64,000 nt of DNA from Physcia stellaris (lineage: Eukaryota > Ascomycota > Lecanoromycetes > Caliciales > Physciaceae). A program made the position numbers and the translations under genes. Each line of letters opens with the position of its first letter. Position 1 is the first letter of the stretch. The DNA is taken from NCBI GenBank assembly GCA_018902385.1, contig JABSSW010000030.1, positions 372,001 to 436,000 of the forward strand, in the 5' to 3' direction. This document shows, piece after piece, positions 1 to 64,000 of the stretch. A model generated the notes under the pieces. The model had not been told where the DNA came from. It saw nothing but the letters and a program-made list of their open reading frames with translations, and did no database searches.

Positions 1-1002
1 AGACGACGGCCTATATGGCGAGCCTTGGACATAATGTCACGTGGGTTGCACCGGGACAAAGCACAGCCCAGGCGGTAAGGCTACTGCCGAATGGCACCTT
101 CGAAGCAGCACGGGAGCCACGGCAAAAGGCTAGTGGGGGATTCGCTGTATAATCGAGGGATTGTCTGAGGGGGAAAGGTTGTGGAAGTTGTGGGATATTA
201 TCTTGGAGATTGCGGGAGATACTAAAGCGGATATGTGTGAGCAACGAGATGAATGGGAAAGAGATGATGGTATATAGAGAGTAGTCTCAGAAGAGAAAGA
301 AGACGAAAATCGAGAGGGAGAAAAGAAGCTGTAGGTGACAATGGAAGATATGTAGACGTTACTCATCTTTCTTCTTTTCGACTTCTGAACTTTTGCGCGG
401 TAACCTAGGATTTGAGCTCAACAATCCAAATGTGATAGAAGATAAGATGTTGATGTTTGACTTTCCTTCATATCTCATTCGGCAGCGTCTTGGCATACAT
501 CATCGGCCTGATAGATAATAATCCGCACTACATCCCGACTCATTTGGCAATTCAGCCATATCGAATCGATTCGAGACGATCTCGATTGAGAGCGACAGAG
601 CATGTAGAGATACGAATAGCGCTACAGAGTGATGAAGAGCAAGCGAGTGAGAAAGAGCTCCCATTCTCTCTCAAGAGTTCAGAAGGATCCGACCACCGAA
701 AAGAAAAGCCTTGGCTATGTGATCTTATTTAGTAGGTCGCAGCACTAATTCACGGTCCTTGTATTTATTTTTCTCAATCTTTACGTAGTAGTCTATCCAG
801 CTGCCTAGCTAAGATTGAACCAGCAGATCATTCGAAACGCCAAACTTTGAGATGACGCTTGACTTGACTTCTTGTTGGACAATAATACCAAAGCTTGAAA
901 GCTAAGACCTGGATGTTCTTGCAGCTTAACGAACCTACCTAGGCTGAATCCACATATTCGTAAGACCTACATCCTCACGACCACTTGAAGCCGGAATCCA
1001 TA
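1..1002. other. intergenic, no supported gene
   Basis: Normal-composition DNA. The open frames here are short, lack domain-like sequence and mostly begin at non-ATG codons. I see no tRNA, repeat or splice pattern that would make a gene. The last ~150 bases are presumably the promoter and leader of the F-box gene that starts at 1003. Confidence 0.5.
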
Positions 1003-2288
1003 ATGGCGGATTACAAGGTCTCTAAGGGACCCACAATCAACGATGTTCCGAACGAGGTCGTCAGTACTATATTCTCCTATCTCACAGAAAAAGCATCACT
1101 ACTTCAAGTTTCCCTCACTAGTCAGCGGTTCAACAGGATTGCCGAACGATTTAGGTATCATACGATACGGCTGTCTTTAGAATCGGACCGGACAGCTGAT
1201 CCACCCCATCGCTTCGATCAGCTCGTCTCTCACTTATGTACGAGGCCCGAACTCCAGTTATATATCCTATCGGTAGAGATCGTCATTTCTACCACTCGGT
1301 GTGGTGAAGTGTTCAGGGGACACAATGCTCTTCTCGATCATCTTCCTTCTTTGCACACGCTAGTACTATACCCTCCACCCCCAGACCTGGATTTGGCCAA
1401 TTTGATGTCTCTTCGAAATCTGGAGCTTAATTTTCATATGGATTTCGAGTATTGGCCAGCTTCTACCCTCGATTTGAAGCGATATCCCATAGATCCTATG
1501 TGGCAACGCCGAATGGACTTATTGTCGCAGTGTTTTCATCTTCCGCTTCTTCGCTCTCTCATCATCAAGGATCTTGATATGACGAAGACTATTTATACCC
1601 CCTCGTCACTCGCATCAGGATCCTGTACCTCTAACATCACAAACCTCTGCATCTTAAAAACGTCCGACTCCTCCATTGGGGTCCTCCCACAGATGTTGCG
1701 TTCTATCGCCAAATTGGAACATTTCACACTTGAGATTTACCGCGATGGGGATGGTGGCATCCGATGGCAAGGGGTATTGCGCCCGTTGATCTCGGTGAAG
1801 CAGTCTCTCAGCATGCCGACACCCTCATCGAGCTCAACATCGCATGTAGCTGTGCAGCTACTTACCTCGTATCGTCACTTTTTGGGAGCCTCATCGGGTA
1901 TCGTCATCTACGGCGCCTGGCTATCCCGGAGCCTTTCCTTGTTTCTGCAGCAGCTTCAACGCTCGATGAGGCGTTCCCCGTCAGCCTGGAAAAGATACAA
2001 TTACAATATCCGATGGGTTACACTCAGGGTTACGATACTGCTCGTCCGCTTAGAATTAGCAGACTAGACCGACTGGCAGAGAACAAAGAGCAATTTCTGC
2101 CGAAACTGAAAACCCTGCTTTGGTGGGATCAGCATGCCCCTCGTTGGAGAACGACCGGGTACGGGTTTGAGCGAGAGCGAGAGGGATTATACAAGGTCTT
2201 TGCGAAGAAAGGCGTCGAATTCGGAATCGTTAATGCATCTAGTTGGTGCGGCACTCAGTTCGGTAGAGTTAACCCCGAACGGGAGTAA
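1003..2288 (+). CDS. F-box / leucine-rich-repeat-like protein with one apparent frame break
   Basis: The N-terminus (residues ~8-50 from the ATG at 1003) reads as an F-box: NDVPNEVVSTIFSYL, then a run ending SQRFNRIAERF. F-box proteins recruit substrates to SCF (Skp1-Cullin-F-box) ubiquitin ligases. The long middle (HLPSLHTLVLYPPP and similar) resembles the degenerate leucine-rich repeats of fungal F-box proteins. The reading frame is open from 1003 to 2067, but the part that looks like the family (DLGEAVSQHADTLIELNI) lies in another frame, open to a TAA at 2286-2288. The two frames meet near the G4 run at 1771-1774. One additional G would make them continuous, giving about 428 residues. No intron of plausible size explains the switch. 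It may be an assembly indel at a homopolymer or a genuine young pseudogene. The substrate is unknown. Confidence 0.7.
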
Positions 2289-3330
2289 AGAGCTGGAAGT
2301 CTTCCCGGAGACAGCATGTCAGGGTGGGATGGAAACGGTCTCTAGATCGGAAGTATCGATCCAGGTTTCAGCCCGTTACTTCGAACACAGTCGAAAGAAC
2401 GTCTCGTTCGTAGCCTATTATGAGATCAGAGTCGCCATGATTTGCTAGGCTTCAAGTATCATACTAGCTGGCAATCTAATATACGGGCATCACGCGCCTA
2501 AGTATTATCTCCCAAAATCAAAGCACAGCGTGTCCCAACATTCAAGTCTAGTTGATATGGAATTCTAATACTCACACGCTGCCAACACCCTCGAACAATC
2601 CTTCTAGTCAATATGATGCGCCACCTCACCATCCTTCGTAATTATCGGATCACCACTTCCCCGAAATGTAGCTCCGAATGTCATCAAAACACGCTTTATG
2701 GGCCCTTTGAGGGGTGCAGAAGTTGCTCTTCGATTTGTCTGGTTCCCGTCTCACATAGCTTTGCTCCAGTATCAGGAATTGGAGAGAACGGCCATGTCGA
2801 AGGATTTATTGGCTAGAAGGCATTGGTGGGTCTTGATGGGTAGTGCCATTGTTACTGAATTTCAGCCAGAGATTCGAGGTATCAGCTTTCGACAAGGTGA
2901 TTTCGTTGTTTATCGGATGATCAACTCTGAGAGAGCACTTGAGGTTGAGTAAACAATCATGACCTCGGCATCGGTTTGCTGCATAATGAGATCATTGGTG
3001 GAAGAGCCAATGACGCACCTTTGGCAGACCAGACTGGAAATCAATTCTATTTTTATCGTTTTCAAGGATGTCAAGATGGTGCAGATGATTCGGAAGACGG
3101 ATCGGAAAAGGATAAGAGGGGATGACTTTGTTGGTCGGTGGAACATCGGACGTAGATCGGATGTACCCATGTAGCATGCTTTGATTTGTCAGTCCAAGAC
3201 GCACGCAATCCCAAGGGAAAATGAGCATAGCATACTTATAAATCCACCCTCATATAACGAATCATGTCTTCTCCGAGAAGTCTACATGTAGACAGTAAAG
3301 ACTTGCAGATTCACCCCCAAATAACCAACC
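2289..3330. other. intergenic, no supported gene
   Basis: About 1 kb between the F-box gene and the CmcJ/NvfI-like gene. Several overlapping short frames (for example an ATG frame at 2698-2952) have no recognisable motif, no splice support and no compositional distinction. The last ~100 bases contain the leader of the next gene, including CCAACC just before its ATG. Confidence 0.45.
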
Positions 3331-4285
3331 ATGGCATCTACAGCAACCGCGCTGCCAGCGACCGCACCTCATCTCCTGAGCACCAGCAACAAACAGGAAG
3401 ACATCCACACTACACCGAAACCACAAGACGTGCTTGCCGATTTCAACTATCACAAGGACCTTGGGGATGGCAATCCTCCAGCCCCATCCTATGTTGGCAA
3501 ACCAGAGACGTATGACCGGCCAACCGAGACGCGAACGATGATCGTGCACGATATCCGGGGAGAAGAGGGCAAATACACCCTCGATAGCAAAGGCTTTCAA
3601 ATCTACAAGCATGTCAGCCAGGAGACCGCGTTTGAGAATGACGATCAAATCAAGAAGGTTTATTACCCGGAAATCGAGGGAATCTTGAAGGATGCGTATG
3701 TCTTACCTACCAATTTCGACTCAACTGTAGTAACGTCGTGATTCCAGCACCGGTGCTTCGAAAGTCTTCATCTTTGACCACACTATCCGTCGCCCCGCCA
3801 AGGAGGAGCAGGGTAAGGAGGCAGCGCTTCGCGGCCCAGTCCAGCGCGTACATATTGATCAGTCGTACAAAGCCGGCCCAGAGCGAGTGCAACATCATCT
3901 GCCTGCCGAGTCCGAGCGCTTACTCAAAGGTCGCTACCAGATAATCAATGTCTGGCGGCCGATCAAGACCATCCGTAAGGACCCTCTTGGGGTTGCGGAT
4001 TCGACGTCTGTCCCCGACGAAGATTTACTGCCCGTGCAACTGATCTACCCGGATCGTGTTGGAGAGACCTTTACGGTTCGGCCGAACAACAATCATCGGT
4101 GGTATTATCTGAGGGAGCAAACACCGGGAGAGGTGATGTTGATCAAGTGCTTTGATTCCAAAACAGACGGCAGGGCTAGGCGTGTGCCACATAGTGCCTT
4201 TGTGGATCAGAGTACCGAAGGAGAGAGTCCAAGAGAGAGCATTGAGGTCAGAGCGTTAGTTTTCCATCCTGAGGACACTGAGTAG
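3331..4285 (+). CDS. CmcJ/NvfI-family hydroxylase/desaturase-like protein
   Basis: Two exons, 3331-3695 and 3748-4285, give 300 residues. The intron 3696-3747 (52 nt) starts GTATGT and ends TTCCAG, and it restores the frame exactly. The protein has the hallmarks of the fungal CmcJ/NvfI/AsaB family. GASKVFIFDHTIRR is followed by VQRVHIDQSY, where HxD is the likely iron ligand pair. Then come YQIINVWRPI and VPHSAFVDQS, and a closing RESIEVRALVFHP. Members are non-heme iron/2-oxoglutarate-type oxygenases or desaturases, often in secondary metabolism, and many have no known substrate. The start ATG has a good context (CCATGG). No biosynthetic neighbours (PKS, NRPS, P450) are present, so the product cannot be guessed. 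Family call firm, reaction unknown. Confidence 0.85.
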
Positions 4286-4566
4286 CTGTTGCATGCACTT
4301 AGTAAAGGTACTGGCCTGTCCTTCATGATATGCGAGTATCCAAAGATGATGCAATGGTTCGCCGTGGTGCTAGCCTTCAATGTAGACGCTAAGAGCCCTC
4401 TTTAATTTGTCGCTGTAAGCAATTTCAAGCTAGGTTCTGGCATTGCTATAAGCCACAGGTAGCTATGATATCGTAAGGCATCCGAACAGCGAGTGCTTCA
4501 GCACGGTTGACAAGACAAATGGCAAATCCAAGGAAGATCCGCCTCCATTGTCGATCAGTGAACATA

Positions 4567-6882
4567 TCAGATGGCTAGATCCTCCACTCTCACTAAACCG
4601 CTACCTAGACCAGTAGCAACCCATCCTCCCCACTCAAGATTCGGGTTCCATGATATCACTCGAATGCCACTCCGCTCTTCATAGATAGTTGACATGGGAG
4701 CCACCTCCTCCTTCTGATAAGCTGTCCTGACCCCCCTGTTTGGGCGCTCCCAGTCAGGATGTAGGATCAAACTGTCAACCTTGTATCCTTCCGTAAATCT
4801 AACATTACCATGACTCTGACTTTGATCTTCCTGTCCTGTCTGCGTCGATCTTGCCCATTCATGTTTCCAGACGATCTGTTGCGGCTGGGCGCCCTGAAAT
4901 TTCGCACCCAGATATCTCCTTAGGGGATTAAAAGCGAGCAGCGACCCATCGGCACATCCACATAAGACTGTAGGATGGAGAGGCGTAGCGCTAATACTTA
5001 GAATCTCAGTCTCGATTCTAGCCACTGCTACAAAGGACCAGAATCGGCGCAGGGGCCATGCTCGAATAAAGAATTTGTCTTCAGCATTGCTTAGAAAGCA
5101 GTTGAGATGAGGGCAGTAATACAATTGCGAAGGAGCGATACGAACGTGCGGCATATAGACAGAGTCTGATGTCGGCGATCGCATATCTGTGAGGCGAGTG
5201 TGGCCCGAGATAGATGCACTACAAACAAAATGGGGGAACGAAGGATAGGCGCTGGTGATTGTAAGGACATATGAATGGTGAATGGGAATGTAGAGCCACG
5301 GACGAGAAGGTAGAGCCGATTTACTGTAAAAGAAATGATCAGGCTTGACTTCGGTTCGCTTAGCCGAACGTGAAAATCTGTCCTGATCTCCAACAGGGCT
5401 CGGGGGGAAGATGTTCCACACAGCTAGATATCCGTTCGCACAGCCTACAGCAATGTCAGTTGGAGAAAGCCAAGTAACACAGGTGCACAGTGTTTCCGGG
5501 GGTCGAGCTTCGAAGGCAGCGGTCTTATATTTAACTGTGGTGCGGTTAGCTATGAGATGAGTCCATGTTGACTGCTTACTGTAGGTTGTGTTCGATCCTT
5601 GCTCGTCATCCAGATAGATGTCTAGTATTCTCACGTATCCATCATTCCATACTCCCGCCAGAAGTCCGAGATATTTCTTGGTGTCAGATCCGCCTACTCT
5701 ATCATTCCTGGGCATTGGACACCATTTCAAGTCTTTGATAGGACCCCATTCGGTGCAGATAACAGTCCGAAGCTCTGGAGGTCGATAAAGTGGTTCACCC
5801 AAAGTTGCTGACCTCGTAAAGACCCATAACTGTATGCACGATGGTGTTGGTGGCGAAGCGGTGTACGCTGGAGCAGACGGTGATGGCTGCTTGCTGCTAT
5901 CATTGGGTGGCAGAGTAGTAACTGCCAAGTACTGTTGTTTTCCATGGCAGTTTGGGGCCCACTCCAGACACCGTACACTTGTACCGACGTTCAAAATCCA
6001 ACCTGCTTGTCGTTTTCCAAGCATCCTCTGCTCATGACCTCTCAATTGGGCAGACTGATTCATTCGCGCAATGTTCCACGATTCGTCAATATTGATGGAC
6101 TGCATGAGAGAAAGGATGAACACTTGCTGATTACCATACGGCCCTAAAAGTAGCTTTTGAATGGGTTTATCAGGCAGACACAGATACTTAGTTCCGGCGG
6201 TAAGGGTCAAAGATTCAGAAATCTGCTTTGTCTGAAGTGTAGCTCTGCCACCTTCGTCAAAGTACCAACCCCAGCCCACTGTGGACTCCATGTTGCGTTG
6301 CTCGGCAGAATAATTAAAGGGGTAATCCATGCCTCCCTCGCCATGTCCATCAGTGTACCTTCTAGGTAAAGAGACTATACTCGCCCACTTAGCTCTAGCT
6401 TTTCTGAAATATGCTTGATCATTTACATCAGAGCCCATGACATGTTGGATGAATAATGCGTCACGGGCTCGTGACGGTTTGACATAAGGTTCAGTCATGC
6501 CTCGAGAGCGTACCTCTTTGTGTTGGTTAGGGGGCTGTCGCTTTCTGCTCAGCTTCGGGTCATCTAAGGACTGGGGAATGTCACTAGCGTAGACTTCTTC
6601 AATGTCTTCATCGATTGGTGTGGCAATGGGGGAACCATCAGATGCCTCAACAGCGGACATTTCGTCGCTTTCCTCGGCTACGGGTTCAGAAAAAATTTCA
6701 TCGTCAGCGGAAGATTCATCATGGCCGTCTTCCTTATTGATGGCTGCTCCTGCTCCTGAGTCCTGAAATGCTTCCAAGTCGTTCTCGGAGTCTGAGCGAA
6801 GGCTTTCTAGAACATCCACCGAGTACTTTTTGCTCGGAATTCGCTGTCGTCCGGATCTCCGGATCGGGGTTGAGGAAGACAT
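4567..6882 (-). CDS. WD40 protein, likely TFIIIC subunit Tfc6/Sfc6 homologue
   Basis: An uninterrupted 771-codon frame from ATG at 6882. The N-terminus begins SSSTPIRRSGRQRIPSKKYS, a basic AT-hook-like stretch, followed by ~110 residues rich in D, E and S. The rest has a beta-propeller character with WD-like blades, e.g. DLKWCPMPRND, GVWNDGYVRILDIYLDD, VGCANGYLAVWNI, CGCADGSLLAFNPL and GLGSGLVRVEDL at the C-terminus. An acidic/basic tail plus a divergent propeller of this length matches fungal Tfc6 (S. pombe Sfc6), a component of the TFIIIC tauB module that binds B-box promoters of tRNA genes in the nucleus. The assignment rests on architecture and general resemblance, so another nuclear WD40 protein is possible. 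It is divergently transcribed from the RING-CH gene at 7366. Confidence 0.6.
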   Translation of the reverse strand: MSSSTPIRRSGRQRIPSKKYSVDVLESLRSDSENDLEAFQDSGAGAAINKEDGHDESSADDEIFSEPVAEESDEMSAVEASDGSPIATPIDEDIEEVYASDIPQSLDDPKLSRKRQPPNQHKEVRSRGMTEPYVKPSRARDALFIQHVMGSDVNDQAYFRKARAKWASIVSLPRRYTDGHGEGGMDYPFNYSAEQRNMESTVGWGWYFDEGGRATLQTKQISESLTLTAGTKYLCLPDKPIQKLLLGPYGNQQVFILSLMQSINIDESWNIARMNQSAQLRGHEQRMLGKRQAGWILNVGTSVRCLEWAPNCHGKQQYLAVTTLPPNDSSKQPSPSAPAYTASPPTPSCIQLWVFTRSATLGEPLYRPPELRTVICTEWGPIKDLKWCPMPRNDRVGGSDTKKYLGLLAGVWNDGYVRILDIYLDDEQGSNTTYSKQSTWTHLIANRTTVKYKTAAFEARPPETLCTCVTWLSPTDIAVGCANGYLAVWNIFPPSPVGDQDRFSRSAKRTEVKPDHFFYSKSALPSRPWLYIPIHHSYVLTITSAYPSFPHFVCSASISGHTRLTDMRSPTSDSVYMPHVRIAPSQLYYCPHLNCFLSNAEDKFFIRAWPLRRFWSFVAVARIETEILSISATPLHPTVLCGCADGSLLAFNPLRRYLGAKFQGAQPQQIVWKHEWARSTQTGQEDQSQSHGNVRFTEGYKVDSLILHPDWERPNRGVRTAYQKEEVAPMSTIYEERSGIRVISWNPNLEWGGWVATGLGSGLVRVEDLAI

Positions 6883-7365
6883 GACTTATGATGGAAGATG
6901 GTGAGGTACCAATTAAGAGATACTCAAGGAAAGGGAACTTGGTCTGAATTTCAATTCCATCAGTACCTATTAGAAGTGCTCGCGTCTAATAAGGGTGTTC
7001 TGCTAGCAGCTGAAGATGAGCACCGGGGAGGCTGGAGCATAGATTCGCCAGGACGTTTGGACAGCTTGTTAGTTGCAGCCCAAAGCTAGGCAGAAGGCCC
7101 AAATCGAACATCTTGATTGGGCTTCGTCGTCACGATCAATAGAAGGTCCGAGTCGCGGAGATGTTTGCTAGCTTGCCAAGCCATCACATGCCGCTCGTTT
7201 CAGCCCTATGTCGACGTCATGTGATTGGTCTCGTTGCTCCTCTATCATAAATCACTTTTGCTACACATCTGCCTGTTTTGAGCGTTATCCCCCTGAGCCA
7301 TATTTGTTGCTTCATCTCTATTCTTTCTCAACACCCTCATCGCTCTTCTATCCAGCCTCAAGACA
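6883..7365. promoter_or_regulatory. divergent promoter, Tfc6-like / RING-CH genes
   Basis: A 483-bp region separates the start codons of two divergent genes, so it must hold both promoters. The right half becomes pyrimidine-rich toward 7366 (TTCTTTCTCAACACC), as is usual for fungal transcription start regions. A GTCACGTGATTGG-like stretch near 7210-7230 (TCATGTGATTGG) contains an inverted CCAAT pentamer. No further element can be assigned. Confidence 0.4.
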
Positions 7366-8967
7366 ATGTCATCCCCACAATCTGGTCCCCCACAAGGACC
7401 ACCGCCATCATCTCAGCAATCTAGCCTTCAGCCAGCCTTACCCGAGAAGTCCCACGGACGAAGGTCAAGCCAGTCATCGACATCCGAAGATTCCCAGACC
7501 GTTCTGATCGATCCACCCTCCTCGCTCGAAACATCCTCTCACAACTCCAGCGATGAAAATGCCGAAACCACCCCACAAGCTCTACCGTTGTCCAGCGGCG
7601 ATGAACCTCGCAAGTGCTGGATTTGCTTCTCCGACGAGACCGAGGATGAACCCACGGCATCAGAATGGATCTCGCCCTGCCCTTGCGCCCTTAAAGCTCA
7701 CCAAGCCTGCCTCTTAGACTGGATCGCCGACCTTGAGTCGCCGAAGCGGAGGAAAGCTAAAAAGATACAATGTCCCCAGTGCAAGTCAGACATTGAAGTC
7801 ATGCAACCACACAGCCTCTCCATATCCTTCGTCCGCGCCATCCAAAGGATTAGTGGAGTATTGATGTGGCCTGCCGCGGTGGTTGCAGCGAGCGGTATGG
7901 TATTTGCTGGCTTTATTGCCCACGGTGTCGGTACCACATGGGTGTTGCTTGAGCGGCATGAATTCAATAGATTCGTGTTCCCTCGAGGCGGCTTTATGTC
8001 GCTCAGACGATGTATAGGCGTGGCTTCCATTCCCATTGCATTGATCACCTCGCGCACGAAGGCTGGGGACAACATCTTACCGTTCCTACCGGTAATATAT
8101 TACGCAAGCAATAAGCTAAGTCCCAGACGACATGCCTATGATGGAGCTCTATGTGTATGGATCACCGCTCTGCCCGTTATCCGGAGCCTTTACTTTGGAG
8201 CATACCGAAGGTTTCTCCTGCCATATGAAAACGCGTGGGTGCAGGAGATTCGGCCAAAAGCAGCAGAGAACACCGAGGAAAATAATATCCAGCCGGACCA
8301 AGAAGGCGGTGATGAAGAAGGAGGTGAGGGTGGCGGGCCATTGGATATGGACTTCGAGCTGGGTGTGCAGATTGAAGTAGAGGCCGTCGAAGATGATGGG
8401 TTCGAACACCATCATCACCACCATCATATTCACGAGGAGCCACAACCGAACAATCAGCCAGCACAACAGCAAGAAGCCGCTGTTCCAGAGCCAATTAACA
8501 TAGGAGACAACGAACGTAATGCCAATAACCTTGATAGGGATCCGATTCCGAACCAGGAAGCACAGCCCGAGCAACATCCTCAACCCCAACCTCAAGCACA
8601 ACCGCGACAACGACCCGTTATCCAAAACTTCATTTTCGCCATTCCCGACTTCAATCGACTCTCGATAGGTGCTCTCGTCTTCCCCTTTGTCTCCTATTAC
8701 GTTGGCGAGCTTCTAAAACATAATTTGCCCTCGACCTGGGTCAGACCGCCCGGGTACTGGTACAGAGGGAACGGAGGCATCTTACAGACACGATACGGAC
8801 GTACTATCGTCGGTGGGTGCCTGTTCGTCGTACTGAAAGATACGCTCTTCCTTTACTCCAAGTACAGTATGGCACAGAACCATAAACAGCGCAGAGTGCT
8901 CAATTTTGGAGAGATAAAAAAGCCGTGGTATCAAAAGAACCTCGATGAACTTATTGCTGGGGAATGA
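7366..8967 (+). CDS. RING-CH (MARCH-type) membrane E3 ubiquitin ligase
   Basis: A single 533-residue frame. Residues 84-139 form a complete RING-CH (C4HC3) finger with C84, C87, C105, C107, H112, C115, C136 and C139, including the diagnostic tryptophans in CWICF and LLDWI. The finger is followed by hydrophobic segments at about 163-195 (MWPAAVVAASGMVFAGFIAHG), 205-240 and near 430-470, so the enzyme is probably anchored in an organelle membrane with the finger in the cytosol. An acidic, glycine-rich linker (~300-345) leads into a run of seven histidines and a P/Q-rich low-complexity stretch to ~425. Such proteins transfer ubiquitin to membrane substrates. The substrate and membrane are not apparent. 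The start ATG is the first in a pyrimidine-rich leader. Confidence 0.85.
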   Translation: MSSPQSGPPQGPPPSSQQSSLQPALPEKSHGRRSSQSSTSEDSQTVLIDPPSSLETSSHNSSDENAETTPQALPLSSGDEPRKCWICFSDETEDEPTASEWISPCPCALKAHQACLLDWIADLESPKRRKAKKIQCPQCKSDIEVMQPHSLSISFVRAIQRISGVLMWPAAVVAASGMVFAGFIAHGVGTTWVLLERHEFNRFVFPRGGFMSLRRCIGVASIPIALITSRTKAGDNILPFLPVIYYASNKLSPRRHAYDGALCVWITALPVIRSLYFGAYRRFLLPYENAWVQEIRPKAAENTEENNIQPDQEGGDEEGGEGGGPLDMDFELGVQIEVEAVEDDGFEHHHHHHHIHEEPQPNNQPAQQQEAAVPEPINIGDNERNANNLDRDPIPNQEAQPEQHPQPQPQAQPRQRPVIQNFIFAIPDFNRLSIGALVFPFVSYYVGELLKHNLPSTWVRPPGYWYRGNGGILQTRYGRTIVGGCLFVVLKDTLFLYSKYSMAQNHKQRRVLNFGEIKKPWYQKNLDELIAGE

Positions 8968-10645
8968 AATGGTGTTGCAGTCGGGTTAGAGAGGGGCTAC
9001 ATAGGATTATGAAGCATTGCATCTTTTTCAGGTGGTGAAAGTGTTGGGTGAGTCTGGGAGACTCAAGAAATGGGTAAAGTAGAGACTCCATTCAGCCCTC
9101 TCTCCCCGTCACTTCTTTGCGCACAACGTGGGACATTTCGTTCATTTAAGCTATCATTAAGGGTAATCCTCTTTACGAAGCAACATGGAACAACCTAGCA
9201 AGGCATCAAATAGAATTTGCTGCGATCATTCCTCTACTCTTGAGCAAATGAGATGTATACCTAATGAGGACATCATTTGCGAGAATAAACGGCTGAGGTT
9301 ACTCAGAATGTCTCAATTGGCCTACACGTCAACAGTATCGAAGTCGAATTCAAGTACGTTCGTTTTGAGAAAGTGATCCATGTATGGCGAGGTTATGAAG
9401 GCACCCTTCTCTGGCCTGTAGCTCAAGGTATATGGTGAGTGAATTCATTTCAGCCTTGTCAGCCTCACTCTGATACCACACCACCATCTCGGGATGCTGC
9501 ACGTGGCGCGCTGGGCTCCAGCATATTATTTTCCAACCTGCTCTGGACATGATTGCAGTGCATGCTTAAATGATGGCGAACATCAAAGCGCAGAATCATG
9601 TGAATTGCGCAGCATTCTTCGACAGCAGATTCTCCTTGGGGCTACCTAATGAAACAAATTATTGATAGACAGAACCTTCTAAGAACTATGACAGCAATAT
9701 ACATACATATCTTAACAAAAGTCTCCAGGGGCAGGCACCAGAGCTGACGTCAAGAGCTATACAGATGGACGCAGGAAGCTTGGACAATTTACCCAGTGTT
9801 TGTACGAGCCAGGGTGATACCCCCTAGCATCTTATTCATCTATTAGGTAAGAAGTAGAGGCGCTCGAGAGGTAAAGTGTCTTATCACCATATAAGATTTC
9901 GAAGGGTATGAGGGATGTTTGTAATCAGAAACCCAATACTGACTAGGCGAGCTTTTCTAGCTGCAAGCTCGTCTACCTCTCAGTATCAAGGTTGTGTCTT
10001 CTGTCTCGAATGAGCCTGTTTGTTGACAGGCTCCGGTTTCTTACGCGAGGAAGATTTTCCCATACTCGTACATCCAGAGTGGCTCGAATGGGCTAATACC
10101 TCACCCATAGCTTTCGAACCAAATCGCAGCTCTCAATCGGCGATGATGTCAACCGTGTTTCCCTTGACGGCATACGACAGGGAGAGCCCATACCTCGACA
10201 TGACAGAAGTATCATCAACAGCGCATCTCGCATGCCACTGTGGTGTTCTAAAGAACACTAAGCATCTGCGCTTAAATCATTCAACAGCCAACAGTTGTCT
10301 GAGCTGCGTCGCTTGTCTATTATGAAAGCGCAAGCTACACACGCTAAACGGGGCTGTAAAGCCTGCTTTAGTCTTTGCAGGAACAGCCTTCACTTCGATC
10401 ATCGCTTCCAAGAATGAGATCCAGTGCGTGATAGAAGGCTATGTTGTGGCCGATGAAGGATTCCAACTGATGCGCAGCGCATGTCGGTAAAGATGCCAAT
10501 ACACTCCTGAAGAAACAAAAGGTAGATATATTAGAAACTCTTGTAACCACTTCCCAAGTCTCGGATTTGTCCACTTCCGGGCTATTGTTTCTCTTTATCT
10601 AGGGACGAGTTGCATAACCACTTCGGTTGGCTATCTCCGTTCGCA
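8968..10645. other. intergenic, no supported gene
   Basis: About 1.7 kb of ordinary composition. Frames such as 9185-9376, 10020-10325 and 10368-10574 are short, and some begin at non-ATG codons. None shows a domain, signal peptide or splice pattern. I see no RNA gene or transposon end. The final ~100 bases are the likely leader of the small secreted protein at 10646. Confidence 0.45.
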
Positions 10646-11110
10646 ATGAGATTGCTCACTTCCAACCGAAATGTCGGTTTTTTACTTCTCATATTGGCAT
10701 CATCAAGCATAGCCTCGCCCCTCTTCCACCTCCGCTTCCATTTCCACTTCCATTCCCACAAATCATCCATCCCAGCTCTATCTCTAGCTCCCAACACCAC
10801 TCTCGCCACCGCCACACGAGCAAAACCCTATCAAAGCAGCACAACCACCCTAGGCGCACCACTGCAAGCAGTCATAGCAACCACCTCTGATGCTACTCTC
10901 ACCACCACCACTACCACCCCGTCAAAGTCTCATCCAAGCAGCACAACTACCCTCGGCGCCCCGATCCAAGCAATCCCAATTCAAACCACCAGCTACTGCT
11001 CTACATTGAGGGCAACAGTCAAGGTCCGGCCAAGCAGCACGACTACCCTAGGCGTCCCTCTGCAGGCAGTTCCTCAAGCTACGGCAGGGACAATAGGCAC
11101 ATCGGTGTAG
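10646..11110 (+). CDS. small secreted-type protein with three copies of a 13-residue repeat
   Basis: 154 residues from the first ATG of the frame at 10646. The N-terminus (MRLLTSNRNVGFLLLILASS, then SIAS) is a typical signal peptide with cleavage expected near residue 23-25. A His/Phe-rich patch follows (FHLRFHFHFHSHK). The mature part is Thr/Ser-rich and holds three copies of SSTTTLGAPLQAV (third: SSTTTLGVPLQAV) at regular spacing. I recognise no family. The secretion signal, small size and internal repeats suggest a cell-surface protein, a small secreted protein or a repeat-peptide precursor, but dibasic KR/RR Kex2 sites between the repeats are absent. A CYC-type pattern or cysteine-rich core is also absent. 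Function unknown. Confidence 0.55.
   Translation: MRLLTSNRNVGFLLLILASSSIASPLFHLRFHFHFHSHKSSIPALSLAPNTTLATATRAKPYQSSTTTLGAPLQAVIATTSDATLTTTTTTPSKSHPSSTTTLGAPIQAIPIQTTSYCSTLRATVKVRPSSTTTLGVPLQAVPQATAGTIGTSV
10835..11071 (+). repeat. three dispersed copies of a 39-bp coding repeat
   Basis: Copies at 10835-10873, 10937-10975 and 11033-11071, each 13 codons (SSTTTLGAPLQAV-type), separated by 63 and 57 bases. DNA identity is lower than protein identity and most differences lie at third codon positions, which suggests the peptide sequence is under selection. Confidence 0.85.
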
Positions 11111-12637
11111 ATTTCCAGCGCTAGCAGCAGTGTCAGCGTAGGCGTTGTGGATGGGTCCTTGGCATGTGTAACCATAAGAATTCACACGAGTCATAGCTAC
11201 ATAGCTACTGGCAGGAGGCTTGAGGGTGGTTCGGGCGGGTGAGGGTGACGGGCTGGGATGGGATTTGACTGAGCCTGGCTAAGGCGGCGGCTTAGGCAAT
11301 GTGGCAGGAATTACGACTCTTCAGGCTCTGCTGACGCAGATAGACTGGTAAGGAAAGCTCCCAAAGCAGGATCACGACAAGCCTTTCGTGTGTGCAAGCA
11401 AACACCAACCAGACAAGATGGGTAAACTCTAATTGGAGAATATGAAGAGCCGGCGCATAGAAACAGGTCGGAAAGCTGGAAATCGAACCATCATCGAAAC
11501 GAACAGAACGAGAAGAAGAGAATTATACGGGCTTTTGCAAGCTAATTCTGCATTCAGCAACCGAGTGACACCATGATCGATCCATCTCTCGGCGTCTGCC
11601 TTGTCCTCATGCGCTGCCATCGTGGAATTCGGAAGCTTGTGGACGAATGCAGTGCGGAGTTGCGCTCCTGCGCGTAGAGTTCCAGCAGCGTCCCATGGTT
11701 TGGCGTGGTCGCAGCGGTGCTATTGTTGAGGTCGAGGGGTCATGTGGGCCCCGCTTCAGCTCTGAAGGGAATGATTTCTAGAGCTCCTCGACAATTCATT
11801 GATATCTGGAGCTCGTAGATTATCAACGGGCTTAGAACTCCGAGAGAAGGTACTACATTTTGTTACACGAAAGAAGGGTCTCTCCTATTCTAGTCTCGTC
11901 CAGATGGATTTCAACTCCAGTTGGTAGCAGACTATGGGCTTGCATCTCTTCTCAGAACTCTAACGGTCCAGAGGGAACTGTTTTGTTTCAAGGACTGAAC
12001 CATGGAGCACGTTCAGTTACCAGACACACTGTCTCTGGTAGGTGTGCGGCGTCAAGAGACGAATTTACCGTAGTGTAGAGAAGCCGGAATTCTCCAAATA
12101 CTGAGCAAATTCCTGATTCAATAACCTCCACGACGTGGCAAATGTCATCAGGCTGACAACTACAGCCACTGATCAGTATGTCATGGACACGATTGAGACT
12201 TTGATGTATCAGAGGAACCCATCGCTTTGCGGAAAACCGCCTTTCAGGAAATTTCATGGGAATCCTTCGAGATGAAGTCGTCTGAAGGCAACTGCTGCCG
12301 AGGCTCGGCATAGAGTAGAACTAGCTCGGCTTCTTTCCGCGTCTCACAGTGAGAGTTAGAGTACATGTATCAATCAAGCGATAATGCTCGGTCAAAATCT
12401 TGCCATCGACTCTCTTCAAATGAGTATCGTTGTGGTCGAATCTCATCTAGTCATACTTCCAAACACTGTGTGCTAGATAATCCTTACTGTCCGTTCCGTA
12501 ATTCTGGTAGTGTACTCCGTCCAGTAGTTAACACGCTCTCGTTGCCATAATCGTCATTGCCGTCATGCACTTTCTTACTCATCTGACTGCTTCCAATCTC
12601 TGTTCAATTCCATCTTTCTTTCTCTTGGGCCGTCAAT
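11111..12637. other. intergenic upstream of galactokinase
   Basis: About 1.5 kb with no frame that looks like a gene on either strand. The last ~100 bases before the galactokinase ATG are pyrimidine-rich (CTTTCTTTCTCTTGG) and represent its leader. I could not identify a galactose-responsive site with confidence. Confidence 0.45.
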
Positions 12638-14297
12638 ATGACTGCCAATACTATGGGTGAACCTGTTCCTACCATTAACAACCTTGAAGCTCTCTATCCG
12701 CCTGAAAACCTTGCCACGCAGATGCGACGATGGGATCGTCTTTACAAGAAATTTTCCTCACTTTACAATGCCATCAATCCTCAATTTGTAGCTCGCTCTC
12801 CAGGCCGAGTCAATATTCTGGGCGAGCACATCGACTACTCACTCTACGAAGTCCTTCCAATGGCCATTCTATCAGATGTTTTAGTAGCCATGTCTACCTC
12901 TTCCCCAAACCGTGGTACCCAGGAAGCAAATATATCGATCTCAAACATCGATTCTGAGAAATACCATCCTGCAGAATTCTCAATTCCTAGCAAAGGGGGT
13001 ATCGAGGTTGATGCATCAAACCATTCGTGGAGCAACTACTTCAAGGCTGGCTGTAAAGGCGCCCTGGAGCTTCTTCGCCGAAAGAATCCTAGTTTCCAGC
13101 CACTCAACATGTCCGTTCTAGTTGATGGTAATGTACCCGCAGGTGGAGGTCTCTCCAGCTCCGCCGCCTTCGTCTGTGCTTCCGCCCTCGCCGTTCTTCG
13201 TGCTCATGGCGAAACCAGCATCATCAAAAAGGAGCTCGTTGAGCTAGCCATCGTTTCCGAGCGCTCCGTAGGCGTCAACAGCGGTGGCATGGACCAGTCC
13301 GCTTCCGTGTTCTCTATCCGTGGCGATGCGCTGAGCGTTTCCTTCTCCCCTGAACTCCACGCCGAAGCCATCGCCTTCCCGAAGCTAGATCCACCCATCA
13401 CATTCATGATAGCACAGAGCTTCGTCGTGAGTGACAAGCACGTCACAGCACCCGAATGCTACAACCTACGCGTGGTAGAATGCACGCTAGCTGCAGAAGT
13501 CCTTGCCCAAGCTCTCGATCTCACACTGCCAGACGATACATCGCCATTAGGCCGCAGTCTCCGCACCCTCCAGGCCGAGTACTTCAGCACCTCAAAATCC
13601 CAATCCTCGCCCGACTACTCCGACCCATCCTACAAAAAGCAACTAGAGCAAATGCTCGAACTCACCAACCAACATCTCACCAAGACCACAGGCTACACCC
13701 GCTCCGACATCGCCTCGCTCCTGCACATCTCCGTCGACGAACTATCCTCCCGCTACCTAACCAAATTCCCCATCCGCACCACCCACTTCCACCTCTACCT
13801 CCGCGCCAAACACGTCTTGAGCGAAGCCCTCCGCGTCCTCGAATTCAAATCCCTACTCATGACCCGTCCGCCCCCTTCAGACCTCCTGCCCCGTCTCGGC
13901 GCTCTCATGAACGAGACGCAGACCTCGTGTAGAGAAGTCTATGACTGCTCTTGTCCGGAGCTGGATCAATTGTGTGAAATTGCGCGCGAGGCGGGTGCGT
14001 ACGGGAGCCGATTAACGGGCGCGGGGTGGGGTGGGTGTACGGTGCATTTAGTACCGAAGGAGAAGGTGGAGGTTGTGAAACAGGCGTGGGTGGAGAAGTA
14101 TTATCGGAAACGGGAGCCGATGATTAGTGAGGAGAAGTTAGAGGAGGCGGTCGTGGTTAGTGAGCCAGGGCAGGGGAGTGTGATGTGAGTGCTTTCTCCC
14201 CCTCTCTTCTTGGGGTCCGCTCTGCGGTGGTGGGAAAGGAGGGTGGAAGTTGTTATGAGCGTTCACTGATCATCGTTATAGTGTCGAAATGCCATAG
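12638..14297 (+). CDS. GAL1: galactokinase
   Basis: Phosphorylates alpha-D-galactose with ATP to galactose-1-phosphate, the first committed step of the cytosolic Leloir pathway. All GHMP-kinase signatures are present: the galactokinase motif ARSPGRVNILGEHIDYS (residues 52-68), the ATP-binding glycine/serine loop PAGGGLSSSAAF (167-178), GMDQSASV with the catalytic Asp, and the C-terminal LTGAGWGGC (459-467). The long frame stops at 14188. However, the stop overlaps a canonical donor, GTGAGT at 14185-14190, and a TTATAG acceptor lies at 14276-14281. Splicing 14185-14281 (97 nt) replaces the last Met by IVEMP and ends at a TAG at 14295-14297. I annotate the spliced form, 520 residues; the unspliced form would be 516. 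No other Leloir genes are adjacent, as usual in filamentous fungi. Confidence 0.95.
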
Positions 14298-14962
14298 TAC
14301 CGTCCTCGAGCGTTAACGGTACCCACATTCTGGACAGTAGAGAAAGTAGGTGAAAAGCAGCAGGCTGCTGATCTAGCGGTATGACTCAACGAGTGGTTAA
14401 TATCAACAATATCCGTTGTGTATCTTGTACAATGTATCTGGCATCTCGGGTCTGGTCAGCCCGCTGGCCCCTAAAGGAGCGTTTTCCTAAAGACTATGAG
14501 TGGGCATGCAGGAGCCAAAACCAATCAACGAGCGTATCTACCGATCTCAACGGAATCACTCTCGTCGTCTCTGCATTAGCACCCTGTCAGACATGGTGAT
14601 ATACCCGGTTCGATGCTCTCGAACACCAGAAGAAACTCAACCGAAAAGACAGCTAGCAACACGAAAGCCATGTTTTTACTGTTCTCTACGAAGTAGATGT
14701 GCTTTTTGGCAGATATGGGATGCGACAGACAAAGTTGAGAACGGCCGCCGTCCTTGCAACTACACGATTTTCTGTTCTAATTCTCCACGAATTGGAGCCT
14801 GGTATTGGCGGGTATGAACAATTATAGGAGGCTTCGCCTGGAATTGCATGACGGTATAAGGTTCGCAGGCGTGATACGAGTTACCTCTTTGATAGAGATG
14901 AAGATCTCGGGTGAAACTACAGCCTCGCTGAGAACATCCAACATCGAAAGCTTTCTGGTCTT
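14298..14962. other. intergenic between convergent genes
   Basis: The region between the 3' ends of galactokinase and MCM10. It presumably holds both terminators. Short plus-strand frames at 14381-14817 have no recognisable content. Confidence 0.45.
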
Positions 14963-17377
14963 CTACACAACTTCCAGCTCATCCTCACTATCATCCCCCG
15001 TCCTCCCCGCCTCCTCCAACCACACATCCCCACCACCACTCTCTCTGCCCGCCTCCTTAATCCCTTTCGTTGTCACGAACCTCGTCTTCTTCCTACCCCC
15101 TCCCTTCTCCTCGCCCGTCCCCCACGCCTCCCCCGCCTTCCTCTTCTTCAGCGGGCTGAGATGTACATCCTTGGCTTTATTGCCCATCAGTCCCAACTCT
15201 CTAGCATCCACCGCCTCCCCCATCGCCGACGAACTCTGAGTAGCACTGGTGGTGGAAGTGGGATTATGTTTCCGGCGAAGGTACTCAGCAGCCATACCAT
15301 TGCCCCCCTCGCCGAGCTTCTGAGCGATAGAGCGCTCCTTTTCAAGGTCAGCGAGGCGTTTGCGCGCACGCTCTTCTTTCGTGCCGCCCCTCTCAATCCC
15401 CATCCCCGCGCCTTCGGCGTCGAGTAGACTGGCTGTGCTGCGCTCAAATCCTGCAGCTCGCGGGGCGATGAAGTAGTTTGAGCCCAGGTGGCGGTCATAC
15501 TGTTTCCCCTCTTTCAACAACCCATCATCTCTCCCCGTTCCCCTTTCTCGGCTTTTTTGGCCACCACCGCCGCCGCCGCCGCCCCAAAACCCAGTCCTTC
15601 CCCCACCCTTACCTCTAGGCCCAAAAGGAGCAGAAGTTCCATTAACCTCCATCCGCCCAGCTTTCGTTCTCTCCACAACGCGATCAACATGGAATTCGCA
15701 CACGGAGGTGTGTCGCTTGTCAACCCAAGTACCGCACTGTTTCCCATCCCTCTTCGTCGCACTACACCAGCCCAGATCCCTCACGGTCCCAATCTCAAGC
15801 ACCGTATCATCGCTGCTATTCAGTGTCAGACTAAACCTCCCCGTATCCGCTTTGCCAGGCGGAGGAGGCATGATGCTAGGGTTCAGAATCGCGACCAGCG
15901 TTCCAGGCGTTAGTTTCCAGAAGCGGGTGTAGGCGGTGGTGAAGAGGTAGAGGTCGAGCGTCCATTTCAGATCCGTGAGGGTGAGCACCATGAACTTGCC
16001 GCGGGCGTTTTGCTCGCTTTCTGCTGCTTCGGCTGTTGAGGTCGTTTCGGAGGTTGTGGTTTTATGGGCGTCTTTGTGGGATAACGGAGAGGACTTGGAG
16101 GCGATGGCCGCGAGGACGATGAAGTCGGTGTCGTATTCTGGAGGAAGGGTGTACGAGGGGGAGTGGACGTGGCGGAGGAGGTCGGGGAGTAGCAGAGTGG
16201 GTTTTGAGCCGAAGGTTCGGGTAAGAAAGGGGTGCGGGAGGATGCGTTTGGAGAGGTGGAGCTGGGAGAAAGGGTCGTAGTGCGTGGTGTCTGAACAAGG
16301 GGGATCTAAGGATGACGATGGTGTTGAGGAGTTTGGACAATCGGTTATCGTTCCACCAGCGGATGATGGATTGGGTGATTGGGCACGTGTAGAGGGCGGG
16401 TCAGGCAGTTGTTTTCGTGGAGGCCGGTCGTTTGATGTAGTCGGGACAGTGTGATTTCGGGCAAGTTCTCCGTTGGGCCTGTTGACTGCTTTCAGGACTT
16501 CGTCTCTGGAGAATCCAACATTTCTCGCGACCACCTTCTGCTGGTCCTTGGCCACCTGCTTATTGGCTGCATCCTTGAATGTCTCAATCTCATGGTCCCG
16601 TGTCCCAAACCCGGTGCTTCTCTGACTTCGGACCCTGTTGGCTCGATCTTTCTGCTCCTTATCTAGCTGTCTGGTCTCCGCAATCCGCTCGCTGAATGAC
16701 TTCGGTTTTGCCGGTGATTCTCGATGAGAGCTCGCAAAGCTACTGGGGAGAGTAGTATGTCCGGATCCGTTCGTAGTCGTCCTACGACTTACAAAAGGAT
16801 CGTCGTCTCTTGTCCTTTGGCTTTGCGAGATCGGCGGTCTCTTTAATGACACATTACGCCCTTTCAGTCCCTTGTCGATGCCTAAAAGAACCCTTCCGGG
16901 AGATTTTGCTTCTTCAAGCGGCCTCTCTTTGCGGGCTGGCGAAACCGGTATCTGAACCCCTGAGGATGACTTAGGGCGCAGCTCCTCAAATTGGCATTGC
17001 TGGCGCGGCTTCGTGACTGAATTTGCTCGGTACTTAGGCTCAATTGGTCTTTCGTTCTCGATGTCCGAGCTGGTTGACGCAGCCTTGGCCTTCTTCTGCT
17101 GTAGTCTCTTGAGCTTCAAGCGCGCCTCGATAGCATCTAGGCGTAGCTGCAGAGTCTCTTCATCTTCTTCGTCCTCCTCATGGACTTTTCCGTCCCCTTC
17201 AAGCCTTCTTTGTACGCGACTGAGACTAGGTTTTGTGGCAGACTTCTTCAGAGGTGATGGCGAGGGTGAGGTTCGGTCGTTGTATCGGCGTAACTTATTG
17301 CGGCCACCGGGAGAGCTGAGTAGTGCCTCGTGCGGCGAGCGCGGAGGCCACCTGGGCTCATTGGTGCTGACAGCCAT
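14963..17377 (-). CDS. MCM10: DNA replication initiation factor Mcm10
   Basis: 804 residues in one frame. Mcm10 loads onto the CMG helicase (Cdc45-MCM-GINS) at origins, activates it and binds ssDNA and polymerase alpha. An N-terminal coiled coil (~75-100, LRLDAIEARLKLKRLQQKKAK) could mediate oligomerisation. Basic, phospho-rich sequence follows to ~365. An OB-fold spans ~370-530 (KFMVLTLTDLKWTLDLYLF, then TRFWKLTPGTLVAILNP). The Mcm10-type CCCH zinc finger follows directly, with C538, C548, C560 and H563 (DLGWCSATKRDGKQCG). The C-terminus is basic with a KKRK-type nuclear signal (PLKKRKAGE) and ends in an acidic DDSEDELEVV tail. Length and domain order fit fungal Mcm10. It is divergent from RNase H2B, with a shared promoter that carries an MluI cell-cycle box. 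Confidence 0.93.
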   Translation of the reverse strand: MAVSTNEPRWPPRSPHEALLSSPGGRNKLRRYNDRTSPSPSPLKKSATKPSLSRVQRRLEGDGKVHEEDEEDEETLQLRLDAIEARLKLKRLQQKKAKAASTSSDIENERPIEPKYRANSVTKPRQQCQFEELRPKSSSGVQIPVSPARKERPLEEAKSPGRVLLGIDKGLKGRNVSLKRPPISQSQRTRDDDPFVSRRTTTNGSGHTTLPSSFASSHRESPAKPKSFSERIAETRQLDKEQKDRANRVRSQRSTGFGTRDHEIETFKDAANKQVAKDQQKVVARNVGFSRDEVLKAVNRPNGELARNHTVPTTSNDRPPRKQLPDPPSTRAQSPNPSSAGGTITDCPNSSTPSSSLDPPCSDTTHYDPFSQLHLSKRILPHPFLTRTFGSKPTLLLPDLLRHVHSPSYTLPPEYDTDFIVLAAIASKSSPLSHKDAHKTTTSETTSTAEAAESEQNARGKFMVLTLTDLKWTLDLYLFTTAYTRFWKLTPGTLVAILNPSIMPPPPGKADTGRFSLTLNSSDDTVLEIGTVRDLGWCSATKRDGKQCGTWVDKRHTSVCEFHVDRVVERTKAGRMEVNGTSAPFGPRGKGGGRTGFWGGGGGGGGQKSRERGTGRDDGLLKEGKQYDRHLGSNYFIAPRAAGFERSTASLLDAEGAGMGIERGGTKEERARKRLADLEKERSIAQKLGEGGNGMAAEYLRRKHNPTSTTSATQSSSAMGEAVDARELGLMGNKAKDVHLSPLKKRKAGEAWGTGEEKGGGRKKTRFVTTKGIKEAGRESGGGDVWLEEAGRTGDDSEDELEVV

Positions 17378-17688
17378 TGAAAGATATTTTCGATGACTTC
17401 GTTATTCAATGGTGCGGGTCTGATCCATGGATAATTTATTTCCCTACCTCCATTACCTCGCCAACACAAGATAAGTCACTGTTTTTCTGGTGTGCATGAT
17501 CATCAAAGCTAGGAATTGAATCCACAGGGTCGCTGTAAGCGTACCCGAATGAAGGTTACTTGGAGTGTTGAGGGATGTCCCGTCGATGATCAAGCGGTTT
17601 GATTGGATGACGCGTCTGAACCTTGGCGCGTAAAATCGCGTCCACCTGAGCTTTGATGTCTCCCTGCTCTGTTCGACGTTCGGTCAGG
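17378..17688. promoter_or_regulatory. divergent MCM10 / RNase H2B promoter with MluI cell-cycle box
   Basis: A 311-bp region between two replication/repair genes. ACGCGT (MluI cell-cycle box, the MBF target of G1/S genes) lies at 17610-17615, palindromic as GACGCGTC. An E2F-like TTGGCGCG follows at 17623-17630 and a further CGCG at 17637-17640. The sites lie ~75 bp upstream of the RNase H2B start and ~230 bp upstream of MCM10. An upstream ATG at 17656 is in frame with RNase H2B, so the exact start is uncertain. Confidence 0.6.
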
Positions 17689-19056
17689 ATGAAGACTCGC
17701 TCGAGAGTCACAACAGTGGACGCTGAGCTAAAGTCTACCATGTCCAAAAGTGTGATAAACCAGACACAAGATGTTCTACATCTCATGATTTTGCCTGAGG
17801 GAACGTCCTCGCAGGCCCGGATTTGCACATTATCCCACCCCAGAACTTCTACACCATGCCGCTACTACTTCTGTCCGGAGAAAGGCTTGTATGAGTTCAC
17901 AAGGATAGCGGCACCAAAATCAGCGCGCCATTCCTGGCTTCTGGGGCAGCAGTCTGGTGAAGTAGATAGTGCTAATTCTAAGCTTACTCCTACCAAGCAG
18001 ATACAAGACGGAACTCCACAATCTCCAATTGCTTCTTCATCTGAAGATGTAGCTTCACGACCTGTCTCAAATGGCTATGTCATCAAAAATCCAGAGCTTA
18101 TAGTCGCGACGCCACTTGACCCTGTCTTCCTCATTATTCCAGCCCTCTACGCCAACTCGGCTCTGAAGTCCCACTCTCGGAAAGGTTTGTTCTTGTCGGT
18201 GGACGACATACTCGAAGCGCCCGAGGAGGGTTCCAAGCATTTCAAAGCCATCTCGAGTAACAACCGTTTTCGGGTTGCGATCGAGTCTCGGATACAAAGT
18301 ATTTGTGATACCGTCGAAGCTGGCGATGAATCGATGTTCAGGCTGAGCTCTGAGAAGCTTCTGGCTGATCTTGTGGCAAAGGCGAGAAAAATGGTAGGAA
18401 TTGGATTACCCGCAAGCATGGAGGATAAATTTGTCTGCAGAGCACTAGAGAGACCTGTCATGGCGCTGAAGCGGGAGCAAAGCTCGCTGTCAGAGACGAC
18501 GAAATTGCCCTCGGAGGACTCAACTGCCACGGAATCTGCCGCGCCCAGCCGACTTGATTCTCAAGAGAGCAGTAATACATCCTTGACGATGGAATCTGAG
18601 ATTTCGTCAACCACAGAGCTCACAACTCCCTGCCTGGATGCTGCAGTAAAGGGTTCTAGCGTATGTCATGGGCTCCTAAGGCTGCGAGTAGCATTGTCTT
18701 ACATGCTATCCTCATATTTTCCACACGATCTCGCTACACAGCTGAATGCTATACTTGCTTCAGCGGATAGCCCAATCGACTTCAAACCTCTTGATGAAGA
18801 GCTCGCAACCATCGCTAAGATGCGCTCCGAAGCATTGGCCTCACGTTCATTGTCCGACTTCAGCCGAAAGCGAAGCGCAGACAATGATGAAGCCGCGGAT
18901 CTCAGGGCCGAGAAGAAGGCCAAGAAGGAAGAAGATGAAAGGAAGAAGAAAGCTGGCGACACTCGGGGGCTACGAGACCTGAAAAAGGTCGATACCAGTG
19001 GCATGAAGAAGATGAGTGACTTTTTCGGCAAGAAGCCTGCAGTGAAGAAGAAGTGA
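17689..19056 (+). CDS. RNH202: ribonuclease H2 subunit B
   Basis: 455 residues from ATG 17689 (MKTRSRVTTV). The start is chosen because fungal homologues begin with a short TRS-type basic stretch, but ATG 17656 is in frame and possible. The Ydr279/RNASEH2B fold is recognisable: an N-terminal triple-barrel part (DVLHLMILPEGTSSQARICT, CRYYFCPEKGLYEF) and the wHTH segment starting DPVFLIIPALYANS and FLSVDDILEAPE. RNase H2 removes RNA and single ribonucleotides from genomic DNA. Subunit B is a non-catalytic partner of subunits A and C. A low-complexity Ser/Thr/Glu insert spans ~265-320. The C-terminus is lysine-rich and contains KKMSDFFGKK, which matches a PCNA-interacting (PIP) box; human RNASEH2B also has a C-terminal PIP box. 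Divergent from MCM10. Confidence 0.88.
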   Translation: MKTRSRVTTVDAELKSTMSKSVINQTQDVLHLMILPEGTSSQARICTLSHPRTSTPCRYYFCPEKGLYEFTRIAAPKSARHSWLLGQQSGEVDSANSKLTPTKQIQDGTPQSPIASSSEDVASRPVSNGYVIKNPELIVATPLDPVFLIIPALYANSALKSHSRKGLFLSVDDILEAPEEGSKHFKAISSNNRFRVAIESRIQSICDTVEAGDESMFRLSSEKLLADLVAKARKMVGIGLPASMEDKFVCRALERPVMALKREQSSLSETTKLPSEDSTATESAAPSRLDSQESSNTSLTMESEISSTTELTTPCLDAAVKGSSVCHGLLRLRVALSYMLSSYFPHDLATQLNAILASADSPIDFKPLDEELATIAKMRSEALASRSLSDFSRKRSADNDEAADLRAEKKAKKEEDERKKKAGDTRGLRDLKKVDTSGMKKMSDFFGKKPAVKKK

Positions 19057-20108
19057 ATACGTTCATGTTATGAGATCTGGAAGAAATTGAAATCAGCTAA
19101 CTATTTGCTGTTCTTGGAGAATGCGTACTTTCTTTCACGTTTTCAAATTTATCATCCTCGCTCCAGTTTTAGGACATCCTGCAGACAATTTTCAGATATT
19201 TCCCGCGAAGGAAACTCAGTCAGGCACTCACCTGGGAACAACCTCCCCTGATGAAGACGATGCCCGGCTCCAGTTCTGCTGTCAGGGAAGGTGCTTCGTC
19301 CCTCAAGTTATTCTACTAAATTCAGGGATTCGGACTGGAACGATTATGCTCTCATGAATCACGGCTTCGTCAAGGCTTCTAAATCAAAATGGACTACCAC
19401 AACATCGCTGGATGTGTGAGCGGCGAGTTTATTGGGGCAAGGCAGCACCCTCGGCTTACTTATTCCGCTGTCCTGCCCATCTGAGCATTCGCCAAAAGCT
19501 TACCATCGTGCCAAAGTCAGACTCCTTGAGGTGAAGGTTATGTGGCGCTGAAAGGACTGTCAATGTGAGCACTTGCGTTTTCGAAGAAGTCAAGAGCTAG
19601 AAGCTGTGTGGGAGATTACATGATGCCAAGGTAAAGCATCAGACGTGTGGTGAGTGTGGTGATTATCGGTAGGAGGCATTTTCCTCAACCGGAGAGATGG
19701 AGTATTGATGAGACTCATGTGCCATTTACCTCTCGTTGGTCTAGGCAGTCGCTGCTCACTCACTCGCCCTGGTTAAGATTGAGCACCGAAACGACACAAA
19801 CACGTTGAAGCCCGACTTGGGAACGGGATAAGTTCCAAAGATCCTTTCATATCACATACAGCCATTCGTTGTCGCCAACCAGGGTACCATATCTTCTTCC
19901 CAATTTACGCGCACTCGGTACTCAGCTTTGTCCCGGGCGAGTGGTTTAACTACAGGGGGCGCCGTTAGGCTCAAGTTTACCTTCCATCAACGTGGCTGCA
20001 CAGAGTGCTCTTACCTTCTTAGGATTGAATACATAGCTTGCTCCGTTCAAATCTTGTCTCCATTCATCATATCCTATCGGTCATTTCTGGCCTGGTTCAT
20101 CAGTGGTG
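19057..20108. other. intergenic up to the transposon island
   Basis: About 1 kb of normal composition downstream of RNase H2B. No supported gene. Composition drops abruptly to very AT-rich just inside the inverted repeat that begins at 20109. Confidence 0.5.
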
Positions 20109-20200
20109 ATCCCCTCCGCATCCAATTAGTGAAATTTAGCGTGTTTTCACGCGATCTTTCCTTTCCCACTTCAATCACCATTACTCCATCAAATTTACGT
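20109..20200 (+). repeat. left terminal inverted repeat
   Basis: About 92 bp that matches the reverse complement of 41403-41495 over its full length with few differences (outer ~40 bp nearly identical). It is much less AT-rich than the island it bounds. Confidence 0.85.
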
Positions 20201-20646
20201 GTATATGTGTATAATTCAGTGAAGAAATTCGATAATATATAAACATACAATAATTGAAATATGATTACATTCGAAATTCGTTTGAAATCACTAAATCATT
20301 TTCAAATGTTTCGAAACGTTTTCAAATTTCTCTATTGATCAAAACACTCGTATAATCATTTTTTCGAATTATAATAACTTTTGAAACATTCATGTGACAA
20401 ACATAAATTCATTTTACATGTCATACAATAATCAAACGTTTTACGACTCGAACGATATTGTATATTGACATTTTTGAAAATAAATGTTTGACGTTTTCGA
20501 AATTTGATGTGAAAATTGATCGAACAATCATTTCACATACAATAGATCGATTTGACACACTTTGACGACTGATGTATGATATTTGAATTTCGTAAAAATT
20601 TATCAATCAATTTTGAATAAATACACGTCGATTTCGATGATCAAAA

Positions 20647-20829
20647 TGTGACGAGCATATTATGTGTTGAAATTCTAATAAATGTTTGAATTTTTATTTT
20701 ATCACATCGAAATTCGAATTCGAATCTCGTTATGATTAAATCTTCTACATATGTTTTGTCAGATTTCAGTAGTTAGTTTTGCAATTTAGAATTCTGTTGT
20801 TTACTATCATCATTGCATGACATTTTACA
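20647..20829 (+). repeat. LTR of element B, left copy
   Basis: 183 bp, begins TGTGACGA and ends TTTTACA; pairs with 39703-39885. Confidence 0.9.
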
Positions 20830-21208
20830 TTATTTTAGACTTTTACAAAACTCATCGAAATATGTTTTCGTACATGTTTCAATCATAATTTGAAACAGAC
20901 AATTGAATCGAGCATTGCGTATTTCGCAACAGAATTTCGTCGATCAAAATCAAATATTTAAATTATCAACGAATTTCGATTTTTTCATTTTACACGTTTA
21001 TTCAAATCTATACATTTATTTATCGCTCGTTTGTGATACGCGAAATTAAACAAACATTCACATTTTTTTTCAAAAAGTCGATTTCGAAACATCAAATTCA
21101 AATTTCAAAATTTTTTCGAAATTTCAATATTTGATCAATCAACATCAATATTCGAATCATTTTCAATATTCGAAAATTCTTTCGATTCATATCTATTGAT
21201 CATTATCA

Positions 21209-21440
21209 TGAGTCGTGCTTGAATAGACGTATTATTGATTAATTAAACGAAAACAATAAGTTTGCAAAAACAAATAGATACAAAATGATGAAATTGTAAA
21301 CAATGTGCGAACGTCAAATTTCAAATCACGCTAATCTCGTCAAAGAATTAAAACATAATTCGATTCAAACATATTTGTTTAATCATTTATCATATTCACT
21401 ATTTATTTGTCAAATTTATTTGTCAGACATGTTCGTAACA
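21209..21440 (-). repeat. LTR of element A, left (3') copy
   Basis: 232 bp; pairs with 27670-27901. In coding orientation it starts TGTTACGA and ends CA. Confidence 0.92.
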
Positions 21441-24400
21441 CTATTTTTTTCTCTTCGCGAACGTCGTCTCGACGATTCGTTGTTGTTGCGAAATTTGAAA
21501 ATTTTGTTGAGAATTTTGCTGATCAAATTGTATGATTGCAAAATTCAGAAATTTCACGATTATCATTTTTCATTTTTTAGTATTTTAATGTCATTTCAAC
21601 GTTCGATAAAATTTGACGACAATTTTTGAAAATATTTTTGACACGATTCAATTTTTCATGCGATGTAAATTCTGACTGTAAATAACACGAAAAAAATAAT
21701 AAAAATCGAATTGTTGAATAAAAATCGTGAAATTAAAAACAAATGAATAAAAATTGAATTCGTGACGTCAAATGTTAATCGAAAATAATTTCGATTAATG
21801 TCAACATGACGATTTTTTTCGAAAACAACGACGATTCGCTGAAAAATTTGATTCGTTGACGACGACTTGAGATATTGAAATCAACGTTTTGAACGATTTT
21901 GAATTTGTTGTCGTGAAATGAATACGATGAAAATCGTTCATCACGTCGCGAACATTATCGAACTTTTCGTTATCGACATAAGTATCGCGTTCGATTATGA
22001 AATCAATTCGATCAATTGACACGATATTGAAAACGATTGTAATGATATCGAAATTTCAAAATATCGTTCATTTTTCACTCGAAATTCTCGTTGACTATGA
22101 CGAAATCGAGAAATTCATTGATTTGATTTTCGAAAAAATCACGAAAATTTTGCGAAAAAATCAACAATGAAACACATCGTAGATTCGCATGATTTTTGAC
22201 AACTCGAATCGATAAAAATTGTTTTTACGTTTTAGTATTTTGTACGAATTTAGTTTTTTGTCATCAAATTTGTCGAATGATTTGATCGTTTTGATGTTTC
22301 GTCGATTCAAAAAAACGAAATTTCTTTCGACGTATTTCACGATTTTTCGATGTTTATTGATTTAAATCGTCATACGTTTTTGAGTCATTTTTGCATGATT
22401 TCGTACGTAATTGAAAATATTTTGCATCGTGTCGATGATATTTTTTGTTTTGACGATCAAAAGTCGCTTTTTCGTTGTAACATACGAAATAAAATTTGAT
22501 AAAAAATTCATACGAAAATGAAAATTCTTATTGATGAAAAATGATGATAATTTTGTTGTTGCAAATATCGCATTGTTGTTTGCAAATTCGATCATGAACA
22601 ATCAAACGTTTTAATCGTTTTGCATGTAATTGCAATATTGTCGCAATTGTCTTTCGATATTTTGATTGATTTTTTTGATTTGTTCATCGATTTTGAATGA
22701 AAAACGATGAAAAATTTATATTTGATGTCGAGAATTTTGCAAAATATTTGTCAAACGAATGATATAAATTGAAATTCTCGATTTGACGTTATAGAAAAAA
22801 ATAGCTCATGCGTACAAAACACGTAATTGATAAATATTTTGATCGTGATTTTCGCATTTGTATTTTCATCGTCGACGATGCAAAACACGTAATGACGTTT
22901 TTATTAAATTTGTCGATTATCGTGCAAATGACGTTGTGATCGTGAACGTCGAACAATTCGATAATAAAATTCATGAATATGTCGATTCAACGTTGCAAAA
23001 AAAAGATCAAAAAAATGAATAAATTTTTCGATTTCGAAAAATTTTAATACGTTGACATTTATAACAATTGCGTACGTATCGACGAACGAATTTACGCATA
23101 TTGAATCAATAATACACGCGACGTATAAAGTTTTTTATACAATTGAAATTTGAATGTTTCGAAATCGAAAATTCATGAATTTTTTTGAAAAAATCAACGA
23201 ATAAAAAAACGTCGACAGACATTCATAATCGATCATTTCGATATAAAACATCGTTTTTTTCATTGCAATTTCGTAAATCGATTTCGTTTATTGATGTGAA
23301 ATTTTGTTTGATAATTTCACGATATATCGTGCAATCATCGTCAATTTTATTGATAATCAAAACTCGTTCGTAAATAAATTCGTCAAATTTTATCGCGTGA
23401 ATTTCGAATCGTTTTGAAATGAACAATATTTGTTTTCGATATTGATGTCGTTCATCAATTTCGTTTTTGAATCGAAAATCAAGCATACGAATCAAAACAT
23501 TTGTTTTAACGTTTTGAATTTCGAATTGAAATTGAATAACAATGTTGAATTTCGAAAAAATTTCTGCTCAACGAACTTGACGAGAAATAAATTTCTTTGA
23601 CGTCATAAAAATTTTCAATTTTTTGTGATCGATGAAAATTTTGATCGATTTTTTGATGTTTTCGAATTCAAAACGTCAATGCTTTAAACAACGAATAATG
23701 ATTAATAATTCTTTGTCATAAATTTCGTAATTGCACTCGATTGAAATCATGTTGCGATTGTAAAAAGCAACGAAATGCAACATTTTTTCGTCGTCATATT
23801 GAAATAATATTTTTGCATTGACGTAATCAAAAAAATCGATTTTCAAAATGATTTGTTTGATTCGATCGTAATGTCGTAATATAGAAATTTCAATCATCGT
23901 TTTCTTGAAAAAATTGAAAATTTTTTCGATTTTTTCAATTCATTCGAATTTCACAAATTTTTTAATCATTCGAATGAAAATTCGAGTTTTTTTCGAAAAA
24001 TCACGAATGAATCGTTTGTAAAAATTGACGAAATTCACGAAAATTTGCATTTTTTTCAAATTCGTAAAACGTTTTCAATTGACAATGATTTTTATTTTTT
24101 TCGAATTCATGCGAAAATCATTTATCGATAATATGACGCTCAAAAATGTCATTTTTTTTTTGAAAAATTCGCATTTCTCAATATTCATTTGTAATTCGAT
24201 TTTTTTGAGTCTTTTCAATATTTTACGAACGTGAACGATGTGCTTTTTTTTGAATTTGCTGTAAATGAGAATATCATCTAAATAAATTTGACAAAAATCG
24301 TTCAGAAAGTTGAATAACAAATCGTTCATGTAATGTTGTCAATTCGCGAATTCGTTGATCAATTCGAAAAATAACATTCGATATTTGTATGATTTCATGA

Positions 24401-27400
24401 AAATAACGAACGTGATGAGTTTTTCATTTTTCTCGTTCATTCGAAATTTGTTGAAAATCGATATAATATTCAATTTGATTAAATATTTGCAATTTTGCAT
24501 TTTGATTAGAATTTTTTCGATTAAAAAGATGAAATATCGATTGCGTTTCGTGATGTGATTAAATCGTCGATAATTCACACACAAACGCAATTGATCGTTC
24601 GATTTGATTGCAAATAAAACGAACGAAACGTATGCAATTTGATTGAATACGATAAAATTTTTTGAAAATTATCTTTCAGATATTTTTTGAGCTTTTGAAA
24701 TTTGAATTCGAACAAAAAATATATTCTGTTTCGAAACAATGAATTGCTATCGCTTAAAAATTCGATTTTGTGATCGTAAAATCGATGCGATGACAATTCA
24801 ATTGTTTTTGAAAATCGAATATCTTTGACAAATGTTTGAAATATTTGAATATTTTTTTCATTATGCGTTCAAGAATCGACTTGATCTGTTCGTGTTTCAG
24901 AATTTTTTTGATCATGACAGCAATTTTCAACGATTCAAAATTTGTTCGCAATGTTTTGAGCGCGAAATCGATTTGATTGATCGTAATAAAAAAACATTGC
25001 ATTTTTTGTTTTTTATTTTGAAATCGACGAATAAACAAAAGAAAATTGCATCAATCATCGCGATATTCATTGAATCGTCTGAATTCAATCTCGATGATGA
25101 AAAAATTTCGAATTGTTGTTTTTTGATTTTTCAACGCTTGTTGCGTTGTTTTTTCAAATTTTTTTTCTTGATGAATGTCGTTTTCGTAATTGCTGTGATA
25201 TCAATTTTTGAACTATTTGATTCGATGATTGACGACTCGCTATCGTCGTTGACGTTCGAGTGAATTGAACATTCGAAACATTTCGAATCGAATATATTTG
25301 ACTCATTTTTAATTGTAAAGAGCGAAAACTTGATTTTGAGTCGAGATAAAATGATATATCGAGATTTTATCATCGCTATATGTTTCGAGCTGTTTTTTTG
25401 CGATAATACGATATCACGACGTCAACTAAATACATTTTATCGACGATTTGATTTGAGAATTTTCAAACGTCGAGCTTGAACAACTTGACTGAATATATTG
25501 TCATGATGATTGCATTTGAACGATTTGAAAATCAATTTATCGTAAATCATGTTCAATATGATTTCATGTTTGTTTATTCACGATTTTTTTAAAATTATCG
25601 AGTGATTATTCAAATCGATGATTAACAAAAAGACGATTAACTCGAAATGCAATTTTATCGTTAATTTAAAATATATGACGTGAATTATTGAAAAAATCTG
25701 ACGATCGTCGAATTCAATCAATGATTTCGATTTCAATAAAAATACGAATTTCATGTTCAACATGTTGCATACAAATTGCGCGATTTCTTTATCAATGAAT
25801 GCATAATCAATTGCATCAATGTTTATTAAAGTTTTTAATTTATGTTTATTATCGTTGAATGATAACGTACAATTGATGATTAAAAATCGTTTAATGAAAA
25901 AATCAAACAAATCATCATTGTGAATAAAGAAAATTTTTAAACATTCATCAATCGCGTTTTTGATGTGAATTATTAATTTTTCGAATCAAAATCATTCGAT
26001 TCGACGACGAAATTCATGTACGATATTTGCATTTTGTGTCAATGACGTTTTTGATGTTTGTAATCATTCGAACATTTTTTTCAAACGTAATTCAATTCGT
26101 CACATGTGAAACATTTGTTCGTGACGATCAGTTTGTCGATCATCGAATCACGAATTTTGATTTCAACGTTGAAATGTAAATGAATTATAAATTTCACGAA
26201 AAAAATCGAAATGACAAATTTCGTAAAAAGCATCGAAATCGAAACGACAAAAATTGATTTGAATTGAAACAATTCAAAACGTTGTTGACGTGTCGCGATT
26301 TTTTCTTTTCGAAAATTCGATTGTCGATTGTATATTTGTTGCAAAATGATTCGAATTTCATCGAACGTAATGAATTCACGTGAATATACATTCATCGTTT
26401 TTTTCAAATTTCAGAAAATTTTGTTCATCAACTTTTCGATTTTGATGATTTCGCTATAATCAATTGAATTGCTAAAACGAAAAAAGATGAAATAAAAAAA
26501 TTGAAAGTTTTGAATATTCATGATCAATGTTCGAAATTGATTACGCATATTGCGTTTGAAATCAGAATTTTCGTAAATAATGTTCAAAAATTTCAACATC
26601 ATATGTCAAATTTTGAAATGATTCATATCAATATCACGAATCGATTGTATGTGATTATCGACATTATTTTCAATTCAATCAATTACAATAATGATTGCGA
26701 TCATGTTCGTGTCGTAATGATCAACGTTGATCGTCATTTTATCGTGTATTTTTGTTTTTCAAACACGTCAAATGAGTTTTATTTCATCGATGAATTTAAA
26801 AGAATTTGAATGTGTTTTGAAACGTCGTTTGTTTTTTTGAAAAAAATTAATTACGTTGATTTTATCGTCGTTTTTTTCATCGTCGACGTCAAAATCTCGT
26901 GCACGATCGCGAGTTTTGATCAACAAAACGTCGTGATTTTTTTTCAAAAAAATGTAATTTTTTTGTTTGATCAAAAATAAATCACGTTGTTTTTCGTATT
27001 CGCTTTTCAAAACATTCAATTTTCGACGAATTTCATTTAATTCGATATTCGTATTGATCAGTTTGTCACGATCGACGTTGACAATATTGTACAAATTCTG
27101 ATATTGAGTCAAAGCGTTCAAATAGTTGTCACGATCGATACGTAATCGATCAAATTTCTTTAGAAAATCGACGATTTTATGATTGATTTATCATTTCAAT
27201 TGATCGATGATGACGATATTCAAAAAATGAATGATTTTTTCATTTTTCATTTTTATGAAATCGATCGTTGATACAAATCGACGACGTTTGAATTGATCAA
27301 CGAAAATCTCGTCAAAAAAATTGTCGTTAATTTCATGCAACATACGATTCACGTTGATGCGTAACGTTTTGAAACGTTGTTTCATCGAAATAAAAAATTC

Positions 27401-27669
27401 GAAAAAATTGTTTCGTGATGATTTCGAATTATAACTGAAAATGAAAAATTGAAAATGATAAAAAAAAAAAAATTAATCGAGTCAATTTTCGTTTTTTATC
27501 GTCGAAAATTTCGTCGTTGTTTCGTCAAAAGAATTTTCAAATCATTTGTTTGATCAACAGAACTTTTCGTCGTTTGTCTCGTCAAAAAATTTGATCGATT
27601 TGAGATTTTATTTTTGAACGTTCGCGTATTTCGACGAGCGATAAAAATTGAAAATTTATTGTAATATCA

Positions 27670-27901
27670 TGAATCGTGTTTGAATAAACGTATTATTGAT
27701 TAACTAAACGAAAACAATAAATTTGCAAAAACAAATAAATACAAAATGATGAAATTGTAAACAATATGCGAACGTCAAATCTCAAATCACGCTAATTTTG
27801 TCAAAGAATTAAAACATAATTCGATTCAGACATATTTGTTTAATCATCTATCATATTCATTATCTATTTGTCAAATCTATCTGTCAGACATGCTCGTAAC
27901 A
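27670..27901 (-). repeat. LTR of element A, right (5') copy
   Basis: 232 bp; pairs with 21209-21440. Confidence 0.92.
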
Positions 27902-27998
27902 ATCATAACAAATCAGCACTTGTCTCGTGTCTCGATGATAAATTCAATAACATTTCGAGTCACAATCTACGAGTCAAAATATTCAATCAGATACTCAA

Positions 27999-28161
27999 TG
28001 TTACGATAAAACGTATTGAATAATAATGTGATGAATAAAGTGATTGAATTGTTACTATTTAGAAGACAGAGTGCGAAATATGAATCAGACTGTCAAAACG
28101 CTAATTCGTTCTTGTCAAAATATTTTGACTTCAGTCTTATGTGAAAATTACAATCGTAACA
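27999..28161. repeat. LTR of element D, left copy
   Basis: 163 bp, TGTTACGA...CGTAACA; pairs with 30050-30212. Confidence 0.92.
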
Positions 28162-28293
28162 AATGTCATCGAACGAAAAAGATTATAACGTTTTCGTTGT
28201 GTCGCGTGACGAAAACATGCGATTCATTCATGAAAAATCTAATAATAATACATGTAAAAAAATAAAAAAACGATTTGTTTTTTCATCAAAAAA

Positions 28294-29433
28294 TCAAGCT
28301 TTCTCGTTGAGATTGCGATCGAAATGATCGCATTTTCGAAAGTTTTTCAAATGACGACGAGACGCTTGACTGAAATGAATCGCTCGTAAATGTCGATGCA
28401 AAACATTGTTCGATTCGAAAATATCGTTGCAAATGCGACAAGTTTGACAAAAAGCGAAAATGACATTGAAAATAAATGAACGAAATAGACGATCAGAAAT
28501 GACGAACAATTTGTATGACAAAATGCTCGATATCTTTGAGACATATGAAATAAACAGACGATGAAAAAATGTTGATGTTTTGTATGATAAAATGATCGAT
28601 TTCTCAAATCATTTGCTGAAAATAAAAGATATGAATTTGACACGATTCGATTTCGCGAACGTATGTTGTTGAAAATTTTTCGAATTTGACGTTTTCGAGT
28701 TTTGACTAATCGAAATGCTCTGATTGATCGCAAACTTGAAATAGAAAATGATTTTCGATTGATGAAAAATCTTTGAAAAAAATTCGATCTTTTTGATGTG
28801 TTATAAATTTGATTTCGTGCGTTTTTCAACAAACATCTCGAACAAATCGTCGATAATGAAATATGATTTCTGTTCTTGATGTTGATGTTTTGATACTGAC
28901 TTCCGAGAAAAAATAGACGACGAAGTAAACGAACAAACAACTGCTGCAATCTTCAGCGCTATTGATATGATTTTCGATGTAAAAATTGAAAGACGTGAAG
29001 ACTTTGATGCAATAGAACTAGATGATGAGAACATTGCAAACTCGATTGCAAACTTCTTCGCATGATGATCTTCGATATGATGATGAAATTTCGTATTGCT
29101 CGAAAACTTCGTACTGCAACGTTTGCATGCGAAAGTTTCTTGACGTTTTTTATTCATTCGAGTTTGTTCGATTCGACGTGTTTTTCGATTTGTTGTTGTT
29201 GTTTTGCACGACGACGTTTTTCTGCTCGTGTCTTCTCGATGTGAGTTTGTTGAGCGAGACGTGCTGTTTCGACGAGACGTGTTTGCTCGATCTGACGAAT
29301 CTTTGCTTGTTTGACGAAATCGAATTCTCTGAATAGATAAAAGCAGAATCTGTTGATGTCTTTTGTCATTTTCAATTGCATGAATCTCGATAAACTGAAA
29401 AATCATTGATTTGCACTGTTTGCGAAACAGCAT
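28294..29433 (-). pseudogene. C2H2-finger passenger region of element D (fossil)
   Basis: Remnant coding sequence inside element D with two finger-like motifs and a conserved segment YFIIDDLFEMFVEKR shared with the plus-strand region of element B (FIIDDLIRMFREKF). From memory, proteins of this type are widely annotated in Leotiomycete genomes as C2H2-type domain proteins. Here one clearly lies between LTRs. It is broken. Confidence 0.65.
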
Positions 29434-30049
29434 TTCATTATTAGATGCGAATGTATCATTTTGCTCTCGACTAGATGTTCTAGATCGTCGAGAAACTCAT
29501 CGACGTCTCTATAAATGATCGCTTCTTCATCAGAACAGATAAAAAGATTGTTTTCAGAATTTTGAGCGATGACAAAGAAATCGAGATGAAATATGTCGAG
29601 TTCTTGTTGATAAATTTCGATTCAACGAAAATAATGAAGTGAATGCTGAAAATGAAAGTATTCGCTAAAATGATCGAATACAAAGAATATTGATTTCGAC
29701 GAGCTCGAAAAATTCGATGATTTCTTGAAAATGAAAAATGTTGATGAGTTATTACTCGAATAGACAAATTCTGATGTCATTACGACTAGATGCTTGATAA
29801 CTAGATGCTCGAAAGTTAAATTCATTGTTGACTAAATGATATTAATGCGTACTCATTGTCGTGCTAATCGATTTCGCGAAATGTTTTCGATGCGATATGT
29901 GCTTCGCAATTGTAAAACGATAAACATTTCGTCGAATGTTTTGCGATATGTTATTTCGCAACGAAATTAGTTTCGCTCTTCTGCAAAACAAATATATTCG
30001 TTTTGACGATAAAAGTCAAAAAATCGTAAACTTGATGATCTTTATCATT

Positions 30050-30212
30050 TGTTACGATAAAACGTATTGAATAATAATGTGATGAATAAAATGATTGAAT
30101 TGTTACTATCTAGAAAACAGAATGCGAAATATGAATCAAACTGTCAAGACGCTAATTCGTTCTTGTCAAGATATTCTGACTTCAATTTTATGTGAAAATT
30201 ACAATCGTAACA
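30050..30212. repeat. LTR of element D, right copy
   Basis: 163 bp; pairs with 27999-28161 and is followed by CTCAA. Confidence 0.92.
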
Positions 30213-31091
30213 CTCAATATCTACATCATCATTTCTATTGAAGAATTTTTCGAAATTTTTATTTATTTTTTAACAAATCGATCGTCGTTTTTCGCTCTCG
30301 CAATGTTCAAATACGATATTTTCGCAAAGCGATTGCTTATTTTCAAAAATTGATTTTCGAGTTACTTTACATCACAAGAGTTAATCGACGCTGAATTTTA
30401 TCAAAAGCGTAATCTGATAAAATGCTCAAGTTGTCGCGTTAATTTTCATAATGCTGTTTTGATGAATTACAAATCATATCACAATTTCGACTGTTCATTA
30501 ATTGAAAAAATCAAGTTTGAAATCGAATTAACAAAATTACAATCTCATATACAAACGAAAGCAGAAATTTTGACGATCGAATTGTTCAAACAAAAAAAAA
30601 CTCAATTGATTGAGCAAAAAATTCAAAAACAAACACAACGTGAAGTCAAATTGACTAAATGTCAAATCAAATAAGAAACGAAAAAGCAAATCGAATTGAT
30701 CGAACAAAAAATTTAAAAGAAAGTCGTTGAAATTTCGAAATCAACATCAAGATTTCAAAATATCGATATTTTCGATTCAACACTCATATGTGATATTCTG
30801 AAATTCGATTTATACAACAAAATAATAAATTTTTTGCAAAATTTTCAACAAATTCAACATCAATATTTGAAATCAAATGTGTTCGATTTATTGTTCAAAT
30901 GTTTTCGAGATTTTGCATTCGCATGATTCAATAATCAATCAAGTTTCATCATTATACAAAATTTTGATCGAAATTTAACATGTGCATTTTTTATTATTTC
31001 GCTCGAATTTATCGCGAAATCATCTATTTTTATATCACATTTTTCGTCTCAATATCATTTATGCGTCGAATGTTTCGTTCAATTTTCGTCA

Positions 31092-32095
31092 ATGATTCGA
31101 TTTCTAGAACATACGAAACAAATCAATTGTTCGAAAATGATTTGCAAACATTGCGAACAAGATTTCAATTTCAAGAACAAATTTCATGAGCACGTTCGCG
31201 AACAACATATTCAGAAATCGAATTTTCGAATTTCAACATCAAAATTCATGTACAAAATCAAAAAGAAATCAACAATCATTTGCTCGTTTGTTTCGTTTGT
31301 TTCGTCGATCTTTTTTGCAACATTTGCATTGATATTATCAAAGTGTTCACATTTTTTTATTGCGACATTCAATATTACATCAAAGCAAACGAAAATAACA
31401 ACGATATTAACAACACGAAATTTTATATCAAAGCGCGTCGAAATTGCAACGTTCAATTGCTCGTTTGTTTTTCGTTTATTCTTTTTGCAACATCACGAAA
31501 TCAAATATTTTCAACGAAAATTGTTTCGCGATCAATATCATCGAAATGTTCAAGTTTTTCGATTGCGACACTTAATATCACATCAAAATCGATGAAGAAA
31601 TTATCGATTTCATTTTTTCGAACATTTTTTCGAACATTTGTATCAAAACATCAAAAATTTTATTTCATTATCGATGATCTAATTCGCATGTTTCGTGAAA
31701 AATTTAAATCATTTGATTTGCAACAACATCAAAATCGTCGTTTTTTTTTTTCGCAGAACGTTGACGCTCGTCGATTTATTTATCAATCACGAATTATCGT
31801 CTATTTTTTGTCTGCAATCAATCAGAAGACATCGATTAGTCAAATTTCGAAAAGCTCGAATTCGACGAGTTTTCAGCAATATACGTTTGCGAAATCGATT
31901 CGTTTTGTTTTTATTTTGTCAGAGAAATCGATCATTTCATTATACAAAAAATCAAACATTTTTTATATTTCGTTTCAATCAAAATTTTTATCAAGATTTT
32001 TATTTTTGTAATCAAAATTTTCATTCGCATGATTTACGTTTTCGTTTACGTTTTCGTCATTTTTTCGATTTTCGATTTCAAATTATGTTTGTTGC
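31092..32095 (+). pseudogene. C2H2-finger passenger region of element B (fossil)
   Basis: Plus-strand remnant in element B's own DNA with a finger-like motif (CKHCEQDFNFKNKFHEHV) and the downstream conserved segment FIIDDLIRMFREKF. It is homologous in outline to the region in element D but in a different LTR background. It is broken, and its end coincides with the insertion of element C at 32096. Confidence 0.6.
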
Positions 32096-32289
32096 TGTTA
32101 AACGTGATGTGTGAATTGATTGATTTAAAAATTATGAACGACAAAATGTCAATTTATGTACAGTAATTGCGAGTCAATTGTTTGATCATCATTCATTTAG
32201 TATGAAATGATGACAGAATTTTTGTCAAATGTTTTGCAAAAATATTCGATTTAATTTCAAATCATCTAATTTGATTTTGCGTCATAACA
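32096..32289 (-). repeat. LTR of element C, left (3') copy
   Basis: 194 bp, TGTTAAACG...CATAACA; pairs with 39353-39546. Confidence 0.92.
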
Positions 32290-35200
32290 ATTTGTCAATC
32301 AAAAAAGAAAAATCAATGTTTTATTGAATTTCATGTTCTATTATCATGCGTAATCATATCATACATCAATCTATTTTTTTCTCGTTTTTTTTTTTTGTCG
32401 TTGCGATCATCAAAATCATGCGAATGATTGAGTTCGTATTGTTCAATGAAATTTTGAAAATTCTATAATTCGAAAATGAATCGTCATTCGTCATATTTCG
32501 ATTCATAATCGATTCATTTGACTAGATATTGAGTTACGAAAATTTTGTTGTACTTTTTAGTTCGTTTCTCGACTAGCTTTTCAATTTCATAAAATTTGTA
32601 TTGATTCGTATCGTCTTCGATTTCAATGAAGTCAAAATAATGAAAACGCGAACGATTGTAAAAATCAATTTCGACAAATATTGATTCGAACTGTGCAATA
32701 GACACAACGAAATGAATTCGTCATGTTGATGACAATTTTAGTCGATACGCAAAACGTTCGATGCGTTCAAAAATTCGAAATGATTCGCAACGTTGTTGAA
32801 ATAATTTCGAATTTGATTTGTCAAACAATTTGTAGTTTTTGTTGAATTGTAGATAGATTTTTTCATTTTGTTTTAGTCGAATAAAAGTATGACGTGAATC
32901 ATAGTATATTTTGATTTTGACAATTGCAAAATTCGTGACATCGACAATTTTTCGCTGATATTTCATGCGTTGAATTGACAAATTCTGTACATTTGTTGTG
33001 TTAGATTCGATTAAATTTGATATCGCGTTTTTGATTTTGAATTCGTATATGATTTCATTGAATGATAAATTTGTAACGATGTTAAACGTGTTGTTTAGTT
33101 GAATTTGAATTGCAAAGAAAACTAAAATGTAATCGATGTTCGAGAATTCGATGACGAAATATTTGATAGCAATTTCAACAATTTGATTGATTCGTTTTAA
33201 CGAGTCGTTCGTTTGCGAATGATATGTTATTGAAACTAGCAATCTCGTGTCTAATTTGATGAAAAACATCTGTCAAAGATTCGACATGAATTTTGAATCA
33301 CGATCGAAAATTATAATTTCAAACATTTTTCAATCGACGATTAATAGTTTGTTCAATAATGCGTTGATTCATTTCTTCGCTTCATAAATGTCTTTGTCGA
33401 AAATCAATGAAATTCGACGAGAATGTTTACAAATTGCGAACATAACAATGTTCAATTCGTCGAGCATAATTAGAATGAAATCAATGACAATGATATGAAA
33501 CGAACGCGAAACGAATGTAATAAACATGAGTTTTCGTACGATCGATAACGTTTGATTTATGTCAATTGACAAATAAAAAACAATGCTCGATGTATTTTTT
33601 AATTTTTCGCGAGAATCGAAATATGTATAACGTATTGAAAATTTTGTCATAATATCGATGAATTTTTGAATGTTGATTCGTATCGTGAATTAAACGAAAT
33701 ATTTCGCGTTTTACAACAACAAATATACACGATCGACGCGTGTCAATGTCAACATGATATATAATATCATTCGTATTCAACGCGAAATTGATTTTTGTTT
33801 TAAACTTTTTTTGATATAAATTTCGTATCGTCATTTTTTTGCTCATTGACGTTTCGTTTCGCTACGTTGTTTTCGAGCGACGATGAAATTTGAAAATTTC
33901 GAATCGACAATTTTTGTTTTTTCTTTTGCATTCGAATCGTCAACGATTTTAACATTTCGATCATGTTTCGTCATGTCTTTTTTTTTTTTTGATATTCGTT
34001 TTTGATTTTTTTTTAGATTTTTCGACATTGCGATGAGTGTGTTTTGAAAAGCGTAACAATCAAAATTATTCGAAAAAATCGATTTTTTTTCATGATATAT
34101 GTTCAAATCAAATCTATTTTTTGAATTCACGTCGATTTGTTCATTGTCAAACGTTAATTTTGATAACGCATTCGATACAACATGATTTTTTTTTGATTTG
34201 TATTTAATTTTCAATTTAAATTGCGACAAATAAACGAAAACACGAACGAAACGAAAATTGAATTTATTTGTGTTGTTCGAATTCATCGTGATTTGTTTAA
34301 CGATAAAAATATTAACGACATAATTTGTGAAAACAACGATGATATTTTTGATTGTTTTTATTATATGTCGAATTTTTTTGACAATTCAAATTAAATCACA
34401 CATTTCGAATTCGATGAATCAATATTTGATTTCGACTTCGTTCAATATTCGATTTAAAAATAGAATGAATTCGATGTCGTTACGCTTGAATTTGTCTGAA
34501 TTATTGTTTGTTTTGAAATGATAAATTATCGCGTCGAATTCGCGTCGTTTAAACGCGTCGATGTCGATGTACAATTTTCGATCGAAATTGAAATGTATCA
34601 AAAATGAAATTTTGTTAAAAGTTTTTGCAATAATCGATATGATTCTAATTTTTCAATTGAAAAATTGTTCATTACAATTTTTTGCGAATAGATTTTGCGA
34701 ATGATTTTTTTGTTGAACGATGATTGACGTAAAAATAAAATTTTGCGACGTTGTAACGCGTTCGTTTTTTGAACATAAAACGCGACAAAATTTCGTAATC
34801 ATTTTGTTAAATCTAGATAAATTTTCAAATTTTTCAAAATATAGAAAAAATTCAATTTGATTATTGTTTTCAATTTATCGATTGCGATAATAAAATCGAA
34901 AACGTCAATTTTCTGATCAAGAAATGCGATCGTAAAATAGTCGAAAAATGATTTTTTCGACGACAAACTAATTTTATAAATATTCAATCGTTCGAATATC
35001 GAATGTAAATGAGTCATATGTTTTTCAAAAATATTGAAAAAAACGACAATGTCGTTTACGTAAACACGAACAAATTTGCGAAAATTTCGAAAAATGAAAT
35101 CGATTCGTTTTTGTACGTACGAAAATGAATTTTTGAAATTCATTACGACGACGTTAAATTGTTTTTGCTTTCTATGTGAAACGACGATAAATTTATGTTT

Positions 35201-38200
35201 GTTTGCAAACTTTATCAATCATTGATAAAAAAAATTCGCAACGTCAAAAACGAATATGAATTTGCAATCGATTACGATTGAAATAATGTCAAATTGAAAA
35301 AACATTGAATAAAAATCGATGAAAATGATTTTGTTTAATTTTCGTATATTCACGACGACTCGATTTTTGCGTTTTGAATCATTTGATTCAAATATTGTTT
35401 TTCATATTGCGAAAACAAAATAATCATGCGAAATGAATTGATTAATATATTTCATGCGATTTTGAGCGTGCAATTTATCGAAAATTTCATCAACAAATTT
35501 TCGATTTGCGAAATCGAAAAAATAAATTTTTGTTGTTTCGATTTTCGCGTCGAGTTTGAACTCAATTGACATTCATTCATTTTTCGAAATTTTCACTGTA
35601 AATTCGTTGTCGTTTTACAGTTTTGAATAATTCAACGCAACGTTTGCAAATTTAATTCGAACGTTAACGTCATCGTAAACAATAATTTCAACAAACAAAA
35701 TTTTTTTCGCACTAATATTAAAATTTACAACAATAAAATCGTTAAAATTGCGTGCAAAATTGAACGCAAAATTGATCAAATTTGCGACGAAATTAGTCGC
35801 GATCGCATCGTGCAAATTTTCATAATTAGTCGCGATAATCGCGTCAATTGTCAAAATCGAAACATCAAATTTCATAGTTTGTTTGAATCAATTTCGTGAA
35901 ACAGATTTGTGAACATTAGCAGCTAAATGAACGTATTTCGAATCAATTAGATAACATTTTTTTTTTTCGTATTTTTGTACGAAATTCAAACGCGTATTTT
36001 TGAAAATGTAAACATTTTCAAAATTGACGTTGTTAATTTGAATCATTTTTGTATGTGCATCAATGATATGAAAAAATACGTTTTCATTTGAATTTAGTCG
36101 TTCAATTCGCGAAAACGTGAACATAAAATCGCGTTCAATAAATAAACTATTCTTTTCACGTAATTTGAAAAAAATCGTAAAAATTGATTTAATTGAAATT
36201 TTAATAGTCTCGTTGACACGAATCACGCGTTTGATCGACGATTCAACATTAATGACATTTAATTGAATTTTCATGTTTTTGCAATTTTCAATGATAATCA
36301 TTTGTTTGTTTACATTTATACTCATTCGTTTTGAATTCAATATATCATTGTCAAAAAAACTTTTTGTTTTTAATTTTTTCACTATGTAAATTTGTCGAGT
36401 GAACGTGATAATCGCATTTTCGTCATTAATCGAAATTTCGAAAATTCGAAAAATTAATGATATATGATTCGTCGTGATTACGACGACGTTTTCAATGTCG
36501 CGAATTTTAAGAAATTTCATAGTTTGTCGCGCATGAATTTGATAATCAAATATTTTTTGCATCAGAAATTTACAATCGATTAACGACGCATCGCATTCGA
36601 TATCGACGCACATATTCGTGAAACATTGTTCAATGTTGATTTTCATCGTGACGTAACGTCACGAACGAAATTCAAAACTGAATCGCGTATTTGTTTTGAC
36701 GTTTGATTGTATAATAAATATTTGATGATCATGAATGTTTTTCGTCAACGATGTGTCAAATTTAGTCGAAACAATTTGACACGAACGCAAATATCGATGA
36801 AATTTGTTATTAAAATAGAATTTCGATTGACAACGTTTGCACGAATAAATTTTCGTTTGTTTTGCAAAAATATTCACAAAATATTCGAATAATTCATGAT
36901 TCACAAAATTCTCGTTAGATTTTTGAGTTTCGAAATGCTTTTGTCATGATATTTATCATTTATCGCAAATATTTTCGACGCGTTCTCAATATTCATGTTG
37001 TAATCGTTTTGATAGTTTTTTCGTCGTTCGAATAATTGTTTTTTGTTTTTCATTCGCAAAATACGCTCGTCGATATAATGTTTCATTTTGATTAAACGTT
37101 TCATTTTGATTGAAATAAATATTTTGCTTTGACGAAAACGAAAATGATGTTGAAAAATTTGCAAAATAATTATTCAAACGTAAAGATTGCGAATATTGAA
37201 ATCGCGAATCGAACGTGTTTCGATTTTTTTGAGTTTCGTTTTGTTGCGTTTGTTGAAATCGATATTGTTGATTTTCGTATGAACGTTTTTGCATATTTTG
37301 TGTCGATTGTTGTCGATTTGAATAGTTTGATTGATATGAACGTTGTTGAAAAATGTAAACGTTATTTTGTTTTCAAATTGATACGATGTCGAATATTGAA
37401 TTTGACGAGATTGCGAAAAAATTCATTGAAATTCTCGTAATCTACACGCTCATTGATAGCAAAAAAAGAATATTATACGAATCGAATGATGTTGACAAAA
37501 TTGATAATTGAAAACGATAAATGAATTGAAAACGACGTTCGTTTTCGAGCGAATGATAAAATCGATATCGATTTTCGATGTTTCATCATATTTTCTTTTT
37601 ATCATCAAATTGTTGAAAAAATTCATTCATTGTAATTTTTTCTGTCGATTTGATCAAATCTCGTCGAAATTTCAATTTCAATTCATTGTAAATTAAATAC
37701 AATTGCGAATAAATTGACATCATTGTCGATTTAATTTTTTTGATTATAATTTCAACGAAATCGAATGATTCGCGATGTCGACGAACATTTTTCATCGTGT
37801 ATTTTTTTTTCGTGATGATCGTCAACGTTGTCGATGACGATTTTTTTCATCGTTTCAACAACAAACGTTTTCATTTTTTTACGTCATTTTCGAATTTGAT
37901 CAATCGTTTTTGATCATCGTTGATTATTTTTGTGTATCAACGTAACGCGTGATCACGCATGCAATTATAAAAATTTGTTCGAATCACGTCGACATTTTTG
38001 AGCAACGTCATATTTTTGATTTTTTCAATGTAAAAATGAACATTTCGAAAATATGTATTTTTGCTCGAATGCTCGATCGAATTGTCGATAATAACGTTTT
38101 TCTTTTCGTATCACGAATCGAAAAATTTTGTTTTTTGAACATTTCATTTGACGTCATCATCATTGTTAAAAGATTCGATTGAATTTGATGATTCGACGAG

Positions 38201-39352
38201 TTTTGAAATTTTGTTTGAATGTTGTTTTTGATATTTTCGAACAAAATCTGAAATGTTTGTCATTGTTGTTGAATGAATTGATGTTTTGTCAATTATTATT
38301 TTTATTCGTCATGTTTGTATTAAATGCGAAAATAAATTCGATATTTTTTGTGTTTCGAAAAATAATATTCAACGAGATTATGATGTTGTTTCGTCGTTGA
38401 AAAAACGACGTCGACGAGATGATTTGAAATTTACGACGTAAATTTTTCGAAAAATGAATGTAAAAAATATCAAAAAAAATATTTGCAATCGTCGATTTTA
38501 AATCAAAAATGAATGACGTAACACGATCACTAATTCAATCGAGAAATGATTGATTATTTCGATAAATTTCGATGACGATCACGAAAATTTTAAAATTTTT
38601 GCGAAAACGAATTTTGTCGACGATTCATTCTGTTGAATAAACAGTGTTTGTCGAGACTGAATGATTAATAACTGACAACGATGTTGATTTAGAACAGTTA
38701 ATTACGATGTTGTTCACAATAATTTCAATCGATGTATTGAAAAAATAAATTCGATCAATTGAATCGATGTAATCGAATAATTCAAACGTAATGCGAATAA
38801 TTTGTGATGTGAAAACAATCAAAATGACTTAGATGAAAATGATGTGTCGTATTGAAATTTGAAATAAAATGATGATAAACAAAAAAAAAAAACGAATTGA
38901 AATTTTCAAAATTTGTTGAGCAAATTATTTGTTGATGAAAAAACAAATGAAATCGTTGAATTGAATTGCTCGAATCAAACAAAAATTCAAATGTAAATTG
39001 ATATTCAAATGTGTCGTCATTGAGCGATGACAATGCGAATTTTCACGAAAAATCGAAATGCTTTGAATATTTGAATGAAAAATCAATCGTCTTTGCTGAA
39101 AATTGTAGAAAATTGAAAAAATCTGATTGAAATTCTCATTTTCAACTAGATGTCTGTTATTGATGATTGATTTCGATCGACACGTCGAATCGAACGAGCA
39201 ATAAAATTTTCGACAACGACAACGAAAAAAATATTGATGAGCAAATGATTTGCGTACAAAATGCAAAACTGTTCGAAAACTGATACGTTAAAAAACAAAA
39301 AATGATGTCGTTTTGTTTACGTACAAATCATCATTTGAATGATGTTATCAAT

Positions 39353-39546
39353 TGTTAAACGTGATGTGTCGATTGATTCATTTAGAAATTATGAACGACA
39401 AAATGTCAATTTATGTACAATAATTGCGAATCAATTGTTTGATCATCATTCATTTAGTATGAAATGATGACAGAACTTTTGTCAAATGTTTTGCAAAAAT
39501 ATTCGATTTAATTTCAAATCATTTAATCTGATTTTGCGTCATAACA
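39353..39546 (-). repeat. LTR of element C, right (5') copy
   Basis: 194 bp; pairs with 32096-32289. Confidence 0.92.
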
Positions 39547-39702
39547 GTTGCATTTGTTTCGATCATTTCAGTTTTCGCAATGATTTGTTCGATTATTCAC
39601 GTTTTAATCATTGATATCTCTCGAATCGTCGATCGATGAGAAAGAAAAAAATGAAAAAAATGATTAGTCGCTTCGAAACGAAACTGAAAAAACGAAAAAT
39701 AA

Positions 39703-39885
39703 TGTGACGAACATATTATGTGTTGAAATTCTGATAAATGTTTGAATTTTTATTTTATCACATCGAGATTCGAGTTCGAATTTCGCTATGATCAAATCTT
39801 TTACATATGTTTTGTCAGATTTCAGTAGTTAGTTTTGCAATCTAGAATTTTGTTGTTTATTTATATCATTGCATGACATTTTACA
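39703..39885 (+). repeat. LTR of element B, right copy
   Basis: 183 bp, pairs with 20647-20829 and is followed by the target duplication CAAAA. Confidence 0.9.
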
Positions 39886-40329
39886 CAAAATTCGTTTGTG
39901 ATTAATGATGATTTCAAACGATGTATGCATTCGTATTGATCGAATTCATTATGTATTCGATTATTCGTTTGATTCATTTGAATTGTTCGAATCGTGATAT
40001 CGTCAATTCATTTTGAAATTGATTTGCACGATTCACATGATTCATATGAAAATTGTATTGCATTGCAATAATGAACTATTTGACGACGATTTTATTGAAA
40101 TCGTTTCGACAAAAAACATCGATCGTGAATCGAATTTTTCGTGATTTTTACTCGTTTGTTTGTGAAATATATGCAATAATAACAAATGAAATCACGTGAT
40201 TACGTTCGAAATTTTTTCAAACGAAACAATTGATCAATTCGTTCACAATTCGATGTATTTATTGTTTTAAATTCAATTGTGACTTGTTTGCAACAATTAT
40301 TTTTTTTAATTTCAATGATATATCAAATG

Positions 40330-41275
40330 CGTTGTTTCGTACAATGTCACAAATATCGACATTGAAAATCAAAAAAATTCTGACGAAATGAAAATTCGTG
40401 AAAAAATTGTCGATGAAATAAACGAAATGTTAATAACATAAATTGCGTGTAATTCGTTCGCAAAAAATATATATTATTTTTTTCGTAAATGCAAAATTAA
40501 TCGTCGTAACAATGATTTCGATAATGTTTTTTTGCGTTTTCGAATCGTTTTTGAAAATATATCGATCGTGATATCGTTTTTTTATGATATTCGAAATCAT
40601 CGCGAAATTTTCACATCATGAAATCGTGTAAAATGTTTTTATCATTGATCAAAACGTATAAAACGAAATTCTTTTTCGTTGATTTGTATGATAAACGAAA
40701 TTTGTTATTCATACGATCGTGAAATTCGATTGCGAACTCGTCAATTGCAAAATAATTTTCAAAACGAATAAACGAATATAATTGAAATTTGAAAACGTTC
40801 AAAACGTTTTCGATTTTTCAAAATCATGATGCGCATTGTTGTATGATTTCTGTTGATTAAATTCAACGTTCAAATGACGTTCAATGATTTGATATCGATC
40901 GCGATTGAATGATAAATCGTGAAAAATTTTTGAAATCAAAATGATTGAATTGTTGCGTTTTTTGTTAAATGTTGAATCATAAAAATGCGTATAACAATTC
41001 ATTGACGTAATTTCATCATAATGAGTGAATTTCAATTGATTTTTTTGATGTAAATCGTTTGATTGATGTGATGAAACAATAAATCGAATATCGATTGCAA
41101 AAAAAACAAAAACAATTGAACGAATTTTCAAAACGTCATACAAACGTGATTCAATGAAATGATCGATGAATAAATGTAATAGAAAATATATAATCAAATT
41201 CAAACGTTTGAACGATTTTTTTGTTTCAATACAATGAAACATCGTTTTTCGATTTCGAAATGAAAACGTTTGCAT
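40330..41275 (-). pseudogene. piggyBac-like transposase remnant
   Basis: Minus-strand frames at 40799-41275 and 40611-40802, then sequence to ~40330, show piggyBac landmarks. These are a helical N-terminal part (SKIFHDLSFNRDRYQIIERH), a block around the first catalytic Asp (AIDEFAIEFHDR, then KFRLSYKSTKKNF), and near 40340-40430 a block resembling DNxFTSxPLxxxL...GTVRxNAxGxP (YFIDNFFTNFHFVRIF; DIVRNNAFDIS). The frames are separated by stops and the sequence is strongly AT-shifted, so this is a dead copy. The C-terminal part would lie on the other side of the nested LTR element, near 20200-20640, where I cannot identify it. Similarity is judged by eye. Confidence 0.55.
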
Positions 41276-41402
41276 CGACGCGTGTTTTTTTTTTTTTGCA
41301 TCGTGATTAACTCAAATATTGATTCAACAAATGACATGTTGTTTATATGATGTAATAAATTCGATTCAAACGATTCAAACGACGTCGCAATGACCAGAAT
41401 AG

Positions 41403-41495
41403 ACGTATTATTGATGGAATAATGGTGATTGCAGGTGGGGAGGAGAGATCACGAAATAAACACGCTAAATTTCACTAATTGGATGCGGAGGGGAT
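41403..41495 (-). repeat. right terminal inverted repeat
   Basis: Inverted partner of 20109-20200. Both outer ends read ATCCCCTCCGCATCC in the outside-to-inside direction, and similarity stops immediately outside position 41495. Confidence 0.85.
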
Positions 41496-41642
41496 AAGGT
41501 ATATCCGATCTAGCTAGATGCCGTTAGGCCAGCGGTAGCTTCGCTAAAGCTTAGCTCGCTCGGCACCCGGACTTTCACCAAGTCTTAAGGTAACATAGCA
41601 GATCACAGCATTTAAACTCGGCAGCTTCTCCATGTTGACTTG

Positions 41643-44214
41643 ATGCATATCCTCGTCGGTAATGCTCCAAGCCATCGCTGGAAGCTCGCTGACTTCCTAC
41701 TCAGGTGACCAATGACGACGGTCCCCCAAGTCAACAGTCATCCCCATACGTCCATGCTTTTGTTCAGACATTGCAGAAAGCCGGACATGTAGTCTCAGTC
41801 ATTTTGCCACATCAACAGCGCTCATGGATCGCCAAAGCTCATTTTGTTGGTCAAGTCACTAAGCCAACCTATTTTCGTCCAGGCACCATCCATAAGGATG
41901 ACGGTGTAACCTGCGACAAGCCAGCGAAACCTAATGAGCATTTAGAAGAATGGGTACTAGTTGACGGTACACCAGCTTCTTGTGCTCAACTCGGTCTGTA
42001 TCATTTCTTCCAGGACCGAGGCCCGGTGGAGCTGGTAGTCTCAGGCCCAAATTATGGCAGAAACTCCACCTCTTTATTTAGTCTTTCGAGTGGAACTATC
42101 GGTGGAGCCATGGAGGCAGCTGTTTGTGCCAAGAAAGCCATAGCGCTCTCATTCGCTTTCTACTCCAGAGATCACGATCCAGATCTAATTGCAGGCGCTT
42201 CCAGAGTAGCCGTCAAAGTCATAGAGCATCTGTATAGTAATTGGAGCCCGGATACTGACTTGTACTCGATCAACGTCCCTCTGGTCCCAGATGTCGAGAC
42301 TCATAAAATTGTGTATACTCACGCACTTCAAAACTACTGGACTTCAGGTAGCTCCTTTGAGGAGGTACCCGCTACCGAAGGGGATCAAGACCCAGAAAGT
42401 CACGAAGCAGAGATCAGACAAGGTGAAGCCATTGACGGAAAATCCCAAAATCAAATCACTAGACACCGACATAGGCACTTCAAATGGGCACCTAAATTTG
42501 GTGACATTCAGAAGAGCATCGATGCTGCACCTCCTGGAAATGACGGGTGGGCTATTGCACAAGGCTTTACAAGGTCAGTACAGGTGTGTTCTCCACAATG
42601 CTCCCATCGACTGATGAAAACAGCGTCACTCCTCTGAAGGCGAATTTCATGCATGCGACGGATGTCACTCTCGGCGAGTTGAAGCTGTAAGTCATCTACT
42701 GTAGTTAGCATAGGATACCGCATTAGGATTTGTAGATTTCATGATCCAAATGAAGCTCCGCTAGGATGCCCGTGCTGTTACGATTCCAAGTTCGTATATT
42801 GGTTCATTTCTATTTTCTCTCGTAGAAGACCCGTTGAATTGTATTTAGAGCTGCTGAATTTCTTGGCCCCTACAACAACATGTATCCTGACTCTTCCTCT
42901 TGAATTTCTAGGTCATCTGATGTCGAATCATCGCCCAACTTCCCTGCTAAAGTGGAAGAACCATTCCTATACGCCTTGATCAACCACGAGGACCCTTACG
43001 TGCAACCTCTCATCCTATCTGCGTTCAAGAAAAACCTAGCACCCTCTTCCTACCGCTTGATATCTTCGCCATCTGACCTTCCCACCCCTGCAACCCCATT
43101 GGTTCAGATCACCTCCTACGAGACCCTCGATTTCCATCACCTAATGGCGCATCCAACGACCTCCCTCGCAAACGCCTACATCATCCGCAAAGCTTTAATC
43201 CGAAAACACTGGCTCTCCCACACTGTCTCGTCGTGGCTTTCCAAACATCCCAACAGCATCCTGAAAGACCACGTAAAGCCAACCCCAGACTTCGAGCTCG
43301 ACTACGCAGAATTTCTCGACGAAGCTCTCGTAGAAGCCTATGAGCTCCACGAAAGTTTCGCCAGAAATGCCCTTCTCGCCAGCAACGAAGAAACGAAAAA
43401 GGAGTGGTGGATCCTGAAACCCAGCATGAGCGATCGCGGCCAAGGGATCCGGCTCTTCAGTAGCGAAGACGAATTGCGCTGTATCTTCGAAGAATGGGAA
43501 GCCGATGCTCCAGACTCTGACGCCGACGAAGAATCAGAGCCAGAGAACTCCCCAATTACAAACACAGCAGACGGTACGAAACCGGGCATCATGACATCCC
43601 ACCTCCGCCACTTCGTCGCACAACCCTACATCTCTCCACCGCTCCTCCTTCCCTCGTTCCAAAACCGCAAATTCCACATCAGGAGCTACGTCCTCTGCAT
43701 CGGCGCCCTCCGCGTCTACGTCTACGAAGAAATGCTCGCGCTCTTCGCCGCACAGCCATATGTGCCTCCTTCCTCTTCGTTAGATCTCCAAATCCATCTC
43801 ACCAACACCTGCCTACAAGCCAGCGAAAGCCACGACAGTGTGCACCTCCTCTCCTCCCTCCCTTTGCCAGAAGAATTGTACATTTCGATAGTCGATCAAA
43901 TCGCCACGACAACAGGCGCCCTCTTCGAAGCCGCTTCTCGGGGGCAGATGGTGTATTTCCAAACCCTGCCCAATGCGTTCGAGATCTTCGGCGTAGATTG
44001 GCTGGTTGATGCCGAGGGGAAAGCGTGGTTGTTGGAGGTTAATGCATTTCCGGATTTCAAGCAGAGCGGGGATGAGGGTGAGGGTGTGGTGAGGGGGATT
44101 TGGGAGGCTGCGGTTGGGATTGCGGTCAGAGGGTTCTTTGGGATGGAGGAAAGAGATGCAGATGGAACGTTAGGAGTGAGGGAGGTTATGGATGTTGATT
44201 TGGGCAGGAGGTGA
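41643..44214 (+). CDS. PBY1: Pby1-like protein: SurE nucleotidase domain plus tubulin-tyrosine-ligase domain
   Basis: In S. cerevisiae Pby1, a P-body-associated protein, both domains are in one chain, and the exons here join in frame to give the same. Proposed exons: 41643-41654 (MHIL only), 41705-42573, 42624-42686 and 42912-44214. Introns 41655-41704 (donor GTCGGT, weak; branch CTGAC) and 42574-42623 (GTCAGT...ACAG) are 50 nt each. The third gap, 42687-42911, starts GTAAGT, ends TTCTAG and is in phase, but at 225 nt it could hide a small exon. The SurE part has the metal-binding VTNDDGPPS, SGPNYGRNS and SGTIGGAMEAA. The TTL part has WWILKPSMSDRGQGIRL (ATP-grasp), RKFHIRSYVL and the terminal WLLEVNAFPDF. 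If 42687 is not a donor, the SurE part would end at a TAA at once and the TTL part would be a second gene. Confidence 0.8.
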
Positions 44215-44467
44215 GGCGGGAACATGCAAGATTCTTTGGTGAGTTAGGTAAAGATGAGAGGTATCTAACTAGGACAATGGCTAAATCACATCGTAGATAG
44301 TGTCTTTTCCTCCAAGTCCTGCAAGTCGCAGGTGGTTATCAAAAGCAGGCAAAATGCTTGTAATCGTCAAAGCATCAACTCCCAATAAGCATCAGACCAC
44401 CAATCTCCATTCCACATCCAACACCAGCGCCAAAACTCAACGTCACCATCAAAACCTCACAAACCCC

Positions 44468-45268
44468 TCAAACAACCCCAAATCCAAAGCCAAATCCCAA
44501 ACTCACCAATTCCATCCACCCCAACTCCCCCAACGACTTCTCCTTCCTCTCCGCATCCCCATACATCTCCCTCAAAAGCTGCACCTCCGCCTCCCAAGCC
44601 CACTTCATCTCCTCAATCCGCGCCCCCAAAATCCGTTCCACCCCCTCCTTCTCTTCCTTAGCCCGCACCAAACGTTCCGCCAACTGCCCCATCTCCTTGA
44701 AAACAGCCCGATTCCTCGTCTCCAGCTTATCGGTCCGCTCCTGCAGCTCCTCCATAACGCGATCACGGCCCCGATTCGCACTCCACCACTGCTTCAAGTT
44801 CCCGTTCTCGGACTCCAGGGTCGCTGCTTTCTCGCGCAGCGCCGATATCGTCTGGTCGTTGCGATTGATGGCCGTGACGGGGTGTCCGGCGCGGCGCGCG
44901 TCGAGGTGCCTGCTGTAGCAGGGAAAGGGGGCGCGCAGTGAAGGGGTTGGGGGCAGCGTCTTGTCGACGAGGATCGTGAGGGTGTATTCTTTGTAGTAGG
45001 GCGTTGGGGCGGTGATTTCGCGGGCTTTGCGAGGGGACTTGGAGGCTGGTACTGCTGGCTTGGTCGGCTTTGGCTTGGAGAGCTCGGCTGGGCGGGAGGA
45101 GGTTGGGGAGGCGGTGGATTTTATGGATTTGGAGCGGGCTTGGCGGGCTTTGCGAGGGGACTTGGAGGCTGGCTTGGTCGGCTTTGGCTTGGAGATCCCA
45201 GCTGGGCGGGATGAGGTCGGGGAGGTGGTGGGTTTGATGGATTTAGAGCGGGTTTGGCGCGGCGACAT
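44468..45268 (-). CDS. hypothetical basic coiled-coil protein with internal tandem duplication
   Basis: 266 residues from ATG 45268 (MSPRQTRSKSIK). The frame is open further upstream, but only with leader-like sequence. The N-terminal half is Lys/Arg/Pro/Ser-rich and contains two tandem ~40-residue units of the type SKSIKPTTSPTSSRP...SKPKPTKPASKSPRKAR, with SPRK motifs reminiscent of DNA-binding or CDK-target repeats. The C-terminal half (~150-255) is a predicted coiled coil (ISALREKAATLESENGNLKQ, then ELQERTDKLETRN and EEKEGVERIL). I recognise no family. Its 3' end faces the Pby1-like gene. Nuclear or cytoskeletal roles would both fit and neither is shown. Confidence 0.6.
   Translation of the reverse strand: MSPRQTRSKSIKPTTSPTSSRPAGISKPKPTKPASKSPRKARQARSKSIKSTASPTSSRPAELSKPKPTKPAVPASKSPRKAREITAPTPYYKEYTLTILVDKTLPPTPSLRAPFPCYSRHLDARRAGHPVTAINRNDQTISALREKAATLESENGNLKQWWSANRGRDRVMEELQERTDKLETRNRAVFKEMGQLAERLVRAKEEKEGVERILGARIEEMKWAWEAEVQLLREMYGDAERKEKSLGELGWMELVSLGFGFGFGVV
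45020..45257. repeat. imperfect tandem duplication, two ~115-123 bp units
   Basis: Unit 1 is 45020-45142 and unit 2 is 45143-45257. The shorter unit lacks a 9-bp block, so the frame of the overlapping gene (44468-45268) is kept. Identity is high, which points to a fairly recent duplication. Confidence 0.8.
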
Positions 45269-47050
45269 GCTGAATTGGGCTGGAAGGAAAGCGTTGTCGG
45301 GAACGAGTAACTTGTTAGGGGTTGGGGATGCAGGCCAGCTGCCAGATCGAGGGTGAAATTGGCCGAGAGTGTGCAGAGAAGAAGGCAAGTGATTCCGAGG
45401 TCGATGAATAGGCAGTCCAGCTGCGTTTGTATACCGAAACCTTTGAAAATATGGAGCGGATGATGCAGAAATTTTGATAGGAAGCCAACGAGAATCAAGA
45501 ATCGAAGGGAGAAAAGGAAGATATATATACTCCCATCTTGACGACTGATAGAACGCTAACGACGCGACAATAGGCCAGCCAGAATACAGTCGGTCAATAG
45601 TATTGTGGATAGAATACCTATTGTCGTCTTTAGTGTTGTGTTGAACTAACAATAGCAAGATTGTTCACTTGACCACCAATTCACCTCTAAGACAATAGCG
45701 GGAGTAATGGAAACAAAGGTACGTTGAATTACCATGCACCTTATCATTCAATCGGAAAACTGCGGTAACAAGGCAGCCCCGAATCTAGCAAAACACATCA
45801 CAGAAGGCTTGCGGACTAGCAATAAGTAGCTAAGCCACCCGACTAAGGTTGGTGAAGCCATCAGCCAGCTCCGCCGAGACTTGAACATTAGGAGATAACG
45901 GTCCGGCTGTCATAGTCGTCCAGGTACCACTAGTAAAGTTCTCGCTCTCGGTGAACCAGCTCTCCATCTCCACAAAGCGAGTCCCGTCTTTCGTCCCGCC
46001 TCCTACCGTCCCCACAATTCGACTCGGCTTCACTTCATCACGACCAGTCGTGTAATCCGACTTGCAAGGCTGCTTCACCTCGGCTTCATACGCAACCCGT
46101 CCTTTGAGCTGCTCAGTAGGTTCGTCGGGAATAGGAGGTGAGCCCAAGCCCCGCTAGCGAGATGAGAAGATATCGCTGAAAGTGAAACCAATCTATCGCT
46201 TTTCGCCGCTGGAATTTTTGAAACGAACAAATTTGCGAATTTGGGCGACCCGCATAGGTACAGAAGGTTTGGTGATGTCGTGGCTGCTGGCGATGTACTG
46301 TAGCCGAGTGGGCAGTATGTAGATTTGATTTGTCAACCATGTAAGTCAATGACCAAAGCTACCTTGGAAGGGATAAAATTACCACGCTTGAGCTTGGGCG
46401 AGGTGGTATGAAACTTTCTGGCAATAGGCTCTCGGACGGTGGTTGATCAGCCATATTCAATACTTGTATGGAGACGATGGTTCCTTTTCTTATATCTTAT
46501 ATTCCGGGAAACCACAGCTTGCGCACGAGATGAAGATTTCGATAGTCCGTGAGATGAATGCTCGTACGATTTACTGCCACTATGGATACTTTTAGAGTGT
46601 AAGAGCTAGTGGTGAAAGAGACGTCGAAAAGCAACTGGGATCTCAATGTGATGTATGGTAAAGCCACCCAATATTGATGCTTTGCTTATATGTGGTGGAC
46701 CAACAAAGAGGAAGGAAGATGCAATCTTCATGGCTAGATCGGCCAGTTGCTAGTAGAGATGGGGTGTGCCATCTAACATCGCGCTCTCCCTCCTAATTCT
46801 CTCGGGGTTTTAATCAAACCTAGGCGATCTTCTTCTTCTGCGTACGATCTTAAAGCCTTGAAAGAGAGTTGATGCCGATGAAAAGTAGTTTCATTGAAGG
46901 AAGTCTACTTCGGATTTCCCTGATTGACTGCGATTAGGTTCTGCTCTAGCGAGCGATTTAACCCTGGAGTGAACTGGCTCGGCATACTCACGAGCTGTAC
47001 TCGAGGACGAAGGTCAATCGAAAAAGGTAAGCCTTATTGTAAGAGCTTGA
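45269..47050. other. intergenic, one doubtful ORF
   Basis: About 1.8 kb between the coiled-coil gene and seipin. A minus-strand frame at 45830-46147 (105 codons; contains ESENFTSGTWTTMTAGPLS) reads like protein but begins at a TTG, and I find no convincing upstream exon. It may be a gene remnant or chance. Nothing else is supported. Confidence 0.35.
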
Positions 47051-48407
47051 TCAGTTGCCACTACCAAATAACGACCTTCGTCTTCTTGCGATATTGGTTT
47101 TTCTGTCTGTTTCCTCAAGGCTAGTTCCTATGCCAGAATCCCTCCATGACCTTAGCCCTTGGTCATCCTCATCATCCTCATCATCGGCCTCCGCACCTAA
47201 AGGCTGTATGTTGGCCGACGCCATCACTTCGTCTTCTTTTTTCTTTGCTTTCGCCTCTTCTTCGGTCTCTCCCTTCATCAGATTACCCCTTCGGCTTGAG
47301 AAATGCAGTGGCATCTGCCTTCCGAGTGTTGGAAAAGAGCGACTAGTATCCGATAAATCCTCTGTCGAAAAGGGATCAAACTGGTCGTCATGCTCTTCTT
47401 CATTCTTGATCGCCTTGTCACTATCCTCGATTCCCTCCTTCTTCGGTTGCTCCTCGTTATCACCGGGGAAGAATGATCCCAGCGCAAACCATGCTAACAG
47501 ACTCGAAAGAACAGAGCATGCCCAGAAGGTAGAAGTGAAGAATAGATAAGAAAGAATACGGTGATTATAGATGATCCATCTCAAACCGCCGAATCTAGCG
47601 ATGATCTTTACTCCAACTTCGTAGAATTGCATCTTTTCATCTGCTTCAACCACTATCTTGAGAAATCGAGGGACATTCATCCATCCCTTCGAAAACTCCA
47701 CACTCTCAAACATAGGTACCTCTAGGACCTCACTTTCGGTTTTCCAGCCCAGTACGTAAAACGGTATACCACTGAGGGTGCTGGCGGTATCCACAAGAGG
47801 GGAGACGTAGGTCAGTGTTGCTGGGCGACGAGAGCGGGCTAGAAGGGTTGAATTTAATGATGCTGTGATGAAATCTAGTTTTGAAGACGTAGCTGAAGCT
47901 TTTGCAGAAGGAGCAAAGAGAGAGACATCGAGCATGAAGTTACCAGCGGCAATGTTAGATGGCGTGCGAGGGAGGTGTAAGTAGAGGGAGACATCGTAAG
48001 GCTGCGCTGAGACTAAGGAGGTGGACAAGGATGCGGTGCCGTGGGGATGACCATCACTACCAGAATGTCAGTATATGCTTTTACCAACGGTACTGGAGCT
48101 TTTTCCTGGTTCTACCCGAATTGGAGATGGATGACGCGCTCAACGCCGATCTGAGGGATGAAGTTGTAGTAGAATATTACATAGGCAATGCTGGATATCG
48201 CAATGAGGATGCAGCTCGCAAGGGTGAAGAGAAGGGTGCCTAGATATGCTCGTTGAGCGGGCTTGGAGACTGCTGCGTGGACTGGGACAAGGGCAGTATC
48301 CTGTAGAGTCAATGTGAGTCTATCGATCGTCGTCCTAAGGTTTTGAGACGTACCACAGCCCCCTGTATCAGCTGCCGCACCCTCCTGACAGCGTGAAAGT
48401 CCCCCAT
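47051..48407 (-). CDS. SEI1: seipin
   Basis: ER membrane protein that organises lipid-droplet biogenesis. Three exons: 48354-48407 (MGDFHAVRRVRQLIQGAV), 48116-48300 and 47051-48056, giving 414 residues. Introns are 48301-48353 (GTACGT...CTACAG) and 48057-48115 (GTAGAA...TGGTAG), and both restore phase. Transmembrane helix 1 follows the first intron (YLGTLLFTLASCILIAISSI). Next is the seipin signature FIPQIGVERVIHLQFG, then HPHGTASLSTSLVSAQPYDV and LHLPRTPSNIAAGNFMLDV of the lumenal domain. Helix 2 is near LFFTSTFWACSVLSSLLAWF. The cytosolic C-terminus is acidic and Glu/Lys-rich (DDEDDEDDQGLRSW). The gene is divergent from the hydrolase at 48768. Confidence 0.92.
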
Positions 48408-48767
48408 TGAAGTTGGGAAGAATTTGGATGGCGACCAAAGTGACGTCGTTTGGACGCGGCAAACGCGGCAACACCCGCGCATCGAGAGAAAATTGCATGT
48501 GAAAATTCGACTCCTTTACGTTCACTCCGTCTAGTGCTGCTGCCTTTTCACACCCACGTAGGCTTCTGATAAAGGATCACCTGACTCTTGAGATGGGATG
48601 TACCGCTGCTGGCTGTAGCATAGGAGGTGATTAGCTGGGCAGAGATGTTGAAGACCGGGTGATCGACATGTTCCTCGATCCTCGATAATCTGTAATACAG
48701 GGGAAATAGCACAAGTCTTCATTTTATCCAAAATAAGGGCTCGTCGCTGCCTGCTCACGCTACGGAC
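48408..48767. promoter_or_regulatory. divergent promoter, seipin / alpha-beta hydrolase
   Basis: 360 bp between two divergent start codons. It contains GTGACGTCG near 48440, a CRE/ATF-like TGACGTC core, followed by paired ACGCGG/ACGCGG motifs near 48453-48470. Function inferred only from position. Confidence 0.35.
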
Positions 48768-49991
48768 ATGTCTGCGGAATCCTGGAATATACATGAGCAC
48801 GTCATCCCAGCATCACACATACGAGGCTTCAGGCGGGGCATTCGGGAAGAGAAAGCCGGCCGTCTTAGGCTCGCTATCAAGCAATATGTGCCGAAAGAGA
48901 TCTCGGGGTGTATCGCTAGGCACGTCTCAATTATCACGGCCCACGGCGTCGGCTCGTCTAAAGAGTCATATGAACCTTTCTATGATGAGCTCTTGAATCG
49001 TGGTTTGCCCATCAGAGCCGTATGGGCTATGGATGTAGCTCACCACGGTGCTTCATATCTACTCAATGAAAACATAATTGGTGATGAGCCAAACTGGTTT
49101 GATAGTTCGAGGGATTTGATGCAAATGGTAAACCACTTCCAGGAACTTATGCCGCCTCCCCTCGTGGCGATAGGTCAATCGTGGGGGTCTGTGACTATTG
49201 CAGGTCTATCGATAATGCATCCTCGACTCTTCGCTGGGATGGTATTTCTGGAGCCGACTTTCGCTGCGCATTACGCAATCCGGGCAAAAGATCTGACCGA
49301 TAGAGGGACGGATCGCTCTCATCGGGCAGTAGCCATGGCGAAGCGTCGAGACCTCTGGGAATCACGCGCCGGTGCTCGAGAGCGACTCAGTGCAAACCCT
49401 TACTATGCCGCTTTCGATCCACGGGTCTTCGAACGGGTGATGAAATATGATCTGCGACCAGCATCGGCAGATCAATGTAACAAGGCTGGTTCTCCCAATG
49501 CCGTCACCTTGACCACACCAAAATCTATGGAGGTTGCAACAATGATGCGGCCAGACCCTCCTCTTCAAGGGTACCCCGAAGAGCCAGACCTTTTAAATCG
49601 CCCTGATGATATTGACACTACAATCATCCGAGGCTTCTATCGTGGTGAAGTGCTCAAGATGTGGTGGAACTTACCGTATATTCTCCCATCTACGCTGGTC
49701 ATTTGGGCTGGCAAGTCCCTTGCTGGAACGAATTATGCGAAGGAAATCGATAAACGAATCGGCACCGGCTATGGAGGAAATGGTGGCATTGCTGTAGGCC
49801 GCGTCAAGAGTGTGGACATCAATGACGTTGGCCATCCTCTACCCTTAGAGAAGCCTGGAGCTGTAGCAGAAGCTGTTTCTGACTGGCTTCACCATGAAGT
49901 CGTCAGATGGAGTACAGAGTACGAAAGGCCACAGCCACCCTTCGATACTGCTGTGCATCCCGAAGTGATCGAAAGGATAGCAAAGCTTTGA
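48768..49991 (+). CDS. alpha/beta hydrolase with C-terminal peroxisomal signal
   Basis: 407 residues in one exon. An alpha/beta-hydrolase core is clear: oxyanion-region strand VSIITAHGVGSSKESYEPFY (~53-72), nucleophile elbow GQSWG with Ser138 (136-140), and a likely catalytic His356 in DVGHPLPL. The overall pattern (HG.G..KE.YEP...DEL) resembles the fungal hydrolase family that includes Akt2-type enzymes of Alternaria. Those act in peroxisomes and end in PTS1 tripeptides. This protein ends in AKL, a valid PTS1, so import into peroxisomes is likely. No biosynthetic cluster surrounds it, so a housekeeping fatty-acyl or secondary-metabolite role cannot be decided. Membership in a family with toxin-pathway members does not make it a toxin gene. 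Confidence 0.8.
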   Translation: MSAESWNIHEHVIPASHIRGFRRGIREEKAGRLRLAIKQYVPKEISGCIARHVSIITAHGVGSSKESYEPFYDELLNRGLPIRAVWAMDVAHHGASYLLNENIIGDEPNWFDSSRDLMQMVNHFQELMPPPLVAIGQSWGSVTIAGLSIMHPRLFAGMVFLEPTFAAHYAIRAKDLTDRGTDRSHRAVAMAKRRDLWESRAGARERLSANPYYAAFDPRVFERVMKYDLRPASADQCNKAGSPNAVTLTTPKSMEVATMMRPDPPLQGYPEEPDLLNRPDDIDTTIIRGFYRGEVLKMWWNLPYILPSTLVIWAGKSLAGTNYAKEIDKRIGTGYGGNGGIAVGRVKSVDINDVGHPLPLEKPGAVAEAVSDWLHHEVVRWSTEYERPQPPFDTAVHPEVIERIAKL

Positions 49992-51593
49992 ATGGCCTTT
50001 CAAACTTCGACACTTACGAAACAAATGTGATGGAAAAGAAGCTTCCTATCGAATTAGCGTGCTGCGCTTTTGCCTTTATTCTAATTTGGTTTCGCCAGGT
50101 CGCTTTCTCAGATATTAGCTCTTTTCTGTGCTCAACCAGAAACCCTAGACAACGACCCCTAGAATTTTGTACTGTTATGTATCATATCATCCTCCCGCCA
50201 TTTCAGTTTTATCTCTCATCTCACCTCAGCTTCCTCCTCTCCTCTCCCTCTCTTCCTTCCTTGCCTTGCGCACAAATATCTCGTCGTACCCCAACTTCGT
50301 CTCCCAATACTAATATCACCTAACAATTCTTTCATCACCATCATGGTCAAAAGCCACTTAACGGGAGGCCGTCGCGCTGGCTCAACATCTCGCAACGTCC
50401 TCGCTCCCTAGCAGGTTGGGTTAGCTATTACGCGCGGTCATTTTCGTGGTGCCATTGCTCGCCATGGCCGAGGTGAGCGCGAAGGGCGTGCCCGAGGCCC
50501 TCGCTATAGTGCTCATTCTCCGCCAACTCGAGCATCTCGCTCTGGATCTGGGTCTCTGGCTGATTCCGGTGCCTCGTCCGGCGCTGCCACTCCGCCTGGC
50601 TCTCTACCTCGCTCTCCCTCTTTTGGGCCGGCTCTCCCTCGTCAGAGGTAGCTACTTCCTCCTCTGGCCCTTCCTTCTCATGAATTCCCCCCAGCTCTCC
50701 TAGGTCTGCGAGGTCCGTTTCCTCAGCTAGCAAGTATTTGTTTCTCCCAAAATTCTCTCGCTGTTACTTGTTTGTCCCATGGTAGAAGTAAGAGTGGGCA
50801 GTTGCGATATGTATTCGAGACCTCGGTTCACAAACGATGGGGGCCGCGGGGGGGGGTGGAGAGGCAGGTTGTAATAATTTGGCTCTAAAGATGAGCCTAC
50901 TTTATATGTTGCGTACTATCACGGGCATATTCTAGTTCTCTTACCATGTCTTGCTTATCCATCAGAATCCCAAGTCTCAAGCCCCGTGATCACTCTTCCC
51001 TTCACAAAGTCTCATCTTTCCCCAGCGGCACCGATTCTCATACACGTATCAACAACCGAAACTTTGTATGCTGGAAATATTATCATAGCACAAGACTAGC
51101 GTTTGTTCATTTCGGACATTGGTGACGGTACCTTGGCTGTTGTGTAGTCAAAATCACACACAATTTCCATGGAACCACAACGTGCATCAGAAGTGCCAGA
51201 TACATTATATCTGTACTAAAGCGACTTGAATTGCCCTACTATACACATCTCGAATTTCTCAATTCTATGATACAAACATAAGCATAAGTGATGACGATCG
51301 CGTTTAAAGCCAACGGGCACCTTCAGTGCTAGTTGAAATTAGAAGCGTTAAGCATAAGCAAAAAAAATTTTCAACTCCTTCTCCCCCATTCCCTGACTTC
51401 ACCGTCTAGATATGAGTAGAAAGATCATGAGACTCCTTGCCTTTTTGAGACCCAACGAATTCCTCTTGTGGGCTACAGAGTAACGCCGTATCCGTACTGG
51501 CAATCCGAGCCCTTTATGTCGTTATGCGCCTTTCTTAGATTATGTTACGCAATGATCAATGTAGACGTCTCTCCACCCATTATATGTATATGC
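49992..51593. other. intergenic with one candidate short Arg/Gly-rich ORF
   Basis: About 1.6 kb between the hydrolase and the 3' end of NOT1. It holds a strongly pyrimidine-rich leader-like tract (50215-50270) and the candidate ORF listed separately at 50343. From 50880 to 51593 I see no gene; part of it must be the NOT1 3' untranslated region. Confidence 0.45.
50343..50651 (+). CDS. candidate small Arg/Gly/Ser-rich protein, interrupted by an in-frame TAG
   Basis: An ATG in good context (CACCATCATGG) follows a long CT-rich leader of the kind seen before well-expressed fungal genes. The frame reads 22 codons (MVKSHLTGGRRAGSTSRNV...), meets TAG at 50409-50411, and continues in the same frame for 79 codons (GHFRGAIARHGRGEREGRAR) to TAG at 50649. 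A 66- or 69-nt GT-AG segment starting right after the ATG would remove the stop in phase, but its donor (GTCAAA) is weak. It could be a real small gene with a 5' intron, an upstream ORF, a pseudogene or chance. No family recognised. Confidence 0.25.
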
Positions 51594-54500
51594 TCAGGCC
51601 AGAGCACGTGGGCTCTGTTGTATGTGCTGGAATAATACCGCAAACATGCTCTTGATCTGACATCCACAGTTAGCGCCCCATTTGGCAAACTCAAATACTG
51701 GGAAGTGGCCTACCTGAGGTGCGGCCTTGACGAACGGTAGTTCCCAAAAGGTATAAAGGGGGTTTTTGAGGAGCTCCATGAGGGTGATGACAAGCCCCCA
51801 AGGATGAGGCCGTTGCACAAACATTCGCTCCAGCAGGACCCGTGTAACTTGTTGGGTGGCTTGTTGGTGATCGGTTAAATCACTAAGGAAGAGATTAAGA
51901 AGGGCGTGACTGAAGAACTGGGTATGGCTGTTCGGGTAGCGAAGTTGATCAGCAACGGCGCCAAGCAGATAGTAGCGGGCTTCTGGTTGTAGCTGTTTGC
52001 ACAGCTTTGCTAGCAGGAGCATGGGAGCTGAATCGTCGGCAAATGCTGGTCCACCCTTCTGCAGAGCACTTGATACTGCATTACCACCAATGTACAAAAC
52101 CACCGAGTGAATTAAGGAAACATTGACCGCCGGTGCATGTACAGCGTGAATGATCCGGCTGATGCTACTTTCTTGAGTGTCACCAGTCCTCAAGGCACGG
52201 TCGATCACTTCTTTCAGGTTTGTCCTTAGTAGAGGCTTAATCGTATCTCCAGCGACCTTAGGCGGATCTCGAATTCCCTCGAGACGATCCACTTTCAAGC
52301 CTCCCGCAAAGGGATCAGGAAGAACCGGCATCGAAGATGGGTATGCACTGAGAACTAGGTTACGGAGCTGACTACAGTGGGCCGGGATGATATTGCAAAG
52401 ACGATAATGATTCTCGGCCAAGAACTCTGGAAAATCGTGATGAAGGACGACTAGGATTCTGAGGACACCACGGTAAAGATCTTTGGCAAGAGGTGCGATT
52501 GTGGTTTGCTTGAGCAGTTCGCTGACGTAGGATAATGCAGCTTCCATGATGCTAGCAAAGGGCCCCCATCCCTAACGCCTTGTCAGTAGAGTTCTAATCG
52601 AGTGAGGGCTAAACTACCTCATCGTCAGGGAGCTTAAGCAAAGCCGGCATGAAGAGTCGGTGTGAGATGAGTATGAGCCAGCTGTAGGTGAAACTAGGAA
52701 TGTGGCGCGGTTCAACAGCAAGCAAGTTCTCAGCAAATACTAAGATCATGTCCCGATCTTGAGCATAATTCTCCCATCCGAGATCGTGCCATTCACACAT
52801 GATACTCGAGAAGAGACGGAAGAAGACCCGTTGATTGAATTGTTCTCCACGCATAATGTGATGATTGTTGAGTATGAGAACAATGATCGACAGGATGGAA
52901 TCCATATATGCAGCTTTGTCCGCTTTGACTGCACCATAGGCTTCGCCTTGATTCAAAACGAGGAAGACGACAAGCTTCGCAAGGCTATCAGTGAGGAACA
53001 TTCCTTCGTTAGTCTGCGCTCCAAGCTCTTCTTGCTCGTAGTGCTCCACGCATGACTCGATGCATAGTCTCAAGAAATGAGCCATGTCTTCTTGGGAATT
53101 AAGTAGCTGCTTATGGTGTAACTGTGATATGAACGCATTGAGCAATTTCTCACTTGGATAGGGATCATCGCACAGAGTCCACCATTCTTCGAAAATATAC
53201 CGCAGCTGCGATTGGCGAATGAAAGCTCTCTCGTCGATCCTGCGTTCAACCGCCTCTTGCATTCCCCATTCCCATAATTTTGAGACTAGGTCATCACCCT
53301 TCTGCAATCCAGGTTGCTGGCAGATCCATTGCCCAAGGGCTCCGAGACTATTAGCAAAGTCTGCTCTTAAGGCGATCGGGCGTTCGTTTAATAACGACGC
53401 ATCCAGGATATCGGAGAGAAAATCGATAGCGGCAGGTCGTCGATCGTGAAGCTGCTTCGAAATCATAAGGTCCACTTGCCTAAAGTCCATCAGACCCACC
53501 TGCAAGAGCGCAACGGTGACCGGAACATTGAGGATCTTCTCATCGTCCTGGTTCGTGAACTGGACAAAAACCTCCTTGTAGGTTGTCGGAGATAACTGGC
53601 AGAGCTTTTCGAGGATATACGCCAGCACTTCGAGTTCGAAGGCAGTCTTTCCATCCTCATTCATTGCCACGCAAATCATTTCAGCGCTCAAGACGGTCAA
53701 TGTCTCGCGCTCGGGAGAAGCGAGTAGAACATCCCACAACTGGTTGGTTAGAGTCAGAATAGGGCTATCCCGGCTTAGATCTTTCGCAGATCTCTCTGAT
53801 GCATCCTTTGCCAAGTGCAGTATATCAGCCATGATATTCCGGATTCTATCGTGCGCCATCCTAGGGTCGAGAAACCCATTGGTCTGATGTTGAGCAATAG
53901 CGTTTGGCAGTTGAGGGGGAAGCATACGCCCTGCTTGCGGATGTAGCTGTATTGACTGTTGCGACATAGCTGGTCGGTCCGCTGGGGTTGGAATATTGGG
54001 CACCGTGGAAAAAGCATCCTGTAGGACATCTGGCAATTGTCTTCCACTGTCCGCTGATGAGGTTTGTGTGTGGTTAGCAGGTCCTCGCGATTGACGAGCG
54101 AATTTCAGATAGATGTCCATCTGTTCTTGATTCAGACCCCCAATGGTTTGCTTGAAAGGATCCGGTATGTATGCCGTCCATCTGTTATATGGCCCGTCTC
54201 TATACGGCTCGTTACCATGCTCGGATCTGTACTGCCTTCGCTTGATGATCTCATCCTCGATGCAAGCTTCAATCTCTGCTGTCGAACGTTCCTCAGCCTG
54301 CTGTTCAACGATGCGGCATGCCGTGTCGAGATTGTCGTTGACACACATCAAGATCGCTCCTTCAGGGAAGATGCCGGGGTCTGGCATCTCCAGCTGAGCC
54401 GCCCGGATATAATTGTTCATGCTCATCCTGAGCGGCTCCTTGCATGTTACTAGAGCAAGGCTGCCGGAGAGTTGCTCGGCCATTTGCCACGAGGCCTTGC

Positions 54501-57500
54501 GCACGCGATCTTCATCGGATTCCAATGCAAAGTCTTTGCGAATCAAATTTTGCGTAGCTATAGTAGCGATCGTGACTGAGCGTTCTACCACGGGCGCTAT
54601 GATTTCCAGGACAGCACGTCGAATTGCACCATTTACCATTTGGCGCAGCCGATTTTGATTCACAACGCTGCCTGAAGCTGGGGGGAAGACCAGCAAAGGC
54701 TCGAAGTCAGGCAAGGTTGCGGCGATTGCACTAGGGGAAAATCTCGCATTACGGACAGGCCTATTTATCCCAACTCCAAGGGTGAGGTCGCCGAACCCCT
54801 CAAGTTCATCGGGCAAAATGGCATTAGGCGGTTGTTCAATCCTAGCAGGGCGGTCCTTGAGATATGCCGACGGATCAACAGACTCTCGCTCGATTCCGAA
54901 ATCGTTCAATAAGACTTCGATCTCAAATTTCTGGTTAAGCTTGAGGTCTGCATCGTTGTAGATTTCATGAAGAAAGCGAAGAATCTCCACAATCCAAGGG
55001 TTAGGCGGCTTGAAGACAACCGATTTAGCAGCTTGAGCTAGGACACTACACGTGAATGGAATCACAATTAGTAGCCTCTCTGTCTCGAAGCCTTCAAGCA
55101 GCAACTCGATAAATGAGATGTTCTTGTGCTTGATCGGCTTGTCACGAGCTATCGTTAGAGACCCCAGCCATGTTGCTAAGCTTTTGAGATATTTACGCTC
55201 GTTGAGAGAGGTCATGGTGCTTTCTGCATTTAACATCTTCTGGACACTAACGTAGGTCTCTCGGAGTACTTCAGCCCAAAGTGTCTTCATCCCTAATAGA
55301 TTGAGAAAATCGAGGTAGAGTTGTTGAAGATTTGGCTCGAGCTTTGCGCGCTCTTCGACCAGCATCCTCGCGAACCACTGTATATGTTCTTGCTTCAAAG
55401 CCTTTTGCAAGTCTCTGATCTTCGTACTTAAATTCTGCTCGGAGACATTGTTAAAGAAGAAGATGACTTTTTCCTGGGTCTCTTCGTCTGGCTTCTCGGC
55501 GAAGTCGCTTGATGATGCCGCGTCTACGTGGATGGATCTGAAAGGAACGTTTGTGTCCGGTGACAGGAATTCATCGAAATCACCGTTTGCCATGCCCAGT
55601 CCATCAGATACGCCATTAATGCCGTTGGTTTCTGCATTGGGGTTTGTAGCTGCACCATCAGTATTGATGACTTGTAAAATCTTGTCGTAAGCATCTGTGT
55701 CTTGGAGCGAAGCTACTTGGGCAAGCATTCTGCAATACAAAGGCCACTCCGGCAGACGATCTGAAAAGGTGTGTAAGGCAAGTACTCCGAATCTGTACAT
55801 AGGTGAGTCCTGCGGATACCTGACTGCTTCGAAGATCATTCCCAGGGCAACGCGTAATGCCAGGTCTGAAAGAAGACCGCATCTGATAATCCCACCAAAC
55901 AGCTGGGCCGTTGTCTGCAGTGGGCTGTCCGGGTATTCACCAAAGCATATGAATTCGTCGAAGAGACCGTGTATCATGCAAGCAAATAAATCCTGACGAC
56001 CTGCATCATCGGACATCTTACACTCCTGCAAGACCTTGATGACCTCTCGGAAGGAAGTCTCTCCACTGTACATGTCCCTGTAACGATGCTGCATCTCAGC
56101 ATCTGCTTCTGGTGATAGCCGATTGCTTTCTGATCCGTTAGCCTCGATAATCTCATCGAATCCTTGGCCATAATTGATAAGCCTTGGAAATGCTTGTATA
56201 CAAGCCCGCTGCAAACTGACAAGCTCCTCGGATCCGGGGCTTGCATGGTGATCTAAAGTGTCAAGCATGACGCTGACCGTCTTCACGGCCAGATTAACGG
56301 TTCTTGGGCCGTCTTGAACGCCCTTGTCGGTGCGCATCTCATCTTCTGCCTTGATCTGCAGAAACCTTGACAAAGCGTTTGCGAAATCAACGCCAAGCCT
56401 AGACAACTTGTCTTCGATCCAAGCCTCGATGTCAAATTCTCCTTTTCGGTGGGCTAGGGCTATGAGGTCAATTCCCAAGGCATTAGACATGGTTGAGAGA
56501 TCGTCCATCCAGTCCTGTTCCTGTGCAATCTCAAGTATGGTAGGTAGCTTTAACGGATCATCGCCATGAACCTCCACAAGTCTCACGGCCACCCAACTTC
56601 GATCTTGCGTCCACAAAGAATGCAAGACATAGTGATACTCCGGTAATTGCTTTGTGAGGAAGAACATCAGTAACTTAGGCATCACATTTTGCTGAGTTGT
56701 GTTCCAAGGCTTCGGGGTCCCGGCCGCTGCGCATAAAAAAGGCTCTTTTCGTTTCGATAACACGAAGAGCTACGCCTACCGCCTCTGCACACGATGGCTC
56801 GTCTGCAAGCTCGAACAGTGCAGATACAGCGTCGACGGATATGACGGTGTCCTTCCTTGCATCTTCAATGTGCTTAGTAACCTCCTCGGGTGCATTTAGA
56901 TACTCGATAGGATCATAAGCCTGGCGGAGGTTAGGAATGGTCGTTGCGTCAAGCTCTGTGGCGGGGAGCGAGAGAAATGCTAGGACGAACGAGATCTGGG
57001 TGAGCGGGTGCTGCCATCGGCCACTCCACAGCATTTGGATATCGAAGCGGGTATCCTGTTGCGCTATCGGGAGCAGTGCGGTGAAGAGCACCAAGAACGG
57101 CTCAGGATCGATCCAAAGTCCCTTGATATCAAATTCTCGGACAGTTCTAGCCCAATCGAACTCTTTAGGTACACATTCACGGACTGCAGACACGAAGACG
57201 GCTGGTGAATACTGGCGGAAATCTGGCGTCAGAATCATGAATAACAAAGCCCCAGCAACTTGCATCTCATCGATATTTGGCGACTCTAAGACGACGTCTT
57301 TTGCTGCATCGAGGTTGGCCGTCACACGAGGTCCACGATGCTGAATTTCCTTGGCCAAATCGTAACTCGTCTCAAGTAGTTCGGCGAGAGTCAGAGCTGA
57401 ACGTATTATCGATGGTAGCTGAAGCTGCAGCTTCGAGTATCGTAGGGCAAGCGCATATTGAACTTGACTCTTGACTGTCTCAGTTCGAGACTCTGGCGGT

Positions 57501-58746
57501 GCATCTTGCAGGAATTTGAAAGCAGCTGTGGCAAGTAGGGATGGAGAGACGTCAAAATCATCATTCTTAGTATTACCAAAGCGTTGAATAAGTGATGTAA
57601 TATTTTGAACAAGGATGTCGCCCGCTACTCTGATCAGTCTTAAACCCACTTGATAATGACATTGAAGTAAGCATACCTTTTTTGCGTAAATCTGGTTTTG
57701 TGACATGTCGAAAAGCTGAAGCAAGTAAGGTTTTGGCGATCGAGTCTAATTTAAAGTGATCCATAAAGGCAGCGAGATCGAAATCTTTAAAGATATCTCC
57801 CTCGGAAGAATCAATAATCTCAGCGATTCTAGGCGCTTGTTCAAGGTCTTGTGTGATTTTGTCCATCTCTTGAACAAGGAGCTGGTAGTTGGCCGGGTTC
57901 TCTACATTGCGATTGATACCGTTGAAAATTTGTGGAGAATTGCCAACAAGCAGTCGGCGAAAGTATTTTGAGAAGACCTCCATGCCGTGGGATTCGACGA
58001 GCTGTTCTCGAATTAGCTAGAATACTTGGTCAAGCGTGAGGCTTGGTGCATTTCACCTTATGTATTGCTTCTGCTTGAGACTCCCACTTCACTTTGCCTT
58101 CTTTTTCGGTGATGGATCCAAGGAGCAGGAAAACTTGAGTAACAACAATCTTGGACACAGAGGATGAGCTAGATACAGCTGAAGACGACCCTGAGCCAGT
58201 GAATGCCGACCGCTCGAATGTGTTAGAGGTGGGGGAGCTAAGACTCGGTTGTGTAAGTGAGGGCGAAAATGTTAAGCTACGAGAGCCCCCTCCACCCCCA
58301 CCTCCTTGACTTGCGGTCGCCGGCGCCGCGGTAAACGACACCAACCCTGACTGTGAAGACGATGTGACCGTTTTAGTTCTGGGGGATAAGATCTGCTGAT
58401 TATTGCTGGCTTGCTGCGATCCAGTTTGTAAGGGTGGAAATGGCGAAGTATAGGATGTCGTAGTAGACAAGCTATTACGGCCTTGCCCCGTGCCAGGCGA
58501 GGAATTCACGATGGAGGAAAAGCTAGGTAGGAATGGTGAGGCGGAAGGGGGGTTTCGAGAACGATTGGGAGACTCAGAGTTAAGGTCTGTGGACAGAGGA
58601 GTCAAACCTCGGCCGGCCCCAGCGACCGAGCCAGGAAGACCCCAAGCCGAGTGCTGAGTTCTAGTCAATGGTCGTACGCCGGAGCTCTTTGTCGCATTCG
58701 AAGTAACGGAGTTTTGAGCAGAAGGGTGAGGGGAAGGGAAGGTCAT
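51594..58746 (-). CDS. NOT1: CCR4-NOT complex scaffold subunit Not1
   Basis: Scaffold of the CCR4-NOT deadenylase, which controls mRNA decay and translation. Exons: 58057-58746, 57677-58016, 52618-57627, 51714-52571 and 51594-51656, about 2,319 residues. Introns of 40, 49, 46 and 57 nt are all GT-AG and in phase. The last one (51657-51713, branch GCTAAC) is also stop-free and divisible by three. Parts: Ser-rich N-terminus with a Gly run; HEAT-like region; MIF4G-type Caf1-binding region (~LNQKFEIEVLLNDFGIER); DUF3819/CNOT9-binding domain (VNGAIRRAVLEIIAPVVERS); Not1 C-terminal domain (FLAENHYRLCNIIPAHCSQL, RNLVLSAYPSSMPVLPDPF). One frame break lies at a run of six A (plus strand 56735-56740); one base fewer would restore GTPKPWN-type family sequence. 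NOT1 is essential in yeast, so an assembly error is the likelier cause. Confidence 0.93.
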
Positions 58747-59192
58747 CTGAGATACGCGACCATTCGTAACACCCGCGCAAAGAGGGCGGATGGGAAGGTG
58801 GTGGGAACTTCAGCGTTATGCTTTAGACCGAATTACGTGAAATTGTGAGCGGGAGGGATGATGCGACGTCTTGAGTGGATTACATGAATTATAGAGCGGA
58901 ATCTCGAGGCTTTCAACATGAAGTGGTGCATAGCTTGAGCCTCATCTTCTCGATCGAGACTAGATCCCGGCTTGCTTCGGTCATACGACGGACCGCCCGT
59001 TGTCTCCCCAACAGCCGCTGTTTAACTTCCGAGTGAGAACGTCCGCATATAAACTATACCAGCTTTACGAGTACCTAACAGTTGACGACTTCGCTGGAAG
59101 CACACAAAATCTAATTCAGGGTTCTGTACTGTGCTATTAAGATATCCCAACACACTCATTGGACGACGTTAAAACGTCGCGCTGCCCCAGGT
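58747..59192. promoter_or_regulatory. divergent promoter, NOT1 / F-BAR gene
   Basis: 446 bp between two divergent ATGs. No specific element can be named with confidence. The F-BAR start ATG is immediately preceded by CCCCAGGT, which looks like a splice acceptor, so a 5'-untranslated intron is possible. Confidence 0.4.
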
Positions 59193-62100
59193 ATGCCGGG
59201 AACGGTCGCTGATGGACCAAGTGTATCGCTTTCCTGTATGTCAAGTCACAATGAGGGAGATGACGGAAGCTGACCATCAACAGTTGCAAATAATTTCTGG
59301 GGCAAAGAAGATGCTGGCGTTCAACCACTCCTCGAGCGCATGCATAGCGCGAAAGTCACATGCGACGAGTTAAAAGCGTTCTACAACGGTAATGCTTCAC
59401 TGGCTGAGGTGCACCTATCCGGCGATTGATTTTTTTAGGTCGCGCTGCTATCGAGGAAGAATACTCACGCAAATTAATCGCACTATGTCGCAAGCCTCTA
59501 GGATCTACAGAAGCGGGTACTCTACGAGCTTCACTCGATGTCATGCGTGGGGAGGTTGAGTCCATGGGCAAATCCCATCAGGCCATTGCAGCACAAATGA
59601 AGAGCGAGCTGGAAGAGCCTTTGGCCGCTTTTTCTGGAGGAATGAAAGAGCGCAGGAAAATCGTGCAGAACGGGATAGAAAAGCTATTCAAGCTAAAAGT
59701 GCAGCAAACGCAATCGGTCAACAAGGTGGGGAGTTTTGGTTTTTTCTAGTCGGCTCGTACTGAATAAGAACAGTCGCGTGACCGCTATGAGCAGGACTGC
59801 TTGAAAATCAAGGGATATCTAGCGCAGGGTCACATGGTGATGGGCCAAGAAGAACGAAAGAACAAAGCCAAAATGGAAAAGACACAGATACAGCTAGCTT
59901 CGACTAGCAACGAATATGAAGCGGCGGTTAAAGCTTTAGAAGAAACAACGGGCCGATGGAATAGAGACTGGAAAGCAGCCTGTGATGTTCGTTCACCCCC
60001 ACTTTTGAGGAGTTCTTGGCTAAACGTGTGCATAGAAATTTCAAGATCTGGAAGAAGAGAGACTTGATTTCTCCAAAAGCAGCCTTTGGACTTTTGCTAA
60101 TATCGCCTCTACTGTCTGTGTCAGTGACGATGGTGTAAGTGCGCCCTCTAATCTTAATCGCGGTTGCTGATCATCTGCAAGTCTTGTGAGAAGATTAGAA
60201 TATCGCTGGAGAGTTGCGAGGTGGAAAAGGATATTACTAGCTTCATCCAGGAAAAGGGCACCGGTCAAGAGATACCTGATCCGCCTAGATACATCAATTT
60301 CTGCCGAGGAGATGTCAATGACACTGCCTCCGAAGCTTCCGACGACGAGGCCTATTCCGTTGCGCAATTCCAGCGAACCATCAATCCAGCCTTTCGAAGC
60401 TCTTCTCCGCAGCCTTCAGTATTTGAGTCCCATCACGACCCTCAGTCCGAGCTAGCGATGCGAATGGGCCACCACGAAGCGCAAACGCCACCGAGTCGCG
60501 AGACTACTCTGACTCCACAGAAAGGAATGCAGGGTCCTCCTCCACAAATCGATTACCGCCGGCAAGCTCAGAGTCAAGCACAGCTCCAGCATGGTCAGAC
60601 TGAAGAATTTGTTAAAGTGCCCCATAATGAGTATCCCACAGATGGCATGACTATGTTCTGCCGTACGGCCCCACCTTCAGATCGCTCATCTGCGGCAAGT
60701 CCAATGAGGCCATCAAGTCGTGATTCTCAAAGCGAATACTCAAACCCGACATCCTTCTCTAGCGCAGAGCCTGTGAGCGGCAAACAGTCTCCTTCTAAGC
60801 AGAACACTGTGTCAGCGGCACCGGCAATGAGCCCCTCGAAGCAGGTTCAGAAGAAGCGAAGTGGTTTCTTCAGCAATAGCCCTTTCCGGAGGAAGAGCAA
60901 GCATGAGAAAGAACCCCCGGTAATCGCGCCGCCAGACGCCCGCATTAGATATGGCGCTTCTGCAGGCCGAAATCCTGATAGCATCTCGTCGGGCCCAGCA
61001 CGTGGCCACGGTCAAGGCGGTAACTATTTGAGATTCCGTGATGCTCAGTCCGGTAGTCCAGAGCCAGTCGACCCTCGCGCAAACTTCCAGCTGAATGTCG
61101 GCAACAATGTATTCGATGTTGCTTCGCCGGATGCGCACCGCAGCAAGCCCACGCCCAGTAATTTGTCTTCTCCAACAAAAGAGCTCGATCCAATTGCTCA
61201 AGCTCTTGCAGATTTAAAAGGCCTTGGCAAGCAGTCCTCAATTCGGATGTCGGCAGACCGCTATCATGGAATTTCATCTCCAGCCCCTGGCATGGGGCCG
61301 TCATCGCGCCAGAACAGCGACATCGCCGCAGCCCAGCGTGGCACTCCCCCTCCATCTTATAATGACCCGCCCGTCAAACGCTTAGATTTACCGCAGCCTG
61401 CGTTTACTTCGGCGCAAATGAAACAGGCTACGCAGCGGTACGTTGGCAAGAACCAAGAAATGTATGGCTCTTCAAGGCCGGGCACACGCGGCAGTGGAGA
61501 TGTTCCCCGTGCAGCTTCACCGTTGCCGATGAGAAGCACGAGTCCAAGACCAGGATTCAGTACCTCACAGAGCCAAGGTCAAGGGAACTATAACCGTAGC
61601 ATTAGCCCGAACCCGTACCATTCGAATCGTCAAACACCGAGCAGCAGCCCGACCAAACAAGGATATGCAGGCGGTAATAGTGGGCAGTACTCGCGCCACA
61701 ATTCGCCGGGCACCAGTCCTATCAAGCCTGGCTATGCAAATGGCAGTGGCCGATATTCTCGGCAGGGCTCGCCAGGCGATAATCCACGAGCAGTATCCCC
61801 ACAACCACAGTATGCCCGACAGGAGAGACCAAGCAGCAGTGGTGGTGGCGGTATGGCATTACAGCTCTCGGACCGAGGCCAAACCATAAACCAGAGAGCC
61901 AGAGGCAATACAAATGCGAGACCGATGACCTACTATGGCGGGCAAAGCCAACCTGGAAGCGACGGTGGAATACAGGATCCTGCCATTAGAGATAGAAGCA
62001 AAAGCGTGTCGGATGGCAGGCAATTTACCAAGGATGGACGGCCGATCCTACAGTTCGGTAAGCTTTGCGCTTCGATGCTTTTTATGCCTCGAATGTCAAT

Positions 62101-62287
62101 ACTAATGTATTCTCCAGCACGAGCTATGTATCTGTACCGTGCCGCAATTCCGGAGGAGCTAAGCTTCGCCAAAGGAGATATCCTCGCTGTACTCAGATTC
62201 CAGGATGATGGCTGGTGGGAGGCTGAGGTCACAGGCAACAGCGGCCGTCCAGGTTTAGTACCAAGCAACTACTTGCAGCCATTGTAA
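59193..62287 (+). CDS. F-BAR and SH3 protein of the Cdc15/Imp2/Hof1 family
   Basis: Septation and actomyosin-ring protein that binds membrane through its F-BAR domain. Seven exons: 59193-59235, 59284-59388, 59439-59725, 59774-59986, 60036-60134, 60182-62057 and 62118-62287, exactly 930 residues. All introns are GT-AG, 47-60 nt. The F-BAR/FCH part is in exons 1-6 (FANNFWGKEDAGVQPLLER, AAIEEEYSRKLIALCRKPLG, SRDRYEQDCLKIKGY, KFQDLEEERLDFSKSS). A ~550-residue disordered Ser/Pro/Gln-rich region with many SP sites follows, as expected for phosphoregulated Cdc15 proteins. The C-terminal SH3 domain is complete (ARAMYLYRAAIPEELSFAKG, WWEAEV, GLVPSNYLQPL). The last intron (62058-62117, 60 nt, branch CTAAT) has no stop and is divisible by three, so retention would insert 20 residues before the SH3 domain. 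Confidence 0.9.
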
Positions 62288-62856
62288 GGAGGGGCTGGAG
62301 GGAGATCCTGGTAAGTTTTGGGGGAACTTGGGAAATTGTTCGACTTGCAAGCGATCATTGGGGGTTGGGTGTAGCGATAGGACGTCAGGGTGTTGCCGAG
62401 TGTAGAATACTGCTTTGTTCAACATACTCTGGTCAGCTCAGTCAATATTGGAGAATACAGTCGTAACGTACATTACTCTCCCTACACTCCGATCAGATGG
62501 CGTCCAGTACGTGAGTTGCAGTTGATGTTCAACATCCTGCCTATTAATCCTGAAATACCGCATGACTGACCTCTATTGTACCAACCTCCGTTACAGATCT
62601 TCTTCTGTCGATTCCCTAATTTCGACTGCCCAAACATTGAATGAGATAGATTACACTCTAGTTTTCCGTCGGGGATTTATTGAAATTGGGAATTGTTCAC
62701 GACAAACTGACTGGGATGTGCCTTGTGACCAGCGCACTTCAGGAAAAAGAATAGTGTTGTCCGATTAAACAACAGTGCTTTTACAACTGCGCTGAATCCA
62801 ACTCCTGGGTATCTAGTCCAAACGCCAAAAGCCACCCATCGTCTCATACAGCCATC
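62288..62856. other. intergenic between convergent genes
   Basis: The region between the 3' ends of the F-BAR gene and the small membrane-protein gene. No gene supported; a 68-codon frame at 62562-62768 has no recognisable features. Confidence 0.45.
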
Positions 62857-63595
62857 TCACTCAGAATCCACAAAGGATGTTGCCAAGCGCCCAAAGAATG
62901 GAACCTCGAATCGATCAAGCATGTCCGCGTCTTTGTATGCGCGCCATGTCAAGAAGCCGATGAGGCCGAGGTCGATGACTAATAATATCCAGGAAAGGAC
63001 GGAGGACCAAGCGAAAATTAGGTGGAGGACCTTGGCGAGAGGTCAGCGGATGTGCTGAAGGAGGAAAACAAAAAGAAAGAGTATGGTAGCTTACGAAAAT
63101 AGCGGCGAAGAGGAGGCTTGATTGCCAGGCGTGGAATCTGTGAAAACGTAAGTGATCATTGATCCTCCCGTCCTAGCTTCTCGACGCTGACTGTCACTGG
63201 CAGTCTCTACGCACGAACTCGTTGGCGACCTCAACTTACCTAACATAATCACTCTTGTGCTCCGTCACCAGTAGGAACACCCCTCCTGCCGGCGGTAACA
63301 AGAGATATGCCAGCATTGCTTCATAGTCCAGTCTTATCGGCAGGCTGGTTTCGAAGAGATTGACGTTGAGTCTTCCACCCTCGACGTCTCCGGCACCGAA
63401 CCCACCGCTGGTCTGAGCTTCATCGCTGAAATGACTTGGAGGAGGCAAGGTTGCAGATGAGAGGGGGTTTGGGCCTGCTCGGTTTTGAGATGTTGGAGAT
63501 CTCGGATGAGGGGAGCGAGAGCTGGAGCGGCGCGGAGGGGGTGAGAGAGCTCTATTGGCTTCGGGGGTTGTGTCCTGGTAGGGTGCGAATTCCAT
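62857..63595 (-). CDS. small four-helix-type membrane protein (DUF4870/UPF0132-like)
   Basis: Three exons, 63240-63595, 63095-63137 and 62857-63030, encode 190 residues. Introns 63138-63239 (GTAAGT...TCACAG) and 63031-63094 (GTAAGC...CCAAG) keep the phase. The N-terminal ~75 residues are disordered, Pro/Ser/Arg-rich. The rest is a compact membrane module: YEAMLAYLLLPPAGGVFLLV, FHAWQSSLLFAAIF, VLHLIFAWSSVLSWILLVID and LGLIGFLTWRAYKDADM. The motif order (LAYL...P...GGVFLL...K..YVRFHAWQS) is typical of DUF4870-like proteins conserved in fungi, whose function is unknown. The family name is from memory; the membrane topology is directly visible. Confidence 0.8.
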
Positions 63596-64000
63596 GGTTT
63601 CTTACCTTAAAGATCGAACGCAGGTATAATTGAGGATATCTAGATCACGAGCAAGTGATTGCATGTGCAGCGACGTCAGTTAGTCGGCCCCAAGGCCCGT
63701 ACGGATATCGTCGATTTCGTAAATCTGTGCTGGATCCAGAAAGTGCCGCTAGTCCGTCGAGTCCCCCATCAAAATCATGAAAAATTCTGGCAAAATGTCA
63801 TAATTGCCAACCACGACCAATTGCAGGCCAATTGAAGCTCAATATATCTCGTTTAATTGTGATTTTTGATGTAGATTTTTTCTCACTGATCAATTCGCGA
63901 ATAACGCGTGACGTGTCATTGTTTTGATACATAACGCATCAAATGAAAAATCAAACGAACGCACATAATAAAATTGCATCAATGTTACATTTTTATTTTC
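63596..64000. other. intergenic leading into a second AT-rich stretch
   Basis: Promoter side of the membrane-protein gene, then from about 63840 the sequence becomes strongly AT-rich with C mainly before A or G, like the island at 20.2-41.4 kb. No terminal repeat or reading frame can be recognised before the window ends. Confidence 0.5.

Follow-up and report, generated by a model that had tools for sequence, protein, structure and literature searches.

In canonical RIP, which takes place in the sexual phase and depends on RID, CpA is the preferred target, TpA/ApT goes up and (CpA+TpG)/(ApC+GpT) goes down. RIP surveys, as outlined in PMC12543289, use CpA/TpA indices or report a common CpA preference, and indices of this classical kind were the means by which RIP was found in G. 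flavorubescens and Cl. metacorallifera (PMC7882544). A CpT bias of RIP has been described for Magnaporthe, Botrytis and Sclerotinia (PMC4352252), for Anisogramma (PMC10998396), for the Tad1 family of N. crassa (PMC2621366) and for RIP-capable control fungi (PMC7882544). Here we analyse a 64,000-nucleotide stretch (the window) of the genome of the lichen fungus Physcia stellaris, together with copies of its repeats elsewhere in that genome.

Composition, edges and nested elements of the mutated island

The mutated zone (20187..41393) holds a single CpC (at 28903) and no GpG, whereas its own base composition predicts about 842, a void with a log10 P of about -363 if independence is assumed; CpT/ApG are depleted, and CpG and CpA are kept. 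Odds ratios at 21000-41000, each followed by the value for the flanks, are 0.00/0.96 for both CC and GG, 0.32/1.09 for CT, 0.29/1.11 for AG, 3.12/0.87 for CG, 1.20/1.08 for CA, 1.30/1.06 for TG, 1.50/1.23 for TC, 1.55/1.17 for GA and 0.42/0.69 for TA. In short, CpT/ApG stand at about 0.3 of expectation, CpA is intact and CpG is at 3.1. The CpY-directed depletion that a sequence-only reading had reported for the island is confirmed and proves far stronger than that reading could establish, and its manual count of 22201-22500 is exact (CpG 23, CpA 10, CpT 3, CpC 0; TpG 21, ApG 4, GpG 0; TpA 17). In the gene space of the window only two 100-bp windows lie at or below 36% GC, with two CC and two GG (odds 0.33 and 0.39), counts too few for an AT-rich unique control.

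Neither the island nor its copies show the CpA/TpA signature of canonical RIP. The classical indices are negative (TpA/ApT 0.40, substrate index 1.41), with 0 of 41 one-kb windows passing either threshold, indicating that saturating repeat-directed mutation exists in a fungus that CpA/TpA indices call negative. The index (CpY+RpG)/(TpY+RpA) separates the island (0.063) from the flank (0.91-0.94).

Both edges are sharp: CC occurs up to 20186 on the left and again from 41394 on the right, with CC+GG numbering 10 in 20109-20188 and 0 in 20189-20368. Within the window, mutation is limited to transposons, both edges lie within the terminal repeats of a transposon that is itself repeated, and the unique flanks are normal. 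The evidence for spared tips comprises these two edges, one further edge (C30:449217) and one internal copy (C30:446882); in an edge profile over many copies with a 40% GC cut-off, only 1 of 30 LTR copies has an unmutated flank.

The whole island is carried by a DNA transposon of about 2.3 kb. Its left terminal inverted repeat (20109..20204, plus strand; 84.5% inverted match to 41399-41495) retains CC in the outer 80 bp or so, and its right one (41399..41495, minus strand) is spared from mutation. A 19-kb insertion splits the transposon into a left part (20109..20646), of which 20113-20647 matches C30:448682-449217 at 92%, and a right part (39886..41495), with 89-91% matches to C30:446882-448687; a second copy thus lies beyond the window at C30:446882-449217. 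Inserted in the transposon is LTR element A (20647..39885; LTR segments 20645-20829 and 39701-39885; target duplication CAAAA), in which two LTR elements on the minus strand are nested. Element B (21204..27901; LTR segments 21204-21440 and 27665-27901) has a reverse transcriptase at 24132-24599 with one TGA stop, and 40 near-full-length genomic matches to its LTR were scored (355 candidates). Element C (32081..39549; LTR segments 32081-32292 and 39338-39549) has a reverse-transcriptase fragment at 34802-35218, and a search for its target duplication gave none that was clear. The short LTR element D (27999..30212; LTRs 27999-28161 and 30050-30212; target duplication CTCAA) retains 72 CT+AG per kb, whereas B and C have about 24 and the remainder of A has 29-38, and by this residual CpT it is the youngest insertion.

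Mutation spectrum in repeat copies

The sequence-only reading had counted 46 differences within four LTR pairs, most of them at CpT. Taking the pairs as four ungapped BLAST segments (the pair 20645/39701 belongs to the outer 19-kb element), we count 58 over 797 aligned positions, 42 at CpT, 6 at CpA, 2 at CpG and 8 other, so that the dominance of CpT stands and only the numbers shift slightly. LTR pairs by themselves are a weak test, because the second-best context always seems dominant in saturated repeats, and the spectrum was instead read against little-mutated references. Relative to the least mutated copy, 30 copies of an LTR family are mutated at 581 of 660 CpC, 665 of 1169 CpT, 24 of 990 CpA and 0 of 1080 CpG sites. 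In an independent 3.4-kb element, comparison of the unmutated locus L069 with L075 gives CpC 435/441, CpT 400/459, CpA 29/443 and CpG 16/412, and with L076 CpC 255/261, CpT 238/276, CpA 29/266 and CpG 8/242. The LTR pair C30:437511/443832 differs at 38 positions, 22 CpT and 16 CpC, and at no others. These copy-by-copy comparisons match the repeat-directed C-to-T process with CpY context that had been proposed; repeat alignments dominated by CpA, named beforehand as counter-evidence, were sought among the aligned families and did not appear.

In the less mutated copies CpC mutates at about 1.9 to 2.7 times the rate of CpT, and the lightly affected region C30:450751-455000 shows a partial loss of CpC (odds 0.60-0.62) with CpT near normal (0.93-0.98), which bears out the earlier guess that CpC had been exhausted in both copies of the island's LTRs. 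The CpA rate is about 1-3% of the CpC rate, and in the cleanest set no CpG is mutated, with a 95% bound of about 0.12% of the CpC rate. Decay of 5mC at CpG is ruled out by the same set (0/1080) and by CpG odds of 3.1-3.3. C:G to T:A transitions occur on both strands in 30 of 30 LTR copies, which rules out retroviral-type hypermutation with strand asymmetry.

The pattern recurs elsewhere in the genome. Among 631 low-GC windows of 250 bp from 60 loci, which were picked because they match two LTR families and include those of the window itself, 584 are free of CC/GG, and the pooled odds of the 631 are 0.01 for CC and GG, 0.25 for CT and AG, 1.28 for CA and 3.30 for CG. TGA makes up 250 of 286 stop codons across the 150 reverse-transcriptase matches that were scored. 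Open frames nearly devoid of Pro, Gly and Trp, with TGA as the main stop, are a protein mark by which the system could be sought in other assemblies. Scanning with the reverse-transcriptase alignment found no relative among 506 stretches from IMG/VR, and in GTDB contigs a single 23% match in a Parachlamydia MAG, which was of no use.

Not every duplicate is affected. The reverse-transcriptase locus L070/L071, duplicated at 95% identity over 3.47 kb, is unmutated (differences: CpC 42, CpT 37, CpA 31, CpG 23, transversions 42; CpY 79/133 transitions, a mild excess at most), so some duplicates escape. Canonical RIP affects duplications of several hundred bp and high identity; here the LTR copies examined are mutated and L070/L071 are not. 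A pocket of about 500 bp (C30:442001-442500) is also unmutated despite 39 other matched copies.

Candidate writers and rival explanations

We consider it highly probable that the island records a RIP-like, repeat-directed genome defence with a mirrored 3'-pyrimidine specificity. Duplicated DNA would be recognised and, as the comparison of copies shows, cytosines of both strands become thymine where the 3' base is a pyrimidine: CpC is attacked first, CpT about 1.9-2.7 times more slowly, CpA at roughly 1-3% of the rate for CpC, and CpG is spared in the cleanest set. Repeated rounds would saturate old nested elements, leaving almost no CpC and a GC content of about 28%, and younger insertions would retain more CpT. 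A methyltransferase product, or a stalled reaction, would end as C-to-T. The near-digital spectrum (CpC 88-99%, CpG 0-4%) should make the reading of sequence by a RIP writer testable by CpA/CpY enzyme swaps, and the immunity of CpG provides a natural case for telling RIP from 5mC decay.

RID and Dim2-type methyltransferases, which the sequence-only reading had suggested looking for, are both encoded in the genome, as DIM-2 (C3:340323) and two RID-class genes, with catalytic motifs in place. RID-b (C5:499307) is canonical, and RID-a (C6:791557) is a divergent RID paralogue that forms its own clade in the tree, with Physcia and Heterodermia as sole named members. There is one Pre-SET (DIM-5-type) gene; searches for HP1 and APOBEC (APOBEC_N) gave no match in this genome and none in the control genomes either, and are uninformative.

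A rule that depends chiefly on the 3' base and operates on both strands within repeats points most probably to a DNMT1-family C5-cytosine methyltransferase as the writer. In Neurospora, the DIM-2 route extends to DNA adjoining repeats. That the mutated zone ends within the repeat and leaves the window's unique flanks unaffected fits a RID-type rather than DIM-2-type action; the Neurospora RID route is described as acting on the repeats themselves (PMC12543289). Our first choice, held with moderate confidence, is a RID-class enzyme, RID-a or RID-b; a RIP enzyme with altered specificity, as suggested earlier, is plausible. We put forward only tentatively the wider proposal that some lichen fungi have a second, mirror-image repeat-mutation system, in which RID-a would read a 3' pyrimidine instead of CpA, leave CpG and strip Pro, Gly and Trp codons from transposons, overlooked as standard RIP indices score it negative.

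That DIM-2 is the writer instead of RID is possible, though the less favoured assignment. The N. crassa DIM2-DNA structure (PMC11315935) shows R1145 bonded to N7 of the purine opposite the +1 base and D1173 bonded to N4 of a cytosine at +1, contacts that alone would rank CpC > CpT > CpR. The DIM-2 of this genome retains both residues (L002 aligned to 9bap, with the chain numbering assumed to run 2 above that of the paper), and DIM-2 is said to favour CpT (PMC13297926). Changing the intercalating R1175 to Ala nevertheless kills N. crassa DIM2 (PMC11315935), and the enzyme of this genome has Ile at that position and Ala at N1170 (alignment to 9bap). N. crassa DIM2 methylates DNA in CG as well as non-CG contexts, its context preference having been left open by its authors. 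The absence of spread beyond repeats at the window's two edges is also unlike the DIM-2 route.

The other explanations fare worse. UV damage in a sun-exposed lichen has next to no probability, even though CpC and CpT are dipyrimidines. Its signature is a C-to-T change in a cytosine preceded by T or C, and it would not end at transposon edges; in the 30 LTR copies the dipyrimidines TCA (17/420) and TCG (0/450) are spared, yet ACC (109/120) and GCC (86/120) are mutated, which contradicts this reading. With CCC at 77/90 and TCC at 309/330, the 5' neighbour effect is weak. We also regard as improbable that paired repeats are acted on by a cytosine deaminase outside the DNA methyltransferases, or that CpR is actively protected while other cytosines are attacked; in favour of such readings, the C-to-T outcome is all that can be observed. 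In APOBEC-type enzymes the 5' base decides, contrary to the weak 5' effect, strong 3' effect and mutation of both strands found here. An assembly artefact, in which Nanopore base calling read methylated CpY as TpY in repeats beyond short-read correction, is very improbable. The assembly does combine Nanopore and Illumina data (PMC7513301), and repeats would be the hardest places to polish, but one CC in 21.2 kb would demand miscalls at practically every site, and the old DNA-transposon copies, 8-11% apart, should be mappable. Gly and Pro are also missing from 35 of 39 related reverse-transcriptase fragments of other records (their source species and sequencing methods are not given), which argues against an artefact.

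Comparison with known repeat-mutation systems

CpG-directed decay in basidiomycetes with Masc2/Dnmt1 class IIA enzymes (MIP-like), as treated in PMC4352252, resembles the process preferred here, a repeat-directed CpY mutation, in linking C-to-T to repeats, and differs in that CpG is the least touched context in P. stellaris (0/1080; 16/412; 8/242). With the CpT-biased RIP systems, P. stellaris shares CpT among its targets, the commonest change in some of their alignments; in the cited accounts, however, CpT accompanies CpA targeting with TpA gain or low CpA indices, and these accounts state no CpC-first spectrum. In saturated families elsewhere, CpT may dominate just by exhaustion of the preferred site, whereas in P. 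stellaris the sparing of CpA is measured against little-mutated references.

Among lichen fungi, the RIP described for Cladonia rangiformis (PMC12542154) is similar in that this fungus, also of the Lecanoromycetes, has RID and DIM-2, ripped transposons with sharp borders and young insertions that are less mutated. The GC content of its ripped DNA is about 16%, as against about 28% in P. stellaris, and since the terms 'dinucleotide', 'CpA' and 'CpT' are absent from the main text of that paper, contexts are not comparable. The classical indices used for G. flavorubescens and Cl. metacorallifera score the P. stellaris island negative.

Like RIP in Neurospora and other Pezizomycotina, the process in P. 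stellaris produces C-to-T changes on both strands of duplicated DNA and sharp-edged AT-rich islands of dead transposons, in a genome with RID and DIM-2 genes. Unlike RIP in those fungi, it spares CpA and lowers TpA, attacks CpC before any other context and leaves CpG untouched or almost so. This preference is the reverse of the usual fungal rule, and customary RIP tests would miss such a defence.

Composition and anatomy of the AT-rich island

The island is a 21.2-kb block (window 20187-41393) of ~28% GC between gene-dense flanks of ~50% GC, and it holds a single CpC (at 28903) and no GpG, against 842 expected from its own base composition. Dinucleotide odds in the island are 0.32/0.29 for CpT/ApG, 3.12 for CpG, 1.20/1.30 for CpA/TpG, 1.50/1.55 for TpC/GpA and 0.42 for TpA, whereas the flanks are normal (CpC/GpG 0.96/0.96, CpT/ApG 1.09/1.11, CpG 0.87, CpA/TpG 1.08/1.06, TpC/GpA 1.23/1.17, TpA 0.69). 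This CpY-type deficit (Y, pyrimidine) bears out the sequence-only reading, which had claimed a process like repeat-induced point mutation (RIP) with CpT/CpC rather than CpA preference, and whose hand count for 22201-22500 proved exact on recount. Across four LTR segments, 58 differences over 797 positions comprise 42 at CpT, 6 at CpA, 2 at CpG and 8 others, and open frames of at least 120 codons in 20100-41500, 2,664 residues in all, encode a single Gly and neither Pro nor Trp. Classical RIP indices (TpA/ApT 0.40, substrate 1.41) are RIP-negative in 41/41 windows. Positions 31001-32000 show a strong strand asymmetry (CA 91 vs TG 37).

The whole block is a DNA transposon of ~2.3 kb whose inverted ends lie at 20109-20204 and 41399-41495. 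It was split by LTR element A (20647-39885), which has the target duplication CAAAA and itself received B (21204-27901), C (32081-39549) and D (27999-30212, with the target duplication CTCAA); an uninterrupted transposon copy on the same contig (C30:446882-449217) is mutated too. Element D looks to be the youngest insertion, since it retains 72 CT+AG per kb, compared with 29-38 in the rest of A and ~24 in B and C. The sole remaining CpC lies inside D and could be either a survivor or a later mutation. Parts of D and A form an inverted repeat of 64% identity (28508-29016 vs 31532-32019).

At both island ends, the outermost 80-100 bp of the transposon (20109-20188, 41394-41495) keep CpC even though they are repeat sequence; the mutated zone therefore halts before the repeat's ends, and the flanks are not entered. 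The same transposon end within a larger mutated block (C30:446882) has no CpC; the sparing is a position effect, possibly tied to the way homology is sensed.

Mutation spectrum by sequence context

Because copy-versus-copy comparison in saturated repeats favours the second-best context, we used little-mutated copies as references to avoid this bias. In a 319-bp LTR family (set a; 31 copies, being 30 loci from 40 listed matches among 183 candidates plus the least mutated copy, C30:443832, as reference), mutated cells numbered 581/660 at CpC, with 14 more altered to some other base, 665/1169 at CpT, 24/990 at CpA and 0/1080 at CpG. Only 22 transversion cells occur across the 30 copies, which suggests that they are young. 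The LTR pair of a single element (set b; C30:437511/443832) differs at 38 positions, 22 CpT and 16 CpC, with no others. With an unmutated reverse-transcriptase (RT) locus, L069, as reference (set c), locus L075 is mutated at 435/441 CpC, 400/459 CpT, 29/443 CpA and 16/412 CpG, and locus L076 at 255/261, 238/276, 29/266 and 8/242, respectively; ordinary divergence probably accounts for part of these CpA and CpG values, given 30 and 21 T-to-C differences. In the 237-bp family to which the LTRs of element B belong (set d; 31 of 41 matched places, 5 third-base sites excluded), CC or GG occurs in 0/31 copies; segregating sites are 35 CpT, 19 CpA and 5 CpG, with C retained in 188/1083, 514/589 and 93/155 cells, and invariant sites are 17 CpA, 15 CpG and 1 CpT.

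Relative to CpC, the rate is 0.37-0.53 at CpT, 0.01-0.03 at CpA and, at CpG, 0 in set a (upper bound 0.0012) and 0.009 in set c. The 5' base has little influence: mutated fractions in set a are 0.94 for TCC, 0.91 for ACC, 0.86 for CCC and 0.72 for GCC, and all four NCC contexts in L075 are 0.97-0.99 mutated. Tabulated by both neighbours, the LTR copies compared agree with the reading made from the island, CpC and CpT being changed and CpA and CpG spared.

Extent beyond the window, and escape

In 60 loci around LTR copies, 584/631 low-GC windows lack CC or GG; pooled odds over 157,750 bases of low-GC windows are 0.01 for CC, 0.01 for GG and 3.3 for CG, and windows above 42% GC in the same loci are normal (CC 0.98). 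Among the best 150 of 527 candidate RT matches that were scored, 10 are stop-free; the others carry 250 TGA, 33 TAA and 3 TAG stops, the TGA majority being as expected if TGG to TGA gives rise to most stops. At C30:450751-455000 the DNA is lightly affected, as if caught early in the process, with CC odds of 0.60-0.62 and CT odds of 0.93-0.98; CpC is partly lost there and CpT is near normal, so CpC is lost first.

Escape is possible, via recency, gene conversion or partial action, because some duplicated sequences are unmutated. The RT loci L070 (C5:1166521) and L071 (C12:60312) are 95% identical over 3.47 kb, with 79/133 transitions at CpY, a mild excess at most. Likewise, an unmutated pocket with normal GC, C30:442001-442500, lies within an LTR element that is mutated elsewhere, 6.0-6.5 kb past the window's right end; 39 other copies match this pocket at 76-82% (40 of 82 candidates scored).

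Alternatives, candidate enzymes and known systems

We considered an assembly artefact in the form of miscalled bases, the published P. stellaris draft being a Nanopore and Illumina assembly (PMC7513301, whose main text contains "rip" three times and "repeat-induced" nowhere). Against this, Gly and Pro are both absent, over 5,337 residues, in 35/39 homologues of the island's RT fragment (38-84% identity; from records tagged ena, lgn, jgi or ncbi), compared with 7.5-11 Gly+Pro per 100 in four unmutated RTs of this genome, a difference suggesting that the signature extends beyond a single assembly; 35/39 is not a frequency, as the query favours such relatives and same-species records may be among the 39. 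Gln (CAR codons) stands at 4.3 per 100 in the homologues vs 3.1-4.3 in this genome's unmutated RTs, suggesting that CpA is spared there as well.

A writer of the C5-methyltransferase class is likely, as such enzymes read DNA by a 3'-base rule on both strands. The RID- and Dim2-type genes that the sequence-only reading proposed to look for are present: the genome's three PF00145 genes are DIM-2 (C3:340323-341498; a 609-bit match to chain 9bap, N. crassa DIM2) and two of RID class, and there is one Pre-SET gene. In a quick tree, RID-b joins RIDs from other lichen fungi and from Xylona; RID-a sits apart from it in a 17-row clade (100% SH-aLRT). RID-a has motifs FCGGGG, SPPCQ, EET, QNRRR and GNAVPP and two introns inferred from open frames; its Heterodermia orthologue has a confident predicted fold (pLDDT 85, pTM 0.86), best matching DNMT1, MET1, ZMET2 and DIM2. 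DIM-2 is a serious alternative as writer. In the N. crassa complex described in PMC11315935, the purine opposite +1 is contacted at N7 by R1145, and a +1 cytosine at N4 by D1173; both equivalents are retained in the alignment. However, in the target-recognition loop N1170 is replaced by Ala and the essential DNA-intercalating R1175 by Ile. That mutation does not spread into the flanks favours RID.

Targeting of CpT and a degree of CpC loss have precedents. The parts of the literature consulted describe CpA, CpT and CpG signatures (PMC4352252), N. crassa Tad1 with CpT changed most often and S. nodorum repeats that have lost CpA, CpC, CpG and TpG/GpG (both PMC2621366), alignments dominated by CpT in control fungi capable of RIP (PMC7882544), a CpA preference claimed kingdom-wide (PMC12543289) and, in Sclerotinia, CpA and CpG over CpY (Clutterbuck 2011, as quoted in PMC4188875). 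In the portions of the open-licence literature covered, no spectrum was found that takes CpC first and leaves CpA and CpG alone. Canonical RIP prefers CpA, which the Physcia stellaris island keeps, and the classical indices are negative throughout; we therefore call this process RIP-like and place it outside canonical RIP.
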